A DNA stretch of 64,000 nt, taken from Arthrobacter gandavensis (lineage in GTDB: Bacteria; Actinomycetota; Actinomycetes; Actinomycetales; Micrococcaceae). Made by a program: the position numbers and the translations under genes. The notes below the pieces were generated by a model. That model searched no databases and was not told the origin of the DNA. It saw nothing but the letters and a program-made list of their open reading frames with translations. The stretch spans positions 806,001 to 870,000 of the forward strand of contig NZ_VTFU01000001.1 of NCBI RefSeq assembly GCF_009192735.1, written 5' to 3'. Below, in pieces: positions 1 to 64,000 of the stretch (the stretch's first letter is position 1; each line of letters starts with the position of its first letter).

Positions 1-293
1 GCCTCGGCGGTGATTTCTCCCGCGAACCCAAAGGCCTGGAACGTTTCCACGCTGCGTGCCTGGATGCCGTCGGCCTGGCCGATGGCCAACCGGCCGCTCC
101 GGCGCTCCACAATGCGGGTGGTGACGTTGGGGAACCGCGACAGCTGCGCCGCGGCCAGCATCCCGGCCGGTCCGGAGCCCACAATGAGCACGTCCACTTC
201 CTCCGGAAGCTCGCTGGGGCGGTTGATGCCGACGCCGGCAGCGGGGTGGATCCGCGGGTCTCCGGATACGTAGCCGTGATGGTGGAACTGCAC
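1..293 (-). CDS. FAD-dependent monooxygenase, N-terminal part (runs off left edge)
   Basis: The minus strand encodes the start of a flavoprotein hydroxylase of the phenol 2-monooxygenase type. A GTG start at 293 is preceded by a GTGAGGAC-type ribosome binding site. About 35 residues in, the protein has the dinucleotide-binding fingerprint VDVLIVGSGPAGMLAA, followed by an RIVERRSG segment expected for the adenine ribose contact, then an ADGIQARSVE stretch typical of the family. Only about 97 codons are in the window, so substrate specificity cannot be judged. It precedes the aldo/keto reductase gene in neither operon nor overlap: both lie on the minus strand but this one is downstream. Confidence 0.85.
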   Translation of the reverse strand, partial: MQFHHHGYVSGDPRIHPAAGVGINRPSELPEEVDVLIVGSGPAGMLAAAQLSRFPNVTTRIVERRSGRLAIGQADGIQARSVETFQAFGFAGEITAE

Positions 294-333
294 GCGGTGG
301 TCCTCACTTCGTTGTGGCGGTGGTGTACGTAGG

Positions 334-1179
334 CTACTCCATGGTGACCCCGCTCAGCCGGGCCACGGCCTCCGGGTCGCGGTGGTCAAAGAAGAGCGAA
401 CGGCCGGTGTCCAAATCGGCAATGGCAGCCATTTCCTGCGGACTGAGTTCAAAGTCGAACACCTGCATGTTCTCAGCCATCCGGTCCGGCCGCACCGACT
501 TTGGAATCACCACCACCCCGCGCTGGATCAGCCAGCGCAGCACCACTTGGGCGATGCTCTTGTCATGGGCCCCGGCAATGTCGGTCAGCGTTGGATCGGA
601 GAAGAGGTTGTTTTTCCCTTCCGCGAATGGTGCCCAGGACTCATGCCGGACCCCGCGGTCACTCATCAGCTGGTTTTCCACGACGCGCTGGTAATACGGG
701 TTCGTTTCGATCTGGTTGACGGCGGGGGTCACCTCATTGTGGATGATGAGGTCCACCAGCCGGTCCGAGGAGAAGTTGGAAACGCCGATGGCCCGCGCTC
801 CGCCGTCGTGATGGATCTTTTCCATCGTCCGCCATTCGCCGTAAACGTCACCAAAGGGCTGATGGATCAGATACAGGTCCACATAATCCATGCCCAGATA
901 CTGCAGCGAGGTGTCAAAGGCCCGCTGGGTGGTGGCCTCGCCGTTGTCCTGGATCCAGAGTTTGGTGGTGATGAACAGTTCGTTCCGGGCAATGCCGCTG
1001 TTCCGCACTGCTCGGCCGACGGCGTCCTCGTTCTGGTACGCGGCCGCGGTGTCCAGGGACCGGTACCCGGCGGCCAGCGCTGCACTCACGGCCTCCTCAG
1101 TCTGGTCCGGAGGAACCTGATACACGCCGAAGCCCAGGATGGGCATTTCGACGCCGTTGTTCAGGATGACATATTCCAT
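334..1179 (-). CDS. Aldo/keto reductase
   Basis: A 281-residue NADPH-dependent reductase that reduces aldehydes or ketones, probably cytosolic. The catalytic tetrad of the family is complete: D43 and Y48 (in [10 protein letters not shown]), K73 (TTKLW) and H106 (LIHQP). The GVSNF motif and the C-terminal cofactor motif IPKSVRPDR are also present. Length and order match 2,5-diketo-gluconate-reductase-like members. The ATG start follows GAAAGGAAAAA. It sits 41 bases upstream of the FAD monooxygenase gene on the same strand, so the two may be co-transcribed. The physiological substrate cannot be read from sequence. Confidence 0.93.
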
Positions 1180-1383
1180 GAGTTTTTCCTTTCGGTGCCC
1201 GGCAGGATCCCTTCGAGATTACAAGCGGGCGGCTTCCGGCGGGAGGGTGCCGGAGCCGGTTGAGCCGGGCGGAACGTTATTAGCCAGGCTTCTATATCCA
1301 AGGGTGAGATGATTCGTCGAAAGACCGCCGCACCGCCGGCCGATACTGCAGCTCCCGGCACGAGCCGGGGAACGGAGAACGCC

Positions 1384-2553
1384 ATGACCCAGTCCCCTGC
1401 CTCCACTCAGCCGGGCACTCCCGCCACCTCGGGCACTCCCGCCACCTCGGGCATTTCCGCCACCTCGGGCATTTCCGCCGGCTTGAGCAGTTCCGCCAGT
1501 TCAGGCAATGCCCGGCGGGATGACCTGGCTGCGGTGTATGCCGACGTCGTACTGGACAATCTGCGCCGGCCCTACCCCTTCGCCTCCCATCATGTGGAGG
1601 CCTCGCCGGCGGACCGCCCGAGTCCGCGCGAGCTGCACCCGAGTTTCCACACCTCCTTTGATTGGCACTCCTGCGTCCACATGCACTGGCTTGGCGTGAG
1701 CCTGCTGGAGTACGGGCTCGACGCCGGCCGGGACGCCGCTTTGCGGGCGGAGCTGGAGGCGACGCTGACCCCGGAGAACCTGGCCGTGGAGGCTGCGTAT
1801 TTGCTGGCCCATCCGGGGTGGGAACGGCCGTACGGATGGGCATGGCTTCTCCGGCTCGCTGCAGCCGCGGCTTCCTCATCCGATCCGCAGATCCGCCGCT
1901 GGGGAGCTGCCCTGGATCCGCTGGTGGATGACGTGGCGCAGCTGGTGGTGGCGTGCTCGGCGCGGGTGGAGTACCCGGTGCGGCACGGCGTCCACACCAA
2001 CACCGCTTTTGGCGTGGGCATGCTCTACACCGCGTTCCAGTCGCTCGGCCGGACCGAAGCGGCGGCGGCATGTGCCGCGTCAGCCCGGCGTTGGTTTGGC
2101 GGTGACGCTAACTGGGCCGCGGACTGGGAACTGAGCGGTCAGGATTTCCTCTCGGCCGGTCTCAGCGAGGCGGACCTCATGGCCCGCGTCCTGGACCCGG
2201 TGGAGTTTGCCGCGTGGTTTGCGGCCTTCCTGCCCGGTTTGGCGCCGGCGTCGCGGATCCTTCAGCCGGTGTCCGTTACTGACGAGACGGATGGGTACAT
2301 GGTCCATCTGCACGGGTTGAACCTCTCCCGCGCAGGCCAGGCGGCGCGGATTATCGAGGCGCTCGGCGCTTCCGGGACCTCGGGCACTGCGAGCGCGGAA
2401 GTGCTCCGGACGGCGCTGGACCCGCTGCTCGGCACCGGGCTGAAAGCAGTGGTTACGACCGAGTTCATGGCCTCGCACTGGCTGGCGAGTTTCGCGTGGG
2501 ACGCCCTCAGCAGCAGGGACCAGCTGCCGGATTCACCCGGACAAGCAGACTAG
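1384..2553 (+). CDS. DUF2891 family protein with repetitive N-terminus
   Basis: A roughly 389-residue protein resembling the DUF2891 family, an alpha-helical group of unknown function. Conserved-looking stretches include the HPSFHTSFDWHSCVHMHW region near residue 80 and ADWELSGQDFLS. The chosen ATG at 1384 follows GGAGAAC; an in-frame ATG at 1309 would add 25 residues. The first 45 residues are a Thr/Ser/Gly/Pro-rich tail built from an 18-base tandem repeat and probably disordered. The esterase gene follows 52 bases downstream. No enzymatic motif that I can name is present. Confidence 0.8.
   Translation: MTQSPASTQPGTPATSGTPATSGISATSGISAGLSSSASSGNARRDDLAAVYADVVLDNLRRPYPFASHHVEASPADRPSPRELHPSFHTSFDWHSCVHMHWLGVSLLEYGLDAGRDAALRAELEATLTPENLAVEAAYLLAHPGWERPYGWAWLLRLAAAAASSSDPQIRRWGAALDPLVDDVAQLVVACSARVEYPVRHGVHTNTAFGVGMLYTAFQSLGRTEAAAACAASARRWFGGDANWAADWELSGQDFLSAGLSEADLMARVLDPVEFAAWFAAFLPGLAPASRILQPVSVTDETDGYMVHLHGLNLSRAGQAARIIEALGASGTSGTASAEVLRTALDPLLGTGLKAVVTTEFMASHWLASFAWDALSSRDQLPDSPGQAD
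1413..1482 (+). repeat. 18-bp coding minisatellite, about 4 copies
   Basis: Units start at 1413, 1431, 1449 and 1467. The first two are identical (GGGCACTCCCGCCACCTC). The third and fourth carry GGGCATTTCC instead, and the fourth decays at its end. The array encodes G-(T/I)-(P/S)-A-T-S repeats in the N-terminal tail of the DUF2891 protein. The 18-base period preserves the reading frame. Confidence 0.9.
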
Positions 2554-2605
2554 TACGAGGCACCGGCGGTACCAGGCGGCGGCGCAGGAACAAGGAAGGC
2601 AAACA

Positions 2606-3568
2606 ATGGCTCGAATGGATATGCGCGTGTGGCTTCTTGGAAAGGTGATGGGGCCGTTCTCGGTGTCGCATAAGAGCGACGCGCAGGTCCTCGCGGACCA
2701 GCGCCGCACCATTAGTCACAACCCCGCGGTCGACTGGCTGCTGGGCGGCATCGCACCGGGGGTGGAGGTACAGAACGGAACGGCAGCCGGCGCTGAAGAC
2801 CGGATTCCCCTCCGGATCTACCGGCCCCGGGACACCGCGGGCACCCTTCCCCTGGTGGTGCTGATCCACGGCGGCGGATGGAGCCTGGGAACGCTGGATA
2901 TTTATGACGGCATCGCCAGCACCATCGCCCGGGATGCGGGCGCCGTCGTTGTTTCCCTGGCCTACCGGCTGGCGCCGACGCACCGCTGGCCGGCCGCAGC
3001 CGAAGACTGCTATGCGGCACTGCTGGACGTCACGCAGCGCGCCCATCAATGGGACGCCGACGCCGGCCGGCTCGCCGTGGTGGGTGACAGCGCCGGCGGG
3101 AATTTGGCCGCGGTGCTGACGCTGATGTCCCGGGACCGGTCCGGCCCGGCCATCACCTTCCAGGGATTGATCTATCCGGCCACCGACTTCACGATGAGCA
3201 GCCCCTCCATCGAGGAGAACGCCAAAGCGCCTTTGCTGACCAAGCGGGACATGCTTCGCTACCGGAGCCTCTACCTTCCGCAGGAGAAGGACTACAGGGA
3301 ACCGTATGCCTCTCCCCTGCTGGCCCCGGACCATACTGGACTGCCGCCGGCGCTGATCCAAGTGGCCGAGCATGATCCCCTGCGCGACGACGGGCTGCGG
3401 TACGCCGAGGCGCTGCGCGCGGCCGGGGTGCCGGTCCGCGTCACCACCTACGTGGGGATGCCGCATGGGTACCTCGCTTTCCCCCGGTTATGCCGCAGTG
3501 CTCCGCAGGCACTGGCTGAGCTGTCTGCGGAGCTGCGGCGGAACCTTGGGGCCGAGGCCGGCGCATAG
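2606..3568 (+). CDS. Alpha/beta hydrolase (HSL-type esterase)
   Basis: A 320-residue esterase/lipase of the hormone-sensitive-lipase group that hydrolyses carboxylic esters. The oxyanion-hole motif HGGGW lies at residues 88-92 and the nucleophile elbow GDSAGG places the catalytic serine at 162. AEHDPLRDD supplies the likely acid and PHGY the histidine. No signal peptide is evident, so it is probably cytoplasmic. The ATG start follows AAGGAAGG. It is downstream of and co-oriented with the DUF2891 gene. Substrate unknown. Confidence 0.93.
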   Translation: MARMDMRVWLLGKVMGPFSVSHKSDAQVLADQRRTISHNPAVDWLLGGIAPGVEVQNGTAAGAEDRIPLRIYRPRDTAGTLPLVVLIHGGGWSLGTLDIYDGIASTIARDAGAVVVSLAYRLAPTHRWPAAAEDCYAALLDVTQRAHQWDADAGRLAVVGDSAGGNLAAVLTLMSRDRSGPAITFQGLIYPATDFTMSSPSIEENAKAPLLTKRDMLRYRSLYLPQEKDYREPYASPLLAPDHTGLPPALIQVAEHDPLRDDGLRYAEALRAAGVPVRVTTYVGMPHGYLAFPRLCRSAPQALAELSAELRRNLGAEAGA

Positions 3569-3609
3569 TTTCCTCACACGGCCTAACCCTTGGGAAAGCG
3601 GACGAGAAA

Positions 3610-3658
3610 GTGTCAATCTGGCCTTGACGTGATCCTCTTGTCAAGTTCTAATTGACAC
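3610..3658 (+). promoter_or_regulatory. Leaderless promoter inside a tandem symmetric operator
   Basis: Two copies of a TGTCAA-N7-TTGACA palindrome lie 28 bases apart: 3611-3629 (right half TTGACG) and 3639-3657 (perfect). The right half of the first is also a consensus -35 box (TTGACG, 3624-3629). With a 17-base spacer the -10 box is TCTAAT (3647-3652), six bases before the ATG at 3659, so transcripts would be leaderless. The whole block is symmetric (outer GTGTCAAT/ATTGACAC, inner CTTGAC/GTCAAG). A repressor bound here would cover both promoter boxes. The HTH protein of the same operon is the obvious candidate. Confidence 0.8.
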
Positions 3659-3931
3659 ATGAATACACGACGCATTTTCTTTTGGTTGGCACTCGTCCTG
3701 CTGATTCTGGGAGTAACACTGGGCGGCCTCTTTGTCGTCCTGGAGTTGGATGGCTTCTTTGGGGGCATGTGCGCCGGCGCGGGCGTCATGTTCCTGGTCC
3801 TCGCGGCGTATGTCTTCGGCCGTTTCATCTGGTTTGAACGCGGGCGGGGCCAAGCGAGTGGCACCGAGTGGCTGCCGAGCCGGGACCGCAACGACTGGCT
3901 GCCCAGCCGTGATCAGGAGAACCGGTCATGA
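3659..3931 (+). CDS. Small two-TM membrane protein
   Basis: A 90-residue protein with two hydrophobic spans (about residues 5-30 and 38-58) and a charged tail containing a repeated WLPSRD motif (EWLPSRDRNDWLPSRD). Nothing identifies its function. The ATG lies directly after a strong promoter with no Shine-Dalgarno sequence, which suggests leaderless translation. Its stop overlaps the ATG of the downstream HTH gene (ATGA), so the two are translationally coupled. Confidence 0.8.
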   Translation: MNTRRIFFWLALVLLILGVTLGGLFVVLELDGFFGGMCAGAGVMFLVLAAYVFGRFIWFERGRGQASGTEWLPSRDRNDWLPSRDQENRS

Positions 3932-4467
3932 GTCATCAGACGGGTGCGGACCTGCAGGAACAAATCGGCGCATTGATCCTCGGCAGCTACGAGGACGCCG
4001 GCAACCTTACGGAGGCGGATCACCTTGCGCTGGTCCGCAGGGCCGGCGCTGCAGAACAGGCCAGCCAGCAGCTGCAGCACCGCGCCGTTGCGGCGGCACG
4101 CAGCGCCGGAGTCAGCTGGGCAGCGCTGGGCCGTGAGCTCGGCATGACCCGGCAGGCAGTGCAGCAACGCTTCGGGAGCCGGCAGAATGAGACGGCAACG
4201 GATGATCGGGAACGCTGGCTGGGCCCGGTCACTGCCTTCGATGAAATGACCGAACTGGAGCTTGCCGGAAAGCTGGGCTGGCGGACCATCGGCGTCGACG
4301 TGCTGAGGCACCGCATGCTGCGGACCGATACCCAGTGGGAACACCGCCGGGTGCTGTGGGCCCGGCCCACCCACTACTATGAAACCGACGGCTGGCAGGT
4401 GGGCTGCCGCGCCTTTCCCTGGTTGTATCTGGTGCGTGACCTCCACAAAGCGCCCGAGGAGGGCTGA
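3928..4467 (+). CDS. Putative HTH DNA-binding protein, probable autorepressor
   Basis: A 179-residue protein. Residues about 50-75 form a helix-turn-helix-like segment (VSWAALGRELGMTRQAVQQRFG), preceded by an Ala/Gln-rich helical region. The C-terminal half (DEMTELELAGKLGWRTIGVD and after) matches nothing I recognise and may sense a ligand or contact the membrane protein. It starts in the ATGA overlap with the small membrane protein. The only strong symmetric DNA sites nearby are the double operator upstream of this operon, so autoregulation is inferred. Confidence 0.75.
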   Translation: MSHQTGADLQEQIGALILGSYEDAGNLTEADHLALVRRAGAAEQASQQLQHRAVAAARSAGVSWAALGRELGMTRQAVQQRFGSRQNETATDDRERWLGPVTAFDEMTELELAGKLGWRTIGVDVLRHRMLRTDTQWEHRRVLWARPTHYYETDGWQVGCRAFPWLYLVRDLHKAPEEG

Positions 4468-4604
4468 CGGCTCCCCTATCCCGCACACCGGATGACCATC
4501 TCCGGCCGAGTCTTCGACATGCTGCGGGTCTTTTTGATGAGGTGCGCTTGGGCCGCCAGGCATGCGCCGGTGGCAGCGGCAGTCATAACCCTGCCCGGGT
4601 GACG

Positions 4605-5771
4605 TCAGCTCAGGCTTTTCCGAAGCGCACCAAAGGGCTCCCAGAAGTAGTCAAAACTATCCTGCGCACTGCCGAGGAACCGCTGCGTGAAAACGACGCC
4701 AATGTCCCCGTCCGGGTAGACGGCGGCACTGACGCCGGAACCACCGGCCCAGCCCCACATCCCCGGAGCCGACCAGGATGCGCCGGGACCAATCTGGACG
4801 GCAGTCATGAATCCCCACGACTCATCAGGACCGGCCATCTCCACCATGCCCACCCGCTGGCGCGACGTCAGCTGGTCCTCCGTCATCTGGTGTCTTAGTG
4901 CCGGAGGAAGCACGGTGTCTCTCGCCAGCGCGGAGAGGAAGGTCAGGAAATCGGGGACGGTGGACACCATCCCTCCGGCCAGGGATTCGAACTGCGGCGG
5001 CTGCGCCATCGCATCGCGGTAGTCCACCGCCTCGCGCAGCCCGCCCCCGCCGTCGGCCTCAAACACCGTGGGAAAGCGCTCAGTGCCGGTGGGGAATCCG
5101 GTTCCGGCCAGGCGGAACGGCCCGCTGATCCGCTCCCGGATGAGCTGCCTCAATGGGGTGAGGGCTGCCACCGGCAGCAGCACCGAGAGCACATCGGCGC
5201 ACGCGTGGTACATCCACCGGTCCCCGGGTTGGTAGGCCAGCGGCAGGTCGCCGACGCGGGCCATGTATTCCTCCGGCGTCATTGGCGGCGGGTTCGGTCC
5301 CCACAACAGGTCGCGGGTGGCTGCCGCGTAGGGAGATGCCGAAAAGTCGATGCCCAGCCCTGCCGTGCAGGTCAGCAGCTGCCGTACCGTAATGGGTCCG
5401 CGTGCCGGCACCGTCATCGACAGCGGCGCATCGGGGGTCACCAGGACCCGCGGATTGGCCAGCGCCGGGAGCCAGCGGGCGACGTCGTCGTCCAGTCCCA
5501 GCGTGCCGTCGGCCACCAGGCTCATCGCCAGCGCGCCGCCGATCATCTTGCTCAGCGACGAAATCCGAAAGGGGGTGTCCTCGGCCATGGGCTCCGACCC
5601 GTCGAAATCCAGCGATCCGGCCGCGAAGATTTCGGTCTTGCCGTTAAGCCGCACACCGGCCACCAAGCCGGGGCACCAGCCCGAGCGCACGGTTTCGGCC
5701 AAGCTGTCCCACAACGGTGCGGCGGTTTCGGGCATGGCTCCACTGTCCGGCAGCTTCGCCTGAAGAGTCAA
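4605..5771 (-). CDS. Beta-lactamase-fold serine hydrolase (class C-like)
   Basis: A 388-residue protein of the penicillin-binding-protein/class C beta-lactamase fold. The SxxK motif is S72-L-S-K75. The second motif is YHA (in MYHACADV) where the family usually has YxN, and GWAGGSG stands in for the KTG/HTG motif. No signal peptide is visible, which favours a cytoplasmic esterase or peptidase role over beta-lactamase. It is convergent with the HTH gene, and its start is 44 bases from that of the divergent VOC gene. Substrate unknown. Confidence 0.88.
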   Translation of the reverse strand: MTLQAKLPDSGAMPETAAPLWDSLAETVRSGWCPGLVAGVRLNGKTEIFAAGSLDFDGSEPMAEDTPFRISSLSKMIGGALAMSLVADGTLGLDDDVARWLPALANPRVLVTPDAPLSMTVPARGPITVRQLLTCTAGLGIDFSASPYAAATRDLLWGPNPPPMTPEEYMARVGDLPLAYQPGDRWMYHACADVLSVLLPVAALTPLRQLIRERISGPFRLAGTGFPTGTERFPTVFEADGGGGLREAVDYRDAMAQPPQFESLAGGMVSTVPDFLTFLSALARDTVLPPALRHQMTEDQLTSRQRVGMVEMAGPDESWGFMTAVQIGPGASWSAPGMWGWAGGSGVSAAVYPDGDIGVVFTQRFLGSAQDSFDYFWEPFGALRKSLS

Positions 5772-5815
5772 CGGTGCCGGAGACGCGCGCTGCGCTGCAC
5801 TGTAGGGTGTGCGCC

Positions 5816-6241
5816 ATGACTGCCCCCACGGTTTATCTCATTTTTCCGGGAACGGCACGCGATGCCCTCGCCTTCTACGCCGGAGTGTTCGGCGGTGAGC
5901 TTGCCCTGCACACCAACAAGGAATTCGGGAACGACGGCGACCCCGCCGCAATTGCGCACGGGACCCTGGACGGTCCCGTCACTCTGGCGGGTGCGGATGC
6001 CGCCGCGGACCAGCACAGCCTTCGCTGCGAGGGGATCATGCTTTCGCTGCTCGGCACCGCACAACCGTCACTGCTCCACGAGTGGTTTGACCGGCTGGCC
6101 GACGGCGGCCGGATCATCGACCCGCTGGCGCCCAAGCCGTGGGGTGCCTCCGACGGCCAGGTCAAGGACCGGTTCGGACTGCACGGGCTCATCGGGTATG
6201 AGCCGGCCGCCGGTGCAGCGGATGACGCAACGGGGGCCTAG
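5816..6241 (+). CDS. VOC family (PhnB-like) protein
   Basis: A 141-residue protein of the vicinal-oxygen-chelate fold, PhnB-like subgroup. It has the expected opening YLIFPGTARDALAFYAGVFG and the closing WGASDGQVKDRFGLHG. The chosen ATG at 5816 has no ribosome site. A TAGGGT -10 box at 5803-5808 lies seven bases before it, pointing to a leaderless transcript. The stop overlaps the convergent GNAT gene by four bases. Role unknown. Confidence 0.85.
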   Translation: MTAPTVYLIFPGTARDALAFYAGVFGGELALHTNKEFGNDGDPAAIAHGTLDGPVTLAGADAAADQHSLRCEGIMLSLLGTAQPSLLHEWFDRLADGGRIIDPLAPKPWGASDGQVKDRFGLHGLIGYEPAAGAADDATGA

Positions 6242-6816
6242 CGTTCCGGCTGCCGACCCCGCACCGCCGCATACAGCAGCATGTCCCGGCGCTCGCCGGC
6301 GATTTCCTGGTGGCTGCGGAGCAGTCCCTCCCGGGCGAAGCCGGCGTGCTCCGCGGTCCGGAAGGAGGCAGCGTTCCACGGTTCGATCAACAGCTCCACC
6401 CGGTGCAGCTGCGGAAGGGTCCAGGCGAAGTCCAGCAGGGCGAGTAGCGCATTGGCGGCAACCCGGTGGCCTCGGGCGCCGGGTTTGACGGCATAGCCTG
6501 CCGCCGCCCGTCCGGTGCCCAGCTCCCGGGTCCACAGACCGATGTGGCCCAGCGGCCGGCCGGAGGCGTCATCGGCGATGCAAAACGCAAACCCGGTTCC
6601 CCGGACATGGTGCTGCCGCTGCCTCTCGATCCAGGCCACGGCCTGGTCCGGAGTGGCTTCGGCCGGAAGGGTGCCGATGGTCGGGACGTAGTCGTCCAGG
6701 GACAGCTCCATGGCCATGGCCGCGTCGTCGTCACGGAACGGGCGCAGCCGCACTCCTCCGTGGCGTGGATCGACGGCGGGCCAGGAGGGAAGGGCGGTCT
6801 GCGGTTCCATGCCCAC
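6238..6816 (-). CDS. GNAT acetyltransferase (RimJ/RimL-like)
   Basis: A 192-residue acetyl-CoA-dependent N-acetyltransferase. The protein shows the VRLRPFRDDDAAMAM start, a central beta-strand region GHIGLWTREL, an acetyl-CoA loop degraded to KPGARGHRVAANAL, and the closing NAASFRTAEHAGFAREG, all in RimJ/RimL order. It may acetylate ribosomal protein termini or small amines. It is convergent with the VOC gene and 32 bases downstream of the DUF2254 gene on the same strand. Confidence 0.88.
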   Translation of the reverse strand: MGMEPQTALPSWPAVDPRHGGVRLRPFRDDDAAMAMELSLDDYVPTIGTLPAEATPDQAVAWIERQRQHHVRGTGFAFCIADDASGRPLGHIGLWTRELGTGRAAAGYAVKPGARGHRVAANALLALLDFAWTLPQLHRVELLIEPWNAASFRTAEHAGFAREGLLRSHQEIAGERRDMLLYAAVRGRQPER

Positions 6817-6848
6817 AGCTTGGCACGGCTGGGCAGGGCTTGCCGGAA

Positions 6849-8231
6849 TTACACCGACCGCGTCTCACCGGACCGGTCGGTGAAAGCCGCCCGGAAATCA
6901 CCGGCGAGGGCTTCATCCACCCGACGCGCCATGTCCCTGACTTCAAGGTGGTCGGCGGTCACCAGATGGTCCCGGGTGCTCTCCAGCACCAGCGAGGACT
7001 GGCGGCGGATCTCCTCACGCTGGGAGTCGTTGACCGCGTTGGCCGCGCAGTCCCGCAGCAGCCGCAGGATGGCGGTGAGCACCAGCGGCTCCGAATCCGC
7101 GAAGCGGCGCACCGGCCCGCAGACCAGATCCAGAAAATAGCGGTAGTCACGTCCGGCAGTGACCAGGCGCAGCACCCCCGCGGCGTCGCTATGGGCTTCG
7201 GGTCCCAGCCGCCGGCGCTGGAGATCCACCAGCAGGTCCGCGCAGTAGCCCATGGAGTGGGCCGCAGTGATGGGGTCATTGATGCTGGGGGAGATCGCCT
7301 TGACGGCAATGTCCGTCAGCTGGCGCAGTCCCAGCGCGGCATCCTGCTCTTCGGTGCGCTCATAGCCAATCTCCATTGCTCCGGCCAGGGCCTCACGCAC
7401 CGCTGCCATGGGCAGGGTCCCGCCGTCGTCACTCCACACCCGGGCCGCAGGGGTTCCGACCGTAATCACGTCTCCCGGCTGCACTTCGATGCGCATGGTC
7501 AGCTGGTGACGGGCCAGCATCTCCAGCAGCGGCTTGACGCGCACGGCCTGGATGATTCCGCTGCGGGGCGCCGGCACCGCAGTTCCGTCGTCGGGTTCCG
7601 GGAAATCCTGCACCTCCCCGGTCTCGGAGCCGGGGTACGTGTCGCGAAGAACAGTCAGGCAGGCCTGGCGGGCGTTCAGCATCATGGTGTCCACCCGCAG
7701 CGACCGGGTGATGTGCCCCATGAACAGCAGCAGCACCACCCCGCTGGTAATGCCCAGCACGTAGACCAGGCCCACCACCAGCACCGGCACCGGACGGTCC
7801 GGATCCATCCCGTGCAGGCCCGTAATGCTGACCATGAAGGTGCCCATCAGGACCGCCAGCACCATCTGGGTGCGCACGTCGCGGGCAAATTCGCGCAGCA
7901 GCCGGGGCGAAAACTGCTGCGAGGCCAGTTGCAGGGCCACCACTGTCAGCGAGAACGTGACGGTGACAGCGGTCATCACGCTGGTGGCCACAGTCTGCAG
8001 GAGGCCGCTGGCCGCCTCGGTCCCCGAAGGCCAAATCCACCGCGCCCACTCCGCATCGCTGCCGGGGCGAACCTGGAGCAGCAGCAGCGACAGCAGCAGG
8101 GCGGCCAGGGATGCACAGGTGGGCCAGAACCACAGCGAGGCCCGCAGCGCCTCGCGGTTGAACCGGAACCGCGGCTCGGGACCGGGATGGCGCGGACGGA
8201 AGGTGGATGAACCATGACCTGTCTTGCTCAT
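6849..8231 (-). CDS. DUF2254 membrane protein
   Basis: A 460-residue predicted inner-membrane protein of the DUF2254 family. Four hydrophobic segments fall in the N-terminal third (about residues 30-52, 78-100, 120-140 and 150-172). A long soluble C-terminal domain follows, including the conserved-looking DIAVKAISPSINDPITA stretch. The function of the family is not established. The ATG at 8231 has a modest upstream AAAGGGGTCC site. A 17-residue basic tail precedes the first membrane span. Confidence 0.9.
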   Translation of the reverse strand: MSKTGHGSSTFRPRHPGPEPRFRFNREALRASLWFWPTCASLAALLLSLLLLQVRPGSDAEWARWIWPSGTEAASGLLQTVATSVMTAVTVTFSLTVVALQLASQQFSPRLLREFARDVRTQMVLAVLMGTFMVSITGLHGMDPDRPVPVLVVGLVYVLGITSGVVLLLFMGHITRSLRVDTMMLNARQACLTVLRDTYPGSETGEVQDFPEPDDGTAVPAPRSGIIQAVRVKPLLEMLARHQLTMRIEVQPGDVITVGTPAARVWSDDGGTLPMAAVREALAGAMEIGYERTEEQDAALGLRQLTDIAVKAISPSINDPITAAHSMGYCADLLVDLQRRRLGPEAHSDAAGVLRLVTAGRDYRYFLDLVCGPVRRFADSEPLVLTAILRLLRDCAANAVNDSQREEIRRQSSLVLESTRDHLVTADHLEVRDMARRVDEALAGDFRAAFTDRSGETRSV

Positions 8232-8317
8232 CGGGACCCCTTTGGAGCGGAAACTCGGCCTGCTTCATTGTGGCCGGTCCGGGGCGGTGACCCAATCCCG
8301 CAGGCGCATCCCGCCGG

Positions 8318-8800
8318 TTATAACCCCGGCTTCTGTCCGCCCCCGGACAGCTGTCCCAGAATCCGGGCCAGCTCAATGCGGTCGGCGGGCTCCAAAACCG
8401 AGAAATACTCATCGGCTTCGCGCTTGCGGTCCGCCAGCACCGTCTCCCGCAGCCGCTCCCCCGTTTCGGTCAGCGCCAGCAGCGCCGCCCGCCGGTCCGT
8501 GGGGTGGGCCCGGCGCTCCACCAGCCCCTTAGCCGCCAGGTGGTCGACAACTTCTGTGGCGGAGCGGGGAGCTATGTGCAGCCGCTCCGCCAGCTCCTTC
8601 AGCCGCAGCCCGGGCTCACCGCCCGGTGCGCCCGGGCTGTCGGCGCCGGAAGCCGCCCGGGCCACCGCGCTGAGCGCCCGGAACTGGTGGGGAGTCAGGT
8701 CGTACGGGGCCAGCTGCTGCATCCAGCGCTTGCGCAATCCACGGAAGGCCGCATGCATCAGGTCGCCCAAGGCCGCCGGGTCGGCGGAAGAGTTCATCAT
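8318..8800 (-). CDS. MarR family transcriptional regulator
   Basis: A 160-residue winged-helix repressor. The DNA-recognition helix region is LKELAERLHIAPRSATEVVDHLAAKGLVERR, and the wing contains HPTDRRAALLALTETG. It is divergent from an ABC exporter gene with 90 bases between them that carry paired GGTAACC boxes. It therefore probably represses the exporter and itself, and is released by an exporter substrate. The double ATG (MMN) leaves the exact start open. Confidence 0.92.
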   Translation of the reverse strand: MMNSSADPAALGDLMHAAFRGLRKRWMQQLAPYDLTPHQFRALSAVARAASGADSPGAPGGEPGLRLKELAERLHIAPRSATEVVDHLAAKGLVERRAHPTDRRAALLALTETGERLRETVLADRKREADEYFSVLEPADRIELARILGQLSGGGQKPGL

Positions 8801-8822
8801 GGAACCAGTCTACTCATTTAGC

Positions 8823-8845
8823 GGTAACCACATAGTGAGGTAACC
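8823..8845. promoter_or_regulatory. Paired GGTAACC boxes, candidate MarR operator
   Basis: Between the divergent MarR and ABC genes the near-palindromic heptamer GGTAACC occurs at 8823-8829 and again at 8839-8845, a 16-base period. Each is preceded by a TAG-containing stretch (TAGCG, TAGTGA). The spacing of about 1.5 helical turns and the position favour a regulator site. Binding is inferred, not shown. Confidence 0.5.
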
Positions 8846-8890
8846 TCTGTATTAGCTGCGGCGAAGATCCCCGCGGCATCAGGAGGAACC

Positions 8891-10744
8891 ATGGCTATAC
8901 CCGAAGCGGCCCCTGCGGCCCCCGGAAGCGGCAGGGGATCCGGCGGCGGCCGCGGCCCCGCGCGGTTGAACCCCGCAGACAAGAACCAGTTGAAACGGCA
9001 TCCGGTGAGCCTAAAGCGCATCGCCGCCCTGTTCGCCCCGCACAAGGGGACCATCGCCGTCGTCGTCGTTTTGATCAGCCTGTCCTCGGTGATCAACCTG
9101 GCCCAGCCGTTCCTGGTCCGCGCCGTCATCGACGACGCCCTGCCCTCCGGGAACATCCGGCTGCTGGTGACCCTGGCGGCATCGATGGTGGCGGTGGCCG
9201 CATTGACGTCAGTGATCGGCGTGGTGCAGACCTGGCTGGCCACCGGCATGGGCCAGCGCGTGATGCATACCCTGCGCGTGAAGCTGTTTACCCACCTGCA
9301 GGCACAGTCACTGGGCTTTTTCACCCGCACCCGCGGCGGCGAGGTGCAGTCACGCCTCACGCACGACATTTCCGGCATGCAGTCGGTGGTCACCACCACG
9401 GCCACCGGTGTTGCCTCCAACCTCACCACCACGATCGCCACCGCCGCCGCCATGGCCGCCCTCTCCCCCGGCCTGAGCCTGATCTCCCTGGTGGTCCTGC
9501 CCCCGGCGATTTGGCTCTCCCGCCGGGTCGCCCAAATCCGGCGCACCGTGACGGACGAACGCCAGCGCGAACTCGCCGCCCTGCACACCCAGGTGGAGGA
9601 AGGATTGTCGGTTTCCGGAGTCCGGCTGGCCAAGACACTGGGCACCGCGCCGCTCGACGCCGAGCGCTTCCACACCCGTTCCGAAAAGCTTGTCGGGCTG
9701 GAGCTGCGCAGCCAGCTTGCCGGGAGCTGGCGGATGGCCACCATGCAGATCGTGTTTGCCGCCATCCCTGCCGTCATCTACCTCGCGGCCGGTTTCCCGG
9801 CGACGAGCGGCGGGATGACCATCGGCACCCTGGTGGCGTTTACCGGACTGCAGGCGACGATTTTCCGTCCGGTCATGGGACTGCTGAACATCGGCGTTCA
9901 GTGGGTCACGGCTCTGGCATTCTTCAGCCGCATCTTCGAGTACCTGGATCTGGTGCCGGCCATCAAGGCGCCGGACCATCCCGTCCGGCTGGATCCGTCC
10001 ACGGTGCGCGGCGAGGTGCGGTTCGAGGGTGTGAGGTTTGCGTACGACGGCGGAACTGACGTCCTGCGCGGGATCGACCTGAACCTTCCCGCCGGGACAA
10101 CCACCGCCGTCGTCGGCCCCACCGGGTCCGGCAAAAGCACCCTGGCCTCGCTGCTGCCGCGCCTGAATGATGTCAGCTCCGGCCGCGTCACGATTGACGG
10201 GGTGGATGTGCGGGACATTGCGCCTGAGGATCTGGCCCGGATTGTCGGCGTCGTTTCCCAGGAGACGTACCTCATCCATGCCACAGTCCGGGAGAACCTG
10301 CTCCTGGCCGCGCCGGACGCCACCGATGAACAGCTGTGGCAGGCGCTGGCCGCCGCGCAGATCGCCGACTCGATCGGGGCCCTGCCGGAAGGGCTCGATA
10401 CCCTCGTGGGCGCCCGCGGACACCGCTTCTCCGGAGGGGAACAGCAGCGGCTGGCCATCGCCCGGACCATCCTGCGCAACCCGCCGGTGCTGGTCCTGGA
10501 CGAGGCAACCAGCGCCCTGGACAACGTGACCGAAGCCCAGGTGCAGCTGGCCCTGGAGCGGCTGTCGGCCGGCCGCACCACGCTGACCATTGCGCACCGG
10601 CTCTCCACCGTGGAGAACGCCGGGCAGGTGGCGGTCCTGGAGGCGGGACGGGTTGTGGAGCTCGGTGCCGCACGGGAGCTGCGCCACGGCGACGGACCGT
10701 TTGCGCGGCTGGCGGCCCGATCGGAGGCCGGAGTGGGTTCCTGA
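8891..10744 (+). CDS. ABC exporter, fused membrane and ATPase domains
   Basis: A 617-residue half-transporter of the MsbA/LmrA/MdlB type that exports drugs or lipids as a dimer. A Gly/Pro/Ala-rich 35-residue tail precedes six membrane helices (about residues 50-340). The nucleotide-binding domain has Walker A GPTGSGKST (409-417), signature FSGGEQQR, Walker B VLVLDEATSALD and the switch TIAHRLST. AGGAGGAACC precedes the ATG at 8891. The divergent MarR gene suggests substrate-induced expression. Confidence 0.95.
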   Translation: MAIPEAAPAAPGSGRGSGGGRGPARLNPADKNQLKRHPVSLKRIAALFAPHKGTIAVVVVLISLSSVINLAQPFLVRAVIDDALPSGNIRLLVTLAASMVAVAALTSVIGVVQTWLATGMGQRVMHTLRVKLFTHLQAQSLGFFTRTRGGEVQSRLTHDISGMQSVVTTTATGVASNLTTTIATAAAMAALSPGLSLISLVVLPPAIWLSRRVAQIRRTVTDERQRELAALHTQVEEGLSVSGVRLAKTLGTAPLDAERFHTRSEKLVGLELRSQLAGSWRMATMQIVFAAIPAVIYLAAGFPATSGGMTIGTLVAFTGLQATIFRPVMGLLNIGVQWVTALAFFSRIFEYLDLVPAIKAPDHPVRLDPSTVRGEVRFEGVRFAYDGGTDVLRGIDLNLPAGTTTAVVGPTGSGKSTLASLLPRLNDVSSGRVTIDGVDVRDIAPEDLARIVGVVSQETYLIHATVRENLLLAAPDATDEQLWQALAAAQIADSIGALPEGLDTLVGARGHRFSGGEQQRLAIARTILRNPPVLVLDEATSALDNVTEAQVQLALERLSAGRTTLTIAHRLSTVENAGQVAVLEAGRVVELGAARELRHGDGPFARLAARSEAGVGS

Positions 10745-10750
10745 CGGTGC

Positions 10751-12016
10751 CTAGCTGCTGCCGGAGAACCGCAGCCGGATCATCCGCCCGATAATTCCGA
10801 CGGCGAACACGAGAACGCCCAGCACCACCGCCCGGGGCGGCAGGGTTGCGACCAAGACGATGCAGGCCGCCGCACCCAGCACCTGGAACGCCTGGGGATA
10901 GCGCCTGTCCGCGCCGGATTGGGTCAAGGCCGCGATATTGGCCACCAGGTAATAGACCAGGACGCCGAACGAAGAAAAGGCGATGGCGCCGCGCAAATCC
11001 GCCACGGCTATCACGGTGCAGATCAGAACGGCCAGCACGGCTTCGGCCCGGTGCGGCACCTGGTACCGCGGATGCACCGCCGAGAGCCAGTGGGGCAGGT
11101 CCCGTTCGCGGGCCATGGCCAGGGTTGTCCTGCCCAGTCCGGCGATCAGTGCAAGCAGGGCCCCCAGCGCAGCAACAGCCGCCCCCGCCCGAACCACCGG
11201 AGCCGCCCAGGACCCGGATCCTGCTTCCACCGCGGCAGCCAACGGCGCGGCCGTCGCCGCCACCCCTTCCGGCCCCAGGACCGTCAGGAGCGTCACTCCC
11301 ACCGCCGCATAAACGGCGACGGCGATGGCCAGCGATATTCCGATGGCGCGCGGAATCGTCCGGCGGGGCCGGAGCACCTCTTCGCTCATGGTGGCAATGC
11401 GGGCGTACCCGGCGAAGGCAAAAAACAACAGGCCGGCGGACTGCAGAATCCCATACCAGCCGCGGCCCAGCAGTCCCCCATCAAGGCCAGGACCCACCGC
11501 GGCTGTTGGTCCGGCACCGATCCATGCCGCGGCAAGGGCCACGACCAGCGCGGCAAGGACGAGCCCAACCAGGATCCGGGCCAGTCCGGCTGTTCGGGTG
11601 ATGCCGTGGGAGTTCACGGCCGCCAGCGCAACGACGGCGGCGACGGCCACCGGCCGCTCCAGCCCGTCGGGCGCTGTGTAGGCCGCAAAGGTCATGGCCA
11701 TCGCCGCGGCGCTGGCCGTCTTGCCGACAACAAACCCCCATCCCGCCAGATAGCCGGGCCAGGGACCCAGCCGCTCGCGGCCGTACAGGTAGGTGCCTCC
11801 GGAACGGGGGTACGCGGCCGCCAGCTGCGCGGAGGAGGTGGCATTGCAGAAGGCCACGCCGGCCGCAATCACCAATCCCAGCAGCAGTCCCGATCCCGCG
11901 GCCGCCGCGGCGGGGGTGAAAGCGGCGAAAACTCCGGCTCCAATCATGGAACCGAGACCGATGATCACGGCGTCGGGGGTGCCGAGGCGGCGGGCCAATT
12001 CCGGTTCTTTCCCCAT
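10751..12016 (-). CDS. APC superfamily amino acid permease
   Basis: A 421-residue membrane transporter of the amino acid-polyamine-organocation group. The first helix carries the substrate-binding motif GLGSMIGAGVF. YPRSGGTYLYGRERLG follows the third helix, and FAFAGYARIATMSEEV lies in the sixth. Eleven to twelve hydrophobic segments can be counted. It is convergent with the ABC exporter gene (6 bases between stops). Substrate cannot be assigned. Confidence 0.92.
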   Translation of the reverse strand: MGKEPELARRLGTPDAVIIGLGSMIGAGVFAAFTPAAAAAGSGLLLGLVIAAGVAFCNATSSAQLAAAYPRSGGTYLYGRERLGPWPGYLAGWGFVVGKTASAAAMAMTFAAYTAPDGLERPVAVAAVVALAAVNSHGITRTAGLARILVGLVLAALVVALAAAWIGAGPTAAVGPGLDGGLLGRGWYGILQSAGLLFFAFAGYARIATMSEEVLRPRRTIPRAIGISLAIAVAVYAAVGVTLLTVLGPEGVAATAAPLAAAVEAGSGSWAAPVVRAGAAVAALGALLALIAGLGRTTLAMARERDLPHWLSAVHPRYQVPHRAEAVLAVLICTVIAVADLRGAIAFSSFGVLVYYLVANIAALTQSGADRRYPQAFQVLGAAACIVLVATLPPRAVVLGVLVFAVGIIGRMIRLRFSGSS

Positions 12017-12111
12017 GCGGTCACCATCTCACGGATCGGCCCCGGCCACGGCTCATGCATCCCGCAACACGGAAGGCCACCCTTTCCCGCATTTCTGAGA
12101 GGATGGAGGGC

Positions 12112-12423
12112 ATGAAGACGAACCGTGCCGACACCGCCGCTGAAGACGGCTTCTTCCCCTGGCCAAAGGAAGTTCCGCAGGAATGGATCCTGCGCGCGCA
12201 CCCGGTGATCCTCGCCGCCTCCGCCCTGGTGCTCTACCACCAGTTCGCGCCACTGCCGGCGAGCCCCATGGGCTTTGTCAGCGAAATTTTCGTGCTCAGC
12301 ACTGCGTACTCGATGCTTGCCGGCCGCGGCCGTAAAAAGCAAAAGCAGGCCAACCCCTCAGCCGGTCCCGGAACTCCCACGGACCCGGGCAACCAGGCCG
12401 GCCCCGGAGACCGCCCGGAGTAA
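12112..12423 (+). CDS. Small hypothetical membrane protein
   Basis: A 103-residue protein. The start at 12112 is favoured by GGATGGAGGG upstream. Acidic residues and an FFPWPKEVPQEW segment precede two hydrophobic spans (about residues 29-43 and 49-67). A basic RGRGRKKQKQ stretch and a Pro/Gly-rich tail (PGTPTDPGNQAGPGD) follow. I do not recognise it. It is divergent from the permease, and a strong terminator follows at 12496. Confidence 0.72.
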   Translation: MKTNRADTAAEDGFFPWPKEVPQEWILRAHPVILAASALVLYHQFAPLPASPMGFVSEIFVLSTAYSMLAGRGRKKQKQANPSAGPGTPTDPGNQAGPGDRPE

Positions 12424-12495
12424 GCACCATCACCTGCGTTCCCCGGCCGCAACCGGCACGGACTGGTGCCGGGGATGAACACAGGATGAGAAGCG

Positions 12496-12525
12496 AAAAG
12501 CCGGGCCCAATGGGCCCGGCTTTTT
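12496..12525. terminator. Rho-independent terminator, bidirectional
   Basis: A perfect 9-bp stem, GCCGGGCCC (12500-12508) and GGGCCCGGC (12512-12520), with a 3-base loop. It is flanked by AAAA on the left and TTTTT on the right, so it works in both directions: after the small membrane protein gene and after the MarR gene on the other strand. Confidence 0.92.
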
Positions 12526-12556
12526 CATGTGATTGGCGATTCCCGTCAGGCCGCCG

Positions 12557-13066
12557 TTAGCCGTTGGCCTCTGCGCAGTGATCCTCAGCAGGCCCACCTC
12601 GCATGCTCAGTCGGGAAAGGTAGCCGGCGAACTGGCGCAGGTCTGCTTCGGACCAGGAGTCCAGCACGTTATGGTCCAGCATGATGCCCGTCTGGACAGC
12701 TTTGACCCGCTCGGCCGCCCCGGGGGTCAGCGCCAGCCGCCGGGCCCGGCCGTCCTTCGGATCGGGCTGGACCTCAATGAGGTCCAGTTCCTCCAGCTGG
12801 CGTGTCAGTCGGCTGATGACGCTTTTATCGACCATCAGCTGTTCGGCCACAACACCGGATTGAGTGGGCCCCACCCGCTTGAGCAGCTGCAGGATCTTGA
12901 GTCCGAACAGGGACAGGGCCGGGTCCACTCCCTTGGCGGCGTCCCGCATGCTCGCCCGGACGCTTTCGGTCAGCCGCCGGAGGGAATCCTCCACCTGGTT
13001 GATGGCATCGGACCGGCCGTCATCCCGTCCCCCGCCGTTCACCTCTTCCGTGTCCGGGGAGATCAA
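12557..13066 (-). CDS. MarR family regulator of the adjacent MFS exporter
   Basis: A 169-residue winged-helix repressor. The recognition segment is SGVVAEQLMVDKSVISRLTRQLEELDLIEVQPDPKDGR. The TTG start overlaps the stop of the exporter gene (TTGA), so it is the second cistron of that operon. It probably binds the paired operators at 14928-14973 and controls its own operon, as drug-exporter MarR proteins commonly do. Confidence 0.9.
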   Translation of the reverse strand: MISPDTEEVNGGGRDDGRSDAINQVEDSLRRLTESVRASMRDAAKGVDPALSLFGLKILQLLKRVGPTQSGVVAEQLMVDKSVISRLTRQLEELDLIEVQPDPKDGRARRLALTPGAAERVKAVQTGIMLDHNVLDSWSEADLRQFAGYLSRLSMRGGPAEDHCAEANG

Positions 13067-14913
13067 GGCCTGCTCTGCTCCGGTCCGGAGGTTGAGGCAG
13101 GAGCCAGCGGGTCCACGAGTCCCACGGCGCCAGTGGCGACGTCAACGAGGGTCAGGTCCGAGGCAGCGCGTTCCTCTTCGCGGCGGGCATCGGCTTCAAC
13201 CGTTTCATCGCCGTCGGCGGGGACTGTCGCTGTCTCGGCGGCCGGAGCCGCCGTGGAGCCGGCAGCCGTGGCAGCCGTACCGGCCGGTGCCGCCGCGGCG
13301 GCGGCTGCGTTCTTCAGCTGCACGGCGTTCTGCCGTCCGAGGGATGCGTTGGGCAGGAAGATCACCGCAATCAGCGTGATCAGGGCCAGCGGAACGCTGT
13401 AGAGGAAGACCGAGCCAACCCCCACGCCGTAGGCGCTTTCGACCAGGACGGCGATGGCATCGGGAAGTTCGGAAACCTTGGGAATGGATCCGCTGCCAAG
13501 GGCGACGGCGGCTGCTGCCTGATCTGCCGGGGCCAGGGCCGAGATGCCGTTCTTGATTTCCTGCGCCACGATGGTGCCCAGGACCGAGCCGAGCACGGAG
13601 ACACCGACGGTGCCGCCGAGGCTGCGGAAGAACGTGACGGCACTGGTGGCCACGCCGAGGTTCTTGACCTCAATGGAGTTCTGGACCACAAGGACCAGGT
13701 TCTGCATGAGCATGCCCAGCCCGGCGCCGAGGACGGCCATGTAGATGCCCACCAGGACCAGGTTCGTGTCATAGGCCAGGGTGCCCAGCAGGACGGAGCC
13801 GACCACGGTGAGGACGGCTCCGGAAATCATGACCGCCTTCCACTTTCCGGTGCGGCTGATGACGCGGCCGAAGTAGGTTGAGGAGATCAGCAGGCCGGCC
13901 ATCATGGGAATGGTGAGCAGCCCGGATTCGGTGGGTGTGGCGCCCCGCGCCAGCTGCATGTACTGGGCCAGGAACACTGACGTGCCGAACATGGACACGC
14001 CGACGGCGATGCTCGCCACCACGGCAAGGGTGAAGGTCCGGTTCTTGAACATCGAGAGCGGAATGATGGGTTCCGGCGACTTGAATTCCACCAGAACGGC
14101 GGCAATCAGCAGCACGGCGGATCCGGCGACCATCAGGAATGAGGCCAGGGAGGCCCACTCGAACTGATTGCCTGCCAGCGTTACCCAGATCATCAGCAGC
14201 GACACGCCGCCGGCGATCAGCACCGCGCCGAGGTAGTCAATGTGGACCTTGCGCTTGGGGTGCTTGGGCAGGTGCAGGGTGAGCTGCAGCAGGATGATTG
14301 CGGCAATGGCAACCGGAAGCGCAATGAAGAAGTTCCAGCGCCAGCCGAAAGCATCGGTGACGACGCCGCCGAGCAGCGGTCCGCCGACGGTACCGACAGC
14401 CATGACGGCACCAAACAGTCCGGCATACTTGCCGCGGTCACGCGGGCTGATGATGTCGGCCATGATGATCTGGCTCAATGCGGCGAGTCCGCCGGCGCCC
14501 AGGCCCTGGAACACGCGGAACACAATAAGCGTGCTGGTGTCCTGGGAGAACCCGGCCAACGCCGAGCCGAGCACAAAGATGCCCAGGGCCAGCTGGATGA
14601 GCAGCTTGCGGTTAAAGAGGTCGGCAAACTTTCCCCACAGCGGGGTGGACACCGTGGTGGCCAGCAGCGTTCCGGTCACCACCCAGGTGTAGGCGGACTG
14701 GTTGCCGTCAAGGTCGGAGATGATCAGCGGCAACGAGGTGGAGACGACGGTGCCTGCCAGAATCGAAACAAACATGCCGAGCAGGAGGCCGGAGAGCGAT
14801 TCCAGCACCTGCTTGTGGGTCATGGTGCCGTCGGGTGAGACCGTGCGCTTGGGCGCTTTGGCCTTGGGCTCCTTCTTCGGCTTGATCGTATCGGGACGTG
14901 GTTCCGGGGACAT
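13063..14913 (-). CDS. DHA2-family MFS drug exporter (EmrB/QacA-like)
   Basis: A 616-residue, 14-helix proton antiporter. The family motifs are visible: a first-helix LDGNQSAYTWVVTGTLL region, loop 2-3 GKFADLFNRKLLI, and the antiporter motif C-like GPLLGGVVTDAFGWRWNF. The last 90 residues form an Ala-rich then acidic cytoplasmic tail that is longer than usual. AGGAG precedes the ATG at 14913. It is translated ahead of the MarR gene, with which it overlaps by four bases. Confidence 0.94.
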   Translation of the reverse strand: MSPEPRPDTIKPKKEPKAKAPKRTVSPDGTMTHKQVLESLSGLLLGMFVSILAGTVVSTSLPLIISDLDGNQSAYTWVVTGTLLATTVSTPLWGKFADLFNRKLLIQLALGIFVLGSALAGFSQDTSTLIVFRVFQGLGAGGLAALSQIIMADIISPRDRGKYAGLFGAVMAVGTVGGPLLGGVVTDAFGWRWNFFIALPVAIAAIILLQLTLHLPKHPKRKVHIDYLGAVLIAGGVSLLMIWVTLAGNQFEWASLASFLMVAGSAVLLIAAVLVEFKSPEPIIPLSMFKNRTFTLAVVASIAVGVSMFGTSVFLAQYMQLARGATPTESGLLTIPMMAGLLISSTYFGRVISRTGKWKAVMISGAVLTVVGSVLLGTLAYDTNLVLVGIYMAVLGAGLGMLMQNLVLVVQNSIEVKNLGVATSAVTFFRSLGGTVGVSVLGSVLGTIVAQEIKNGISALAPADQAAAAVALGSGSIPKVSELPDAIAVLVESAYGVGVGSVFLYSVPLALITLIAVIFLPNASLGRQNAVQLKNAAAAAAAPAGTAATAAGSTAAPAAETATVPADGDETVEADARREEERAASDLTLVDVATGAVGLVDPLAPASTSGPEQSRP

Positions 14914-14927
14914 CTGACTCCTGCTGA

Positions 14928-14973
14928 TAGTTGACTTACGTCAACTATATAACTAGTTGCCTAAGATCAACTA
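14928..14973 (-). promoter_or_regulatory. Two tandem TAGTTG-N8-CAACTA operators
   Basis: Site 1 (14928-14947) extends the arms to TAGTTGAC/GTCAACTA. Site 2 (14954-14973) has the same TAGTTG-N8-CAACTA geometry. They start 26 bases apart, so two dimers could bind on neighbouring helical faces. The AT-rich stretch between them likely holds the -10 box of the minus-strand promoter. The MarR protein of this operon is the expected ligand-sensitive repressor (inference). Confidence 0.8.
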
Positions 14974-15107
14974 TTTAGTGTGCAGTCCCACATAGCTCCG
15001 CTGTGCACACCGGGTACTGCCGGAGTATAAGTCGGCCACCGAATCAGGGCCGTAATTAATGAGTAGGCTTCAACGCTCGTGGGGAATTCCGGAAGGCAGG
15101 CAGCACC

Positions 15108-15878
15108 GTGCATACCGTTAGAGAATACGAAGCATCCGATGAGCGGGAATGGCTTCTATGCCGTCTTCTCAGCTTTTTCGACAGTGATTACTACGACGAC
15201 GTGAAGGTAGCCAAAACTCAGTTCTCCAACCCCAGCTTGTCCCTCGTCGCCGAAACTGACGGCAAGATCACCGGACTGATTGATGTGGAGATAAACGGCG
15301 GTGCCGCAACCATAGATTCGCTGGCGGTGCACCCCTCGGGCCAACGTCAGGGCATCGCTTCTTCTCTGCTGCGGCATGCCCTGGGACGACTGCCTGCTGA
15401 AGTGGAAACCCTGGATGCCTGGACCCGGGAAACCCCCAGCGCCAATCATTGGTACCAAGCGGCCGGCTTCCGCGAAAACTACCGGTACCTGCATGTTTAC
15501 GTGGGCGAGTACGACCCCAGGGATGACTTCATCACTCCCCCGGGATTGTCGTCACTGCAGGGTGGATTTCTGCACTCAGCCCTGGAGCACGAAGCAGCCA
15601 TGCGCAGTGCCTACAAACGGGTATACACGTGCCGCCAGTACCTGATGGACATCTGTCGCGGCTGTACTTGGCGCTCCCGCAGCAACGCTGCAGGCGTCGC
15701 AGTCTGGCTGGTTTCATCAAAGTTTTCCAATGCCGGGACCAGAGGCCCAAAGGGGTCGTTGCGCAGCAACGCCACCGCTTTCGGCGTCACCCTGGCCATG
15801 ATGTCGTTGCCGGCTTCGTTTGTCCGGCCTGTCCGGCGTTCGGTAAACCTGTTGATGGGTCCGAAGGTCTCCGCATAG
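15108..15878 (+). CDS. GNAT acetyltransferase with non-native C-terminus
   Basis: The GTG at 15108 starts a protein whose first 175 residues are a complete GNAT domain, with the acetyl-CoA loop VHPSGQRQGIASSLL and an antibiotic-acetyltransferase-like end (KRVYTCRQYL). From about residue 178 onward the reading frame crosses into DNA that is antisense to a truncated methylase gene. The last 80 residues are therefore probably not native. The catalytic domain may still fold. Acceptor substrate unknown. This marks the left edge of the accessory region. Confidence 0.75.
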   Translation: MHTVREYEASDEREWLLCRLLSFFDSDYYDDVKVAKTQFSNPSLSLVAETDGKITGLIDVEINGGAATIDSLAVHPSGQRQGIASSLLRHALGRLPAEVETLDAWTRETPSANHWYQAAGFRENYRYLHVYVGEYDPRDDFITPPGLSSLQGGFLHSALEHEAAMRSAYKRVYTCRQYLMDICRGCTWRSRSNAAGVAVWLVSSKFSNAGTRGPKGSLRSNATAFGVTLAMMSLPASFVRPVRRSVNLLMGPKVSA

Positions 15879-17767
15879 GAGCTGTATGCCTCGCGCAGTT
15901 TCCCCCGTTCCAGGCCCAGCTCGGTTGTGTCTTCGACGTTGCTCGCCTCGAGGGAGAGGACTGAACGCGCGAGGTCCCGCAGTTGCAGGAGTGAGCGAAG
16001 TTCGCGGGCCTGGGTCTTGGGCACGCTCATGGGTGCCATTGCACCGTCCAACCCGACCTGGCTGAACGAGCCGTCAGGTTCTGCGGCGATGTGCCCGACC
16101 TGAAGATCAGACCCTGCCGGCACAATGGCGGCCGCCTCGATAGTCTGTCCCTCCTGACGCTCCGCTGCTCCTCTCCCGATGCCAACGGCACTCTGCGCAA
16201 TGTCCTGCAGCTGGTCGTGCAAACGCGCGGGCACCGAGCTTAGATCCTCGTTGCGAACGGTGAGCGTGGCCGCACCGTACATGCCGTGGCCAACGACCGG
16301 CTCTCCGAGCACGCGCTCCGGGTTCTCCATGAAATAAGCGTTCATGCGGGCGGTGCTCAGCTCGGAGTCGTCAACGGCCATGGCCCGCGAGTCTAGCCAC
16401 TGCGGGTCCAGGGGTTCCTCGCCGGGAAGCCTGCGCCTGAAGATCAGAACATCGGTGAGGGCCTCGGTGCCGGCGGATCGGCGGTGAGCGCCGCTCGGCA
16501 GACGGACCGCGCCCAATAGATCAGCCGTCTCGTAGATTTCGCGCCGGGCGGCAGGGTTTTGGGCATCCAGTGTGAAGGCTGAGGAAATGACTCCAACTAC
16601 GCCTCCGGGCCGGGTGAGATCCAAGGATTTGATGATGAAGTGATTGTGCATTGGATGGTTGCCCGCGTTGTGGCGCGGGTCGTGCAAACTTGTCCTGGCG
16701 AACGGGACATTGCCCACAGTGGCATCAAAGTAGCCCGCGGGAAGGCGCGTCTTGGCGAAGGATTCAGCGCGGATTTCGGCCTCTGGGTAGAGCGCCTGGG
16801 AAATGCCGGCAGTGACGGGATCAAGCTCCACACCCGTCATGTGTACTTTCTCAGGCGCGAGGCCGATAAAGGTACCGGCTCCGGAGCCAGGCTCCAGCAC
16901 GCGGCCTCCGTCGAAGCCAAGTGCATTCAGTGTCTGCCAAATCTCCGTTGCAAGTGCGGGATCTGTGTAGTGCGCGTTAATGACGGTCCGGCTAGCTGCT
17001 CGGTACTCATCCTCGCTGAGCAGTTCCCGCAGCTCTGCCCGGTCCGCCTCGTACTCAATGCGACTCTCGTCGAACACCTCAGCAACGCCGGTTGCACCCC
17101 AACTTCCCCACCGGGCCAGAACCCTCCGTTCTGCATCCGTTGCTGCTCTGTCCTGTTCCTGCAGCTCCCGCAGGACACGTAAAGCCGCCACATTCGCACG
17201 GAACCGGGCCTGGGCCCCGGAGGGTGCCAGAGCATCCTGACTAGCGGGAATGAACCGAGAATCGGATGTCGCGGGAATTACGGGCGCTGGTTGTCCCGGT
17301 CCAGTTCCTCGGCCCTCAGATTCTCCAAGTCCTGCTGGTAACCGTGGTTGAAAGACTGAATTATCTCGTGCATCAGGACCGTCGACTGATCCATTCCCGC
17401 GTCCTCTTCGTTGTCCTCCATCTCCGTCACGTCCGGAGTCAGCATCTCGGCTCTGACTATTTCCTCGGCTTGCATCCTCGAAGCGTTCAGCCGGCCCACC
17501 TTCTCCAAATAGGTCTCGTTCTTCGGATCCGGGCCCGCTATTTCGTACTGCAGCTCCCCCACCTGACGCATTGCTTCCTCTCCCAGATCCCGGAACCACT
17601 CCTCCGGGTCCGGGATCAGGGCGTACTGCTTCGGTGCCGTCGTTTGCCACGTCTCCTGAGCGAACTTGCCGTACTTGTTCATCACGAACCTCCTCTGGTG
17701 CTGCGAAAAGAAATGCATCGAGACTTGCCTGACCATCAACCTGGTTGCGCTTGCGCCCTCGCGCCAT
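15611..17767 (-). pseudogene. Plasmid-type adenine methylase/helicase, C-terminally truncated
   Basis: About 718 codons remain of a very large plasmid or ICE protein normally carrying an N-terminal N6-adenine methylase and a C-terminal SNF2/DEAD helicase. Present are an N-terminal motif MARGRKRNQVDGQASLDAF, a long disordered linker, RFRANVAALRVLRELQ, the SAM motif VLEPGSGAGTF and the catalytic motif NVPF. The frame then ends abruptly near 15650, where it runs antisense into the GNAT gene. The helicase half is absent. The ATG at 17767 follows GGGGGA and overlaps the end of the recombinase gene. Confidence 0.78.
17278..17682 (-). CDS. 134-aa protein nested in another frame of the methylase gene
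   Basis: A strong ribosome site (AGAGGAGG) precedes the ATG at 17682. The product starts MNKYGKFAQETWQTTAP and is mostly helical and acidic, with no low-complexity character. Similar small proteins accompany methylase/helicase genes on actinobacterial plasmids, as far as I recall. It lies wholly inside the linker-coding part of the methylase gene in a different frame on the same strand. Its TAA stop (17278-17280) comes just before the methylase frame resumes conserved sequence. Function unknown. Confidence 0.72.
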   Translation of the reverse strand: MNKYGKFAQETWQTTAPKQYALIPDPEEWFRDLGEEAMRQVGELQYEIAGPDPKNETYLEKVGRLNASRMQAEEIVRAEMLTPDVTEMEDNEEDAGMDQSTVLMHEIIQSFNHGYQQDLENLRAEELDRDNQRP

Positions 17768-18425
17768 CGGACGTCCCCCTGATACCGGTAGAAACATTGG
17801 TCCCACCGTACCCAGCGCTTGCAAGGCCGTCTGTTCGCAGCGCCCGGATAATCGTTGAACGGCTCACTCTGAACTTCTTCGCGATCCATTCCAGAGAACG
17901 TTTTTCCTGCTCACGAAGTCGACGGGCTTCCACGACGTCATGGGGTTGCAACCGGGGCGGCCGGCCTCCCCTGCCTTCAGCTACAGCCAGGCCGGCTTTG
18001 GTCCGTTCCCGAATCAGTTCACGTTCCATCTCCGCCACTGAGGCGATGATGTTGAACATGAGTCGCCCTGTTGGAGTCGTGGTATCGATTCCTTCGGACA
18101 GGGACCGGAACATCACCCCTCGTTCCTGCAGCGTCTCCAACAGCTCGACCAGACCGCGGACAGTTCGGCCTAACCGGTCGAGTCTGGTTACTACCAGCGT
18201 GTTGCCTGGCTGTAGGGCCCGTAGACACGCTTCCAACTGGGGGCGGGTCATCGTGGCACCGGAACGGCCTAGGTCGGCATACACGTCATAACACCCCGCG
18301 TCGACCAGCTGCTGGCGCTGGCCTTCAAGGTTCTGATCAGTGGTCGATACGCGGGCGTATCCCAGCGACACTCCAGCTGGCGGTGGTGTGCTCACCGTCG
18401 CCTGCTGGTCTTTGGCGTGTTCCAT
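17736..18425 (-). CDS. Serine recombinase (resolvase/invertase family)
   Basis: A 229-residue small serine recombinase. GYARVSTTDQN places the nucleophile at S27. The catalytic arginine region RLDRLGRT, the helix-E segment AEMERELIRERTKAGL, and a C-terminal HTH (SLEWIAKKFRVSRSTIIRAL) are complete. A 45-residue disordered tail follows. The ATG at 18425 follows GGGAGGC. The stop overlaps the methylase start. It probably mobilised or resolved this element. The 49-base repeat at 18510 lies upstream. Confidence 0.92.
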   Translation of the reverse strand: MEHAKDQQATVSTPPPAGVSLGYARVSTTDQNLEGQRQQLVDAGCYDVYADLGRSGATMTRPQLEACLRALQPGNTLVVTRLDRLGRTVRGLVELLETLQERGVMFRSLSEGIDTTTPTGRLMFNIIASVAEMERELIRERTKAGLAVAEGRGGRPPRLQPHDVVEARRLREQEKRSLEWIAKKFRVSRSTIIRALRTDGLASAGYGGTNVSTGIRGTSDGARAQAQPG

Positions 18426-18509
18426 GATGCCTCCCGTCCAGAGGGTCAAAAATCGTCTCGCCCTCGCGTAACGACCATACACGTTTCGTACTTGGTTTGT
18501 GACACCTTC

Positions 18510-18558
18510 TGTCAGTTTCCGAAGTCGACTGCACAGAATGTCCAAAGTCGTCTGCACA
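18510..18558. repeat. 49-bp repeat with internal 23-bp direct repeats, copy 1
   Basis: It begins TGTCAGTTTCC and holds two direct copies of TCC(G/A)AAGTCG(A/T)CTGCACA at 18518 and 18541. A second copy at 45124-45172 in the same orientation differs at five positions. A TG-start and iterated internal repeats resemble terminal ends of IS21-family elements. No istA/istB-like genes are attached to either copy, so these may be solo ends or recombinase sites. Confidence 0.75.
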
Positions 18559-18638
18559 TCCCGCCCGTTGGGGATCGGCTAACGTACCGTCTATTTGCCT
18601 GCCCGCTCCGGGGGTTGCAGGAGGTAGTCTGAGCCACT

Positions 18639-19202
18639 ATGACAGGGGTCGATCGCAAAGTTACTTACGTCCGGTTCGAGAATGTTGCCCCGGACGAAAT
18701 CTGGGGTGAGATCGCGGATCTCTTCGTCTCGAGCTTCTCGGCCCCTCCTTACAACGAATCACCAAGCGACCTGCAAAGCATCACTCAATGGGGGCCCGAC
18801 CAGCTTGCTAGTCCTGGTGGGCGACTCGTCGTGGCGAGCCACGACAAGCAAGTGGTCGGCTTTGCGCTATCTCAGAGGCTTGACCAAGACATCTCCTGGC
18901 AGGGCCGACTAGACGCAATGCCGTCAGCGCGAGACGCGGGAATTACGCCATCGAGGACCGTTATCGTCCAGGAACTAGCTGTCAACGAAAGCTTTCGAGG
19001 CCGCGGGATAGCCAAACAGTGCATCCGCGAACTTCTCTCGAGCCGAACTGAACACGCTGCCGTCTTAGGCGTTTTTGGCCAAGCACCCCAAGTGCGAGAG
19101 ATGTATACACGATGGGGTTTTTCGGAGCTTGGAGCCTCGCCCATCTACGGCGGAACCGTGACCCTGCATGCCTTGCACCAAAGACTTCCCTGGACGGCCT
19201 AG
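18639..19202 (+). CDS. GNAT acetyltransferase
   Basis: A 187-residue acetyltransferase. The central VIVQELAVNESFRGRGIAKQCIREL holds the acetyl-CoA loop (RGRGIA), followed by the closing strand region MYTRWGFSELG. No ribosome site lies at the right distance: AGGAGG is 14 bases upstream. TAGTCT at 18625-18630 could be a -10 box for a leaderless mRNA. The gene stands alone between the recombinase and a minus-strand hypothetical. Substrate unknown; resistance to an amino compound is possible. Confidence 0.87.
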   Translation: MTGVDRKVTYVRFENVAPDEIWGEIADLFVSSFSAPPYNESPSDLQSITQWGPDQLASPGGRLVVASHDKQVVGFALSQRLDQDISWQGRLDAMPSARDAGITPSRTVIVQELAVNESFRGRGIAKQCIRELLSSRTEHAAVLGVFGQAPQVREMYTRWGFSELGASPIYGGTVTLHALHQRLPWTA

Positions 19203-19317
19203 CCTTCCCTGCGCGAAGGGAATGAGCGCACAAGGGACCTTGTGCCACCGTCAGCCTGCTGCCATGGGTGCTGCGCTAAGTACGCTTGCGCAACACCGGT
19301 CCGCACGGAGGGATGGG

Positions 19318-20211
19318 CTAGTGACGATAGTTCTGCTGTGATCCACCATCCAGCCATAGCATTACGCGTCGAGCACATCTAACCGCATCGTTCGCTTCGG
19401 TACGGGTGACGTGCACCGCTTGGTGAGCAAACTGGTTTCGGTCTTTGAAGACCTTTTGTACCGTCGGCCACAGCTTCGGTCGCTCCTTCTTGAGGGAGCG
19501 TCCTAGGTACTTCGTGGATACGGACGAGAACAACTTCAGCACTTCGAACTTGAGCGGAGCTGTCTTTGGGACCTCTAGGAGCATCGCCTCCTGCATATCC
19601 GAGGGAGTATCACGCCAGAGCACCCGCTTCATTTTTGTTTCTAGAACGAGTGCCGCCAAGAACATCGACAGCGAAGGATTGCTGTCCCAGTTCATCTGCG
19701 CATAATGCCTAGCCTGCGCGATGAGAATGTCAAGATCCCAATCATCGTTCAGTTCCCGCTGAACCGCGCGCCTGAAGTCATTCGCGTGCGGTTGCAGCTC
19801 CTGAGGTCTGATGATCATCGCCACTTCGCGATAGCCCTCCCTCCAGTCGAACCCGAGAGGCTCCACAGTTGAGTCACGACTCAACACCACGCCACTGAAG
19901 TTTGGCAGCGTGCCAGGAAGACCAGTCGTCGGTTGCGTAACGCGGATCATATCGAGCACGTTTTGGGTCGCGTCAACAAGAAGGTCAAACGCGCGCTGGG
20001 GCGTGAATACCCCCTCCGAGAAACTAACCGTAACTGTGAGCGTTGAGGGCATGACGCTGTAGCCCGACGGGGACAAGGGAGAGAACTGGATGGTGACTTC
20101 TGCGCCATCGACATCAGCTGTGATGCCGTTTCCTACGTCCGCTCCGATCTGCGGCAGGATACCCAACGTGGGTCCCAGCGGCACGGTACCTTCCAACTTA
20201 TATATCCCCAT
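19318..20211 (-). CDS. Hypothetical protein with C-terminal HEPN-like motif
   Basis: A 297-residue protein I do not recognise as a named family. The N-terminal 130 residues look beta-rich. The C-terminal half is helical and contains R258-N-Q-F-A-H263, an R-x4-H pattern of the kind that marks catalytic HEPN ribonucleases, in a KDRNQFAHQAVH context near the end of the last helices. HEPN proteins often act in defence or toxin systems, so this assignment is suggestive only. It is alone on its strand, between a GNAT gene and a broken phosphotransferase gene. Confidence 0.65.
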   Translation of the reverse strand: MGIYKLEGTVPLGPTLGILPQIGADVGNGITADVDGAEVTIQFSPLSPSGYSVMPSTLTVTVSFSEGVFTPQRAFDLLVDATQNVLDMIRVTQPTTGLPGTLPNFSGVVLSRDSTVEPLGFDWREGYREVAMIIRPQELQPHANDFRRAVQRELNDDWDLDILIAQARHYAQMNWDSNPSLSMFLAALVLETKMKRVLWRDTPSDMQEAMLLEVPKTAPLKFEVLKLFSSVSTKYLGRSLKKERPKLWPTVQKVFKDRNQFAHQAVHVTRTEANDAVRCARRVMLWLDGGSQQNYRH

Positions 20212-20283
20212 GCTGCCAACCTAACGTGGGGTCCGCGTCCCATCGTTCAATGCCGCGCTGGGACGCATCTCATAACCGATCCT

Positions 20284-20577
20284 TTAGCGGATGAAAGCCT
20301 CAAGCGAGAGCTGGCGCGCGATGTCGCGTGCGCACCCTTCCGTTGAGCGATAGGTGGTGTCGACCTCGACGTCGTAGTCAACTCCGTCGTGCACGCTTAG
20401 GGCTTGCTGTCGAGCCATCCCTTCCACGCGGTCGACGCGTCGTGCCTCGCGGGATGCGGCGACGTCCGGGTCGCAGCGCACGGCCACCCAAATCAGCTCC
20501 ACATCGCTGAAGGCTGACCGCAGACGGTCGTCATACGGGCACCCGATCAACTCTCGCAAACGATGTGCCCGCTAAGG
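20284..20577 (-). pseudogene. Chloramphenicol phosphotransferase-like fragment (5' truncated)
   Basis: The remaining 90-odd residues match the C-terminal part of CPT-like kinases: RLRELIGCPYDD, VELIWVAVRCDP, then ASREARRVDRVEGMARQQ and VHDGVDYDVEVDTT. The N-terminal P-loop half is missing. The homology stops at 20578, where a resolvase fragment begins on the other strand. A TTG at 20559 follows an in-frame TAG, so no complete protein can be made. Confidence 0.75.
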
Positions 20578-20578
20578 G

Positions 20579-20788
20579 ATCCGTGCCCGCACCCGCGAAG
20601 GCATGCAAGTCGCCAAAGCAAAAGGCCGGCTGCGCGGCAAGCAACCCAAACTTTCCAAGTCCCAGGAAGCCCACCTGGTCTCCCTATATAAGGGAGGACA
20701 ACACACCACCACCGAGATCGCCGAACTCTTCAAGGTCGCCAGAAGTACGGTGTACCGCATCGTGGAGCGGACTCCCTCGGCCGCCTGA
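20579..20788 (+). pseudogene. Resolvase C-terminal fragment, copy 1
   Basis: This encodes only the tail of a Tn3-type resolvase: IRARTREGMQVAKAKGR, then the HTH segment TTTEIAELFKVARSTVYRIVE. The catalytic domain is gone. It duplicates 25113-25322 at roughly 90% identity. It abuts the truncated phosphotransferase on its left and a VKOR remnant on its right. Confidence 0.88.
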
Positions 20789-20905
20789 CCCATCAGTGGG
20801 CTGTGTCGTTGCCAGGGCAAGCAGCCCTCCGGAGTTCGATTCGAGTTAGAAGTTGGCGATGGTTCGGTCTCCGCCCTCACTCATCGGTACTCCACAGCAA
20901 AGAGA
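20579..20905 (+). repeat. 330-bp direct repeat, left copy
   Basis: The resolvase tail plus about 115 bases of following noncoding DNA recurs at 25113-25442 in the same orientation. The two copies bracket the cadmium operon, so recombination between them would delete or duplicate it. Confidence 0.85.
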
Positions 20906-21166
20906 ATAGGGCTTGACTCCACAACCAGGTCACGAACACGGCGCCGAGCGTGACACCAATCTGCAGGTCCGCCCAGTACCAGTAGCTGAACCGGGCTCCT
21001 GCGAGCAGGCCCATGCCGGTGGTGATGACGACGGTAAAGCCGATGAGGCCGATGAACGGATTAGGGAAGCCAAACAATTCGGACTGCCGGGTTTCTATGA
21101 CCTGCCCGCAGGGCACCCAGGGGTTAATGTCGCAACTGGTGGTGTGTGCGGGGTCCCGGTACAGGC
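20877..21166 (-). pseudogene. VKOR-family fragment
   Basis: An internal piece of a vitamin K epoxide reductase-like protein, from YRDPAHTTSCDINPWVPCGQ to FVTWLWSQALF. It is closely similar to residues about 58-143 of the intact VKOR at 33650-34294. The first membrane helix and the catalytic CxxC helix are missing. Its right end joins unrelated DNA near 21166 and its left end joins the resolvase-fragment repeat near 20906. Confidence 0.88.
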
Positions 21167-21253
21167 ATCGTCCTGTGCTGGGGCATGAACAAGGCCTCCG
21201 ACAGGAACCCGCCTAGCGGGCCTTCAGTTGCCTAGAACCGGGTGGACCGGCGC

Positions 21254-21853
21254 CTAAAGGCCGAAGGCCCCTCCCTCAACGAGAATGACGACACCCAGGC
21301 CGATGAGCACAATCGGGAAGAGGATGTGCTCCCAACGCTCGAGGACATTGGCAATGGGCCGGCGGGTGGCGACGTACTTTGCGGCGGCGACCAGCACGGC
21401 GACCAGTAGCAGGAAGATGGCCGAGTAAGCCGCCACAGCTGCCGGTCCCACGGTGACGAACACGGGCACGTAGACGCCGATATTGTCCCCGCCGTTCGCG
21501 AAGGTAACGGCCGCAACCGTCCCGATGCTGACCTCTTTGCCGGCGACCTTCTCCTCGTCGTCATCCTCCCCGCTCCGCCAGGCCTTCCAAGCCGCGTAGA
21601 GGCCGAGCGCCAAGGGGATGAGGCCGAAGTAGGGGATTACCTCCGGGGGCAAAAAGGTGCCCGCGCCCAGCGCCACGAGGACGGAAGCCACGAGGATGCC
21701 GCCGAAGCCAAGGTACTGGCCGACGCCGATCTTCGCCGTGGTGCCGCGAATTCCGGCTCCTCGGGCGAAGAACAGGGAGAGCACGATGATGTCGTCGATG
21801 TTGGTGGCCAGGAACAGGCCCGCTGCTTGTAGAACTGCTGGGATGAGATCCAT
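21254..21853 (-). CDS. cadD: CadD-family cadmium resistance transporter
   Basis: A 199-residue membrane protein with about six hydrophobic spans. It has the family hallmarks ATNIDDIIVLSLFFAR near the start and TFANGGDNIGVYVPVF in the middle, with an acidic cytoplasmic loop (GEDDDEEK). CadD proteins are linked to cadmium resistance, probably by efflux. It lies 115 bases downstream of lspA on the same strand as the ATPase operon and may be its last gene. Confidence 0.9.
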   Translation of the reverse strand: MDLIPAVLQAAGLFLATNIDDIIVLSLFFARGAGIRGTTAKIGVGQYLGFGGILVASVLVALGAGTFLPPEVIPYFGLIPLALGLYAAWKAWRSGEDDDEEKVAGKEVSIGTVAAVTFANGGDNIGVYVPVFVTVGPAAVAAYSAIFLLLVAVLVAAAKYVATRRPIANVLERWEHILFPIVLIGLGVVILVEGGAFGL

Positions 21854-21968
21854 GCTTCCTTCCGTTTAAGGACGGCCGATATGGCAATGCCGCTGTTTCA
21901 GGGGATCTGCGTCACCGGCCTGAGCCGTCGGGACAAGGTGGGACACAGGGGCGAAGGGACGGTAGCGG

Positions 21969-22474
21969 TCAGCCTTTGGCGGATGTGCACGCGCGCAGGA
22001 GCGTTCCGAGGATGAAGACCGCCACGCCCGTGGTGACGAAGACGTCGGCGAGGTTGAAGGTGGGGAACCAGCCGGTGTGCAAATAGTCCACGACGCCGCG
22101 TCCATCGAGTCGGTCGATGAAGTTGCCGGTCGCTCCGCCGAGCAGCATTCCCGCGCCGGCCCGGGACAGCCAAGTCATGGTTGGCGCGGAAGTTAGGACG
22201 TACCAGGTCATCCCGGCAATGATCATGCCGGTCACGGCGATGATCACCCAGTCCGGCAGCGCCGCGCCGAGGCTGAAAGCGACACCAGGGTTGTAGAGCA
22301 GGCGGAAATTGACCACCCCCAGGTCGATGACTGTCCCCCCGGTTAGCAGGGCCTCGGCCGCAGTCTTGACGGCCAGATCGGCGGCTGCCAGAAAGGCCGC
22401 CCAGACCAGTAGCACGGTCCTGAGCCGGCGGTCCGGCCGGGAGGGCGTCCCGGCCGGACCTGCTGTTTCACTGC

Positions 22475-22478
<4 letters not shown>
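21969..22478 (-). CDS. lspA: Signal peptidase II (lipoprotein signal peptidase)
   Basis: A 169-residue four-helix membrane aspartyl protease that removes signal peptides from prolipoproteins. NPGVAFS, GGATGNFIDRL (D122) and FNLADVF (D145) supply the two catalytic aspartates. Its ATG overlaps the stop of the upstream metal ATPase gene by four bases, so it is an operon member. LspA genes are known companions of metal ATPases in other bacteria (for example with pbr genes). It is probably an accessory copy rather than the housekeeping one. Confidence 0.94.
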
Positions 22479-24423
<1,945 letters not shown>

Positions 24424-24427
<4 letters not shown>

Positions 24428-24810
24428 CGGGCGTTCTCCTTCGTGATGGGCTCCCCGGCAGTGGGGGTGCCGTAGTTCGGGCACAGGCTGACCGCGCTGC
24501 CAGTCGCGGCCAAGAGAACCTCGGCCGCCGCGAGCATGTCCATCAGCTCCGGCCGGGCCAGAGAGTAGTAGACGCTGCGCCCCTGCACGCGGCCCTCGAC
24601 CAGGCCGCAGTCGCGCAGGCACGCGACATGCGCCGAAACCGTGGACTGGGCCAGGTCTAACTCGACGGTCAGCTCGCCGACCCGCACTTCGCCCCGGGAC
24701 ATTCGCTTCACAATCGAAAGCCGGGTCGGATCACTGAGGGAATGGAACAGGGCCGCCGCGGGGTCAAGGGACGTGCAGGCATGCGCAGACACTTCGGGAT
24801 CAATCAGCAT
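24424..24810 (-). CDS. ArsR/SmtB regulator, CmtR-like
   Basis: A 128-residue metal-sensing winged-helix repressor. The recognition helix STVSAHVACLRDCG includes the CxxxC pair used by CmtR for cadmium or lead, and a third cysteine lies near the C-terminus (SLCPNYG). The chosen ATG at 24810 comes six bases after a TATTAT box and lacks a ribosome site, so the mRNA is probably leaderless. First gene of the operon with the ATPase; derepression by metal is expected. Confidence 0.9.
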
Positions 24811-24813
24811 ACA

Positions 24814-24826
24814 GCGATAATAGCGC
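24814..24826 (-). promoter_or_regulatory. -10 box within a quasi-palindrome, CmtR-like operator
   Basis: GCGATAATAGCGC is nearly self-complementary and contains the minus-strand -10 box TATTAT, which ends six bases before the regulator ATG. A repressor here would block the promoter directly. Confidence 0.5.
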
Positions 24827-25036
24827 ATGATGCGGATGACTCTCTGCAAGGGTTCGGGTGGGAGGCAATTCAGCTTGCTGCACCGCTCGGGCGGCGGATC
24901 TGGACTTCTCGACGCGGTGCTTTGCGCGGCTGAGCAGACGCCTCCGGTTCACTTGCACTGATATCCCGCTAGGGTTTCGATGCTGAACCATCGCGACAGA
25001 CCGAGGGCGATTACACCGTCCCAGTTGCCAATCCAT

Positions 25037-25322
25037 CCATGACCCGTCAGATCCCGTCGGCCGGCTGCTCTTCAACGTCCTGGCCATGGTCGCCGAATTC
25101 GAATCTGACCTCATCCGTGCCCGTACCCGCGAAGGCATGCAAGTCGCCAAAGCAAAGGGCCGGCTGCGCGGCAAGCAGCCCAAACTTTCCAAGTCTCAGG
25201 AAGCCCATCTTGTATCCCTATATAACGGAGGACAACACACCACCGCCGAGATCGCAGAACTCTTCAAGGTCGCACGGAGCACGGTGTACCGCATCGTGGA
25301 GCGGACTCCTTCGGCCGCCTGA
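25037..25322 (+). pseudogene. Resolvase C-terminal fragment, copy 2 (longer)
   Basis: This retains the end of the catalytic domain (HDPSDPVGRLLFNVLAMVAEFESDLI) and the whole HTH tail (TTAEIAELFKVARSTVYRIVE). The catalytic serine region is absent, with no start codon in front. The part from 25113 on is the right-hand copy of the direct repeat that flanks the cadmium operon. Confidence 0.88.
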
Positions 25323-25442
25323 CCCATCAGTGGGCTGTGTCGTTGCTCGGGCATGCAGCCCTCCGAAGTTTTGATTCGAGTCAGCAGTTGGCAATGGTTC
25401 GGTCTCCGCCCTCCCTCACCGGCACTCCCACAACCAAAGAGA
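25113..25442 (+). repeat. 330-bp direct repeat, right copy
   Basis: Matches 20579-20905 in the same orientation, with scattered substitutions throughout. The similarity stops at the AAAGAGA sequence in both copies, after which the flanks differ. Confidence 0.85.
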
Positions 25443-25676
25443 TTGCCGTTTGAGTCGGACCTGAATACTGGTGCAGTCGCGCCTCCTGCGGATCCGGCCG
25501 GTCTGGCCCCTCTCCCGGTCGCTGACCGCCTGCACCATTTGCGGGGTTGTGATCCGACGTGGGTAAAGCAGTCTGATCCGCTGATGAGATCCGCTGGATA
25601 ATTGGGATCCTCATGAGGGACGCTCGGCGAAGCTCGGGCACTGTCGGTGCTTCCTGGGAACATGGGCCCATGATGT

Positions 25677-26264
25677 TTGGAGACGACCGCACCCCAGTCC
25701 GCCGCGCCTATACAGCCCTACCGGATAGCTCGCCAACTGCGCACTGCTATCGGAAAGCATGCCGAGCTGAGCCGCGACTTTGCACTCGATGTACGTGCCG
25801 GACACTTCGGTTGGGAACCTACCTCGGCCGAGCGCCTACAGATCATGGACGAGCTCAGCGACATGACGGATATGGACTCCGCAGGGGCTCTCGAGGGTTT
25901 CCTCGACAAAGTCTCCCAAGTTGCACCCGATAAGGCGAAAAGCGCAGAGCGGGCCGTCCGCCAACTTCGCTCCTCGGTACAGGATGCCCGACATCTTCGA
26001 GGACTTCTGATGGGCGGAGACCCTGCCGGCTCCCCCGACGCGGACGAGTCAGATTTTCCCGCGTTCGGCTTAGAGGAAATCACAGGGCTGTGGTCCGGAA
26101 TTCGCTTTCGGTACATGAAGGATCTTGTGGAGGGGCCTTTTGATCCCTCCAAATATCGAACAGCGGACCAGATCCACCGTGCGATCAGTGCGGGCAAGCT
26201 CCGCCTGAAAAAGGGACGAGGGGAAGCCTTCGGCGAGGTTCCGGAATCGCTTGATGAGAATTGA
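25677..26264 (+). CDS. Hypothetical protein, helical and acidic
   Basis: A 195-residue protein with no family I recognise. It opens with RIARQLRTAIGKHAELSRDFALDVRAG and has long predicted helices, a Gly/Asp-rich linker (GGDPAGSPDADESD) and a basic C-terminus (LRLKKGRG). The first start after the upstream stop is the TTG at 25677, with no clear ribosome site; a later start is possible. It lies between the resolvase fragment and the broken Cu-ATPase gene, so it may be accessory cargo or partial. Confidence 0.55.
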   Translation: METTAPQSAAPIQPYRIARQLRTAIGKHAELSRDFALDVRAGHFGWEPTSAERLQIMDELSDMTDMDSAGALEGFLDKVSQVAPDKAKSAERAVRQLRSSVQDARHLRGLLMGGDPAGSPDADESDFPAFGLEEITGLWSGIRFRYMKDLVEGPFDPSKYRTADQIHRAISAGKLRLKKGRGEAFGEVPESLDEN

Positions 26265-26370
26265 GGCGAAGAAGGACTAATGGACGGGGCCTGGGCCGTA
26301 ACTCTCGCACGCGGCGGGCCTGACTCCTACGCAGTTGGCACCCTCTCTTCCCAGATCTGCACAATGTTGG

Positions 26371-27545
26371 GATTGAGTTCACGTTCTTCGCCTGGCTGCT
26401 GCTGGGCAGTCCCAACGACGCGGTGATCCGTATGGTGACCGTATTGGTTATTGCCTGCCCGCACGCGCTGGGTCTGGCCATCCCGCTGGTCATCGCGATC
26501 TCCACCGAGCAGGCAGCCCGTGCCGGTGTGCTGATCAAGAACCGGATGGCGCTGGAACGCATGCGCACCGTCGACGTGGTGCTGTTCGATAAGACCAGCA
26601 CCCTGACCAAGGGCCAGCCGGCACTGGACCGCCGTGGCGGCCATCTCGAATGAGAGCGACGGCGATGTTCTCGCCCTAGCTGCGGCGGTGGAGGCCGACA
26701 GTGAACACCCCTCCGCCCGGGCCATCGTGGCCGCCGCTCGCAACCGCGGGCTCACCGTTCCGGCCGCCACCGGCTTCCGGTCGCTGACCGGCCGGGGAGT
26801 CACCGCGCTGGTTGACGGCACCGAAGCGGCCGTCGGCGGCCCCAACCTGATTGAAGCCGAAGGCCTTAACATGCCACCGGAGCTGCAGGGGGAAACCCGC
26901 GTTTGGGTGGAACGCGGCGCGTCGGTGCTGCATGTCATCAGAGCCGGACGGGTCATCGGTGCCCTGAGCCTGGAGGACGAGGTCCGCGAAGAATCACGCC
27001 AGGCCGTGTCCGCCTTGCAGAACCGCGGCATCAGCGTCGCCATGATCACCGGCGACGCTCAGCAGGTCGCCGATGCCGTGGCACAGGAACTGGGCATCGA
27101 CGAAGTCTTCGCCCAGGTCCTGCCGCAGGATAAGGACAAGAAGGTGGGAGAACTCCAGTCCCGGGGCCAAAAGGTTGCAATGGTCGGCGACGGCGTGAAC
27201 GACTCCCCGGCCCTGGCCAGGGCAGAAGTCGGTATTGCCATCGGTGCGGGCACCGATGTGGCGATGGAATCGGCTGGCGTGGTGCTGGCCGGCAACGACC
27301 CCCGGGCGGTCTTGTCCATGGTGGATCTGTCACGGGCCAGCTATCGGAAGATGATTCAGAACCTCATCTGGGCCACCGGCTACAACGTCATCGCCGTCCC
27401 GCTAGCCGCAGGTGTGCTCGCGTTTGCCGGTGTGACCATCTCTCCCGCCGTGGCCGCCATCCTGATGTCCGTCTCGACAATCGTTGTCGCGCTTAACGCC
27501 CAGCTGCTCCGGCGCATCAAGCTGGATCCGGCGGACATTCGCTAG
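26371..27545 (+). pseudogene. CopB-like copper ATPase, truncated and frameshifted
   Basis: The C-terminal half of a P1B copper ATPase with the CPH motif (VIACPHALG). The first half, including the metal-binding region and actuator domain, is missing. An extra G near 26626-26627 shifts the frame, so one ORF stops at 26653 and the rest continues in another frame with SEHPS, GDGVNDSP and the final helices. The phosphorylation motif reads DKTSTLT instead of DKTGTLT. This is a non-functional remnant at the left of the metal/thiol island. Confidence 0.9.
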
Positions 27546-27647
27546 TCCACGAGCGCAACGGCAATGATGGTCAGTTCGAAGAGCCGCAGCCGTCCCGCTA
27601 TCCTTGGAAGTGGCGGAAGCCCAACATTCAGCAGGAAGGCAGGAAGA

Positions 27648-28109
27648 ATGAACCACGGTTCCTTGCCTGGCTTGCCGGTGCTGCTGCGCCGACCGCTGTT
27701 GCTGTCTCTGGGACTGGCAGCGATCATTTTGGGAATCCTTGGCATGCACACCCTGAACCTGTCGCATTTCCCGGGACCCGATGCCGCCACTGTCACTTCT
27801 GCGGTTCAGGCGGCCCCGCACCAGGCCGCCGGCCACGTGCCCGGACTTAAGCATGCTGCAGTTTCCGGGACAGTTGCTGGCGGAGATACGCATTCCGCGG
27901 CCTGCGCCGGCCCATGCGGCAGCGGACATGGTCTCATGGCAGCGCTGTGCATGCTGATGATCGTCGGCATCGTTTCGCTGTTCTTCATTCCCAAACAGTT
28001 GCGTGCCCTATCCCGCCACGGCTTGCGTGCCCCGCCGTTGCTGCCCTCTCCCTACGCGAGCGTCCCGCACACGCCTTCACTCGTTCAGCTCTCCATCAGC
28101 CGCATTTAA
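27648..28109 (+). CDS. DUF6153-like membrane protein
   Basis: A 153-residue protein starting at ATG 27648 after GGCAGGAAG. Two hydrophobic spans (about residues 14-32 and 95-117) flank a His/Ala/Gly-rich extracytoplasmic stretch with a CAGPC pair. Small proteins of this look (DUF6153) occur beside copper and DUF305 genes in actinobacteria. A role in periplasmic metal handling is inferred from context only. The DUF305 gene follows after a hairpin. Confidence 0.65.
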   Translation: MNHGSLPGLPVLLRRPLLLSLGLAAIILGILGMHTLNLSHFPGPDAATVTSAVQAAPHQAAGHVPGLKHAAVSGTVAGGDTHSAACAGPCGSGHGLMAALCMLMIVGIVSLFFIPKQLRALSRHGLRAPPLLPSPYASVPHTPSLVQLSISRI

Positions 28110-28111
28110 AA

Positions 28112-28145
28112 ATGCGTGGCCATCCCTATAAGGCCACCCCCGCAT
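28112..28145 (+). promoter_or_regulatory. Intergenic hairpin between DUF6153-like and DUF305 genes
   Basis: ATGCG-TGGCC (28112-28121) pairs with GGCCA (28132-28136) and, after CCCC, CGCAT (28141-28145). A second small stem, CCCGTC/GACGGG, follows. There is no T-run, so partial termination or mRNA processing is more likely than full termination. Confidence 0.5.
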
Positions 28146-28214
28146 GCCCCGTCCTCCCGACGGGCGTGCATCAGGCACTGATTGACAGCCCACGAACGAT
28201 TCCGAAGGAACCCC

Positions 28215-28823
28215 ATGAAACGCCATACCGCTATTTCGGCGACCGCCGTTGCTGCCGTACTCTTCCTCTCCGGCTGCGGCGCCAATAACAGCCCGGAGAC
28301 CGCAAGCACGATGCCGGGCATGGACCACGGCACCATGTCCCAAACCCCGTCCGCGTCGGAGACAACCGAGGACCACAACAGTGCGGACACCATGTTCGCC
28401 CAGATGATGATTCCGCACCATGAGCAGGCCGTGGAAATGAGCGAAATCATGCTCGCCAAAGACGGTCTCGACCCTGCAATCATCCAGCTGGCCGAAGACA
28501 TCAAAGCCGCCCAAGGGCCCGAAATCGACAAGATGGACTCCTGGCTGCAGGCCTGGGGCGAGCCGGCGGAAATGTCCGGGAACCACTCCATGGACGGCAT
28601 GATGGGCGCGGAGGACCTGGCCCAGCTCAAAGCAGCTGAAGGCACAGAGGCCGCCCGGCTGTTCCTGACCCAGATGATCGCCCACCACGAAGGGGCGATC
28701 GCCATGGCAGAAGATGAAGTCGCCAACGGCTCCAATCCGGAAGCCATCGAACTGGCGAAGACCGTCGTCGCCGACCAGGGTGAAGAGATCGAGAAGATGA
28801 ACGCTCTTCTCGCCAACCTCTAG
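28215..28823 (+). CDS. DUF305 lipoprotein
   Basis: A 202-residue secreted lipoprotein with a LSGCG lipobox ending at cysteine 19. The DUF305 signature occurs twice: MFAQMMIPHHEQAVEMSE and FLTQMIAHHEGAIAMAE. The linker is rich in Met and His (MPGMDHGTMSQ, HSMDGMMG), consistent with copper or silver binding outside the membrane, as in CopM-like DUF305 proteins. AGGAA precedes the ATG at 28215. It is probably co-transcribed with the next lipoprotein gene. Confidence 0.93.
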   Translation: MKRHTAISATAVAAVLFLSGCGANNSPETASTMPGMDHGTMSQTPSASETTEDHNSADTMFAQMMIPHHEQAVEMSEIMLAKDGLDPAIIQLAEDIKAAQGPEIDKMDSWLQAWGEPAEMSGNHSMDGMMGAEDLAQLKAAEGTEAARLFLTQMIAHHEGAIAMAEDEVANGSNPEAIELAKTVVADQGEEIEKMNALLANL

Positions 28824-28927
28824 CCGTTTCCGCAGGCCTGCTGTTGGGCACTGCCGGATCACCGGTGTGCCCGACGGCGGCCATCCTTCCTTCCTCCCGT
28901 CTGTCCTTCTGTTTGGAGCACCCCGAA

Positions 28928-29803
28928 ATGTCCCACCTAACCTTTACCAAGCGCGCCCGCAACCGGGTCGTGCTTACCGCCGCCGCCCTCTCGGTGACTC
29001 TGCTGGGCGCGGGCTGCGCACAGCAACCGACCCAATCCCCAGACACCGCCCAGGCAACCACTACCGGCGTTACAGGCCACGTCCATGGCATGGATGTTGA
29101 CCCGGAAAGCGGGCGGGTTCTGTTGGCCGCCCACGAAGGCCTCTTCGACATCACCTCCGGAGCCCCGGAAAAAATCGGCCCGACGATCGACCTGATGGGT
29201 TTCGCGCCGGCGGGCGAGGACCACTTCTATGCCTCCGGCCACCCCGGGCCGGGAACCGATATGCCCAACCCGGTGGGCCTGATCCACTCGACTGACGGTG
29301 GAACAACCTGGGAGCCGCTATCCCTCCAAGGGGAATCCGACTTTCACGCGCTGACCGTCACCCGTGACGGAATCGTGGGCTTCGACGGCCAGGTTCGGCG
29401 CACCAGTGACCTAGAAACTTGGGAGACCGTGGAAACCGACATCCAGCCGTACAACCTCTCCGGCACTCCCGTGAGCCGGGTAGTCCTGGCAACAACTGAA
29501 CAGGGCGTCCACCGTTCAGGTGACGCTGGCCGGACCTGGGACCTTCCCGCCGATGCGCCCATCCTTCTTCTCACGACTTTCGCCGACAACTCCACGGCCG
29601 TCGGGGTCGCGCCCGACGGCACGATTCAGGTGAGCGACGATACCGGGCAGACCTGGGAAGCAACCGGAGGCACAGCGAAGGGTCAGCCCGCAGCCATGGC
29701 GGCAGCGATCGGCGAGGACCGGCAGACCCGGATCTGGGTTGCCACCGACACCGGCGTTGAGTATTCACCGGATAGCGGAGCCACATTTGAGGCGCTGAAC
29801 TGA
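28928..29803 (+). CDS. F510_1955-like beta-propeller lipoprotein
   Basis: A 291-residue lipoprotein (lipobox LLGAGC near residue 24). Several BNR/sialidase-type Asp-box repeats are visible: STDGGTTWEPL, RSGDAGRTWDL, VSDDTGQTWEA and SPDSGATFEA. This suggests a six- to seven-bladed propeller. The HVHGMDVDPESG opening is characteristic of the F510_1955 group, often beside DUF305 genes. Despite the family's glycosylhydrolase name, an enzymatic role here is unproven. The ATG at 28928 follows GGAG. Confidence 0.85.
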   Translation: MSHLTFTKRARNRVVLTAAALSVTLLGAGCAQQPTQSPDTAQATTTGVTGHVHGMDVDPESGRVLLAAHEGLFDITSGAPEKIGPTIDLMGFAPAGEDHFYASGHPGPGTDMPNPVGLIHSTDGGTTWEPLSLQGESDFHALTVTRDGIVGFDGQVRRTSDLETWETVETDIQPYNLSGTPVSRVVLATTEQGVHRSGDAGRTWDLPADAPILLLTTFADNSTAVGVAPDGTIQVSDDTGQTWEATGGTAKGQPAAMAAAIGEDRQTRIWVATDTGVEYSPDSGATFEALN

Positions 29804-30088
29804 CATGATCCTCGACTCTATGATCAGCCTGCATGAACCCCGTCGCCCGGTTCGCTCCGTCCAGGGCATTGCCGTGCCCACATCGGAGCGGTTTGCTGCC
29901 TGGCAGTGTTCATTCCTGCCTTCTGACGTTTTCCCTCGACGGGGTGAACGGTTCGTCAGCCAACGGCACGCCCCACGCCTAGCTCCTGACTTCCCGGTCG
30001 CTGGTTGCGAGGGTGGGATGCAGGGCGTGAGCATCATCATCCCAGTCAGCAGTAGCGCTTTCGGGCTCAACGGCAGGTCGGCACAGTC
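29804..30088. other. 285-bp gap between lipoprotein and ccdA genes
   Basis: No convincing gene, hairpin or promoter was found. Short ORFs on both strands lack ribosome sites and coding bias. The boundary may separate two independently acquired blocks. Confidence 0.5.
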
Positions 30089-30838
30089 ATGACCATCGGT
30101 GGGTACTTCGCGGAGATGGTGCAGTCCGGCGCCCTGATCGCAGCAATACCTCTTGCCCTCATCGCCGGCATCGTCTCGTTCCTGTCTCCGTGCATCCTGC
30201 CGTTGGTCCCCGGCTACCTCGGGTATGTTTCCGGGCTCGCTGATCCGACTCGGGCCGATAACAAGCGGCGCGTCGTCACCGGAGTAACGTTATTCATCCT
30301 CGGCTTCGCTTTGGTCTTCACGCTCTACGGCGCCGCTTTCGGCATTATCGGAGGCTGGTTGCTGCGCTGGCAGGACCTCCTCATCCGTGGGCTCGGTATC
30401 TTCGTTATCGTCATGGGACTTGTCCTCGTCGGACAGTTCTCCTTCTTTCAGCAGACGAAAAAACTCAGCTATCGCCCGCAGGCTGGACTGGCTGGCGCAC
30501 CATTACTCGGCATCGTCTTTGGCCTCGGCTGGACCCCGTGCATGGGTCCCACTCTCAGCGCCGTACTTGCCCTAAGTACCACCACAGGTGGGGCCTGGCG
30601 TGGCGCGCTACTCGGCTTCGTGTACTGCCTGGGGCTGGGCATCCCCTTCATCCTGGTAGCGATGGGCATTAATTGGGTGACGACCACCCTGAACTTCGTG
30701 CGCCGTCACATCCGGGCTTTCAACATTATCGGCGGATCTGTCCTCGTCCTCGTCGGAGTGCTGATGTTTACCGGCCTCTGGATGCAATGGATCTACCAGC
30801 TTCAAAATCTCGCAGGCACCTTCATCACCCCTGTATAA
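30089..30838 (+). CDS. ccdA: CcdA/DsbD-like thiol-reductant transporter
   Basis: A 249-residue six-helix membrane protein that passes electrons from cytoplasmic thioredoxin across the membrane. The two redox cysteines lie in the family motifs [19 protein letters not shown] and [10 protein letters not shown]. It precedes a TlpA-like lipoprotein by 51 bases, the expected acceptor. In this island it would supply reducing power for cytochrome c maturation or for protecting periplasmic thiols from metal. Confidence 0.94.
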
Positions 30839-30889
30839 CCTCCAATTCACACTGACACTCACCTACGCCATAGGAGACCCGTACACGCT

Positions 30890-31504
30890 ATGCGCGGCAC
30901 CGATGCACCCCCACAACGCAGACAATCCGTCACCTCTCGAATGAGCGCCGCCCTCCTCATAGCAGCTCTCACTCTCAGCGGCTGCTCCCCCGAAGACTCG
31001 CTCTCCGAGCAAGCCCAAGCAGGCGATAATAAGAATTACATCGCCGGAGATGGGTCGGTGGCTGAATATGGCCCAGAGAACCGCGGGGACAGAGTCCAGC
31101 TCACGGGCACACTGTTCGACGGGACAACGGTGGATCAGGAAGACTGGACCGGGGACGTCGTAGTGCTCAACTTCTGGTACGCGGCCTGTGCTCCCTGCCG
31201 CACCGAAGCGCCGACGCTGAACGACCTAAGCGAAGAATTCGCTGACCAGGGCGTGAGGTTCTACGGGATAAATGTCCGCGATGAACAACCGACCGCTGAA
31301 GCGTTCGAACGAAATTTCGGGGTCACCTACCCAAGCTTCAAAGACAAGGATGGCAAGATCCTGCAGAGCCTTACGCAATATGTACCGCCGCAGGCTGTCC
31401 CCACAACTCTCATCCTCGACCGGCAGGGCCGCATATCAGCACGAATACTAGGCGTGGCGGAAAAGACCACCCTAAAAACACTTATTGAAGACGTCCTGCC
31501 CTGA
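30890..31504 (+). CDS. TlpA-like thioredoxin lipoprotein
   Basis: A 204-residue membrane-anchored thioredoxin-fold protein. The lipobox LSGC ends at C32, and the redox site is C100-A-P-C103 in NFWYAACAPCR. The cis-proline segment is QAVPTTLILD. It resembles ResA/TlpA reductases and sits directly after ccdA, its probable electron donor. GGAGACC precedes the start at a distance of 14 bases, so the downstream start MSAALL (preceded by weak pairing) is an alternative. Confidence 0.92.
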   Translation: MRGTDAPPQRRQSVTSRMSAALLIAALTLSGCSPEDSLSEQAQAGDNKNYIAGDGSVAEYGPENRGDRVQLTGTLFDGTTVDQEDWTGDVVVLNFWYAACAPCRTEAPTLNDLSEEFADQGVRFYGINVRDEQPTAEAFERNFGVTYPSFKDKDGKILQSLTQYVPPQAVPTTLILDRQGRISARILGVAEKTTLKTLIEDVLP

Positions 31505-31549
31505 ACCAACCCCAGCTCCAACTCCAACCAGCTGACCACCCATCCCGCA

Positions 31550-31571
31550 TAGTACAGATATGTGTGTACTA
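31550..31571 (+). promoter_or_regulatory. TAGTAC-N10-GTACTA operator overlapping a leaderless promoter
   Basis: A perfect 6-base inverted repeat, TAGTAC (31550-31555) and GTACTA (31566-31571), sits just upstream of the CmtR-like gene. Its right arm overlaps TACTAT (31567-31572), a -10 box seven bases before the ATG at 31580. The regulator probably binds here and shuts off its own operon until metal is present. Confidence 0.7.
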
Positions 31572-31579
31572 TTAGCCGT

Positions 31580-31924
31580 ATGGAGACTCTGACGCAGCAT
31601 TCGGTGCTTGCCCGCTTCGGCTATGCGCTGTCGGACCCGGTTCGGTCTCGGGTCCTACTGGCACTGAGGGAAGCTCCTTCCTATCCAGGCGAGCTCGCTG
31701 AACTCGCGGGCGTGAGCAAGCAGCGGCTGTCGAACCATCTGACGTGCCTGCGGGGGTGTGGGCTCGTCGTTGCAGTCCCTGAGGGTCGGCGGGTTCGCTA
31801 CGAGCTGGCGGATCAGAAACTGGGCGACGCGCTGACCGCACTACTGGATGTCGTCGCTGTCAACGATCCCGAGTGCTGCTGCACCACCAAAGAGGACCAC
31901 ATCATGGGAAAGGCTTGCTGCTGA
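31580..31924 (+). CDS. cmtR: CmtR-like ArsR regulator
   Basis: A 114-residue cadmium/lead sensor. The recognition helix KQRLSNHLTCLRGCGLVVA contains the CmtR cysteine pair (CLRGC), and the tail adds ECCC and a terminal CC. These extra cysteines could raise metal affinity or be cleaved with no effect. The ATG at 31580 lacks a ribosome site and is placed for leaderless translation. Its stop overlaps the start of the transporter gene (TGATG). Confidence 0.93.
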   Translation: METLTQHSVLARFGYALSDPVRSRVLLALREAPSYPGELAELAGVSKQRLSNHLTCLRGCGLVVAVPEGRRVRYELADQKLGDALTALLDVVAVNDPECCCTTKEDHIMGKACC

Positions 31925-32826
31925 TGAGCACCCACGCTTCCGTTCGCCCTCCACATACAGCGTCCGCGGTTCCGTCACTGGAGCGGCGCGCACTCCTCTC
32001 ACGCCGGATCCGTCTCTTCGTTGCAGCAACGATCACGTACAACGTCATCGAAGCGGTCGTCGCGATCAGCGCCGGCACGATCGCGTCCTCGAGTGCCTTG
32101 ATTGGATTCGGTTTGGACTCCATCGTGGAAGTCCTGTCCGCAACGGCCGTGGCCTGGCAGTTCGCCGGCCGCGACCCTGAAGCCCGCGAAAAGACCGCGC
32201 TGCGACTGATCGCGTTCTCCTTCTTCGGCCTTGCCGCGTTCGTTACCTTCGATGCCGTCCGCACCTTGCTCGGCGCGTCCGAGCCCCAACACTCGTCGGT
32301 CGGGATCATCCTCGCGGCGGTGAGCCTGGCCGTCATGCCATTCCTGTCCTGGGCGCAGCGCCGCGCCGGCCGGGAACTCGGCTCCCGATCCGCTGTCGCG
32401 GACTCCAAACAGACCCTGCTCTGCACCTACCTGTCCGGAGTCCTGCTGGTTGGCCTGCTGCTCAACAGCACCCTCGGCTGGTCCTGGGCCGACCCGATCG
32501 CAGCTCTCGTTATCGCCGCCGTCGCCCTCAAAGAAGGCCGCGAAGCGTGGAAGGGCGACTCCTGCTGCGTCCCGCCCTTGGGAAGCCTCGACATCGACGG
32601 AAGCGGTGATGATACCTGCATGAGTACGCCGGACGGCGGCACGGACTCGTGCTGCAGTACCGGCTCCAGTCCAGGCACGGCCGCCTCAGCGACGAGCAAT
32701 TCGGTGAGACCTGCGTCGTTTACCCTGAGGGCCCGGACCGCAGAAACCGAGGCCACGGCGAGCACCACATCCGCCCATGGCTCCACGCCCGTGGAGGCGT
32801 CCTGCGCCTGCTGCAGGCACGACTAG
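31924..32826 (+). CDS. CDF-like cation efflux transporter with Cys-rich tail
   Basis: A 300-residue membrane protein of the cation diffusion facilitator type. The first helices carry AATITYNVIEAVVAIS and the metal-site segment SSALIGFGLDSIVEVLSA; VADSKQTLLCTYLSG gives the helix-5 site. Five to six membrane spans end near residue 205, followed by KGDSCC. The last 80 residues are Ser/Thr-rich with CC pairs and may be native metal-binding sequence or frame-altered sequence. It is translationally coupled to the CmtR-like regulator. Confidence 0.88.
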   Translation: MSTHASVRPPHTASAVPSLERRALLSRRIRLFVAATITYNVIEAVVAISAGTIASSSALIGFGLDSIVEVLSATAVAWQFAGRDPEAREKTALRLIAFSFFGLAAFVTFDAVRTLLGASEPQHSSVGIILAAVSLAVMPFLSWAQRRAGRELGSRSAVADSKQTLLCTYLSGVLLVGLLLNSTLGWSWADPIAALVIAAVALKEGREAWKGDSCCVPPLGSLDIDGSGDDTCMSTPDGGTDSCCSTGSSPGTAASATSNSVRPASFTLRARTAETEATASTTSAHGSTPVEASCACCRHD

Positions 32827-32915
32827 AGGCCCAAGTAAACCTGATCAACCGTCGTTCCCTGCACTGTGCCCGGGACGAGCACGACGACGCAGTTCCATGA
32901 CGAGGAGACACCACC

Positions 32916-33623
32916 ATGCCTACACCCACCCCTGCTCGCGGCGCGGCCCCCGGCACGAAGAAAGGCATGAGCCTGCAAAACCGGATCGTGATCGGCCTGC
33001 TCGCAGCAGTCGCCCTCGTTATCGGTATGGTCATCCTCTTCAATGCGCTCGGGGAGGATGAGAGCCAGGCCGCTGGTACGCCAACTACCGCGGCCGAGGT
33101 CGTCCGCGAGGACAGCCACCGCCTGTCTGAGGCGCCGGACGAAAAAGCGGTCCTTGTGGAATTCCTCGACTTTGAGTGCGAGGCATGCCTGGCCGCGTAC
33201 CCGCTCGTGGAAGACCTTTCCGAGGAATACGGGGAGAACTTGACCGTCGTCGCCCGGTATTTCCCCCTGCCAGGGCACCCGAACTCCGAGACTGCAGCCG
33301 CCGCGGTTGAGGCCGCCGCGCAGCAGGGCAAGTTCACGCAAATGCATGCCCTGATGTACGAGAAGCAGACCGAGTGGGGCCACACCTCCGAGGACCGGTC
33401 ACCGGTGTTCCGCGAGTACGCCGAAGACCTCGGCCTTGACATGGATGCCTACGACGCGGCAATCGCTAACCCGGCAACCATGGACCGCGTGAATATCGAC
33501 AAGAGGGACGGCATGGCTCTGAATGTCGGGGGAACACCGACGTTCTTCCTTGACGGCGAAAAGATCCAGCCAGCCACCGTTGAGGAATTCCGTACCCTGA
33601 TCGAAACCGCCATCGCGGACTGA
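32916..33623 (+). CDS. DsbA-like thioredoxin-fold oxidase, membrane anchored
   Basis: A 235-residue protein. Residues 22-44 form a signal anchor, and the exported domain has the active site C88-E-A-C91 (FLDFECEAC), with NVGGTPTFFLDG holding the cis-proline. It likely introduces disulfide bonds in exported proteins and is reoxidised by the VKOR protein encoded 27 bases downstream. GAGGAG precedes the ATG at 32916. Confidence 0.93.
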   Translation: MPTPTPARGAAPGTKKGMSLQNRIVIGLLAAVALVIGMVILFNALGEDESQAAGTPTTAAEVVREDSHRLSEAPDEKAVLVEFLDFECEACLAAYPLVEDLSEEYGENLTVVARYFPLPGHPNSETAAAAVEAAAQQGKFTQMHALMYEKQTEWGHTSEDRSPVFREYAEDLGLDMDAYDAAIANPATMDRVNIDKRDGMALNVGGTPTFFLDGEKIQPATVEEFRTLIETAIAD

Positions 33624-33649
33624 CCCCTGCTTGCGAAGGAACTCTCACC

Positions 33650-34294
33650 ATGGCGCACACAACGGCGAATGATGTAACACCCGTCCAGGACCGCGGGAAG
33701 GATGACGTGGCGTCGCTGCCCGGGTTCGCCCGTAGGATCGCGTTCGGGGTCATGCTCGTGGCCACGGGTGTTATCGGGTGGGCTGCTGCGGGGATCCTGA
33801 TCCTTGAGAAGCTCGAGTTGTATCGGAACCCGGACCACGTCACGAGCTGCGACATTAACCCCTGGGTGTCCTGCGGGCAGGTCATGCAAACGTGGCAGTC
33901 CGAATTGTTTGGCTTCCCTAATCCGTTCATCGGCCTCGTCGGCTTTACCGTCGTCATCACCACCGGCATGGCGTTGCTCGCAGGAGCCCGGTTCAGCCAC
34001 TGGTACTGGGCGGGCCTGCAGATTGGCGTCACGCTCGGTGCCGTGTTCGTGACCTGGTTATGGAGCCAGGCTCTCTTCGAGATCTATATCCTCTGCCTCT
34101 ACTGCATGATCGTATGGGCGGTGATGATCCCTTTGTTCATCCTTACCACCGTCCGCAACATGGTTCACGGCGTCATACCCGCACCCGCCGCCCTCACCCG
34201 CAGCCTCGCAGCATGGGTCGGACCGATTATCGTCCTGGCCTACATCGCCGTCGCCGCATCCGTGTTCTTCCGTTTCCTCCACGTCTTCACCTGA
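33650..34294 (+). CDS. VKOR-family disulfide oxidase
   Basis: A 214-residue membrane protein of the vitamin K epoxide reductase group, which in actinobacteria replaces DsbB. C67 and C75 (SCDINPWVSC) form the shuttle loop pair and C149-LY-C152 is the quinone-side redox centre. Five hydrophobic segments are visible. It follows the DsbA gene closely and should reoxidise it using menaquinone. A truncated second copy lies at 20877-21166 near the cadmium operon. Confidence 0.94.
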   Translation: MAHTTANDVTPVQDRGKDDVASLPGFARRIAFGVMLVATGVIGWAAAGILILEKLELYRNPDHVTSCDINPWVSCGQVMQTWQSELFGFPNPFIGLVGFTVVITTGMALLAGARFSHWYWAGLQIGVTLGAVFVTWLWSQALFEIYILCLYCMIVWAVMIPLFILTTVRNMVHGVIPAPAALTRSLAAWVGPIIVLAYIAVAASVFFRFLHVFT

Positions 34295-34363
34295 GGTCCC
34301 CGCAACCCGCCGGCAACTCCGTACAACCTTTCAGCCCTTGTGGTTGAGGAATCGAGGCCACTC

Positions 34364-34996
34364 GTGTCAGTGCAGACAGCGTCGTTCCTTGCTCTGGGTT
34401 TATATGCCGTCGGCGTCATCACCACGTTCGGGGTGAGGTCCTGGATGCACCGTCGCAGAACCGGTTCCACTGGTTTCCGCGGCATCAGCGGGACACCCAG
34501 GTCGATCGAGTGGTGGGGCGGAGTCCTTTTCGCCGCAGCCATCGTGTTCGGTGGTGCTGGTCCCGCCCTGGCCCTTGCCGACCTCATCGTCCCGCCTCAA
34601 TTGCCAGGCCTCGCCTGGTTCGGGATCATCCTGACCATCATTGGATTTCTGGGCACCCTGGCCGCTCAGAGCGGCATGGGCGCTTCCTGGCGCATCGGCG
34701 TCGACGCAACCGAACACACGGATCTAGTCACCACCGGCCTGTTCGCTGTGGTCCGCAACCCGGTGTTCTCCGCCATGCTCACCGCCATGACCGGAATTGC
34801 GCTCATGATCCCCACGCCGGTAAGCGCAACGGCTCTGGCATGCCTGTTCCTGGCAGTGGAAATCCAGGTTCGCCTCGTCGAAGAGCCCTACCTGAACCGC
34901 ACCCACCCACACACCTACGCCCGCTACACTGCCAACGTCGGCCGATTCCTGCCAGGCCTCGGCCGGACACAGGCAATCGAGACCATGCGGCACTGA
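34364..34996 (+). CDS. ICMT-like membrane methyltransferase
   Basis: A 210-residue membrane protein resembling bacterial isoprenylcysteine carboxyl methyltransferase homologues. Four to five hydrophobic spans are followed by the cofactor-binding segment TGLFAVVRNPVFSAM and the closing EEPYLNRTHPHTYARYTANVGRF. The GTG at 34364 follows GAGG; an in-frame GTG at 34340 would add eight residues. It ends the thiol/metal island. The substrate in bacteria is unknown and may be an isoprenoid or thiol compound. Confidence 0.85.
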   Translation: MSVQTASFLALGLYAVGVITTFGVRSWMHRRRTGSTGFRGISGTPRSIEWWGGVLFAAAIVFGGAGPALALADLIVPPQLPGLAWFGIILTIIGFLGTLAAQSGMGASWRIGVDATEHTDLVTTGLFAVVRNPVFSAMLTAMTGIALMIPTPVSATALACLFLAVEIQVRLVEEPYLNRTHPHTYARYTANVGRFLPGLGRTQAIETMRH

Positions 34997-35464
34997 CTAC
35001 ACGCGCAGCATCCCAGAAGCCAACATCGGTGCTCATGGCAATGATCTCCGCCCTGGAGTCCAAAGCCGGAGCCATTGCTGAGGGGATCGTCCACCTTATG
35101 AGTGCGTACTGCTGGACGCTGATGTTCATCGGATTCAAACACGAAGCAGGACTTTAACGCCCTAAGTATGCAGCTACCCAGCATCCTCAGCTGCACGACA
35201 GTGTCGCGGCTTCGGCAGGTGCTTTGTCACCGGCAAATGTCGAGTTCGTAGGGAAGGTCTTGTAACCATTGTGCATATCACCGAACCCCAACACCCCCTT
35301 GCGATACATGGTGGCAAGACATCCTGCGAACCGGACTTCGTAGATGCCCTGCTGTCTCAACCATGTGTCTTTCAACCCATAGCTTGCAAGACATGGAACC
35401 GCCCAGTAGATGAAAGTCGTTGGATAAAGCGACCGCCGGCGTCTTCTTGGGAAGAAGTGGACCT
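34997..35464. other. 468-bp region without a confident gene
   Basis: The only plausible coding stretch is a minus-strand frame at 35187-35375 (62 codons, ending in GDKAPAEAATLSCS). It has moderate GC3 but no recognisable family or good ribosome site. It may be a gene fragment. No repeat or terminator was seen. Confidence 0.4.
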
Positions 35465-35632
35465 CTACCTGCCGGACCCCTCAATTTCGGCCCCTGCGGC
35501 CACGGTCTCCGATCGGCGCCTGTCGGCTGCCAGGATCCCATCCCGGACCGCAGCTTTAATGACTCCGTAGAGGATGTAAAAAAAGATGGCCACAAAAACC
35601 ACGTAGAGGACCAGACCAATGACATTACCCAT
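35465..35632 (-). CDS. Small single-TM membrane protein, 55 aa
   Basis: The frame reads MGNVIGLVLYVVFVAIFFYI and then LYGVIKAAVRDGILAADRRR, one hydrophobic helix followed by a basic amphipathic stretch and a polar tail. Small actinobacterial membrane proteins with a similar AAVRDGILAADRRR motif are common near chromosomal genes, as far as I recall. The ribosome site is weak (AGGCTCC). Function unknown. Confidence 0.68.
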   Translation of the reverse strand: MGNVIGLVLYVVFVAIFFYILYGVIKAAVRDGILAADRRRSETVAAGAEIEGSGR

Positions 35633-35918
35633 GCATGGAGCCTAGTCGGGGGGCTTCACCATGGGAAATGCCCCGAGCTGGCGCGCGCCTCAAGGGTCAT
35701 AAACCGTAGTCGGTGGACGTTTTGGTGCCTCCAGGTTTAGAACTTGCGTTATGACCAGCGTGCCACGTACGTTTCCGCCTCACCTCTGGGAGTGGTGTCG
35801 TAACGGGTCGTTTCTGAGCTGAGTGATCGTTCAGGCTTCGCTCCTGCACATCAGCAGAATCAGAGTGCTTCGAGCGCGCTTGAGGAAGTGGCGCGTTTCA
35901 CGGCTTAGACTTCCTGCT

Positions 35919-37040
35919 ATGGAAGTGAAAGCCGTCAACCCCGAAGTCCTGCGCTGGGCTGTTAGTGACGCTGGCTACGATGTTGAAGCGTTGGCGGATG
36001 CCACCAAACGATCTCAGGACGTCGTTGAGAGCTGGCTAAACGGGGGAAAGAAACCCCACAAGGGTGATCTCGACAAAATCGCCAAACTGCTGGGGCGCAA
36101 TCCTTACTTCTTCTTCCGGGACACACCGCCTCAAGAAGTCGGCATCGTCGCCAAGTTTCGTAAATCCATAGAAGAGTTAGCAGTCAAACCAGCTGAAGAG
36201 CTGAAAGAGCTTCGCTACGCCCGCTCAGTACAGAAGGTTGCTGACTGGGCAGCGCAAGAAGAAGGCGTCAGCACCTGGGCCCCACCCAAAAAGCTCGACA
36301 GCTCCCCCGAAACGGCAGCAGCTGTCTTCAGGAACATGCTCCACTACCCGGTAACCGCTCAGGTTGCTGCATCGAGTAAATCGGCCGTCTTCAGAGACTT
36401 TCGCCAGCAAATCGAAGCATTGGGAATCATTGTCCTGCTGAGAAACGCAGGGTCCAAGAACTTCAGGGGCTTTTCGCTACCGCATGGTCGGGTGCCACTG
36501 ATCTACATTAATGCCGCGTACGACCTTCCTACGCTTCGAACTTTCACTTTGCTCCACGAAGCGGGTCACCTGCTCCGGAACGAGGAGACCGTCTGCCACG
36601 ATGATGACGGGTCTGTTGAAGTATGGTGCAACAGATTTGCGGCCGCCGTACTGCTACCCCAGGAGGAGCTTAAAAGGTACCTCTCCGTCAAAAAATTTGA
36701 GCATCTGAATCTAGATGCAGTCCGGCTGATTTCCAACCGTTTCGGAGCAAGCTGGGCTGCCGTCGCGATCAGGCTCACATCGTTGGGCCTGGCTAGCGAA
36801 AACCTTGTCAGTCTTGTTGAGGACACTCGGGGTGAGTTCCTTGAAAAGAGATCTGGGTTCTCAACCGTCCCGCAGACAGTAACGGTCAAAAGGCAAGCCG
36901 AATTTGGTGCAACTTACCCCCGGCTCCTTATCGACGCAGTGGAACATGGACGGCTGAGTCCTCTTGATGCAGCTCGGTACCTGCGCGCTGACGGCTCGCA
37001 GCTCAAAGAGCTCTCCCTTGTCCTCTCCAAGGGGGCATAG
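35919..37040 (+). CDS. XRE HTH plus ImmA/IrrE metallopeptidase fusion (antitoxin-like)
   Basis: A 373-residue protein. An XRE-type HTH occupies residues 8-60 (VEALADATKRSQDVVESWLNGG), followed by a zinc peptidase domain with H213-EAG-H217 (LLHEAGHLLRN). The ATG at 35919 has no ribosome site but lies seven bases after a TAGACT -10 box, so it is probably leaderless. It is two bases upstream of a DUF4411 gene. XRE-ImmA proteins paired with DUF4411 toxins form a known toxin-antitoxin-like combination. Confidence 0.93.
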   Translation: MEVKAVNPEVLRWAVSDAGYDVEALADATKRSQDVVESWLNGGKKPHKGDLDKIAKLLGRNPYFFFRDTPPQEVGIVAKFRKSIEELAVKPAEELKELRYARSVQKVADWAAQEEGVSTWAPPKKLDSSPETAAAVFRNMLHYPVTAQVAASSKSAVFRDFRQQIEALGIIVLLRNAGSKNFRGFSLPHGRVPLIYINAAYDLPTLRTFTLLHEAGHLLRNEETVCHDDDGSVEVWCNRFAAAVLLPQEELKRYLSVKKFEHLNLDAVRLISNRFGASWAAVAIRLTSLGLASENLVSLVEDTRGEFLEKRSGFSTVPQTVTVKRQAEFGATYPRLLIDAVEHGRLSPLDAARYLRADGSQLKELSLVLSKGA

Positions 37041-37042
37041 GC

Positions 37043-37552
37043 GTGCTAGTTTACGTTTTGGATGCATATGCCCTGATAGAACTTGAGTCCATCTGTGCCT
37101 CGGACCGAGACATCAGATCCTGCCTGAACGCTATGACAACCAGTGTTCAGTCAGGAGAACTCACTTTTCCCGATCGTGTAGTAAAACACTGCCGTTCCTT
37201 CGACCCCGACGGACACGGTTACCTGTGGTCACATGCCAGCAGCGGCCATCGCCACGAACATGAGGCACCCGATGCCTGCATCACGCGTGTCATGATTAAT
37301 TCACCCGAGATCATGTCTGATGACCAAGATTCGAAGGAAAACAGTGATCTCGCGGCAACGCCTGTGGACGTTCTGGCCTTGGCCATAAGCCTTCATGACA
37401 GAGGAGCCACCCCCGTAATTGTCTCCGGCGAACCAGGAACCTTGCCGGATAGGGAGACCCTGGCGACCATAGCCCCGACTTTCAGCATACGAGTGATAAC
37501 ACCGGCGCAATACATGCACTTGGAAGGGCTAGGGCAACACCTAGCTGCCTAA
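37043..37552 (+). CDS. DUF4411 PIN-like protein (putative toxin)
   Basis: A 169-residue protein opening with VYVLDAYALIELES, where D7 is the first acidic residue of a PIN-like RNase site. A later PVDVLALAISLHDRGATPVIVSGEPG gives the usual second acidic region. DUF4411 proteins are predicted nucleases coupled to XRE-ImmA partners. The GTG at 37043 follows the partner stop almost directly, so the two are co-translated. Its stop overlaps the convergent DUF6602-like gene. Confidence 0.87.
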   Translation: MLVYVLDAYALIELESICASDRDIRSCLNAMTTSVQSGELTFPDRVVKHCRSFDPDGHGYLWSHASSGHRHEHEAPDACITRVMINSPEIMSDDQDSKENSDLAATPVDVLALAISLHDRGATPVIVSGEPGTLPDRETLATIAPTFSIRVITPAQYMHLEGLGQHLAA

Positions 37553-38427
37553 ACCGTGTAGGTAAAAGCTGCGGTCTCCCGGATAGTATCCGGGAGATAG
37601 TTCGCCAACCAGGATTTGTCGGTGACTTCTCGCCGAGCGAGATCTGCGAGAAGCAGGTCACAGAATAGGAGTAGCGCCCGGGCTGGATCGCCGAGTATGA
37701 GCTCCCGGCCGTAAGCCTTCAATGATGTGGCCGGATAAAGGATCTGGTCGATGATTTCGAAGGGCTGGACTGGTGGTCCTCCCGCGGCTCGGGGTGTCAG
37801 CTCCCGCCACTGACCGGACACTTTTTGGCCGGTCAGTGGATCTGTTTTATGGACTGGGACCAGTTCAGGAACGAAAGGTTCTGTGGACGTGTCGCTGCCC
37901 ACCATGCCTGGAGAAATAACACATGTCAGGTCAGGCCGTTGCTCCACTGGAAGCATCGCAATGGCTTGAGCGATGGAGGCCGTAGCTCCCTTGAGGCCAA
38001 ATCCGAATAGTGCAAACAGAGGAGGCCGGGTGTCGTCCCGCGAATCCTGAAGTGCGTTCAGTTTTTCCTTCTTCTTGGCGAAATCAGTCACGGCTTCGGT
38101 GTCAACAGTCGTCTTCACCTCAATAGCCATGACTGCCGTCTCCACAGGAAAGAGTAATTGGCTGGTCTGTGCAAGAAGCTGAGGTTGTTTTGCTTCGTCG
38201 AACAGGATGATGTCCGTCTGCGCCGAACGCCCGCCAAACCGATCAAATATCACCCCTGTTCCGACGCCGAGGGATGACGGCAGAAGGCTGGTGAGTAACT
38301 GGGCAAGTGATATCTCGTTTGCTCTTCCTTTCTCTCCGTTGTGCTCCACCAGCGAGTTCAAGACGTTGATTTCGATCTGTAGGCGTCGTGTGACGCCTGA
38401 CCAGTACTCCTCGATAATGCTCTGCAT
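37549..38427 (-). CDS. DUF6602-like PD-(D/E)XK nuclease-type protein
   Basis: A 292-residue protein with a PD-(D/E)XK arrangement: D72 (QTDIILFDE) and E103-V-K105 (AIEVKTT), preceded by a helical EISLAQLLTSLLPSSLGVGTGV region. This matches the DUF6602 group as I recall it. The rest is helical with LLLFCDLLLADL near the C-terminus. It is convergent with the XRE-ImmA/DUF4411 pair, with the two stops overlapping by four bases. A defence role is inferred. Confidence 0.75.
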   Translation of the reverse strand: MQSIIEEYWSGVTRRLQIEINVLNSLVEHNGEKGRANEISLAQLLTSLLPSSLGVGTGVIFDRFGGRSAQTDIILFDEAKQPQLLAQTSQLLFPVETAVMAIEVKTTVDTEAVTDFAKKKEKLNALQDSRDDTRPPLFALFGFGLKGATASIAQAIAMLPVEQRPDLTCVISPGMVGSDTSTEPFVPELVPVHKTDPLTGQKVSGQWRELTPRAAGGPPVQPFEIIDQILYPATSLKAYGRELILGDPARALLLFCDLLLADLARREVTDKSWLANYLPDTIRETAAFTYTV

Positions 38428-38548
38428 GCTCCACTTTCAACCGTGATGTAAAAAGAGCTCCCAGTACAGTCGCTCCCACCCAAGCATTACATTCCTACAT
38501 TCCTAAGCCACACAGTTTTAGAAGGATGTGATCTCCGCGCCGAATACT

Positions 38549-38986
38549 TCACTGCTTCTGCCAGCCCGTTAGGTGCGTATCCAACCAGTTCCTTCTGGTT
38601 TCCGACAGCGTCCCTGCTCGTATACACGCGCGCTGCCGCTTCATCCATACGGAGAGTGTCCGCTCCGTCGGATCTCTAGCGTTTTTGTAGCTCGGAGGTC
38701 GCTTCTCGCTCCGAAGAAAGAGTTCATACTCTGTGGCACGTTGTCCCCATAACACTTCTTCGCGATGCGCTTTGCGCGGCGTCAGCCATCCAGGGATGTG
38801 CTCATTCAAATATGCTTCCCTGCCGGCAAGAAGTACTCCGGCTCGGTATCTGACCCGCTGGTGCTGCAGGAAGCTGTAGAGGTTACTCTCCCCCTCGAGG
38901 TAACTTCGCGGGAACCTGCCATGGGCCCATCTGAATTCGGCGAGCTCGTCGACTCGTTCTTGCCAGGTTGGTTTCTTGTTTCCCAT
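38549..38986 (-). CDS. Helicase-associated-domain protein, stand-alone copy 1
   Basis: A 145-residue protein made of two helicase-associated (HA) repeats: WQERVDELAEFRWAHGRFPR with LYSFLQHQRVRYRAG, and WGQRATEYELFL with SVWMKRQRACIRAG, each ending in W-x-T/W-Q. HA domains normally follow an SF2 helicase and bind DNA; here no helicase is attached. It is a close paralog of the protein at 53633-54346. Confidence 0.82.
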   Translation of the reverse strand: MGNKKPTWQERVDELAEFRWAHGRFPRSYLEGESNLYSFLQHQRVRYRAGVLLAGREAYLNEHIPGWLTPRKAHREEVLWGQRATEYELFLRSEKRPPSYKNARDPTERTLSVWMKRQRACIRAGTLSETRRNWLDTHLTGWQKQ

Positions 38987-39127
38987 CCTTCGCTGCTACA
39001 GCTCGGCGCCATGTTCTTGCTTCGAGAGTCCCAAATTGAGTCGCAGAGAGAGTGGTCCAGTCAGGCATAACAGCCGAGTGCTCATGACGTTCCTGCACAG
39101 CGGGACTATCTGCTTGTCTCGGCCTTT

Positions 39128-40015
39128 CTATCCGAGGCCATGATTCAGGACGAATGCCGTCAACCGTTTCGCGACCGTCGTCTGATTCGTGGTCGCCCAG
39201 ACCAGGGAAATGCCTCGGCTGTATGTGCCACCGACGAGTGGTATCTCCACGGTTCCGGGCAGAGGGAGTTCGGATCGAGGCAGAAGGGCTACGCCGAGTT
39301 CCCGGCTGATCAATTCACGCACGGTGGCGAACTCTGTTATTTCAACAGTGACGCGCGGCGTGTAGCCGGCTTCCTGACACCATTGCTCGGTGACCTGGCG
39401 GAGATTGTAGTTGCGCGGGTTCGCGATGAATTTCTCGGCCTGCAGCTCGGCCAGCTGTACCGATGACGCGCCGGCAAGCGGGTGCCGGGTCGATACGACG
39501 AGGAAAATGTCTTGGCTGCCCAAGAGCGTGTGGTGCAGATCATTTGGCGGCGGGATCGTGATTGCGGCGTCGAGGACGCCATTCCTGAGGTCCTCGATGA
39601 GGGCGGATCCATGATCCTGCTTCAGCTGCAGGTGAATACGGGGATGCTCGCGACGAAACGCCGCGAGCATATCCGGGACCGCTCCTGAGCCCATTGTGAG
39701 TGGGAACCCGAACCGCACTGTCCCGGTGTCCGGGTGGGCCTGGCCGACGAGTTCAGCCAGAGCCCCGTCGAGTTCCCGGAGCGGGTCTCGGGTTTTCTGT
39801 GCCAGGCTAATTGCCGCGGCCGTGAGGCGGACGCTTCGCCCCTCTTGGATAAGCAGCGGGGTACGAAGGGTCTTTTCGAGGGCACGGATGCGGCGGCTCA
39901 TCGAGGACTGGGGAATGTTCAGCGCAGCCGCGGCCCGGGTCATATGCCCTTCATGGGCGGCGAGTTCAGTCAGGGCACGCAACTGAGGAGCCAGCAACGC
40001 AGACAAATGATCCAT
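39128..40015 (-). CDS. LysR-type regulator
   Basis: A 295-residue regulator. The N-terminal HTH is AAHEGHMTRAAAALNIPQSSMSRRIRALEK. The periplasmic-binding-fold domain follows with RFGFPLTMGSGAVPDMLAAF. It is divergent from mqo with 88 bases between the ATGs. Malate metabolism is the inferred regulon. The ATG at 40015 lies inside a palindrome; a TTG at 40036 would add seven residues. Confidence 0.9.
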   Translation of the reverse strand: MDHLSALLAPQLRALTELAAHEGHMTRAAAALNIPQSSMSRRIRALEKTLRTPLLIQEGRSVRLTAAAISLAQKTRDPLRELDGALAELVGQAHPDTGTVRFGFPLTMGSGAVPDMLAAFRREHPRIHLQLKQDHGSALIEDLRNGVLDAAITIPPPNDLHHTLLGSQDIFLVVSTRHPLAGASSVQLAELQAEKFIANPRNYNLRQVTEQWCQEAGYTPRVTVEITEFATVRELISRELGVALLPRSELPLPGTVEIPLVGGTYSRGISLVWATTNQTTVAKRLTAFVLNHGLG

Positions 40016-40025
40016 AAACGGATCA
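40008..40025. promoter_or_regulatory. TGATCC-N6-GGATCA palindrome at the LysR start
   Basis: A perfect 6-base inverted repeat covers the LysR start codon, and GGATCAT recurs at 40052-40058. Both fit a LysR autoregulatory site in the divergent lysR-mqo promoter region. No footprint evidence. Confidence 0.45.
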
Positions 40026-40103
40026 TAACGCTGCAATCATTCATTGGACGGATTGGATCATCACCCGTGAAGCTTTGTAAAAGGCAAAAGCAAGGGAGCA
40101 GTC

Positions 40104-41588
40104 ATGCAGAACCATGTGGAATCCACCGCGTCCGGTATCGATGCGGACCTGGTACTGATCGGCGGTGGGATCATGTCTGCCACCTTGGGGTCGATGATTA
40201 CCGTTCTCCAACCGGACTGGCGAATTGTGCTGGTCGAGAAGGCCGACACTCTTGCGTCCGAGAGCAGCAACCCATGGAACAACGCCGGAACCGGACACTC
40301 CGGGTTTTGCGAACTGAACTACATGCCCGACCCTGTCGACGGGCGCAAAGCCGGAAGCATCGCACGGCAGTTTCAAGTCAGCCGGCAATGGTGGGCGTAC
40401 CTCGCCGATGCGGGCCTGATCGACCCTGCCTCATTCATCCACACCACCCCGCATATGGACGTCGTCTTCGGCCAACACGACATGGATTACCTTCGCAGCC
40501 GCTACGCGACGATGGCCGCCGACCCGTTTTTCGAGGGCCTGGAATTCTCCGACGACCCGTCGACAATCAGAGCCTGGGCTCCTCTGGTTATGAACGGCCG
40601 CGACTCTCAGGAACCTATCGCCGCCACCCGGCATCCAAACGGCACTGATATCGATTTCGGGGCGCTGACCCGCTCCCTTACGGGCATCATCTCTGGCTGC
40701 GGAGGGCGGACACTCCTCAGTCACGATGTGCGCGGACTGCGGAAGGAATCAACTGGCCGCTGGCTCGTCACGGGAAGGAAAACAACAACCGGGCAATCAT
40801 TCGAGGTGCGCGGCCGCCACGTGTTCGTCGGGGCCGGCGGCTACGCCCTGCGCCTCCTTCAACAAGCGAAGCTGCCCGAAGTCCGCGGCTATGCCGTGCT
40901 TCCCGTGGGCGCATCTTTCTATCGCTGTGAGGAAGCAGCCGTCGTCGCTCAGCACGACGCCAAGGTCTACGGCCAAGCAGGCCTCGGAGCTCCACCCATG
41001 TCTGTCCCCCACCTCGACAAGCGAGTGGTAGACGGTCGCAGCTACCTCATGTTTGGCCCCTACGCGACGTTCAGCACCAAACTCTTGAAAGCCGGAAAGC
41101 TGACAGATTTCTTCACCACGCTGCGATGGCGGAATCTTCCCGTTCTCGCCGCAGCGGCCCTGCAGAACCTGCCTCTGGTGAAGTACCTGATCAAGGAACT
41201 TGCAGCCCGCCCGCGATCCAAATTTGCCCAACTTCAGGAGTTCTACCCCGAGGCGGAGCTCGATCAGTGGGAGCTGATTCCGGCCGGGCAACGCGCGCAG
41301 CTCGTCACACCCGACCCCCGCCGGATCGGCGTTCTGCAGCAAGGAACGGAACTGGTGACCAGCGCCGACCTCAGCATTTCGGGCTTGCTCGGGGCATCAC
41401 CTGGCGCGTCCACGGCGGTACCAATCATGCTCGATTTGGTACGTAAATGTTTTCCCGAACAATGGTCCAAATCGTGGGGTGAGTCGATAGGGCGTGCGAT
41501 ACCCGGGAATACACTCATTGCATGGGATTCGACGACGACGCGAGCAAGCTCCCAGCGCACGGCAGTGTCTCTCGGACTCCTACCGTGA
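40104..41588 (+). CDS. mqo: Malate:quinone oxidoreductase
   Basis: A 494-residue peripheral membrane flavoprotein that oxidises malate to oxaloacetate and reduces menaquinone. DLVLIGGGIMSATLG is the FAD fingerprint, WNNAGTGHSGFCELNYMP is the family's conserved block, and GASPGASTAVPIMLDL closes the domain. Length matches the family, although the last 25 residues (TTTRASSQRTAVSLGLLP) diverge from what I would expect. GGGAG precedes the ATG. In a mobile region this may be a second copy. Confidence 0.95.
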   Translation: MQNHVESTASGIDADLVLIGGGIMSATLGSMITVLQPDWRIVLVEKADTLASESSNPWNNAGTGHSGFCELNYMPDPVDGRKAGSIARQFQVSRQWWAYLADAGLIDPASFIHTTPHMDVVFGQHDMDYLRSRYATMAADPFFEGLEFSDDPSTIRAWAPLVMNGRDSQEPIAATRHPNGTDIDFGALTRSLTGIISGCGGRTLLSHDVRGLRKESTGRWLVTGRKTTTGQSFEVRGRHVFVGAGGYALRLLQQAKLPEVRGYAVLPVGASFYRCEEAAVVAQHDAKVYGQAGLGAPPMSVPHLDKRVVDGRSYLMFGPYATFSTKLLKAGKLTDFFTTLRWRNLPVLAAAALQNLPLVKYLIKELAARPRSKFAQLQEFYPEAELDQWELIPAGQRAQLVTPDPRRIGVLQQGTELVTSADLSISGLLGASPGASTAVPIMLDLVRKCFPEQWSKSWGESIGRAIPGNTLIAWDSTTTRASSQRTAVSLGLLP

Positions 41589-41913
41589 CCCCATTACCGA
41601 CTTCCAACCCCACTTGGATGAGTCTGCCTCAATAAGCGATCCTTTAGTCGGACTACCTAATCGGCGATCCAGCATGCCGGCACCATCGTGGGTCTATCAC
41701 TCCCGTGGTGCAGTCCTGTAGTCACAATTGGCCTTGGTTCGGTTCCCCCAATACGCTTCTTTTATGGACCCAATGAGTAACCTGGGCTGTTCTGCCCGCC
41801 GAGGACCGTCCGCGCGCCGCTGACAGGCATCGCGGATTCTCCTGATTCTTTTCTGAGCGGCTGCCTGTCGTCTGACTTCCCCGTCAACGACCGGTCTTTC
41901 GGTCTGCCCAGAA
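41589..41913. other. 325-bp gap between mqo and the EamA gene
   Basis: No gene is supported. A 16-base stretch (ATAAGCGATCCTTTAG, 41632-41647) recurs with one mismatch at 20272-20287. A T/C-rich run lies near 41850. No clear terminator follows mqo. Confidence 0.45.
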
Positions 41914-42804
41914 ATGGTTATCGTGTTCCACAATCTCTCTCCGCGTTCGCGCGCCCTGACGGGCGCAGCCTTCGTCCTCATTGGTTCGATCAGCATCCAG
42001 ATATCTTCCGTGCTGGCCAGCGGCGTATTTGCCGCTGCCGGCCCCCTCGGTACCAGCGGGCTGCGGCTGTGGCTGGCTGCCCTCCTTCTCCTTGCCATCG
42101 CCCGGCCCCGGATGCGCCGGTTGGACTCGCGTGCCTGGTCCGGAATCCTGCTATACGGGGCAGCTATGGCTGCCATGAACGTACTGCTTTACAGCGCGCT
42201 TGAACGCATTCCGCTTGGTTTGGCAGTCACTCTCGAATTCCTCGGCCCGCTGGCCGTGGCCAGCCTCGGAGCGAAGGGGCGTATCGACAGGTTTCTGCCC
42301 CTCCTGACACTGGCCGGGGTCGCCGCTGCCGCCGGAGTCCAGTCCGAGGTCGACGGAGTTGGTGTCCTGTTCGGCCTGGGAGCGGCGGTCGCGTTTGGAA
42401 CCTACACGCTAATGGCAGGCCGGGTGGGTGAGGACAGCGCTGGTATAGAGGGTCTGGCGTTGTCGGTTGGGGTTGCCGCCGTCCTGCTCTCGCCGTTTTC
42501 GTTGCCGGCCGTACCAAAACTGCAATCAACAGATTGGGGGGCTGTGCTGGTGTCCGCCCTGCTGGGGGTCGCACTGGCTTACACCTTGGACTTCCTGGCC
42601 ACCAAGCTCACGACGCCCCGTGTAGTTGGGACGTTGTTTGCCGTTGATCCAGCGGCGGCCGCCGTAGTCGGCGCTCTGGCGCTGGATCAGGAACTGTCCG
42701 TTTCGGCGGCGTTCGGTATCGGCTTGGTCATCGCGTCGGGGGCGGCCATCATCTGGCGAAGCGGCCGGACTGCCATGGCACCGCCGGGAGATGTCCAGTC
42801 CTAA
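41914..42804 (+). CDS. EamA/RhtA-type exporter
   Basis: A 296-residue drug/metabolite transporter with ten hydrophobic segments in two EamA halves. GPLGTSGLRLWLAALLLL ends the second helix and SALERIPLGLAVTLEFLGPLAVA fits the RhtA subgroup, which exports threonine and homoserine. No strong ribosome site precedes the ATG at 41914; a GTG at 41923 is an alternative. A stable hairpin follows the stop. Confidence 0.9.
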   Translation: MVIVFHNLSPRSRALTGAAFVLIGSISIQISSVLASGVFAAAGPLGTSGLRLWLAALLLLAIARPRMRRLDSRAWSGILLYGAAMAAMNVLLYSALERIPLGLAVTLEFLGPLAVASLGAKGRIDRFLPLLTLAGVAAAAGVQSEVDGVGVLFGLGAAVAFGTYTLMAGRVGEDSAGIEGLALSVGVAAVLLSPFSLPAVPKLQSTDWGAVLVSALLGVALAYTLDFLATKLTTPRVVGTLFAVDPAAAAVVGALALDQELSVSAAFGIGLVIASGAAIIWRSGRTAMAPPGDVQS

Positions 42805-42813
42805 TACAGGTCG

Positions 42814-42840
42814 GTGCTGGCTGGTATTCCCAGCCAGCAC
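42814..42840 (+). terminator. Hairpin terminator after the EamA gene
   Basis: A perfect 11-bp stem, GTGCTGGCTGG (42814-42824) and CCAGCCAGCAC (42830-42840), with a 5-base loop. Only a short TTTT follows eight bases later, so termination may be partial. Confidence 0.7.
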
Positions 42841-43082
42841 CAACTTGTACTTTTGACCACCGCGCCGAGAGCGTAGGTGGAAGCTGTGAACCGCAACGTA
42901 AGACGCCTGGTTGTTTCACTGGATCGTTGCTGCCTTTCAAATCTCGCAAGCCGGTCCCTCACAGCAACGTCAATGGGAAGCGTGTCTGTGCAACTCTGCA
43001 CGCCATGGAAATCCCGTATTTGTGTCTGTTACGCCTCCTACTCCAACGCCCTTGACGCCGCTCAAGTGGTGGCACGTGGTGA

Positions 43083-43262
43083 CTAATCCGAAGCGGATCG
43101 CCTCCGGCGCGCCCCGATTATCAACAGGATGACCCCGGTCACCGCTAGGAGAACATTCGCAACAAAATAGACTCCGCCGTCGCCTGACCGCGCCGTCGCA
43201 GACCAGCTCGATAAGACGCCAATAGTCGCCAACAGTAAAAGGATCGTCCCCATAGCTTTCAT
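43083..43262 (-). CDS. Small two-TM membrane protein, 59 aa
   Basis: AGGAGGGG precedes the ATG at 43262 with good spacing. The product has two hydrophobic helices (MGTILLLLATIGVLSSWSA and VYFVANVLLAVTGVILLIIG) separated by a short polar loop and a basic tail (ARRRRSASD). Function unknown. It is divergent from another small membrane protein gene 70 bases away. Confidence 0.75.
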   Translation of the reverse strand: MKAMGTILLLLATIGVLSSWSATARSGDGGVYFVANVLLAVTGVILLIIGARRRRSASD

Positions 43263-43332
43263 CCGACCCCTCCTATGCCTGCTGTGGTTCCAATGGTAAA
43301 ATCAACAAAAATGAATTTTACAAGGAGCCATA

Positions 43333-43467
43333 ATGGAAATTTTCGGGTTTACAATCTTGTTCGTATTGCTTGGTGCATTAGCAATTGTTGGAATCCTTAT
43401 TTTTGCTCTAAGTAAGTTGGTCGGATCGCGAAAAACCGAGCCGAAAAATCCTAATCCTAAACGATAA
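43333..43467 (+). CDS. Small single-TM membrane protein, 44 aa
   Basis: AAGGAGCC precedes the ATG at 43333. The peptide has one hydrophobic helix (ILFVLLGALAIVGILIFALS) and a basic Pro/Asn tail. The DNA is notably AT-rich compared with neighbours. Its stop overlaps the end of the convergent lipoprotein gene by 11 bases. A holin-like, phage or toxin peptide is possible, but nothing proves it. Confidence 0.65.
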   Translation: MEIFGFTILFVLLGALAIVGILIFALSKLVGSRKTEPKNPNPKR

Positions 43468-44050
43468 AGAAGTCCTTGTACTCTTCAAGGCAGTGGCGTA
43501 GCTCTTCCGACTGAGACAATCCTCCAGAGATTGCATCCTTGATCTTCTGTATCACCTCAACCCGAGTCAAATCAGGAGTTACACCTGAGACTATTGGGCT
43601 GATACATTCAATAACTTTGGGTCTCAGGCTCTCATAATCTTGTTCCGTCGGCTTGTTCTGTTGCGCCCATTGCTGGCCAAATGGTCGGAAACTACCCTCG
43701 CAGGCTTGCACCTTCTCGGCTATGGTGTTCTGTTCCTCAGCTGACCCTGATGTGTAGTCGATAGCGAAACCGAGGTTCTTAGAAGATAACTCTTCGATGG
43801 GGCCAGGAGTTGCGCCGGAATCCTCTACACACACTCTGAACTCGTTGAGAGCGCTTTTATACTGATCCTCAGTGAGTTTTCCGCTGGCCTCGGACTGTGG
43901 CATTGGCGAAGTTGTGGCAGGACTCCCGTGCGATGTCGATGGTGTTGATTCAGTACATCCTGCGAGGATAGAGCCCGCAGTCACGGCCACACTAAGTGTG
44001 GCCGTGATCCGCAGCCTCTTGGCGAGAGGCATCCTTATCTGATTAGGCAT
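43457..44050 (-). CDS. Lipoprotein partner of a secreted protein
   Basis: A 197-residue lipoprotein (lipobox SILAGC, cysteine about residue 30). The mature part has a Ser/Thr/Pro-rich linker, then a helical domain with four spaced cysteines (FRVCVEDSG, VQACEGSF, VIECISP, LRHCLEEY). The ATG at 44050 lies eight bases inside the end of the upstream secreted-protein gene, so they form one operon. A substrate-binding, immunity or inhibitor role is conceivable. I recognise no family. Confidence 0.78.
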   Translation of the reverse strand: MPNQIRMPLAKRLRITATLSVAVTAGSILAGCTESTPSTSHGSPATTSPMPQSEASGKLTEDQYKSALNEFRVCVEDSGATPGPIEELSSKNLGFAIDYTSGSAEEQNTIAEKVQACEGSFRPFGQQWAQQNKPTEQDYESLRPKVIECISPIVSGVTPDLTRVEVIQKIKDAISGGLSQSEELRHCLEEYKDFFIV

Positions 44051-44594
44051 GAATGCCAATCCCGGCAATTCCGCCCCGCCATGCTCCATCCCAGTACGCC
44101 TGCCCGTATAGCAGCGAGCCGTCTTTGAATGTCCTGTTCCAATCGACGACATCGTTCCAACCAACCCCAAAGCAGTCGTAGTCGATGGCGGTCTGCCGGC
44201 TAGCGGGCTGGCCGCTTGGAGTTGTTCCCCAGCTTGAGACTTTCACTCCGCACCGTTGCTGTATGTCCAAGTAATTCATGCTGATGGACGCATCGTCCAC
44301 ATAGAGTCCACGGGTGTCAGGACCCTGTGTAGTTATACAAATGGTCGTACCCGGAGAACCTTCTCCGCCATCGCAGGTAAATGCACCCATAGCTTGAACT
44401 CCGTCGGGCAAAACGGGCTGCATAGTGGTTTCTTGCGTGGGAATTTCACTTGCGTCAGGCATCGTCCACGGAACGTCTGCAGGCTTCGCATCGGTTGAAT
44501 CGGTTGAGACGATGGCATTTGCTGGTGCAGCTCCGAAAGAAGCTGCTGCGACCATTGCGGAAGTTGCGAGTATGGTGCCGATAGATTTTTTCAT
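44043..44594 (-). CDS. Secreted protein of unknown function, 183 aa
   Basis: GGGGAAG precedes the ATG at 44594. A classical signal peptide ends at PANA near residue 27. The mature protein is Pro/Asp-rich, has four cysteines (FTCDGGEG, TICITT, QQRCGVKV, YDCFGVGW) and a Trp/Gly-rich C-terminus (GQAYWDGAWRGGIAGIGIHA). It is the first gene of a two-gene operon with the lipoprotein. An antimicrobial or secreted enzyme-inhibitor function is speculative. Confidence 0.78.
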   Translation of the reverse strand: MKKSIGTILATSAMVAAASFGAAPANAIVSTDSTDAKPADVPWTMPDASEIPTQETTMQPVLPDGVQAMGAFTCDGGEGSPGTTICITTQGPDTRGLYVDDASISMNYLDIQQRCGVKVSSWGTTPSGQPASRQTAIDYDCFGVGWNDVVDWNRTFKDGSLLYGQAYWDGAWRGGIAGIGIHA

Positions 44595-44816
44595 GACTTC
44601 CCCTAAATATGTGTCTGCATTTAAACCCGAATCTCGGGACGTGTGAAAAAAGTACACACATGATTTGGCTTTTGGGCTCATTCCTCCGACCAACAACATT
44701 CACGGTGACAGGGGGTTGTTTTATGCACATCCATATGAAAGTGTTCGCCGCACATTCGTTTCGTCTCAGGTTCAACAGCTAGGAGAGGAGATGGTCGGTC
44801 CCCGGATAGAAGCCCA

Positions 44817-44957
44817 GTGTTCATCCGAGTTTCGGTCCGAGAGTATACACAGGATGAAATACAGGAATCATTGGCATGCACACGCGAGCAGGTCATCGCC
44901 AAAGTACGGCAGAGGCTCAAGCGGCTCCGTCGCCTTGCCATACGTATGTCGGGGTAG
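44817..44957 (+). pseudogene. Sigma-70 region 4-like fragment
   Basis: A 46-codon frame (VFIRVSVREYTQDEIQESLACTREQVIAK, then RLKRLRRLA) resembles the HTH of a sigma-70 region 4. There is no upstream sigma domain. A strong ribosome site (AGGAGAGGAG) and ATG at 44791 lie just before it in another frame, so an earlier gene may have been frameshifted. The flanks up to the 49-base repeat at 45124 hold nothing else recognisable. Confidence 0.45.
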
Positions 44958-45123
44958 GGGGATTCCGGGGGGGGGCGAACGCCTCGCCGGCAAAATCTTG
45001 GCTAGAACCGGTTCTGTTGTAGAAATATGCCAGCAGGCGCTTGAATACGGCCAGCGCCGTTGTGATGTATGCGTGTCTTATAACCCATGGATTGAGACAC
45101 TTGCGCGAGACCGCTCAAGTATC

Positions 45124-45172
45124 TGTCATTTTCCGAAGTCGTCTGCACGGAATATCCAAAGTCGCCTGCACA
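45124..45172. repeat. 49-bp repeat with internal 23-bp direct repeats, copy 2
   Basis: Matches 18510-18558 at 44 of 49 positions in the same orientation. It begins TGTCATTTTCC and has the same doubled AAGTCG(T/C)CTGCAC core. A reading frame with coding bias starts right after it, as expected if the repeat end truncated a gene. Confidence 0.75.
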
Positions 45173-45188
45173 GCCACTGCCAGTCCGT

Positions 45189-45641
45189 ATGGGGATGGAC
45201 CCATGGGACGCAGGCTGGTCCGACGGCCGGCACCGAACCTGGCACACCACCGCAGCCAATCCCCGGATGCTGCTGCCCATCCGCGGCAACTCGCTCGGAT
45301 TCGCCACCGCCGAAGCGATTCCGCGCCTCGGCGAGAACTGGTCCGGGCTCTTCAGGAATGACCTGAAAAGGCTGCGAAAGATCACCTGGCTGAACCGGAC
45401 CGACCCGGTAAACCAACACTTCGAGAAGGCACTGATACTCGCAGCGGCGGGCGCAATCCCGCCTACAACCCCGACCGAGTCCACCACCCGGCAGGGAACA
45501 CTCTCTGCCAGTGTGCACGCGAGTTTCCCCGCCTCGTTTACGGCAGGGGCGCCGGAGCAGACAGTCGGTCCCAACATCCGCAAAGCCGGGGCGTCAATGT
45601 CGCCGGGCAAAGTTCCCCCATCGCAGATAGACAACCGGTAG
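45189..45641 (+). CDS. Hypothetical protein, probably 5' truncated
   Basis: The first 80 codons show strong G/C third-position bias and encode a segment including RMLLPIRGNSLGFATAEAIP and ENWSGLFRNDLKRLRKITWL. The later part looks less constrained. It starts 17 bases after the 49-base repeat, so its true N-terminus may be missing. Family unknown. Confidence 0.4.
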   Translation: MGMDPWDAGWSDGRHRTWHTTAANPRMLLPIRGNSLGFATAEAIPRLGENWSGLFRNDLKRLRKITWLNRTDPVNQHFEKALILAAAGAIPPTTPTESTTRQGTLSASVHASFPASFTAGAPEQTVGPNIRKAGASMSPGKVPPSQIDNR

Positions 45642-45731
45642 AACGGGCTGCGAAGAGTTTCAAGCCCCACGATTCTGTACCCTGCTCCGGCGCTCTGTTG
45701 CCCGCCCGGTCGCGTCGTTAAGGTGTCAGGC

Positions 45732-45995
45732 ATGGCACCTATTGATCTCGAAACAATCCAGAACCAGGCCCGTAAACTTCTGGACTCCCGGATCGATTCA
45801 GTAACCGAGCTCGTAAAGGCCCGGCAACGCCGAGACGAGCTCCTGGAGCAGATCAAAGAGGCCGAACGGGATAACAAGCGCGCGTACACACGTGCACTCA
45901 GAGACGGATGGAGCGAGGACGAGCTGAGGAAACTAGGACTCGATGAAACAAACGGCGTGCGCCGGCGCCCCCGCGGCACGGCAACCCGGGAATAG
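45732..45995 (+). CDS. Coiled-coil hypothetical protein
   Basis: An 87-residue, highly charged helical protein (KARQRRDELLEQIKEAERDNKR, then SEDELRKLGLDE) with an Arg-rich tail. Small proteins of this look are frequent on actinobacterial plasmids. The ATG at 45732 and a GTG at 45723 are both possible, with only AAGGTG as ribosome site. Function unknown. Confidence 0.65.
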   Translation: MAPIDLETIQNQARKLLDSRIDSVTELVKARQRRDELLEQIKEAERDNKRAYTRALRDGWSEDELRKLGLDETNGVRRRPRGTATRE

Positions 45996-46174
45996 GCTGG
46001 TCTCCGACCGAGGGGCACGGCATGAGACGGTCGACTTCACATGCTGTCTATTGCGGGTGTTTCACTAAGATCTCTGAGAGCTAGCGGAAAGCAGTCAGCG
46101 CGAGACTTAGTTGCGCATCGCCTATGGGTAGAACTCGAAGAGAGCCCGCGAGATGATGAATTTAGGGGGGCGGG

Positions 46175-46549
46175 GTGTCGCTGGAGGCCTTTATCAGTGT
46201 TGGCATGTTTTTCATCCTGCCAGCCGCCGCCTTTGTCATTGGCGCAGCGGGCTTTTTCATCCGCGCAATCACCTGGCGCGGATACTTGGTGGGGGGTCTT
46301 TCGACTTGTGTAGTGATCCCTGTCGGAGCATATTTCCTGATGGGAGTGCTCGGAGCCTTAGCGCAGCCGCATGACGGGTACGGGGACCGCACCAAAAGGG
46401 GCACCGGACTGGATGGGATGGATATCTGGGTCGTATCTGTCGGCAATGCACTGTTTGGAGCCGCCGTGGTCGTACTGATGGCAGGGCTGCTGGCACTGGG
46501 AAAGCTAGTCGCGGCCGCCTTCGGACGGCCAAACTTTCCATCGCTATGA
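46175..46549 (+). CDS. Membrane protein, 124 aa
   Basis: The GTG at 46175 follows AGGGGGGCGGG. Four hydrophobic segments (about residues 9-32, 38-62, 82-92 and 94-117) and a loop rich in Gly/Asp (QPHDGYGDRTKRGTGLDG) are visible. No family is recognised. It is convergent with the HAAS-domain gene. Confidence 0.65.
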   Translation: MSLEAFISVGMFFILPAAAFVIGAAGFFIRAITWRGYLVGGLSTCVVIPVGAYFLMGVLGALAQPHDGYGDRTKRGTGLDGMDIWVVSVGNALFGAAVVVLMAGLLALGKLVAAAFGRPNFPSL

Positions 46550-46756
46550 GCCCGGTGCCGCTCCACATCGTCGGGGCATGCCATGCACAACATGATGCGT
46601 CCCGAAAACGGTCTATGTGGTTCTGTGCTGCGCTATTACTGCCCTTGATCACAACCAGCGGTACTTTGAGCTACGCGCCACTGCGCCGTGGAGGGGCATG
46701 TATCCACACATATCTGCCAACTCGGGAGAGGATGCTCCGTAGCGTGTTGGACGCCT

Positions 46757-47329
46757 TTACTTATCCAATGGTGTCGTTTCGCCAGGCGGGGGAACTGACT
46801 GAGCCGGATGTGCAGGACCCGGCACCGCTTCCCCCTTCGGAAGAAAGAATGCCGCACCGATGAGGGCGGCGAGTAAAGTAACTGTGCTGACGATGATGGG
46901 CAACCATGCGGCGGGGCTGCGGCGCCGACCTTTATTCAGTATCAAAATCCCGGAGATCAACGTTACTACAGCGAGAGGAACAGCGACAAAGGGCACTATA
47001 AAAACCAAAATCAGACTAAGACCTGCGGCAATACTCGCAATCACGGTTCCCCACGGCCGGGAGGCGGGCAGGGCTTCTGCTGATGGACTGATCTCGGTGC
47101 TGAGGTTTGCGATTCGCTCAACCGGACCCAGTTCATCCAGGACCAAGCGAACTGCTCTCGGATCAGGGACATCTTCCTCAGCGCTCAGCGCGTCAGCGAT
47201 ATGTTCTCGTACCGAAGCTACGATTTCATCACGGTCCTCCGACTGCGCAAGCGCCCTCTCAAGACTCGTCAGATAGGCAGAAATAAGCGACGATTCCGGC
47301 AACTTTTTGTTCACAGCATCAGCATTCAC
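46757..47329 (-). CDS. HAAS-domain (DUF1700-like) membrane protein
   Basis: A 190-residue protein. The N-terminal helical domain (SLISAYLTSLERALAQSEDRDEIV through DPRAVRLVLDELGPVERIA) is of the HAAS type that accompanies PadR regulators. Two to three membrane helices follow (about residues 95-130 and 143-167). Its ATG overlaps the PadR stop by four bases. Such pairs often modulate envelope functions; the output here is unknown. Confidence 0.82.
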   Translation of the reverse strand: MNADAVNKKLPESSLISAYLTSLERALAQSEDRDEIVASVREHIADALSAEEDVPDPRAVRLVLDELGPVERIANLSTEISPSAEALPASRPWGTVIASIAAGLSLILVFIVPFVAVPLAVVTLISGILILNKGRRRSPAAWLPIIVSTVTLLAALIGAAFFLPKGEAVPGPAHPAQSVPPPGETTPLDK

Positions 47330-47670
47330 AATGCGGTCTCCTTTAGGGCTTTTGTCACTCCGGCTGTGAAGGGACCCCAGGCATCTTTGAAGGACGCCAG
47401 AGCTACCTCACCCTGTTTTGTGAGTTTGTAATACCGACGAGGCGGACCTGAGGTCGATTCCTGCCAAGTCGTCTCCACCAGCCCTTGTTTGCGCAGCCTT
47501 GCCAAAAGCGGGTAGAGGGTACCCTCGCTTGCAAACAAGGCAGGGAACTGCGACAGATCAGCAGCAATCTGCAGCCCATACGATGGTGCGCGTTGGAGCT
47601 GCGCCATCACGCAGTATTCAAGCACGCCCTTACGCAGCTGAACGAGTATCGCTTCCTGGTTTAGTTCCAC
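47326..47670 (-). CDS. PadR family regulator
   Basis: A 114-residue winged-helix repressor. YGLQIAADLSQFPALFASEGTLYPLLARLRKQGLVE is the DNA-binding part and SGPPRRYYKLTKQG the wing. The GTG at 47670 follows GTGAGGACT; a longer frame upstream exists but would cross the operator. First gene of the operon with the HAAS protein and divergent from a secreted-protein gene. Confidence 0.9.
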   Translation of the reverse strand: MELNQEAILVQLRKGVLEYCVMAQLQRAPSYGLQIAADLSQFPALFASEGTLYPLLARLRKQGLVETTWQESTSGPPRRYYKLTKQGEVALASFKDAWGPFTAGVTKALKETAL

Positions 47671-47676
47671 AGTCCT

Positions 47677-47713
47677 CACTATACGGCTAACTATCGTGTA
47701 TCGCCAGATAGTG
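47677..47713. promoter_or_regulatory. Inverted repeat between PadR and secreted-protein genes
   Basis: CACTAT (47677-47682) pairs with ATAGTG (47708-47713), with an extra ATAG/CTAT copy in between. The position upstream of PadR suits autoregulation and possible control of the divergent secreted protein. Confidence 0.5.
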
Positions 47714-47792
47714 CGCTCTGCAATGAACCATGTTTTGATGCGTACATGGCGACGCATTGGGGGTCGCCTCTTTCATCACTCGAAGGGAAAAA

Positions 47793-48458
47793 ATGCGAAC
47801 ACGAAGGTTGATACTGGGGGTCGGATTGTCCCTGCTGGGACTGATCGGCTCGATGGGCACGGCGAACGCCGCCCCAGCAACGTCCGATTCCTCCACACAG
47901 GCACACACTCAGGTGAGGACGGTGGAATCCAAGCTTTCCCCTGACCTTAAGGACCATTTGGCAACGCTCCCCTCTGCGGACAAAGAGAGCTTTGTGGCCT
48001 CGATGCTGCCGGCGACGGAAACCATGACTACAGCAGCACCTGTTCCCCTTGATGCTGTCGCCAAAAAGAATGCCAATTCTGCTCAGTTGCGAGGCGACAC
48101 CATCTCCCCGATGGCCAACGGTTGCTGGACCGGACGGGTCGACTGGACTATACGAGCGACGGCTGGAAACACGCTCTACACCTATTACCACGTAGGCGGT
48201 TGGTGCGTAAGTGGTACATCCGTCACCTCGGCCTGGACTGCAGACTCCGGCGGGCAGACACACACTATAGGTTGGCGTCGCGACGGGCGTATCGGCCAGA
48301 GCAGCGGGGTTATCAGCAATCAAGGCCGCTCATACACCCAGCAGAAGTTTGTCCTGGGAACGGGGGGTTGGGATGTGCTGACAAACCAGCCTTGTGGTCG
48401 AGTCGCCGGGCTCTGGACTGCCGGATACAACTACTCTGCCACCTGCGGCATTTATTGA
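47793..48458 (+). CDS. Secreted protein with Trp/Gly/Cys-rich domain
   Basis: GAAGGGAAAA precedes the ATG at 47793. The signal peptide ends after TANA (about residue 27). A 75-residue helical pro-region is followed by a 110-residue beta-rich domain with four cysteines (NGCWTGRVDW, GGWCVSG, QPCGRVAG, SATCGIY) and many Trp and Tyr. The layout resembles a secreted zymogen or bacteriocin-like protein, but I recognise no family. Possible control by the divergent PadR. Confidence 0.75.
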   Translation: MRTRRLILGVGLSLLGLIGSMGTANAAPATSDSSTQAHTQVRTVESKLSPDLKDHLATLPSADKESFVASMLPATETMTTAAPVPLDAVAKKNANSAQLRGDTISPMANGCWTGRVDWTIRATAGNTLYTYYHVGGWCVSGTSVTSAWTADSGGQTHTIGWRRDGRIGQSSGVISNQGRSYTQQKFVLGTGGWDVLTNQPCGRVAGLWTAGYNYSATCGIY

Positions 48459-48545
48459 GCACCTGCATTTGATGATGCTGATGCTATGGGAGGGTCATCA
48501 AATGTGTGTTCAGTGATCGCAGGCTGACACAAGAAAATAAAGACT

Positions 48546-48588
48546 CCTAGGGGTGCTCCCGGCCGCTTGGTCAGGGAGCACTCCTAGG
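48546..48588 (+). terminator. Hairpin after the secreted-protein gene
   Basis: CCTAGG-G-GTGCTCCC (48546-48560) pairs with GGGAGCAC-T-CCTAGG (48574-48588), one mismatch in a 15-bp stem. There is no T-run, so it may act as a transcript stabiliser or weak bidirectional terminator. Confidence 0.6.
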
Positions 48589-48732
48589 ATATTGGAACTG
48601 ATTTGACGCAAAGCGGGCGACTTTGACAGGTCGTTCCCGTTGAGACTCATCAGAAACTGCCCTTTTACTCGTAGGCCAGGACCGGTCAACTAGAGGGACG
48701 GCGTCCCGATGAGGGATCAACCAACGGGTGCT

Positions 48733-49593
48733 TTACCTTACACGGATGGACTGCATAGCTTCTCGCGGTTCCCCGTCCTCGGTCCAGGTCATAGTGACTT
48801 TTGCATTGCCTGAATGGAGTGCCATCAGACTGAACTGCAGCTCGGAATTTTTGGTTAGGTCGAAGGGTGCGGGTCTCTCGAATATGAACTGGCCGTCAAT
48901 TTCCTCCACGGTGACGTGGACGTCAGAAGCAGTAGTATCCCCTTTATTGCCGATGACTAGGTGATTCGCTGTCGTCCGATAGCGCGGTTTTCCCTTGCTA
49001 TCGACGCCGTTCTGTTCTCTTTGGTAGTCATGGCGAGCTTCTAGGACAGCTCCTGTAGTACTTGCGGTCCGACTGGTTGTCGAGGACCAATTCTGCGTGT
49101 TTACATCGAAGTCAATGGCATTCGACACCTGATTAGCCAGATTCTCAGGGCTGCTGTACTCCCCGAGAAGCCCCTCAGACTCCATGTCCTTCTTGAACTG
49201 AGCGAGTTTCGCCAGCTGATCTGGGTCAGCAGATCTGGGAATGTCCTCGGTCGAGAAGTAAACGTGGACCGGCTTGCCGGCAGCATGTGCTCGCTTTATT
49301 TCCTCAGCGGTACCCGACACGGCTTCCGGAGTCTCAGTGCCAAGCCGAGAATCGAAGAAGGCCACCACAACATCCGCGCGGTCCACGGCCTGGGCGTTGA
49401 TTACCGACTGAGGGTGTCCGCCCAATACCGGGACGGAGTGCTGCTCGTACAGCCATGGCACGGCGACCACGCTTTCACGTTCGCCGCGACTGACATTCCA
49501 CCTGCTCAGTTGGAGTTGGATCGCTGCTCGTTCGTCAGCGGTGTCACCAGGGGACGCTATAAGGACGACTATGGCGGTAGCAGTAAAAGGCAT
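48733..49593 (-). CDS. TIR-like/DUF4062-like protein with C-terminal beta-sandwich
   Basis: A 286-residue protein. Residues 6-160 form a flavodoxin-like effector domain opening VVLIASPGDTADERAAI, with ADVVVAFFDSRLG and GTAEEIKRAHAAGKPVHVYFS. E97/E98 occupies the place of the TIR/deoxyribosyltransferase-type glutamate. A Ser/Thr linker leads to a beta-rich segment (HLVIGNKGDTTASDVHVTVEE to TMTWTEDGEP) like an Ig fold. Such domains occur in prokaryotic NAD-depleting or STAND defence proteins. Enzymatic activity is inferred. Confidence 0.72.
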   Translation of the reverse strand: MPFTATAIVVLIASPGDTADERAAIQLQLSRWNVSRGERESVVAVPWLYEQHSVPVLGGHPQSVINAQAVDRADVVVAFFDSRLGTETPEAVSGTAEEIKRAHAAGKPVHVYFSTEDIPRSADPDQLAKLAQFKKDMESEGLLGEYSSPENLANQVSNAIDFDVNTQNWSSTTSRTASTTGAVLEARHDYQREQNGVDSKGKPRYRTTANHLVIGNKGDTTASDVHVTVEEIDGQFIFERPAPFDLTKNSELQFSLMALHSGNAKVTMTWTEDGEPREAMQSIRVR

Positions 49594-49797
49594 GGTGCCA
49601 TTCTGTCCTACTCCTCCAGACTTTCTCCGAACCGCATGCTGTTCATTTGCGCAGACGTGCGCCCGCAAGCCGGTCGCCTACCGGCCGTCCCCGTGGCCTT
49701 CCTGCTGATTTAGGAGACCTGTGTCATGACGGCTCCGGATGATTCCCGTATGACCTGCCTGAGAAACTACCCGGTGCGCGTGCGACAAACGGACGCA

Positions 49798-50418
49798 CTA
49801 CCGTGAGAGGAGCTTTTCACCGTCGGGGCGCAGTTCCCCGGTGGGTGAGACGTGGCGGTAGAGGGTTTGGCGGGTGACGCCGAGTTCGGCGCAGAGGTCG
49901 CTGACCCTGGTTTCTGGTTTGCCCATGGACGCCATGGCGAGCCTGAGTTTCGCCGGCGTCATCTTGTAGGGGCGTCCTCCGTTCCGGCCGCGGGCCCGGG
50001 CGGAGGCGAGCCCGGCCAGGGTGCGTTCGGAGATGAGCTCGCGTTCAAATTCGGCCAGGGCGGCGAAGATCCCGAAGACAAGCTTCCCGGAAGCGGTGGT
50101 GGTGTCGATGGCAGCGCCCTGGCCGGTGAGGACTTTGAGCCCGATGCCTCGTTCGGTGAGGTCGTGGACGATGTTGACCAGGTGGCGCAGGTCCCGGCCG
50201 AGCCGGTCCAGTTTCCAGACCATGAGGGTGTCGCCGTGGCGCAAGGCCTTAAGGCAGGCAGCCAGCTCGGGCCTGTCGTCCTTCTTCCCGGAGGCACGTT
50301 CTTCATAGAGGGAGTCGGCACCGACGCCGGCGGCCAGGAGTGCGTCGCGCTGCAGGTCCGTAGTCTGTGACCCGTCTGTCTTTGAGACGCGCATATATCC
50401 AACGAGCACAGCCGTCAC
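49798..50418 (-). CDS. Serine resolvase (Tn3 type)
   Basis: A 206-residue small serine recombinase. VGYMRVSKTDGS has the nucleophile at S12. WKLDRLGRDLRHL and the E-helix (AALAEFERELISERTLAGL) are intact, and the HTH TRVSDLCAELGVTRQTLYRHV ends the protein. The GTG start follows GAGGGGT. A paired inverted repeat upstream (50441-50492) is its likely res site. No transposase gene is nearby, so it may be a plasmid dimer resolution system. Confidence 0.94.
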   Translation of the reverse strand: MTAVLVGYMRVSKTDGSQTTDLQRDALLAAGVGADSLYEERASGKKDDRPELAACLKALRHGDTLMVWKLDRLGRDLRHLVNIVHDLTERGIGLKVLTGQGAAIDTTTASGKLVFGIFAALAEFERELISERTLAGLASARARGRNGGRPYKMTPAKLRLAMASMGKPETRVSDLCAELGVTRQTLYRHVSPTGELRPDGEKLLSR

Positions 50419-50440
50419 CCCTCATCATTTATACGTTCGT

Positions 50441-50492
50441 TTAAGTGACATACCGCGGTCGAATCGAACTGGAATCAGATTACGTCACTTAA
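50441..50492. promoter_or_regulatory. res-like site of the resolvase
   Basis: TTAAGTGAC (50441-50449) and GTCACTTAA (50484-50492) form a perfect 9-base inverted repeat with a 34-base spacer. Both are flanked outward by an ATTTATA/ATTTATT stretch. The position just upstream of the resolvase gene and this layout fit recombinase subsites overlapping its promoter. Confidence 0.65.
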
Positions 50493-50512
50493 TCCGTTAT
50501 TTATTCTAAGTC

Positions 50513-51026
50513 ATGCAAAGGGCTACTGATTCACTGTTTGTGACAAGAAACCGAGCGGCAGGTGAAGCTCGGCGAAGGTTTCCAGGCGACGGCCCACGAA
50601 TTCTTCACTTCTGCATCCGTACCGTGCGAAGTCGTAGAGCTTCCCACGGAGCATCTGGCATGGCCAACGTGCCCGGCTCACGCACGTGTGTAGATTCTGT
50701 ACCCACTCCCCTACCTCCCTTGGTGTGCAGTGGAGTAGTAAGCAACAACCAGATGAGTGCAGAGGAGTACGAAAAACCAGTGCTCAACACTCGTCTGCAC
50801 AACTGTGAGAACAAGCGGCCAGCCATGCAGGCGAGTATGGCAAATGACAAAACCTATGGGTCAAAAAGGATCCTTTTTGGGCCCCCGTCCAAGCCGCCAG
50901 GTTGTGTTGCACGGGCGATCATGCGGCCAAGTTTCCATTGGTCCGCACTTTTGTGGGGTAATCCAAATTTTCTTCATATAACGCCTTCGAGGCTTACAAC
51001 GCAAAAGAGACTACTTTGGAGGGGCT
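50513..51026. other. 514-bp region with an 18-bp palindrome, no confident gene
   Basis: No frame shows coding bias plus a ribosome site. The perfect palindrome CAAAAAGGATCCTTTTTG lies at 50862-50879, about 150 bases before the sigma factor gene. An AGTAGTAAGCAACAACCAG stretch and a T-rich TTCTTCATATAAC box near 50980 may hold the sigma-gene promoter. Confidence 0.5.
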
Positions 51027-51824
51027 ATGTACCAAAAAGAGAAAAAAGGCGACCAAGACGCCTCTAACCCGCCTGGATCACGGTTCCCGGCCCTGACAAT
51101 AGGTCAACGGGAATGGTCCCAAGCTGACCTGGCAGATGCCATCGTCAAGAACAGACTGACACCCGCCGAGCACAGCCTTGTCAGCGAGTACTTGTGGCTT
51201 ATCGGATTCAAATTCATCAAGAAGCAACTGCGCACGGGGGAACTAGCCCATGCTTCTGCGAGCATGGGACGGCCGGTCATGTTTAAGCACGATGACCAGC
51301 GCCAGCTGTCCGAATCGGAAGAACTTCGAGATGAGCTGGCGACGGAGGTTTTACTCGGTGCTGTCCCGAACTTCTTTAAGAACGTACAGTACTGGTCCCC
51401 AGAAAAGGGCGCCTCTCTGACAACATACTTTTTCGGCAGCTGCAAACAACATTTCAAAGGCGCATACCTCACCTGGGCGAAGGGTCGAGATCGACGCTGG
51501 TTCTCCGCAGCCGATACCGCGGTTGCACCGTGGATGGATCCCAACTACTCCAGATCGTTCACTGATCAAGTAGAAGTCGAAGATACAATTCGCCAAATTT
51601 TTGATCTGGCAAAGTCCAATCAAAAGCCCATACTCGGACTCCTTTATCAGGGCTACTCCCAAGCTGACGCTGCGACAAAGCTGGGGTTAACGTCTAAAGC
51701 CGTTGAGGGGCGGATGTACCAGCTGCGCAAGCAAGTCATCCTGGCCGTCCGTGCCGGCAAGATTACTCCTCCGAGCGGGTTCGCTTCTGGCTGCTCCGCT
51801 GAGCAAACCAAAACGGCTGCGTGA
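51027..51824 (+). CDS. Sigma-70-like RNA polymerase sigma factor
   Basis: A 265-residue protein related to sigma-70. Residues 35-175 look like region 2 (NRLTPAEHSLVSEYLWLIGFKFI, then GASLTTYFFGSCKQHFKGAYL). Residues 200-245 are region 4 (QKPILGLLYQGYSQADAATKLGLTSKAVEGRMYQLRKQV). GGAGGGGCT precedes the ATG at 51027. It is coupled to a small membrane-protein gene four bases downstream, which may be its anti-sigma or an output. Promoter specificity unknown. Confidence 0.85.
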   Translation: MYQKEKKGDQDASNPPGSRFPALTIGQREWSQADLADAIVKNRLTPAEHSLVSEYLWLIGFKFIKKQLRTGELAHASASMGRPVMFKHDDQRQLSESEELRDELATEVLLGAVPNFFKNVQYWSPEKGASLTTYFFGSCKQHFKGAYLTWAKGRDRRWFSAADTAVAPWMDPNYSRSFTDQVEVEDTIRQIFDLAKSNQKPILGLLYQGYSQADAATKLGLTSKAVEGRMYQLRKQVILAVRAGKITPPSGFASGCSAEQTKTAA

Positions 51825-51828
51825 TCTA

Positions 51829-52077
51829 ATGAGTAAACATCCCACCACACTTGTTTCAGTCATCGATCGCGCTCTGGACAACGATGAACGAACACTCCGC
51901 CTCCAAGCACTAATCCTCACCATAACCGGATGTGTCCTGGCCCTTGCCGTACTACTTGCAACCGTCCTAGCCCTATCAGGAGGACACATTGTGGTCCCAA
52001 TAGGGTTAGGATCGGCGTCGCTTCTGTGGATAGGAGCCAAAGCCCGGAGGCTTCTCAAGAAGAATATTCCGGCATGA
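51829..52077 (+). CDS. Small two-TM protein coupled to the sigma factor
   Basis: An 82-residue protein with a soluble N-terminus (SVIDRALDNDERTLRLQ) and two hydrophobic helices (about residues 28-48 and 52-68), then a basic tail (KARRLLKKN). The ATG at 51829 lies four bases after the sigma stop. An anti-sigma or sensor function is possible from context only. Confidence 0.72.
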   Translation: MSKHPTTLVSVIDRALDNDERTLRLQALILTITGCVLALAVLLATVLALSGGHIVVPIGLGSASLLWIGAKARRLLKKNIPA

Positions 52078-52096
52078 AACATGCGGAGCCCGCGAC

Positions 52097-53092
52097 TTAC
52101 AAACCGTTAACCCGTCGAGTTGGGGCTTCTTTGGCCAAAACCGCTCTCAGCTGGTGGTCAACGCGCCTGAAAGAGTACTCGGAAGACCTCACTGAATCGA
52201 AAATTCTGCCTACACCCGAGATGCTGGCGAGATCATTGCAGATGTCAATTACGAGCAGCTCTACGTCAGTCATACGCTTCTCCAGCGGAGCATAACCCTC
52301 CGCGAAATGATATCGCTCGGCTGGATCGGGGTCATGCAGGTCACCGAAGACCCCGATGTTCCATCTGGCCTGACTCCAATCCGATATTTCAGGAAGAATT
52401 TGGGGTCTTTTAGTGAAGCGGAACGTCCGATAGCGCAGCGGTTTGACAGTCGTGAAACCCACAAGAGACGTGCTGCCGGTGAGGATATGTCCTTGCTCGA
52501 CCACGTGCTTCACCTTGTGTTCTGCTCCTGCATACAGGATGAGGTCCCGGGATATCTGCATTGATCCAACGCCAACATGCATAACTCGGTGTCGGTCTAT
52601 ACGGGCTAGCTCGTTGAGCCAGTACAACGGCGACAGATGGGGATCCTGATGCTTCGACCCATCACGAGGGTGGCAGTAGGGCTGATTTCTCTCCAAGAAG
52701 TCCCCAACCGCCGTCTCCACTACACCATTCTTAATAACCTTCGTGGCTCGGAACTTGCTCGGCGACTCAGTAATGGGGAACTCAATTAGATTCTCTCGGG
52801 CTGGCGGAAAGCTATTCTGTCGAACACCAACACACGCATACAACGCGTTGTCCAAGGCGGCTCTCTGCTGCTGCAACCACATACCAAAATGAAGCCCCAG
52901 TGCCGGCGGAACGCTCCGCCTCTCATGCCCCATCAATCGGTGGTCGAAAGCCGTATCTGAGATCAACGAAAACTCGTATGGAACGCTTGCAAGGTGCGCG
53001 TTCCATTTTGTTCGAAACTGCTCCCTCTGATTCTGGGCTTCCTTCAACCTCAGCAGAGTCCCCTCGAATGCTTCCTCCGCCTCGAAACTCAT
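52097..53092 (-). CDS. Hypothetical protein, 331 aa
   Basis: The protein begins with a long helix (ALEVAEEAFEGTLLRLKEAQ-like region, residues 4-45), followed by RSVPPALGLHFGMWLQQQRAALDNALYACVG, a pattern seen in some uncharacterised HEPN-like helical bundles. A later ELARIDRHRVMHVG adds an R-containing helix. No named family. It is convergent with the sigma cassette and separated from the next minus-strand gene by 26 bases, so these may be co-transcribed. Confidence 0.68.
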   Translation of the reverse strand: MSFEAEEAFEGTLLRLKEAQNQREQFRTKWNAHLASVPYEFSLISDTAFDHRLMGHERRSVPPALGLHFGMWLQQQRAALDNALYACVGVRQNSFPPARENLIEFPITESPSKFRATKVIKNGVVETAVGDFLERNQPYCHPRDGSKHQDPHLSPLYWLNELARIDRHRVMHVGVGSMQISRDLILYAGAEHKVKHVVEQGHILTGSTSLVGFTTVKPLRYRTFRFTKRPQILPEISDWSQARWNIGVFGDLHDPDPAERYHFAEGYAPLEKRMTDVELLVIDICNDLASISGVGRIFDSVRSSEYSFRRVDHQLRAVLAKEAPTRRVNGL

Positions 53093-53118
53093 GACTGAAG
53101 TCTATTCGCCTTGGCGGC

Positions 53119-53619
53119 TTATCCGTTTGTCCATCCCCGGTCCTGAAACGACTCACGATCACGGTGTCGCTGATCCAGATACGCTTGCTCCCCCGTGAGC
53201 ACGCGAGTCACCACCTTCTCACCGCCCCCTCGGACAAGAGTGCTTTCTCCAACCTCCAACCAAGTTGCATGTTGCCCCTTACCGTGATGTTTCCCTTCAC
53301 AGGAGCAAGTGCAGTCATCCCCTTGCGCCTTACGGCATCGCAGATCGCACTTCTCAGTCTCGTTGTAGTGCATTTCGATTTCGACCCTGCCATCTCGTAT
53401 CGCTATCGACTCAGCGACCTCAGTAAGATGCTCCCGGGCAATGGTCCAGTAACCCGACCAGCCCGGCTGCCCCTCCGCTGCATTTACCCATGTCGGGCGT
53501 ATTGCTGCTCCAGCGGCGGTCTTGAACATACTCTTATTCGAGGGTTCATCTCCTCGAGGTGCACGCAGTCCTCGAACTTCAATTCGCCCACGTATTGGAC
53601 GGATAATTAGAGCGGTCAT
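53119..53619 (-). CDS. Cys-rich hypothetical protein, 166 aa
   Basis: The ATG at 53619 starts MTALIIRPIRGRIEVRGLR. A cluster of five cysteines and two histidines (CDLRCRKAQGDDCTCSCEGKHHG) in the second half suggests a zinc-binding ribbon. The C-terminus is charged (LDQRHRDRESFQDRGW). It lies 13 bases after the HA-domain gene and 26 bases before the 331-aa gene, all on the minus strand. Phage or plasmid origin is likely; function unknown. Confidence 0.65.
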   Translation of the reverse strand: MTALIIRPIRGRIEVRGLRAPRGDEPSNKSMFKTAAGAAIRPTWVNAAEGQPGWSGYWTIAREHLTEVAESIAIRDGRVEIEMHYNETEKCDLRCRKAQGDDCTCSCEGKHHGKGQHATWLEVGESTLVRGGGEKVVTRVLTGEQAYLDQRHRDRESFQDRGWTNG

Positions 53620-53632
53620 GGGCAGAGCGTAC

Positions 53633-54346
53633 CTAACTGATCTCTCTGGTTCTTGCCTCGTTCCCAACCACACGCCACCCTGGCAGCGCCTGGTCCAATC
53701 GTTTCGTTCTAGTCTTTGTCAAAATTCCGTTCCGCAGACAATAACGTTGGCGCTGCATCCACACGGCCAAGACCTTTTCCAGCGGTTCAACAGCAGTTTT
53801 ATAACGCGGATACCGGCCGTGTTCTGCAACAAACTTCTCCAGCTCTCCTACCCGTTGCTCCCACAGCGCGTCTTCACGCTCTTTTTTCGGCGGCGTCAAC
53901 CAGCCGGGTACATGCGCGTCCAGGAAAGACTTTCTGGATCCAGTAAGTTTGCCGGACCGGTACCGCTTCCGCTGGTGCTGCAGGAAGCTGTAGAGCTGCT
54001 GCTCTCCCTCGAGGTAGCCACGGGGGAACCTGCCGTGTACCCGTCTGAATTCAGCCAACTCTTCGGCGCGTTCCATCCAGAGGATTTTGGGGGTCGGTTT
54101 CTTCAGTCCTCCGGGCGGCAGCTTCGGGTGGTCGTGCAGCATCAGGCGTAGTCCGAAGCGCTCTGGTTTGGAGGAAACCTTGGCATGGATGTGTTCGTAC
54201 ACCTTCCTGTACGGCACCCTGCACAGTATGGCGATGCGGCGGGGATCCAGTCCTTTGGACCACATGTAGAACCACTCTTCACGGGACCAGTGCTGCGGGG
54301 TCCAGGACTCCGGTTCGGCGGGATTCATGGTTGAAGTGCTGGTCAT
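53633..54346 (-). CDS. Helicase-associated-domain protein with N-terminal HTH, copy 2
   Basis: A 237-residue protein starting at MTSTSTMNPAEPE. Residues 14-50 hold an HTH-like segment (LDPRRIAILCRVPYRKVYEHIH). Two HA repeats follow (ELAEFRRVHGRFPRGYLEGE with LYSFLQHQRKRYRSG, and ELEKFVAEHGRYPRYKTAVE with LAVWMQRQRYCLRNG). The first 90 bases of repeat 1 are closely similar at DNA level to 38840-38930. It looks like a DNA-binding protein detached from its helicase. Confidence 0.82.
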   Translation of the reverse strand: MTSTSTMNPAEPESWTPQHWSREEWFYMWSKGLDPRRIAILCRVPYRKVYEHIHAKVSSKPERFGLRLMLHDHPKLPPGGLKKPTPKILWMERAEELAEFRRVHGRFPRGYLEGEQQLYSFLQHQRKRYRSGKLTGSRKSFLDAHVPGWLTPPKKEREDALWEQRVGELEKFVAEHGRYPRYKTAVEPLEKVLAVWMQRQRYCLRNGILTKTRTKRLDQALPGWRVVGNEARTREIS

Positions 54347-54514
54347 AGCTGTAGCCAAACAAATATCGCACGGTTCCGCCACGGTAGATTCGTGTGTCGC
54401 GCTCCGTCTTGCGGCCAGGGATGAGCCCGCTAAAGAGGCCGTTAAAAAGGGTGGAAGCGGGGACACAGGTGGGTCGTGATTCAGGCCGTGAGGATTGGCT
54501 CTCCCTCCGTATGG

Positions 54515-55279
54515 TCAGTACATAGTGGCGCGGGCCCATAGCCGTTCGTCGTAGCGCCGAATCTTGACCATGCACTTGGTCTTTCCGGACTCAGCAGCTC
54601 GAAAGAACTCCTGATGGGCGTCCCTGTATTGCGCCGGAAGGACTCCGATCTCCTCACCCTGGAAAAAGAACTTGACCATGTTCTGGCCTTTGTACTTACC
54701 GGAAGGTGTCTCATCAAGGACAACAGCGGCCTGGATCTGCCGCTCTTCCATTCCCGCCAGTACGCGGCTCAGCTGGTCCTGATATTTGGCGAGCTGCTTG
54801 AACGTTGCCTGAATTGGTGGCTTATTGGCGTCGGCTATTCGACTGGCAGCTGGACCTAGCTGCACAGCCAACTCGTAAACGGTCGGCATATCCACGAATG
54901 TGAGGATCTCCCCGCGTTGATCCTTTTGAGCTGTAGCCGATGCTTGAACTGTCTGTCCGCCCTCGTTCGCAATATCAATCAGAGGGGCGTAATCGGCAGC
55001 TTGGCCTGCACTAAAGTATCCGATCTTGCGGCCCTTGTGCAGGACAGCAATAGCGTTCTTGTCGTGTGGGTTCGTTGGTTCGCGCCGGAGTTCCACGGTG
55101 AATCCCACGCCGGTAGGAACTCTCTGCGAGTCCTTGGGCACGTACTCGCCTCCGACAACGATTACACCCCTTTCACCGTTCAGGGATAAGACGCGACCCG
55201 GCGTCTGCTGTGGGAGGGCCGCTGTCTTTACGGCCTCGACGTTTTTTTTGATTTGGTTGATCTTTGCCCAAAAGCCCAT
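54515..55279 (-). CDS. HIRAN-domain protein
   Basis: A 254-residue protein. Residues 38-115 are a HIRAN domain (VVGGEYVPKDSQRVPTGVGF, LRREPTNPHDKNAIAVLHKG, KIGYFSAGQAADYAP), a fold that binds DNA ends in HLTF-like helicases and stalled-fork factors. An N-terminal Lys-rich helix precedes it. The C-terminal part (QDQLSRVLAGMEERQIQAAVV onward) may be a second, degenerate copy. A role in DNA repair or recombination of the element is inferred. Confidence 0.85.
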   Translation of the reverse strand: MGFWAKINQIKKNVEAVKTAALPQQTPGRVLSLNGERGVIVVGGEYVPKDSQRVPTGVGFTVELRREPTNPHDKNAIAVLHKGRKIGYFSAGQAADYAPLIDIANEGGQTVQASATAQKDQRGEILTFVDMPTVYELAVQLGPAASRIADANKPPIQATFKQLAKYQDQLSRVLAGMEERQIQAAVVLDETPSGKYKGQNMVKFFFQGEEIGVLPAQYRDAHQEFFRAAESGKTKCMVKIRRYDERLWARATMY

Positions 55280-55440
55280 AAATGTCCCGTTCCCCCGAGT
55301 GAGCTCTTACGGATCCTGACTGACTGGGCCAACAACGGCGACAGCCCAGCACCCTGGCTGACTTATCTATTTGTCTAAGCTTATGCGCCAGTCAATTGGC
55401 TCAGAGCCGAAGACCGCTGCTCAGACGGCCGTTAAAGGGT

Positions 55441-55474
55441 GGAAGCGGGAACCGCGCCAACGGTTCCCGCTTCC
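55441..55474 (-). terminator. Strong hairpin downstream of the plasmid maintenance genes
   Basis: A perfect 14-bp stem, GGAAGCGGGAACCG (55441-55454) and CGGTTCCCGCTTCC (55461-55474). Immediately left lies GGCCGTTAAAGGGTGG, which recurs at 54437-54461. No T-run on either side, but the stem is stable enough to end minus-strand transcription from the partition gene. Confidence 0.65.
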
Positions 55475-55505
55475 CTTACTGTCCTCCGCAACCAACGAAG
55501 GAAAT

Positions 55506-55763
55506 CTATAGTGGCTGGCGTCCCTCTTCTTTTAGGGTTCGCCGGCCCGGGCGGAGGGCACCGGCTTTGACCGGTGCCCATTTCCTGCCCCTGTTGTGTT
55601 TGCGCTGCAGCCTGCGCACTTCGCGCAGGGTTGCTGGTTCGATCAAGTCTGCCACGGATCGGTATCCTTCCGCGGCTCCGGCGGCCAGGAACGCGGCCCG
55701 GATCTGCTCTGAGTCCTCGATGGTGAAGTAGGGCGTAAATTGTGCCGGCTTCTTCTTGCTCAT
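55506..55763 (-). CDS. Small putative DNA-binding/partition protein
   Basis: An 85-residue protein. A short beta-like start (AQFTPYFTIEDSEQIRAAFLAAGAAEGYRSVADLIE) and a basic C-terminus (LREVRRLQRKHNRGRKWAPVKAG) resemble small ParB/centromere-binding or RHH proteins of actinobacterial plasmids. The neighbourhood with ssb supports plasmid maintenance. No ParA gene is in the window, so the pairing is unproven. Confidence 0.6.
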   Translation of the reverse strand: MSKKKPAQFTPYFTIEDSEQIRAAFLAAGAAEGYRSVADLIEPATLREVRRLQRKHNRGRKWAPVKAGALRPGRRTLKEEGRQPL

Positions 55764-55825
55764 CGGCGTGTTCTCCTACTGCCTTCGCCGGCTGTTTTGG
55801 ATGTCAGTGGATGCGGGCTGGGAAA

Positions 55826-56014
55826 TCAATGTTCCTGTACCTGCAGCCTCAGGTTCTCCGCTGCAGCTGCCCACTGCAGGAAAGGTGCCCCGGTGGCTTC
55901 GGTGGGATCCTCGCCGCGGGCCAGGAATTCTTCCCTGATGTATTCGAGTGCAGTGGAGAGCACGTAGATGTCATGCTCTCCACTGACGTCGAGTTCGATG
56001 AGTCTTTGGGCCAT
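55826..56014 (-). CDS. Small hypothetical protein, 62 aa
   Basis: The ATG at 56014 lies one base after the ssb stop. The peptide MAQRLIELDVSGEHDIYVL is followed by an acidic helix (ALEYIREEFLARGEDPTEA). No family is recognised. Operon position with ssb and nrdH suggests a plasmid maintenance role. Confidence 0.62.
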   Translation of the reverse strand: MAQRLIELDVSGEHDIYVLSTALEYIREEFLARGEDPTEATGAPFLQWAAAAENLRLQVQEH

Positions 56015-56015
56015 G

Positions 56016-56486
56016 TTAGGAGTTTGCCCAGCTTTCCCATGAGTTATCCGGGGCCTGTGCGGGTTCGCCGGCCGGTTGGTTCGCAGTATGGTGGTTGGCA
56101 GCGGCCGCTGCGGGTGCCGGCTTGCCGGAGCGGCTGATTTTCGCGGTCGCGTAGCGCAGCGATGCACCTATTTCCTCGATCTCGAACTCGATGACGGTGC
56201 GCTTCTCCCCTTCTTTGGTTTCGTAGCTGCGCGGCTTCAGTATGCCGCGGGCGACGACACGGGTTCCCTTGGCCAGGGATTCAGCGGCGTTTTCTGCCGC
56301 TTCGCGCCAGATGCTGCTGCGCAGGAACAGTGTTTCGCCATCTTTCCAATCGTTGGTTGCCCGGTCGAAGGTCCTGGGGGTGGAGGCAATGGTGAAGTTT
56401 GCGACTGCTGCGCCGTTGGGGGTGAAGCGCAGTTCGGGGTCGGTGGTGAGGTTTCCGATAACGGTGAGGGTGGTTTCGCCTGCCAT
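56016..56486 (-). CDS. ssb: Single-stranded DNA-binding protein
   Basis: A 156-residue OB-fold protein that coats single-stranded DNA in replication and repair. [30 protein letters not shown] is the first-strand signature. The Ala/Gln/Pro-rich tail ends in SWESWANS rather than the usual DDDIPF, so partner recruitment may be altered. AGGAAGC precedes the ATG at 56486. Probably the plasmid copy in addition to a chromosomal gene. Confidence 0.93.
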
Positions 56487-56530
56487 GGTGATCAGCTTCC
56501 TTTGGTTAGGGTGGTGCTGCTTTTTATGGG

Positions 56531-56794
56531 TTAGTGCGCTTGTTCCAGCTTGATGAGTTCGTTGATCTTGTCCGGCCGCAACCCTGACCAGTGGTCTTCG
56601 GATCCGTCCTTTTCGTACACGACGACGGGTGCCTGGGCGTAGCCGAGTTCGTCGCTGATGTATTCCAGGGCTGTCGGGGTGGTGGTGATGTCTACGATCT
56701 GGGGATTAAGGCCGGCGTCCTTGAATTTGTCGATTGTCTTTCCGCAGCCGAAGCATCCGGGTTTGGTGTAGACGGTGATGGTCATGGCACTCAT
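56531..56794 (-). CDS. nrdH: NrdH-type glutaredoxin-like redoxin
   Basis: An 87-residue thioredoxin-fold protein. [17 protein letters not shown] places the redox pair at C14 and C17, and [15 protein letters not shown] has the cis-proline. NrdH donates electrons to class Ib ribonucleotide reductase. The C-terminal WSGLRPDKI fits the family. No nrdE/F is adjacent; it heads the operon with ssb. The ATG at 56794 or the internal ATG at 56785 may start it. Confidence 0.93.
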
Positions 56795-56858
56795 TCCTCA
56801 GGTTTCGTGTTCCGGATGGATAAAGATTCCCTGGCTTTCCTGCTACTTCTATTATTCT

Positions 56859-56876
56859 TTTATTCAGATGAATAAA
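56859..56876. promoter_or_regulatory. TTTATTCA-GA-TGAATAAA palindrome
   Basis: A perfect 8-base inverted repeat in the AT-rich DNA upstream of nrdH/ssb. It could be an operator or a partition/replication site of the plasmid module. Confidence 0.45.
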
Positions 56877-57159
56877 CAAGGGTTTTACCGCTAAATCTAG
56901 GGGTTTTTGGGTCTTTTTCTGTACCGGTCAGAGGATGATTTGTTTGTATCGCTCACCCTTTCAAAAGCTAAATTTCCGGCTGATAGAAAGGTCCGTCCAG
57001 ATAGTTCGGATTCGTCCAAAGAATGCATTTTCTCCGGGCCTGCTGTATGCGGTGGTGTGTTGCCCTGGCAGTTGGCTCCCTCCCCCGTTGTTTTTTGCTG
57101 CTGGCGAGCTCGCTCGCTTGTTCCCGACGTAGCAGTGCTCAATGCCGGAGGCACAAAAG

Positions 57160-57209
57160 CCGTCCGGGTGTGGGAGGAAATAAGCGGAGCGCCGATGGCA
57201 CCCGGACGG
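57160..57209 (+). terminator. Long-loop hairpin with short T-run
   Basis: CCGTCCGGGTG (57160-57170) pairs with CACCCGGACGG (57199-57209), then TTT. A 28-base purine-rich loop separates the arms. It may be an RNA structure or terminator rather than part of a gene. Confidence 0.5.
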
Positions 57210-57356
57210 TTTGCGGCCGGCCTTAGCCGGTTTTCGCTGCGGAGCGGGAACGCATAATCCGCAGGACAGCAGCAAAAAACGTCGTAGACACATCAGGTCC
57301 GGGGCAAAAGGCAGGCCCAGCTGCTGTCTGAGACTTGCAGCCGGAAAGATGACAAT

Positions 57357-57387
57357 CGACGACGGCGATGGGTGGCCGCCGTCGTCG
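57357..57387. terminator. Terminator-like hairpin before the nitroreductase gene
   Basis: CGACGACGGCG (57357-57367) pairs with CGCCGTCGTCG (57377-57387), followed by TCGTTTAAG. It lies just beyond the stop of the minus-strand nitroreductase gene and probably ends its transcript. Confidence 0.6.
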
Positions 57388-57410
57388 TCGTTTAAGTGTT
57401 GCGGAGAAAG

Positions 57411-58037
57411 CTAGACGGTAGCGGTTACGAAGTCGTAGTCCAGACGGGGCAGCCGGGGGTGCCAGGCATTCTCACCGGGCTTGCCAATGTTGACCACCAT
57501 GAAGGTGCGCCTGTTGTGGCCGGCGTGGAACTCGGCATCAATCCCTGCTGCGTCGATGCCGCCCATGGGCCCGGCGGCCAGGCCCACCGCACGCACCGCC
57601 ATGATGAAGTACGCAGCCTGCATGTGTCCGTTGTTAGTGCCCATGACGGCCCGCAGCTCATCCTGGCCGTCGAACATGGCCTTGCGCTCGGCCGCGTGCG
57701 GCAGGAATACGGGGAACTGCTCATGCCACTCGGTGTCGAAGCTGAGGACCGCCACCATGGGGGCAGCAGCTGTCTTGGCCCTGTTTCCTTCCGCCATGTG
57801 CCGGACGAGCCGTTCCCGCGCTTCGGCGGAACGGACCCACGTGATCCGCAGGGGCTGGATGTTCATGGCGGTGGGACCGAACTTGGTCAGCTCATAGATG
57901 GCCCGCAGCTGTTCGTCAGTCACCGGTTCATCGGTGAAAGTGTTGGCCGTGCGGGCCTCGCGGAAAAAGAGGTCCAGGGCGTCGGCATCAAGGATGTATT
58001 CGGTGGTCGGGTTCTCGGTGGTGCTGTCAATGCTCAC
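57411..58037 (-). CDS. Nitroreductase family protein, malonic semialdehyde reductase-like
   Basis: A 208-residue FMN flavoprotein. FREARTANTFTDEPVTDEQL, KFGPTAMNIQPLRITWVR and AAYFIMAVRAVGLAAGPMGG correspond to the RutE-type nitroreductase group, which reduces malonic semialdehyde to 3-hydroxypropionate in pyrimidine breakdown. No other rut genes are adjacent, so the substrate may differ. It is the first chromosome-like gene right of the accessory region. Confidence 0.92.
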   Translation of the reverse strand: MSIDSTTENPTTEYILDADALDLFFREARTANTFTDEPVTDEQLRAIYELTKFGPTAMNIQPLRITWVRSAEARERLVRHMAEGNRAKTAAAPMVAVLSFDTEWHEQFPVFLPHAAERKAMFDGQDELRAVMGTNNGHMQAAYFIMAVRAVGLAAGPMGGIDAAGIDAEFHAGHNRRTFMVVNIGKPGENAWHPRLPRLDYDFVTATV

Positions 58038-58280
58038 GTGGTTGGACTCTCTTGTGCCGGGGAAAGGGGGAACAGTTTATCCCACAGCAACCGGGGGCTC
58101 GTTCCGTGATTCGCGCCGATTACCGAGCCGGGACTTTTCTGGCCGCTCACAGGGGCTTGGAAAGCCCCGCCCCGGTGACCTGAGACCCGCGCCGAGTAAA
58201 CTGGAACTTCACCAATCCCGCAGATCGGGACCGTTCCGTCCGATCCGTCCTGCGGATATCGTTTGGTCGGAGGTAGCGCT

Positions 58281-58772
58281 TTGCCACTTTCCAAGGGCCA
58301 GATCCTGGTCCATCCCCATCATGGCCCCGCCGTCGTCGACTCGTTCCAGATCCATCCGCGCCTGAAGAGGGAATGCGTTGTCCTCGAGGTGCAGTCCTCC
58401 CACCTCATGGTCTGGGTTCCCGTGGACCAGATCGACCGCGTCGGCCTGCGGCCGGTCCTGGATCCGGCCGGGTTGGAAGCCCTTTTCCAGGTCCTGAGAG
58501 CACCCGCCGAGCAGGAGGACGCCCAATGGTCCAGGCGCTTTAAGGACAACACCGAAAAACTCGCCACCGGAGATCCCCTGGTGATTGCCGCCGTCGTCCG
58601 CAATCTCATGCTCAGGAACGCCGGAACCGGGCTCTCCCAAGCGGAACGGGACATGCTGCGGCAGGCGCGCAAGCCGCTGCTGACCGAGATTTCGCTCGCT
58701 TTGGGGATTTCCGAGGACGACGCCGGCGTGCAGCTGGACGGCCTGTGGCCGCCGTTTCGGGCGCTTGCGTAG
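58281..58772 (+). CDS. CarD-like transcription factor
   Basis: A 163-residue protein. The N-terminal KGQILVHPHHGPAVVDSFQIHP with LEVQSSHLMVWVPVDQIDRVGLRPV fits a CarD/CdnL RNA-polymerase-interacting Tudor-like domain. A helical C-terminal DNA-contacting domain follows (residues 80-160). The TTG start at 58281 is chosen because GGAGGT lies six bases upstream; a TTG at 58263 lacks one. A strong terminator follows. Confidence 0.85.
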   Translation: MPLSKGQILVHPHHGPAVVDSFQIHPRLKRECVVLEVQSSHLMVWVPVDQIDRVGLRPVLDPAGLEALFQVLRAPAEQEDAQWSRRFKDNTEKLATGDPLVIAAVVRNLMLRNAGTGLSQAERDMLRQARKPLLTEISLALGISEDDAGVQLDGLWPPFRALA

Positions 58773-58800
58773 GAGCTGTTGAGGCATCACGGCATGCAAG

Positions 58801-58838
58801 AAAGGGCCGGCCGAAGCTTGCGCTTCGACCGGCCCTTT
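58801..58838. terminator. Rho-independent terminator, bidirectional
   Basis: AAAGGGCCGG-C-CGAAGC pairs with GCTTCG-A-CCGGCCCTTT across a small loop, 16 pairs plus one mismatch. Runs of A and T at either end serve the CarD-like gene and the convergent glpD gene. Confidence 0.9.
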
Positions 58839-58867
58839 CCTAGCTGCTCTTAGGTAACCGCTGCTGC

Positions 58868-60604
58868 CTAGACCGCAGCGGGGATCTTCATGCCGTGCAT
58901 GGTGACCAGCAGGTCACGCGCGGACTCGACCTGGCGGCGGGTTTCCGCCTCGTCCCAGCCGAGCTGCGGTGCGAGCAGTTCAGCCATCTCATTGAGCATG
59001 GCTTCCGTGACCAGGCCGCGGAAGGCCAGCGACGTGCGGCGGATCAGGACGTCGGCCAGACGGGTGATCTGCTCGTTCTGAACCATGTAGGTCAGTTCGC
59101 GGGTGCTGATCTCGTTGGTGGAGGCCAGCAGCTGGTCTCCGCCCTGGGCAAGGAACGCCAACACGTCGGTGGCGCGGGTGCCGTAGCGGGTCAGCAGCAC
59201 GCGGACGCGGTCACGGTCGGCAACCTCGTTGGCGGTGCGGTTGATCCACAGGCGTTCCTCAGCCTCGGTGCTCGGGAAGTCCTTGCCGCCGCCGATCTGA
59301 AGCTCCGACGTCGTCGTCTTCCGCGGCATGCCCAGTGCGGTCATGGCCTCGGAGGCGAGGGTCTCGGACAGGGCGCGGAACGTGGTCCATTTGCCGCCCA
59401 CGAGGGACAGAGTGGTGACGTTCTTGCCGCCGCGGCGGTCATTGCGCTTTTCGATCCGGTAATCGCGGGAAACGAAGCCCGGCTGCGTGTCATCGTGCTT
59501 GGGCAGCGGGCGGACACCGGAGAACGTGTACACGATGTGATCGCGGCGCACGTCGATGGTCGGGAACACATGGGCGACGAGCTCGAAGAAGTACTCGATC
59601 TCTTCGTCGGTGCAGACCGATGCCTCGTTGATGTCGGCGTCGATGTCGGTTGTGCCCACCAGCACGCGGTCACCCATCGGGTAGATGAGGACGATGCGGC
59701 CGTCGGTGTGCTCAAAGAACAGTTCCCGGCCGGCGCAGGCTTCGAGCAGCTCCGGGTGGTCCAGCACAATGTGCGATCCCTTGGTGCCGCCCATGAAGGA
59801 GGTGCGCTTTCCGAAGGAGTCGTTGGTCTCGTCGACCCAGGCGCCGGTGGCGTTGATGACAACGTCAGCCTCGAACAGGAATTCCTCGCCGGTCAGCTCG
59901 TCGCGCAGCATGGTGCCGGCGTCGGTGGTTCCCACGGCTGAAACGTAGTTGCTGGCCCGGGACTGCTTGTTGGCCTCGAGGCCGTCGCGCAGCACGTCCA
60001 GGGTCAGGCGCTCGGGGTTGTGCACGGAGGCGTCAAAGTACGTGGCGGTGTACTTGACGTCGGAGCGCAGCTTGGGCAGTTCCTGCAGGGACTTCTTCTT
60101 GCCGACGAAGTTGTGGCGGGGAGCCACGCGGCCGCCCCGGGAGAAGAAGTCGTACATCAGCAGGCCGGCCTTGATGAGCACTGCGCCGCGTTCGGTGTGC
60201 TTGCCCTGCTTGTGCGTCAGGAAGCGCAGCGGGGCCGCGGTGATGCCCGAGAACGTGCTGGTGATCGGGATGGTGGTCTGCAGCGGCTTCACGTAGTGCG
60301 GAGCCAGCCGGAGCAGCGCATTGCGCTCGACGACGGACTCATGCACCAGGCGGAACTCGCCGTTTTCCAGGTAGCGGATACCGCCGTGGATCATGTGGGA
60401 GGAAGCACCGGAGGCCCCCTGGCAGTAGTCTCCACGCTCGACCAGGGCAACGTCCACGCCCTGCAGCGACAGGTCCCTGAAGGTACCTACGCCATTAATG
60501 CCGCCGCCAACGATCAGCACTGAGGCCCGGGGGCGGTCCTTCAGCTGCTGAACCACCGGGCGGGCGGCGGTTTTTCCCTGTGCGGGATTCACGGAATTGT
60601 CCAC
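58868..60604 (-). CDS. glpD: Glycerol-3-phosphate dehydrogenase/oxidase (FAD)
   Basis: A 578-residue membrane-associated flavoenzyme oxidising glycerol-3-phosphate to dihydroxyacetone phosphate. SVLIVGGGINGVGTFRDLSL is the FAD motif, GGIRYLENGEFRLVHESVVE the family block, and DTDIDADINEAS-like sequence lies in the active-site region. The GTG at 60604 has TGGAGA at good spacing. An ATG at 60640, with GGAGGA almost touching it, would add 12 residues. Divergent from a SorC-type regulator. Confidence 0.93.
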   Translation of the reverse strand: MDNSVNPAQGKTAARPVVQQLKDRPRASVLIVGGGINGVGTFRDLSLQGVDVALVERGDYCQGASGASSHMIHGGIRYLENGEFRLVHESVVERNALLRLAPHYVKPLQTTIPITSTFSGITAAPLRFLTHKQGKHTERGAVLIKAGLLMYDFFSRGGRVAPRHNFVGKKKSLQELPKLRSDVKYTATYFDASVHNPERLTLDVLRDGLEANKQSRASNYVSAVGTTDAGTMLRDELTGEEFLFEADVVINATGAWVDETNDSFGKRTSFMGGTKGSHIVLDHPELLEACAGRELFFEHTDGRIVLIYPMGDRVLVGTTDIDADINEASVCTDEEIEYFFELVAHVFPTIDVRRDHIVYTFSGVRPLPKHDDTQPGFVSRDYRIEKRNDRRGGKNVTTLSLVGGKWTTFRALSETLASEAMTALGMPRKTTTSELQIGGGKDFPSTEAEERLWINRTANEVADRDRVRVLLTRYGTRATDVLAFLAQGGDQLLASTNEISTRELTYMVQNEQITRLADVLIRRTSLAFRGLVTEAMLNEMAELLAPQLGWDEAETRRQVESARDLLVTMHGMKIPAAV

Positions 60605-60682
60605 GACTATCTCCAAACGCTTCTGTGGCGGCTTTGCCATTCCTCCAATGTTCGAAGCCGTGAGCCCTTTGGATCGAGCCGA

Positions 60683-60696
60683 TGCACAAACGTGCA
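60683..60696. promoter_or_regulatory. TGCAC-N4-GTGCA operator between glpD and its regulator
   Basis: A perfect 5-base inverted repeat with an AAAC spacer sits between the divergent glpD and SorC-type genes, just upstream of CATAAT (60703-60708), a possible -10 box of the regulator. The regulator is the likely ligand. Confidence 0.6.
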
Positions 60697-60746
60697 CGCT
60701 GGCATAATGGATGCATGAGCAACTCAGCGGTATCAGCGGAGCGAAA

Positions 60747-61754
60747 GTGAACAAAGGTGTCAGCCGGACGGGGAAACAGTCCGGCGCGGCGGCAGTCCGC
60801 GCTGAGCCGGAGACCCGGACCAGGGATGCGCTTCGGGCGGCGCAGATGTACTACCTGCAGAACCTGACCATGGAAGCCATCGCCCGTGAGCTGCGGATTT
60901 CCCGTTCGACGGTGTCCCGCCTGCTCTCCCACGCGCGGACCACCGGGCTGGTGGAGATCAAGATCCAGAGTGCCGCGGACCGGGCGCCGGCGCTGGAAAA
61001 GGAAATCAGCTCACGGTTTGGCATCCACGCAAAAGTGGTTCCGGTTGCCGAAGGGGTCTCCCCCGCGCAGATCCTGCAGCGGGTAGCCGTTCAGGCGGCC
61101 CACCTGATTAATCCGCTGATCGATTCGGATGCGATTGTCGGGGTTGCCTGGGGCTCCACCCTGACTGCCGTGAGCCAGCACCTGTCGGTGAAAAACACAC
61201 ACGACAGCACAATCGTGCAAATGAACGGAGCCGGCAACTTCCGGACCTCCGGCATCACGTACGCCAGCGAGATCCTGCAGCGGTTCGGCCATGCCTACGG
61301 TGCCCGCGTGGTGCAGTTTCCGGTGCCGGCCTTCTTCGACCACAAGGAAACCAAAGAAGCGATGTGGCGCGAACGGCCGGTGAAACGCGTGCTGGATCTG
61401 CAGGCCCGGATGAACACCGCCATTTTTGGCGTGGGCTCCATGGAGGCGGGCGTGCCCAGCCACGTCTACAACGGCGCCTACCTGGATGAGGAGGATCTGG
61501 ACGACCTGATGGCCGAGGAAGTGGTGGGCGACGTCGCCACCATGTTCTACCGCGCCGACGGCACCTGGGACGGCATTGGGCTCAATGAACGCAGCACCGG
61601 CCCCGACCTGGATGTGCTGCGCCTGGTGCCGCGGCGGATCTGCGTGGTGGCCGGCGAGGCGAAAACCACCAGCCTGCTCGGCGCGCTGCGGGCGGGCCTG
61701 GTCACGGATTTGATCCTCGATGAGAACTCCGCCCGCAGGCTGGCATCCAGCTAG
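60747..61754 (+). CDS. SorC/DeoR-type sugar-binding regulator
   Basis: A 335-residue repressor. The HTH QMYYLQNLTMEAIARELRISRSTVSRLLSHAR is followed by a sugar-phosphate-isomerase-like effector domain (GVAWGSTLTAVSQHL, then FGVGSMEAGVPSHVYNGAYL). A GTG at 60747 has GGAG upstream; an ATG at 60711 would add 12 residues. It is divergent from glpD and probably controls it in response to a phosphorylated triose or polyol. Confidence 0.92.
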   Translation: MNKGVSRTGKQSGAAAVRAEPETRTRDALRAAQMYYLQNLTMEAIARELRISRSTVSRLLSHARTTGLVEIKIQSAADRAPALEKEISSRFGIHAKVVPVAEGVSPAQILQRVAVQAAHLINPLIDSDAIVGVAWGSTLTAVSQHLSVKNTHDSTIVQMNGAGNFRTSGITYASEILQRFGHAYGARVVQFPVPAFFDHKETKEAMWRERPVKRVLDLQARMNTAIFGVGSMEAGVPSHVYNGAYLDEEDLDDLMAEEVVGDVATMFYRADGTWDGIGLNERSTGPDLDVLRLVPRRICVVAGEAKTTSLLGALRAGLVTDLILDENSARRLASS

Positions 61755-63134
61755 CTACTCCTCCACTTCAAAGAGCACATTGATGGCGTCATTCGTCTTG
61801 TTCAGGGTGGACGCGGGAAGGCGGTTGGCCCAAATGTCCTCCAGGGCCGGAACCACCAGGGCCGTCACGTCAGCGCCCTGGGTTGTCACCGACACGTAAA
61901 ACGTGTTGTCCTCCTCGACCGGAGCCATGAAGGGCGCCGGATCAATGCCCTTCTGCCGGTAAACCTCCGCCGCAATGGGCGTGGAATCGCGGCGGGCGGG
62001 GAAAACGACGCCGGCCGTGGCCACTTCCTGCTGGCACGCCGCGGAGCCGAGGAAAGCCACCCACTGTGCCGCACCGTCCGGGTTGTCAGTGTCCTTGACC
62101 ACCGAATCAGCGAGTCCGTTCAGCATCGCTTTGGACGTTCCGTCGGGACCGGCGGGGGTACGGGCAGTGCCCACGTTGACGCCCTCGGAGCTGGCGTACG
62201 CGGTGATCATCCACGCGCCGTCGGGCACAATGGCCGCTGACCCCGAGGCCAGCTGTCCGCTGGTGCCCTCGGATTCGTTGAACTGCCCGTAGCGGGGCAT
62301 GTAGCCCTTGTCCGTCAGGGAGAAGAACCAATCGAGAGTCTCATGCAGCTTCGGGTCATCGTATTGGTAGCGGTTCCCCCACAGCCTCTCGTTGGTTGAG
62401 GTCCAGCCGTTGGACGCGGCGAAGGATGACCACTGCGCCTGTCCGGCGTTGTCGCCGCCGGCGGAGGCCAGGCCAAAGCCGTAGACCTCCACGTTGTCCT
62501 TATCAAAGCCCGGCTCGTCGCCGCGGACCCCGTTCTTGTCCACGGTCAGATGCGCCACGATCTCCTCAAAGCTGCCGCCGTCCTGCGGGTTCCAGCTCCA
62601 GCCGGCCAGATCCGCGGGCGACAGGCCGGCGTCGGCCACCATGTCCTGGTTGTAGAACATGCCGATGGTGTCCCAGTCCTTGGGCATGCCGTACTGGTGT
62701 CCGTCCGGTCCCGTCCACAGATCGGTCAGGCCCTCCTGGAAGTCCTCGGGGTCCACCTCCGCGGTGGCGGGCAGCTCATCCAGCGGTGCCAGCACCTCGA
62801 GTTCGGTGAACTGGGGGTATTTGGAGACGTGGTTGGTGAACACATCCGGTCCGGTGCCCGCGATGAACCCGGCGGTGAGCTTGGTCCAGTAGTCGTCCCA
62901 GCCCGTCTGGCTGATCCGCACCTCCTGGCCGGGGTTCTCAGCCTCGAACATCTCGGCGCACTTTTGGTACGCCGGCAGCTGATTGGTGTCCCACAGCCAG
63001 TAATCGATGGCGCCGGTGCCGCCGCTGTTTCCGGCCTGTCCGCTGCACCCGGTCACCGCCAGTGCGGCGACGGTCAGGGCCGCGCCGATCCTGGCCGGCA
63101 GGGCTCGGCGGGCGGAAATGCGAAAGGGATTCAT
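61755..63134 (-). CDS. Sugar ABC transporter substrate-binding lipoprotein
   Basis: A 459-residue extracellular solute-binding protein. The signal peptide ends in the lipobox AVTGC (cysteine about residue 30). The type-1 fold opens IDYWLWDTNQLPAYQKCAEMFEAENPGQEV and has PKDWDTIGMFYNQDM near the middle, as in maltose- or glycerol-phosphate-type binding proteins. GGGAGC lies before the ATG. Co-transcribed after the permease gene. The sugar cannot be named, though the nearby glpD is suggestive. Confidence 0.93.
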   Translation of the reverse strand: MNPFRISARRALPARIGAALTVAALAVTGCSGQAGNSGGTGAIDYWLWDTNQLPAYQKCAEMFEAENPGQEVRISQTGWDDYWTKLTAGFIAGTGPDVFTNHVSKYPQFTELEVLAPLDELPATAEVDPEDFQEGLTDLWTGPDGHQYGMPKDWDTIGMFYNQDMVADAGLSPADLAGWSWNPQDGGSFEEIVAHLTVDKNGVRGDEPGFDKDNVEVYGFGLASAGGDNAGQAQWSSFAASNGWTSTNERLWGNRYQYDDPKLHETLDWFFSLTDKGYMPRYGQFNESEGTSGQLASGSAAIVPDGAWMITAYASSEGVNVGTARTPAGPDGTSKAMLNGLADSVVKDTDNPDGAAQWVAFLGSAACQQEVATAGVVFPARRDSTPIAAEVYRQKGIDPAPFMAPVEEDNTFYVSVTTQGADVTALVVPALEDIWANRLPASTLNKTNDAINVLFEVEE

Positions 63135-63142
63135 GGGAGCTC

Positions 63143-64000
63143 CTATTTGATGCCGCTGAAGCCAATGGAATTGATGATGCGTTTCGCGAAGGCCGCGAAG
63201 AGCACCACCATGGGCAGGGCGGCGATGAGGGTCGCAGCCATCAGGCCCGCCCAGTCAGTGCCGGACTGCGGAGACTGGGACCGGAAAACGCCGAGCGCCA
63301 CCGTGAGGATCCGCGAGGAGTCCGTGTAAGAGACCATCAGCGGCCAAAAGTAGTCATTCCAGGCCGTGATGTAGGTGAGGACGGACAGTGTGGCCAGAGG
63401 CGCGGCGGACAGCGGCAGGATCACCTTGAAGAAGATGCCGGTTTTGCTCACGCCGTCCAGGAGGGCCGCTTCTTCCAGCTCCGCCGGAACGTTCATGAAG
63501 AACTGGCGCAGGAAGAACACGGCAAACGGCGTCATGAACATGGTGGGCAGGGCAATCCCCAGCAGGGTGTCCACCAGGCCGAGCTGCTTGATCAGCACAA
63601 AGTTGGGCAGCAGGGTGAAGATCGCCGGCACCATCAAACCGCCCAGGAACAGGGCGAACACCTTGTCCCGTCCGGGCCATCTGAGCCGCGAGAATGCGTA
63701 CGCGGCCATGGCCGAGAAGAGAATCTGGCCGACTGTCACCAGGGTTGCCACCACTACGGAATTGATGAGGTAGCGCATGAAGTTCAGGGATGTGCCCGCG
63801 CCTCCCCCGGCAATGGCTTCCTCCGACGACGCCAGGCCCAGGACGCGCTTGAACGCCCCCCAGCTGAAGTCCGACGGCAGCCACGATGCGGGATTGGCCT
63901 GGAGGCCGGCGTTGGTGGACAGCGCGGTGCGCAGCATCCAGTAAAAGGGGAACAGGGTGATCAGGATGACCGCGCCCATGAAAATCCAGGCGAGGACCCT
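63143..64000 (-). CDS. Carbohydrate ABC transporter permease (MalG-like; runs off right edge)
   Basis: About 286 codons of an inner-membrane permease with six helices. LITLFPFYWMLRTAL opens the visible first helix and EEAALLDGVSKTGIFFKVILPLSAAPLATL carries the EAA motif that docks the ATPase. A first in-frame ATG is at 63979, but the frame stays open with typical N-terminal sequence to the window edge, so the true start is beyond 64000. It pairs with the adjacent binding protein. Confidence 0.92.
   Translation of the reverse strand, partial: RVLAWIFMGAVILITLFPFYWMLRTALSTNAGLQANPASWLPSDFSWGAFKRVLGLASSEEAIAGGGAGTSLNFMRYLINSVVVATLVTVGQILFSAMAAYAFSRLRWPGRDKVFALFLGGLMVPAIFTLLPNFVLIKQLGLVDTLLGIALPTMFMTPFAVFFLRQFFMNVPAELEEAALLDGVSKTGIFFKVILPLSAAPLATLSVLTYITAWNDYFWPLMVSYTDSSRILTVALGVFRSQSPQSGTDWAGLMAATLIAALPMVVLFAAFAKRIINSIGFSGIK

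Follow-up and report, generated by a model that had tools for sequence, protein, structure and literature searches.

The window, the whole 64,000-nucleotide stretch of Arthrobacter gandavensis DNA analyzed here, carries on its minus strand a 718-codon open frame for a DarB-like DNA adenine methylase, running from an ATG at 17767 to 15611. Wholly within the 5' part of this ORF, on the same strand, lies a tnpV-like ORF of 134 aa (MNKYGKF...NQRP; 17682 to 17278, stop included), a gene recognized by its open frame, family conservation and an AF2 prediction. The initial annotation had described such a gene nested out of frame in a methylase gene, and our coordinates agree: the overlap is 405 nt and corresponds to methylase residues 29-163. 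The remaining same-strand frame over the overlap contains 10 stops. As had also been proposed, the nested gene has its own strong Shine-Dalgarno sequence ahead of its ATG (AGAGGAGG, 17696-17689, minus strand), with GAGGAGG conserved in close plasmid relatives. A Shine-Dalgarno-like AGGGGGA (17774-17780, minus strand) precedes the methylase ATG, and the stretch from that ATG to tnpV (17683-17767, minus strand) encodes a methylase-only N-terminal peptide, MARGRKRNQVDGQASLDAFLFAAPEEVR, with the motif GQ.S.D.FLF / GQLSLD.L. A small serine recombinase (resolvase) gene (17736-18425, minus strand) overlaps the methylase start by 32 nt at its 3' end, in a different frame. Elsewhere in the window, two direct copies of a 258-nt sequence (20579-20836 and 25113-25370) are 93% identical and 4.5 kb apart; the island between them encodes signal peptidase II, heavy-metal ATPase and cadmium-transporter-like proteins and resembles a composite mobile unit.

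The large protein matches DarB-like antirestriction proteins (phrog_10089, E=2.4e-121) and belongs to a methylase/SNF2-helicase polyvalent family whose members carry both activities in one chain (1868 aa in locus L002). In the window, about 700 homologous residues are followed, after QVQPR, by a short tail (15611-15667, minus strand) that comparison with relatives shows to be non-homologous. We found the C-terminal SNF2 helicase half neither in this copy nor elsewhere in its genome. The earlier identification of the host gene as a methylase stands, with the correction that the window's own copy is truncated; it may be decaying. Motif I (EPGSGAG) is conserved in aligned relatives, and motif IV reads NVPF in all of them, where the EcoKI/TaqI-like criterion is NPP(Y/F). 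Alignment and structure prediction place a folded, ordered methylase core (RFIPASQD.LAPSGA...) at 15668-17254 on the minus strand, and methylase-frame residues 1-168 are predicted with a pLDDT of about 30. A methylase query from L105 returned only L105 itself from viral contigs.

Against the Pfam TnpV family (PF14198), the window's small protein scores 16.1 bits (E=0.011), below the gathering score of 27 bits, and we therefore call it "TnpV-like". PF14198 matches 9 of the 16 members of A1 at an E of 0.01 or better (best 2.4e-5). The family is present in 50 plasmid records and many genomes, many relatives are named TnpV by PGAP, and the protein is conserved across orders, with invariant or nearly invariant residues. 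AF2 predicts residues 1-80 to be helical with pLDDT above 90, and the remainder with lower confidence. We assign no fold, since Foldseek gave no match below E 0.001 and VIA-align none with a Z of 5 or more. An actinobacterial profile search of viral contigs and a search of phage records with the window protein each returned no tnpV. We infer that TnpV is an accessory of a mobile element, though its activity has not been established; the excision role of Tn4451 TnpV was merely postulated by others.

The initial annotation contrasted an ordinary composition for TnpV with a disordered linker in the methylase frame, and this contrast is borne out: the overprinted segment (17278-17682, minus strand) is rich in Gly, Arg, Asp and Ser in the methylase frame and predicted to be disordered (pLDDT about 30). 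Since TnpV is predicted to be ordered and methylase residues 29-163 disordered, the models suggest an ordered protein overprinted on a disordered linker. Residue-level conservation of this linker may be just a by-product of tnpV.

We collected 58 distinct tnpV loci, 56 of them with a readable methylase body. In 53 of these 56, always in the same phase, the methylase frame runs open across the whole of tnpV to an upstream start. The three exceptions are frameshifted, two by indels inside tnpV (L007 and L058) and one further downstream (L050), where the methylase frame remains open over tnpV. Relatives with a methylase body thus keep both frames open, and the outcome that would have refuted the proposed nesting, stops in the linker frame of most homologues, did not occur.

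This openness could still be deceptive if only tnpV were real, with the methylase/helicase starting downstream and the frame open merely because GC-rich codon usage makes stops rare. Long open frames are common at high GC, and an antisense frame over the window's tnpV is also without stops. A stop arises in the methylase frame when a tnpV codon ending in T is followed by one starting with AA, AG or GA. Counting all 58 loci rather than only the open ones, which removes conditioning bias, we found a stop-making third-position T in 3 of 1622 stop contexts, against 309 of 3320 elsewhere (Fisher 9e-51). The methylase body lacks this avoidance (367 of 2626 versus 1349 of 10801). All three stops fall in L028, the sole contributor among the 58; its tnpV (3260-3664) is intact, no methylase body was found in the 5.9 kb downstream, and its upstream peptide has decayed. 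L028 is a natural control, in which the methylase frame decays once the methylase is lost. When tnpV was redrawn with synonymous codons at methylase-body usage, about 0.1% of trials for the window, and 5% on average over 49 relatives, left the methylase frame open; the other sense frame is open in none of the 49. Because the relatives are not independent of one another, raw P values exaggerate the strength of the evidence. The stop-context test together with the codon redraw led us to reject high GC as a source of chance openness. Nesting is also present at 46% GC, in L100.

The position of the methylase start bears on the same question. In almost every plasmid relative PGAP annotates a helicase that begins after tnpV, as would be expected if tnpV alone occupied the shared DNA, but these starts are about 200 codons late and lie inside the conserved core (e.g. 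L002 at 7507). Upstream of tnpV we identified a conserved peptide, M.R.RK.Q..GQ.S.D.FLF.EPEEVR or MAGRKKQIDGQLSFEALW, whose start precedes the tnpV ATG by 76-91 nt in most loci and has a Shine-Dalgarno-like site. Computed without the tnpV ribosome-binding site, pN/pS over this peptide is 0.13 in the methylase frame versus 1.21 and 2.86 in the other two, which contain stops in 35 and 48 of the 53 loci; the methylase body has a pN/pS of 0.16. Judged from these substitution ratios, the methylase-only stretch is under purifying selection in the methylase frame. A methylase that starts only after 17278 in relatives, the second outcome named as a possible refutation, is not what we observe. The N-terminal motif (GQLSLD.L / QLALWDL-like) resembles sliding-clamp (beta-clamp)-binding peptides, a likeness in sequence only.

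Internal start codons are likewise scarce. No methylase-frame start codon lies between the tnpV stop and the core in 48 of 53 loci, and in nine loci (L004, L012-L015, L041, L044, L045 and L047) there is no ATG, GTG or TTG in that frame from the tnpV start to the core, which makes the overlap obligatory in these nine. GTG codons within the tnpV of some loci are potential starts of a shorter methylase. Taken with the stop-context result, these observations leave the proposal that tnpV is the only gene here with scarcely any credibility.

The converse proposal, that only the methylase/helicase is real and tnpV is a spurious internal frame, finds support in four records (pTC1, pTC2, a Micromonospora and a Streptomyces plasmid) in which the large gene alone is annotated over tnpV. 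Against it stand the conservation of TnpV as a protein across orders, the intact tnpV of L028 in the absence of a methylase, solo TnpV-family copies in Bacillota elements, the confident fold prediction and the strong Shine-Dalgarno sequence. The position-wise pattern for tnpV residues 1-83 (0.105, 0.084, 0.192, compared with 0.082, 0.056, 0.317 for the methylase body) further indicates that the tnpV frame is constrained there, with its third position damped. We consider this proposal close to negligible. Standard annotation hides the overprint by dropping or trimming one frame, and the annotated relatives that we read keep a single frame over most of the shared DNA: PGAP trims the helicase, and the GenBank records of pTC1 and pTC2 omit tnpV.

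A double constraint is also apparent in the divergence between relatives. In all 20 disjoint pairs compared, fourfold sites have diverged less within tnpV than across the methylase body (Wilcoxon 2e-6), even though TnpV protein identity in those pairs is the same as or below that of the methylase body. Together, the conservation of TnpV, the pN/pS of the upstream peptide and this reduced fourfold divergence show purifying selection on both frames as protein.

The two frames overlap throughout, and a programmed ribosomal frameshift joining them, with TnpV produced by a slip from the methylase frame or the methylase by a slip out of tnpV, is geometrically possible; we did not scan for slippery sites. 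However, each frame has an ATG of its own, preceded by a strong Shine-Dalgarno sequence for tnpV and by a Shine-Dalgarno-like site for the methylase, whose frame is open from that upstream start. No slip is therefore needed, and we think frameshifting very improbable.

We next consider how far the nesting extends. In an independent search anchored on the methylase core alone, and so not selected for tnpV, we read 54 cores and recognized tnpV in 43, nested in 42. Among cores at 60% identity or more, tnpV is nested in 38 of 39, and the 39th (L159) is frame-broken. Five of the 11 more distant cores without a recognized tnpV hold a weakly similar ORF of 116-264 codons that matches in phase and place. 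Nested ORFs of larger size (154-264 codons) occupy the same phase in the distant methylases of L155, L157, L158, L161 and L163; those of L155 lack similarity to TnpV and may represent further hidden genes or mere chance. Nested members also occur in Streptomyces, Micromonospora, Nocardioides, Pimelobacter, Rhodococcus and pTC1. The same-phase nesting recurs in three elements from Bacillota (L100, L105 and L115), with a chance of openness of 0.0002 or less. Solo TnpV genes from other Bacillota elements contain stops in the methylase-equivalent frame. A Bacillota TnpV query served as a lead only; our conclusions rest on the loci that it brought in. Because the nesting reaches Bacillota, the initial annotation understated the case.

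Two further observations concern the sampled records. In L098 (1243-8243, a Streptomyces chartreusis plasmid), L091 and L092, giant UvrD-helicase polyvalent genes of 15-33 kb carry tnpV internally or at their 5' end. Two contigs titled Vibrio cholerae strain 35D (L021 and L023; WNZI01000021.1 and WNZI01000040.1) contain tnpV/methylase loci whose TnpV proteins are 78% and 68% identical to the window's, and the title is probably a misidentification.

Our data support the view that the two fully nested same-strand genes form a genuine pair that mobile elements have maintained for a long time, a reading to which we give a probability of roughly 0.9. That both proteins are produced is inferred from the ORFs and ribosome-binding sites, in the absence of transcript, ribosome-profiling or mass-spectrometry data. 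The large gene would encode a DarB-like polyvalent protein in which either a short N-terminal peptide or an ArdC-N-like domain is followed by a disordered linker, then by an adenine methylase and finally by an SNF2 helicase. This protein would be expected to shield incoming plasmid DNA from restriction, a function known for DarB and inferred here by family. The linker-encoding DNA, read in the other frame from its own strong ribosome-binding site, would yield TnpV, a small protein predicted to be folded and helical. Most likely, a single mRNA would give rise to both proteins through independent initiation at two sites, the upstream ATG and the internal Shine-Dalgarno/ATG 76-91 nt downstream of it in most loci, although co-translation is an inference. 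Because the linker needs only openness, flexibility and polarity, it can be written in the shadow of a folded protein.

The origin of the arrangement is less clear. One tentative possibility, to which we assign well under even odds, is that the nested state is ancestral to this class of mobile-element anti-restriction proteins in Actinomycetota and Bacillota, that Tn4451-type solo tnpV genes are escapees, and that the shared DNA couples TnpV production to that of the large protein. If so, neither tnpV nor the large gene could easily be lost alone. Alternatively, and compatibly with a genuine nested pair, the overlap may be more recent and local, having arisen once in Actinomycetota with a separate origin in Bacillota. 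In Bacillota, an ArdC-N-like domain takes the place of the short peptide at the N terminus of the large proteins, and solo copies fall between nested ones in a tree of the two, as separate origins would allow. That tree is poorly supported and has long branches, and for this reason we did not use it to date the overlap. The same phase and place, in the linker before the methylase/helicase, recur in Micrococcales, Propionibacteriales, Micromonosporales, Streptomycetaceae, Rhodococcus and Bacillota, which speaks against separate origins, and we regard them as unlikely, though by no means excluded.

Whatever its origin, the genuine nested pair is an old, conserved, fully nested overprint of a kind very rare for bacteria. 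The initial annotation had called overprinting of this length unusual, and a survey of 338 prokaryotic genomes agrees, having detected no real co-directional overlap that exceeded 60 bp and attributed longer cases to misannotation (PMC2478687). Here, full nesting of roughly 270-560 nt has been retained in Bacillota as well as in several actinobacterial orders, and L028 provides a clean natural control. The tnpV/methylase pair is a well-sampled model for dual-frame evolution, and it suggests that the disordered linkers of giant mobile-element proteins are places to search for hidden genes. We found no paper describing the overlap in the open-access literature; subscription journals and preprints were outside the scope of this search.

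The large protein corresponds to the polyvalent DarB-like methylase-SNF2 dyad of conjugative elements (Iyer et al. 2017, PMC5512222), with which it shares an adenine methylase followed by an SNF2 helicase in one chain, an N-terminal ArdC-N-like domain in Bacillota and giant UvrD-containing versions in Streptomyces. That paper mentions neither TnpV nor overlapping genes, whereas here the linker carries a second gene, and the window's copy lacks the helicase half. With TnpV of Tn4451 (PF14198) the small protein shares a helical character and a similar C-terminal half (..GRLN..RMQAEEIV..); it differs in falling below the Pfam cut-off, and copies in Bacillota transposons can stand alone, the other frame then being interrupted by stops.

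The closest bacterial parallel in layout that we consider is Thermus rpmH within rnpA (PMC9841429), where a larger gene likewise encloses a complete second one that is read from the same strand in a different frame. In Thermus, a single initiation site serves both AUGs, which are only one nucleotide apart; here, 76-91 nt separate the two sites in most loci, and the pair occurs on mobile elements and in two phyla. The hepatitis B virus envelope gene (PMC9093120, PMC5604429) offers a likeness in kind, a folded protein overprinted on the spacer of a multidomain replication enzyme, the polymerase. That system is viral and without homology to ours, and the comparison is an analogy only of how such an arrangement may work.
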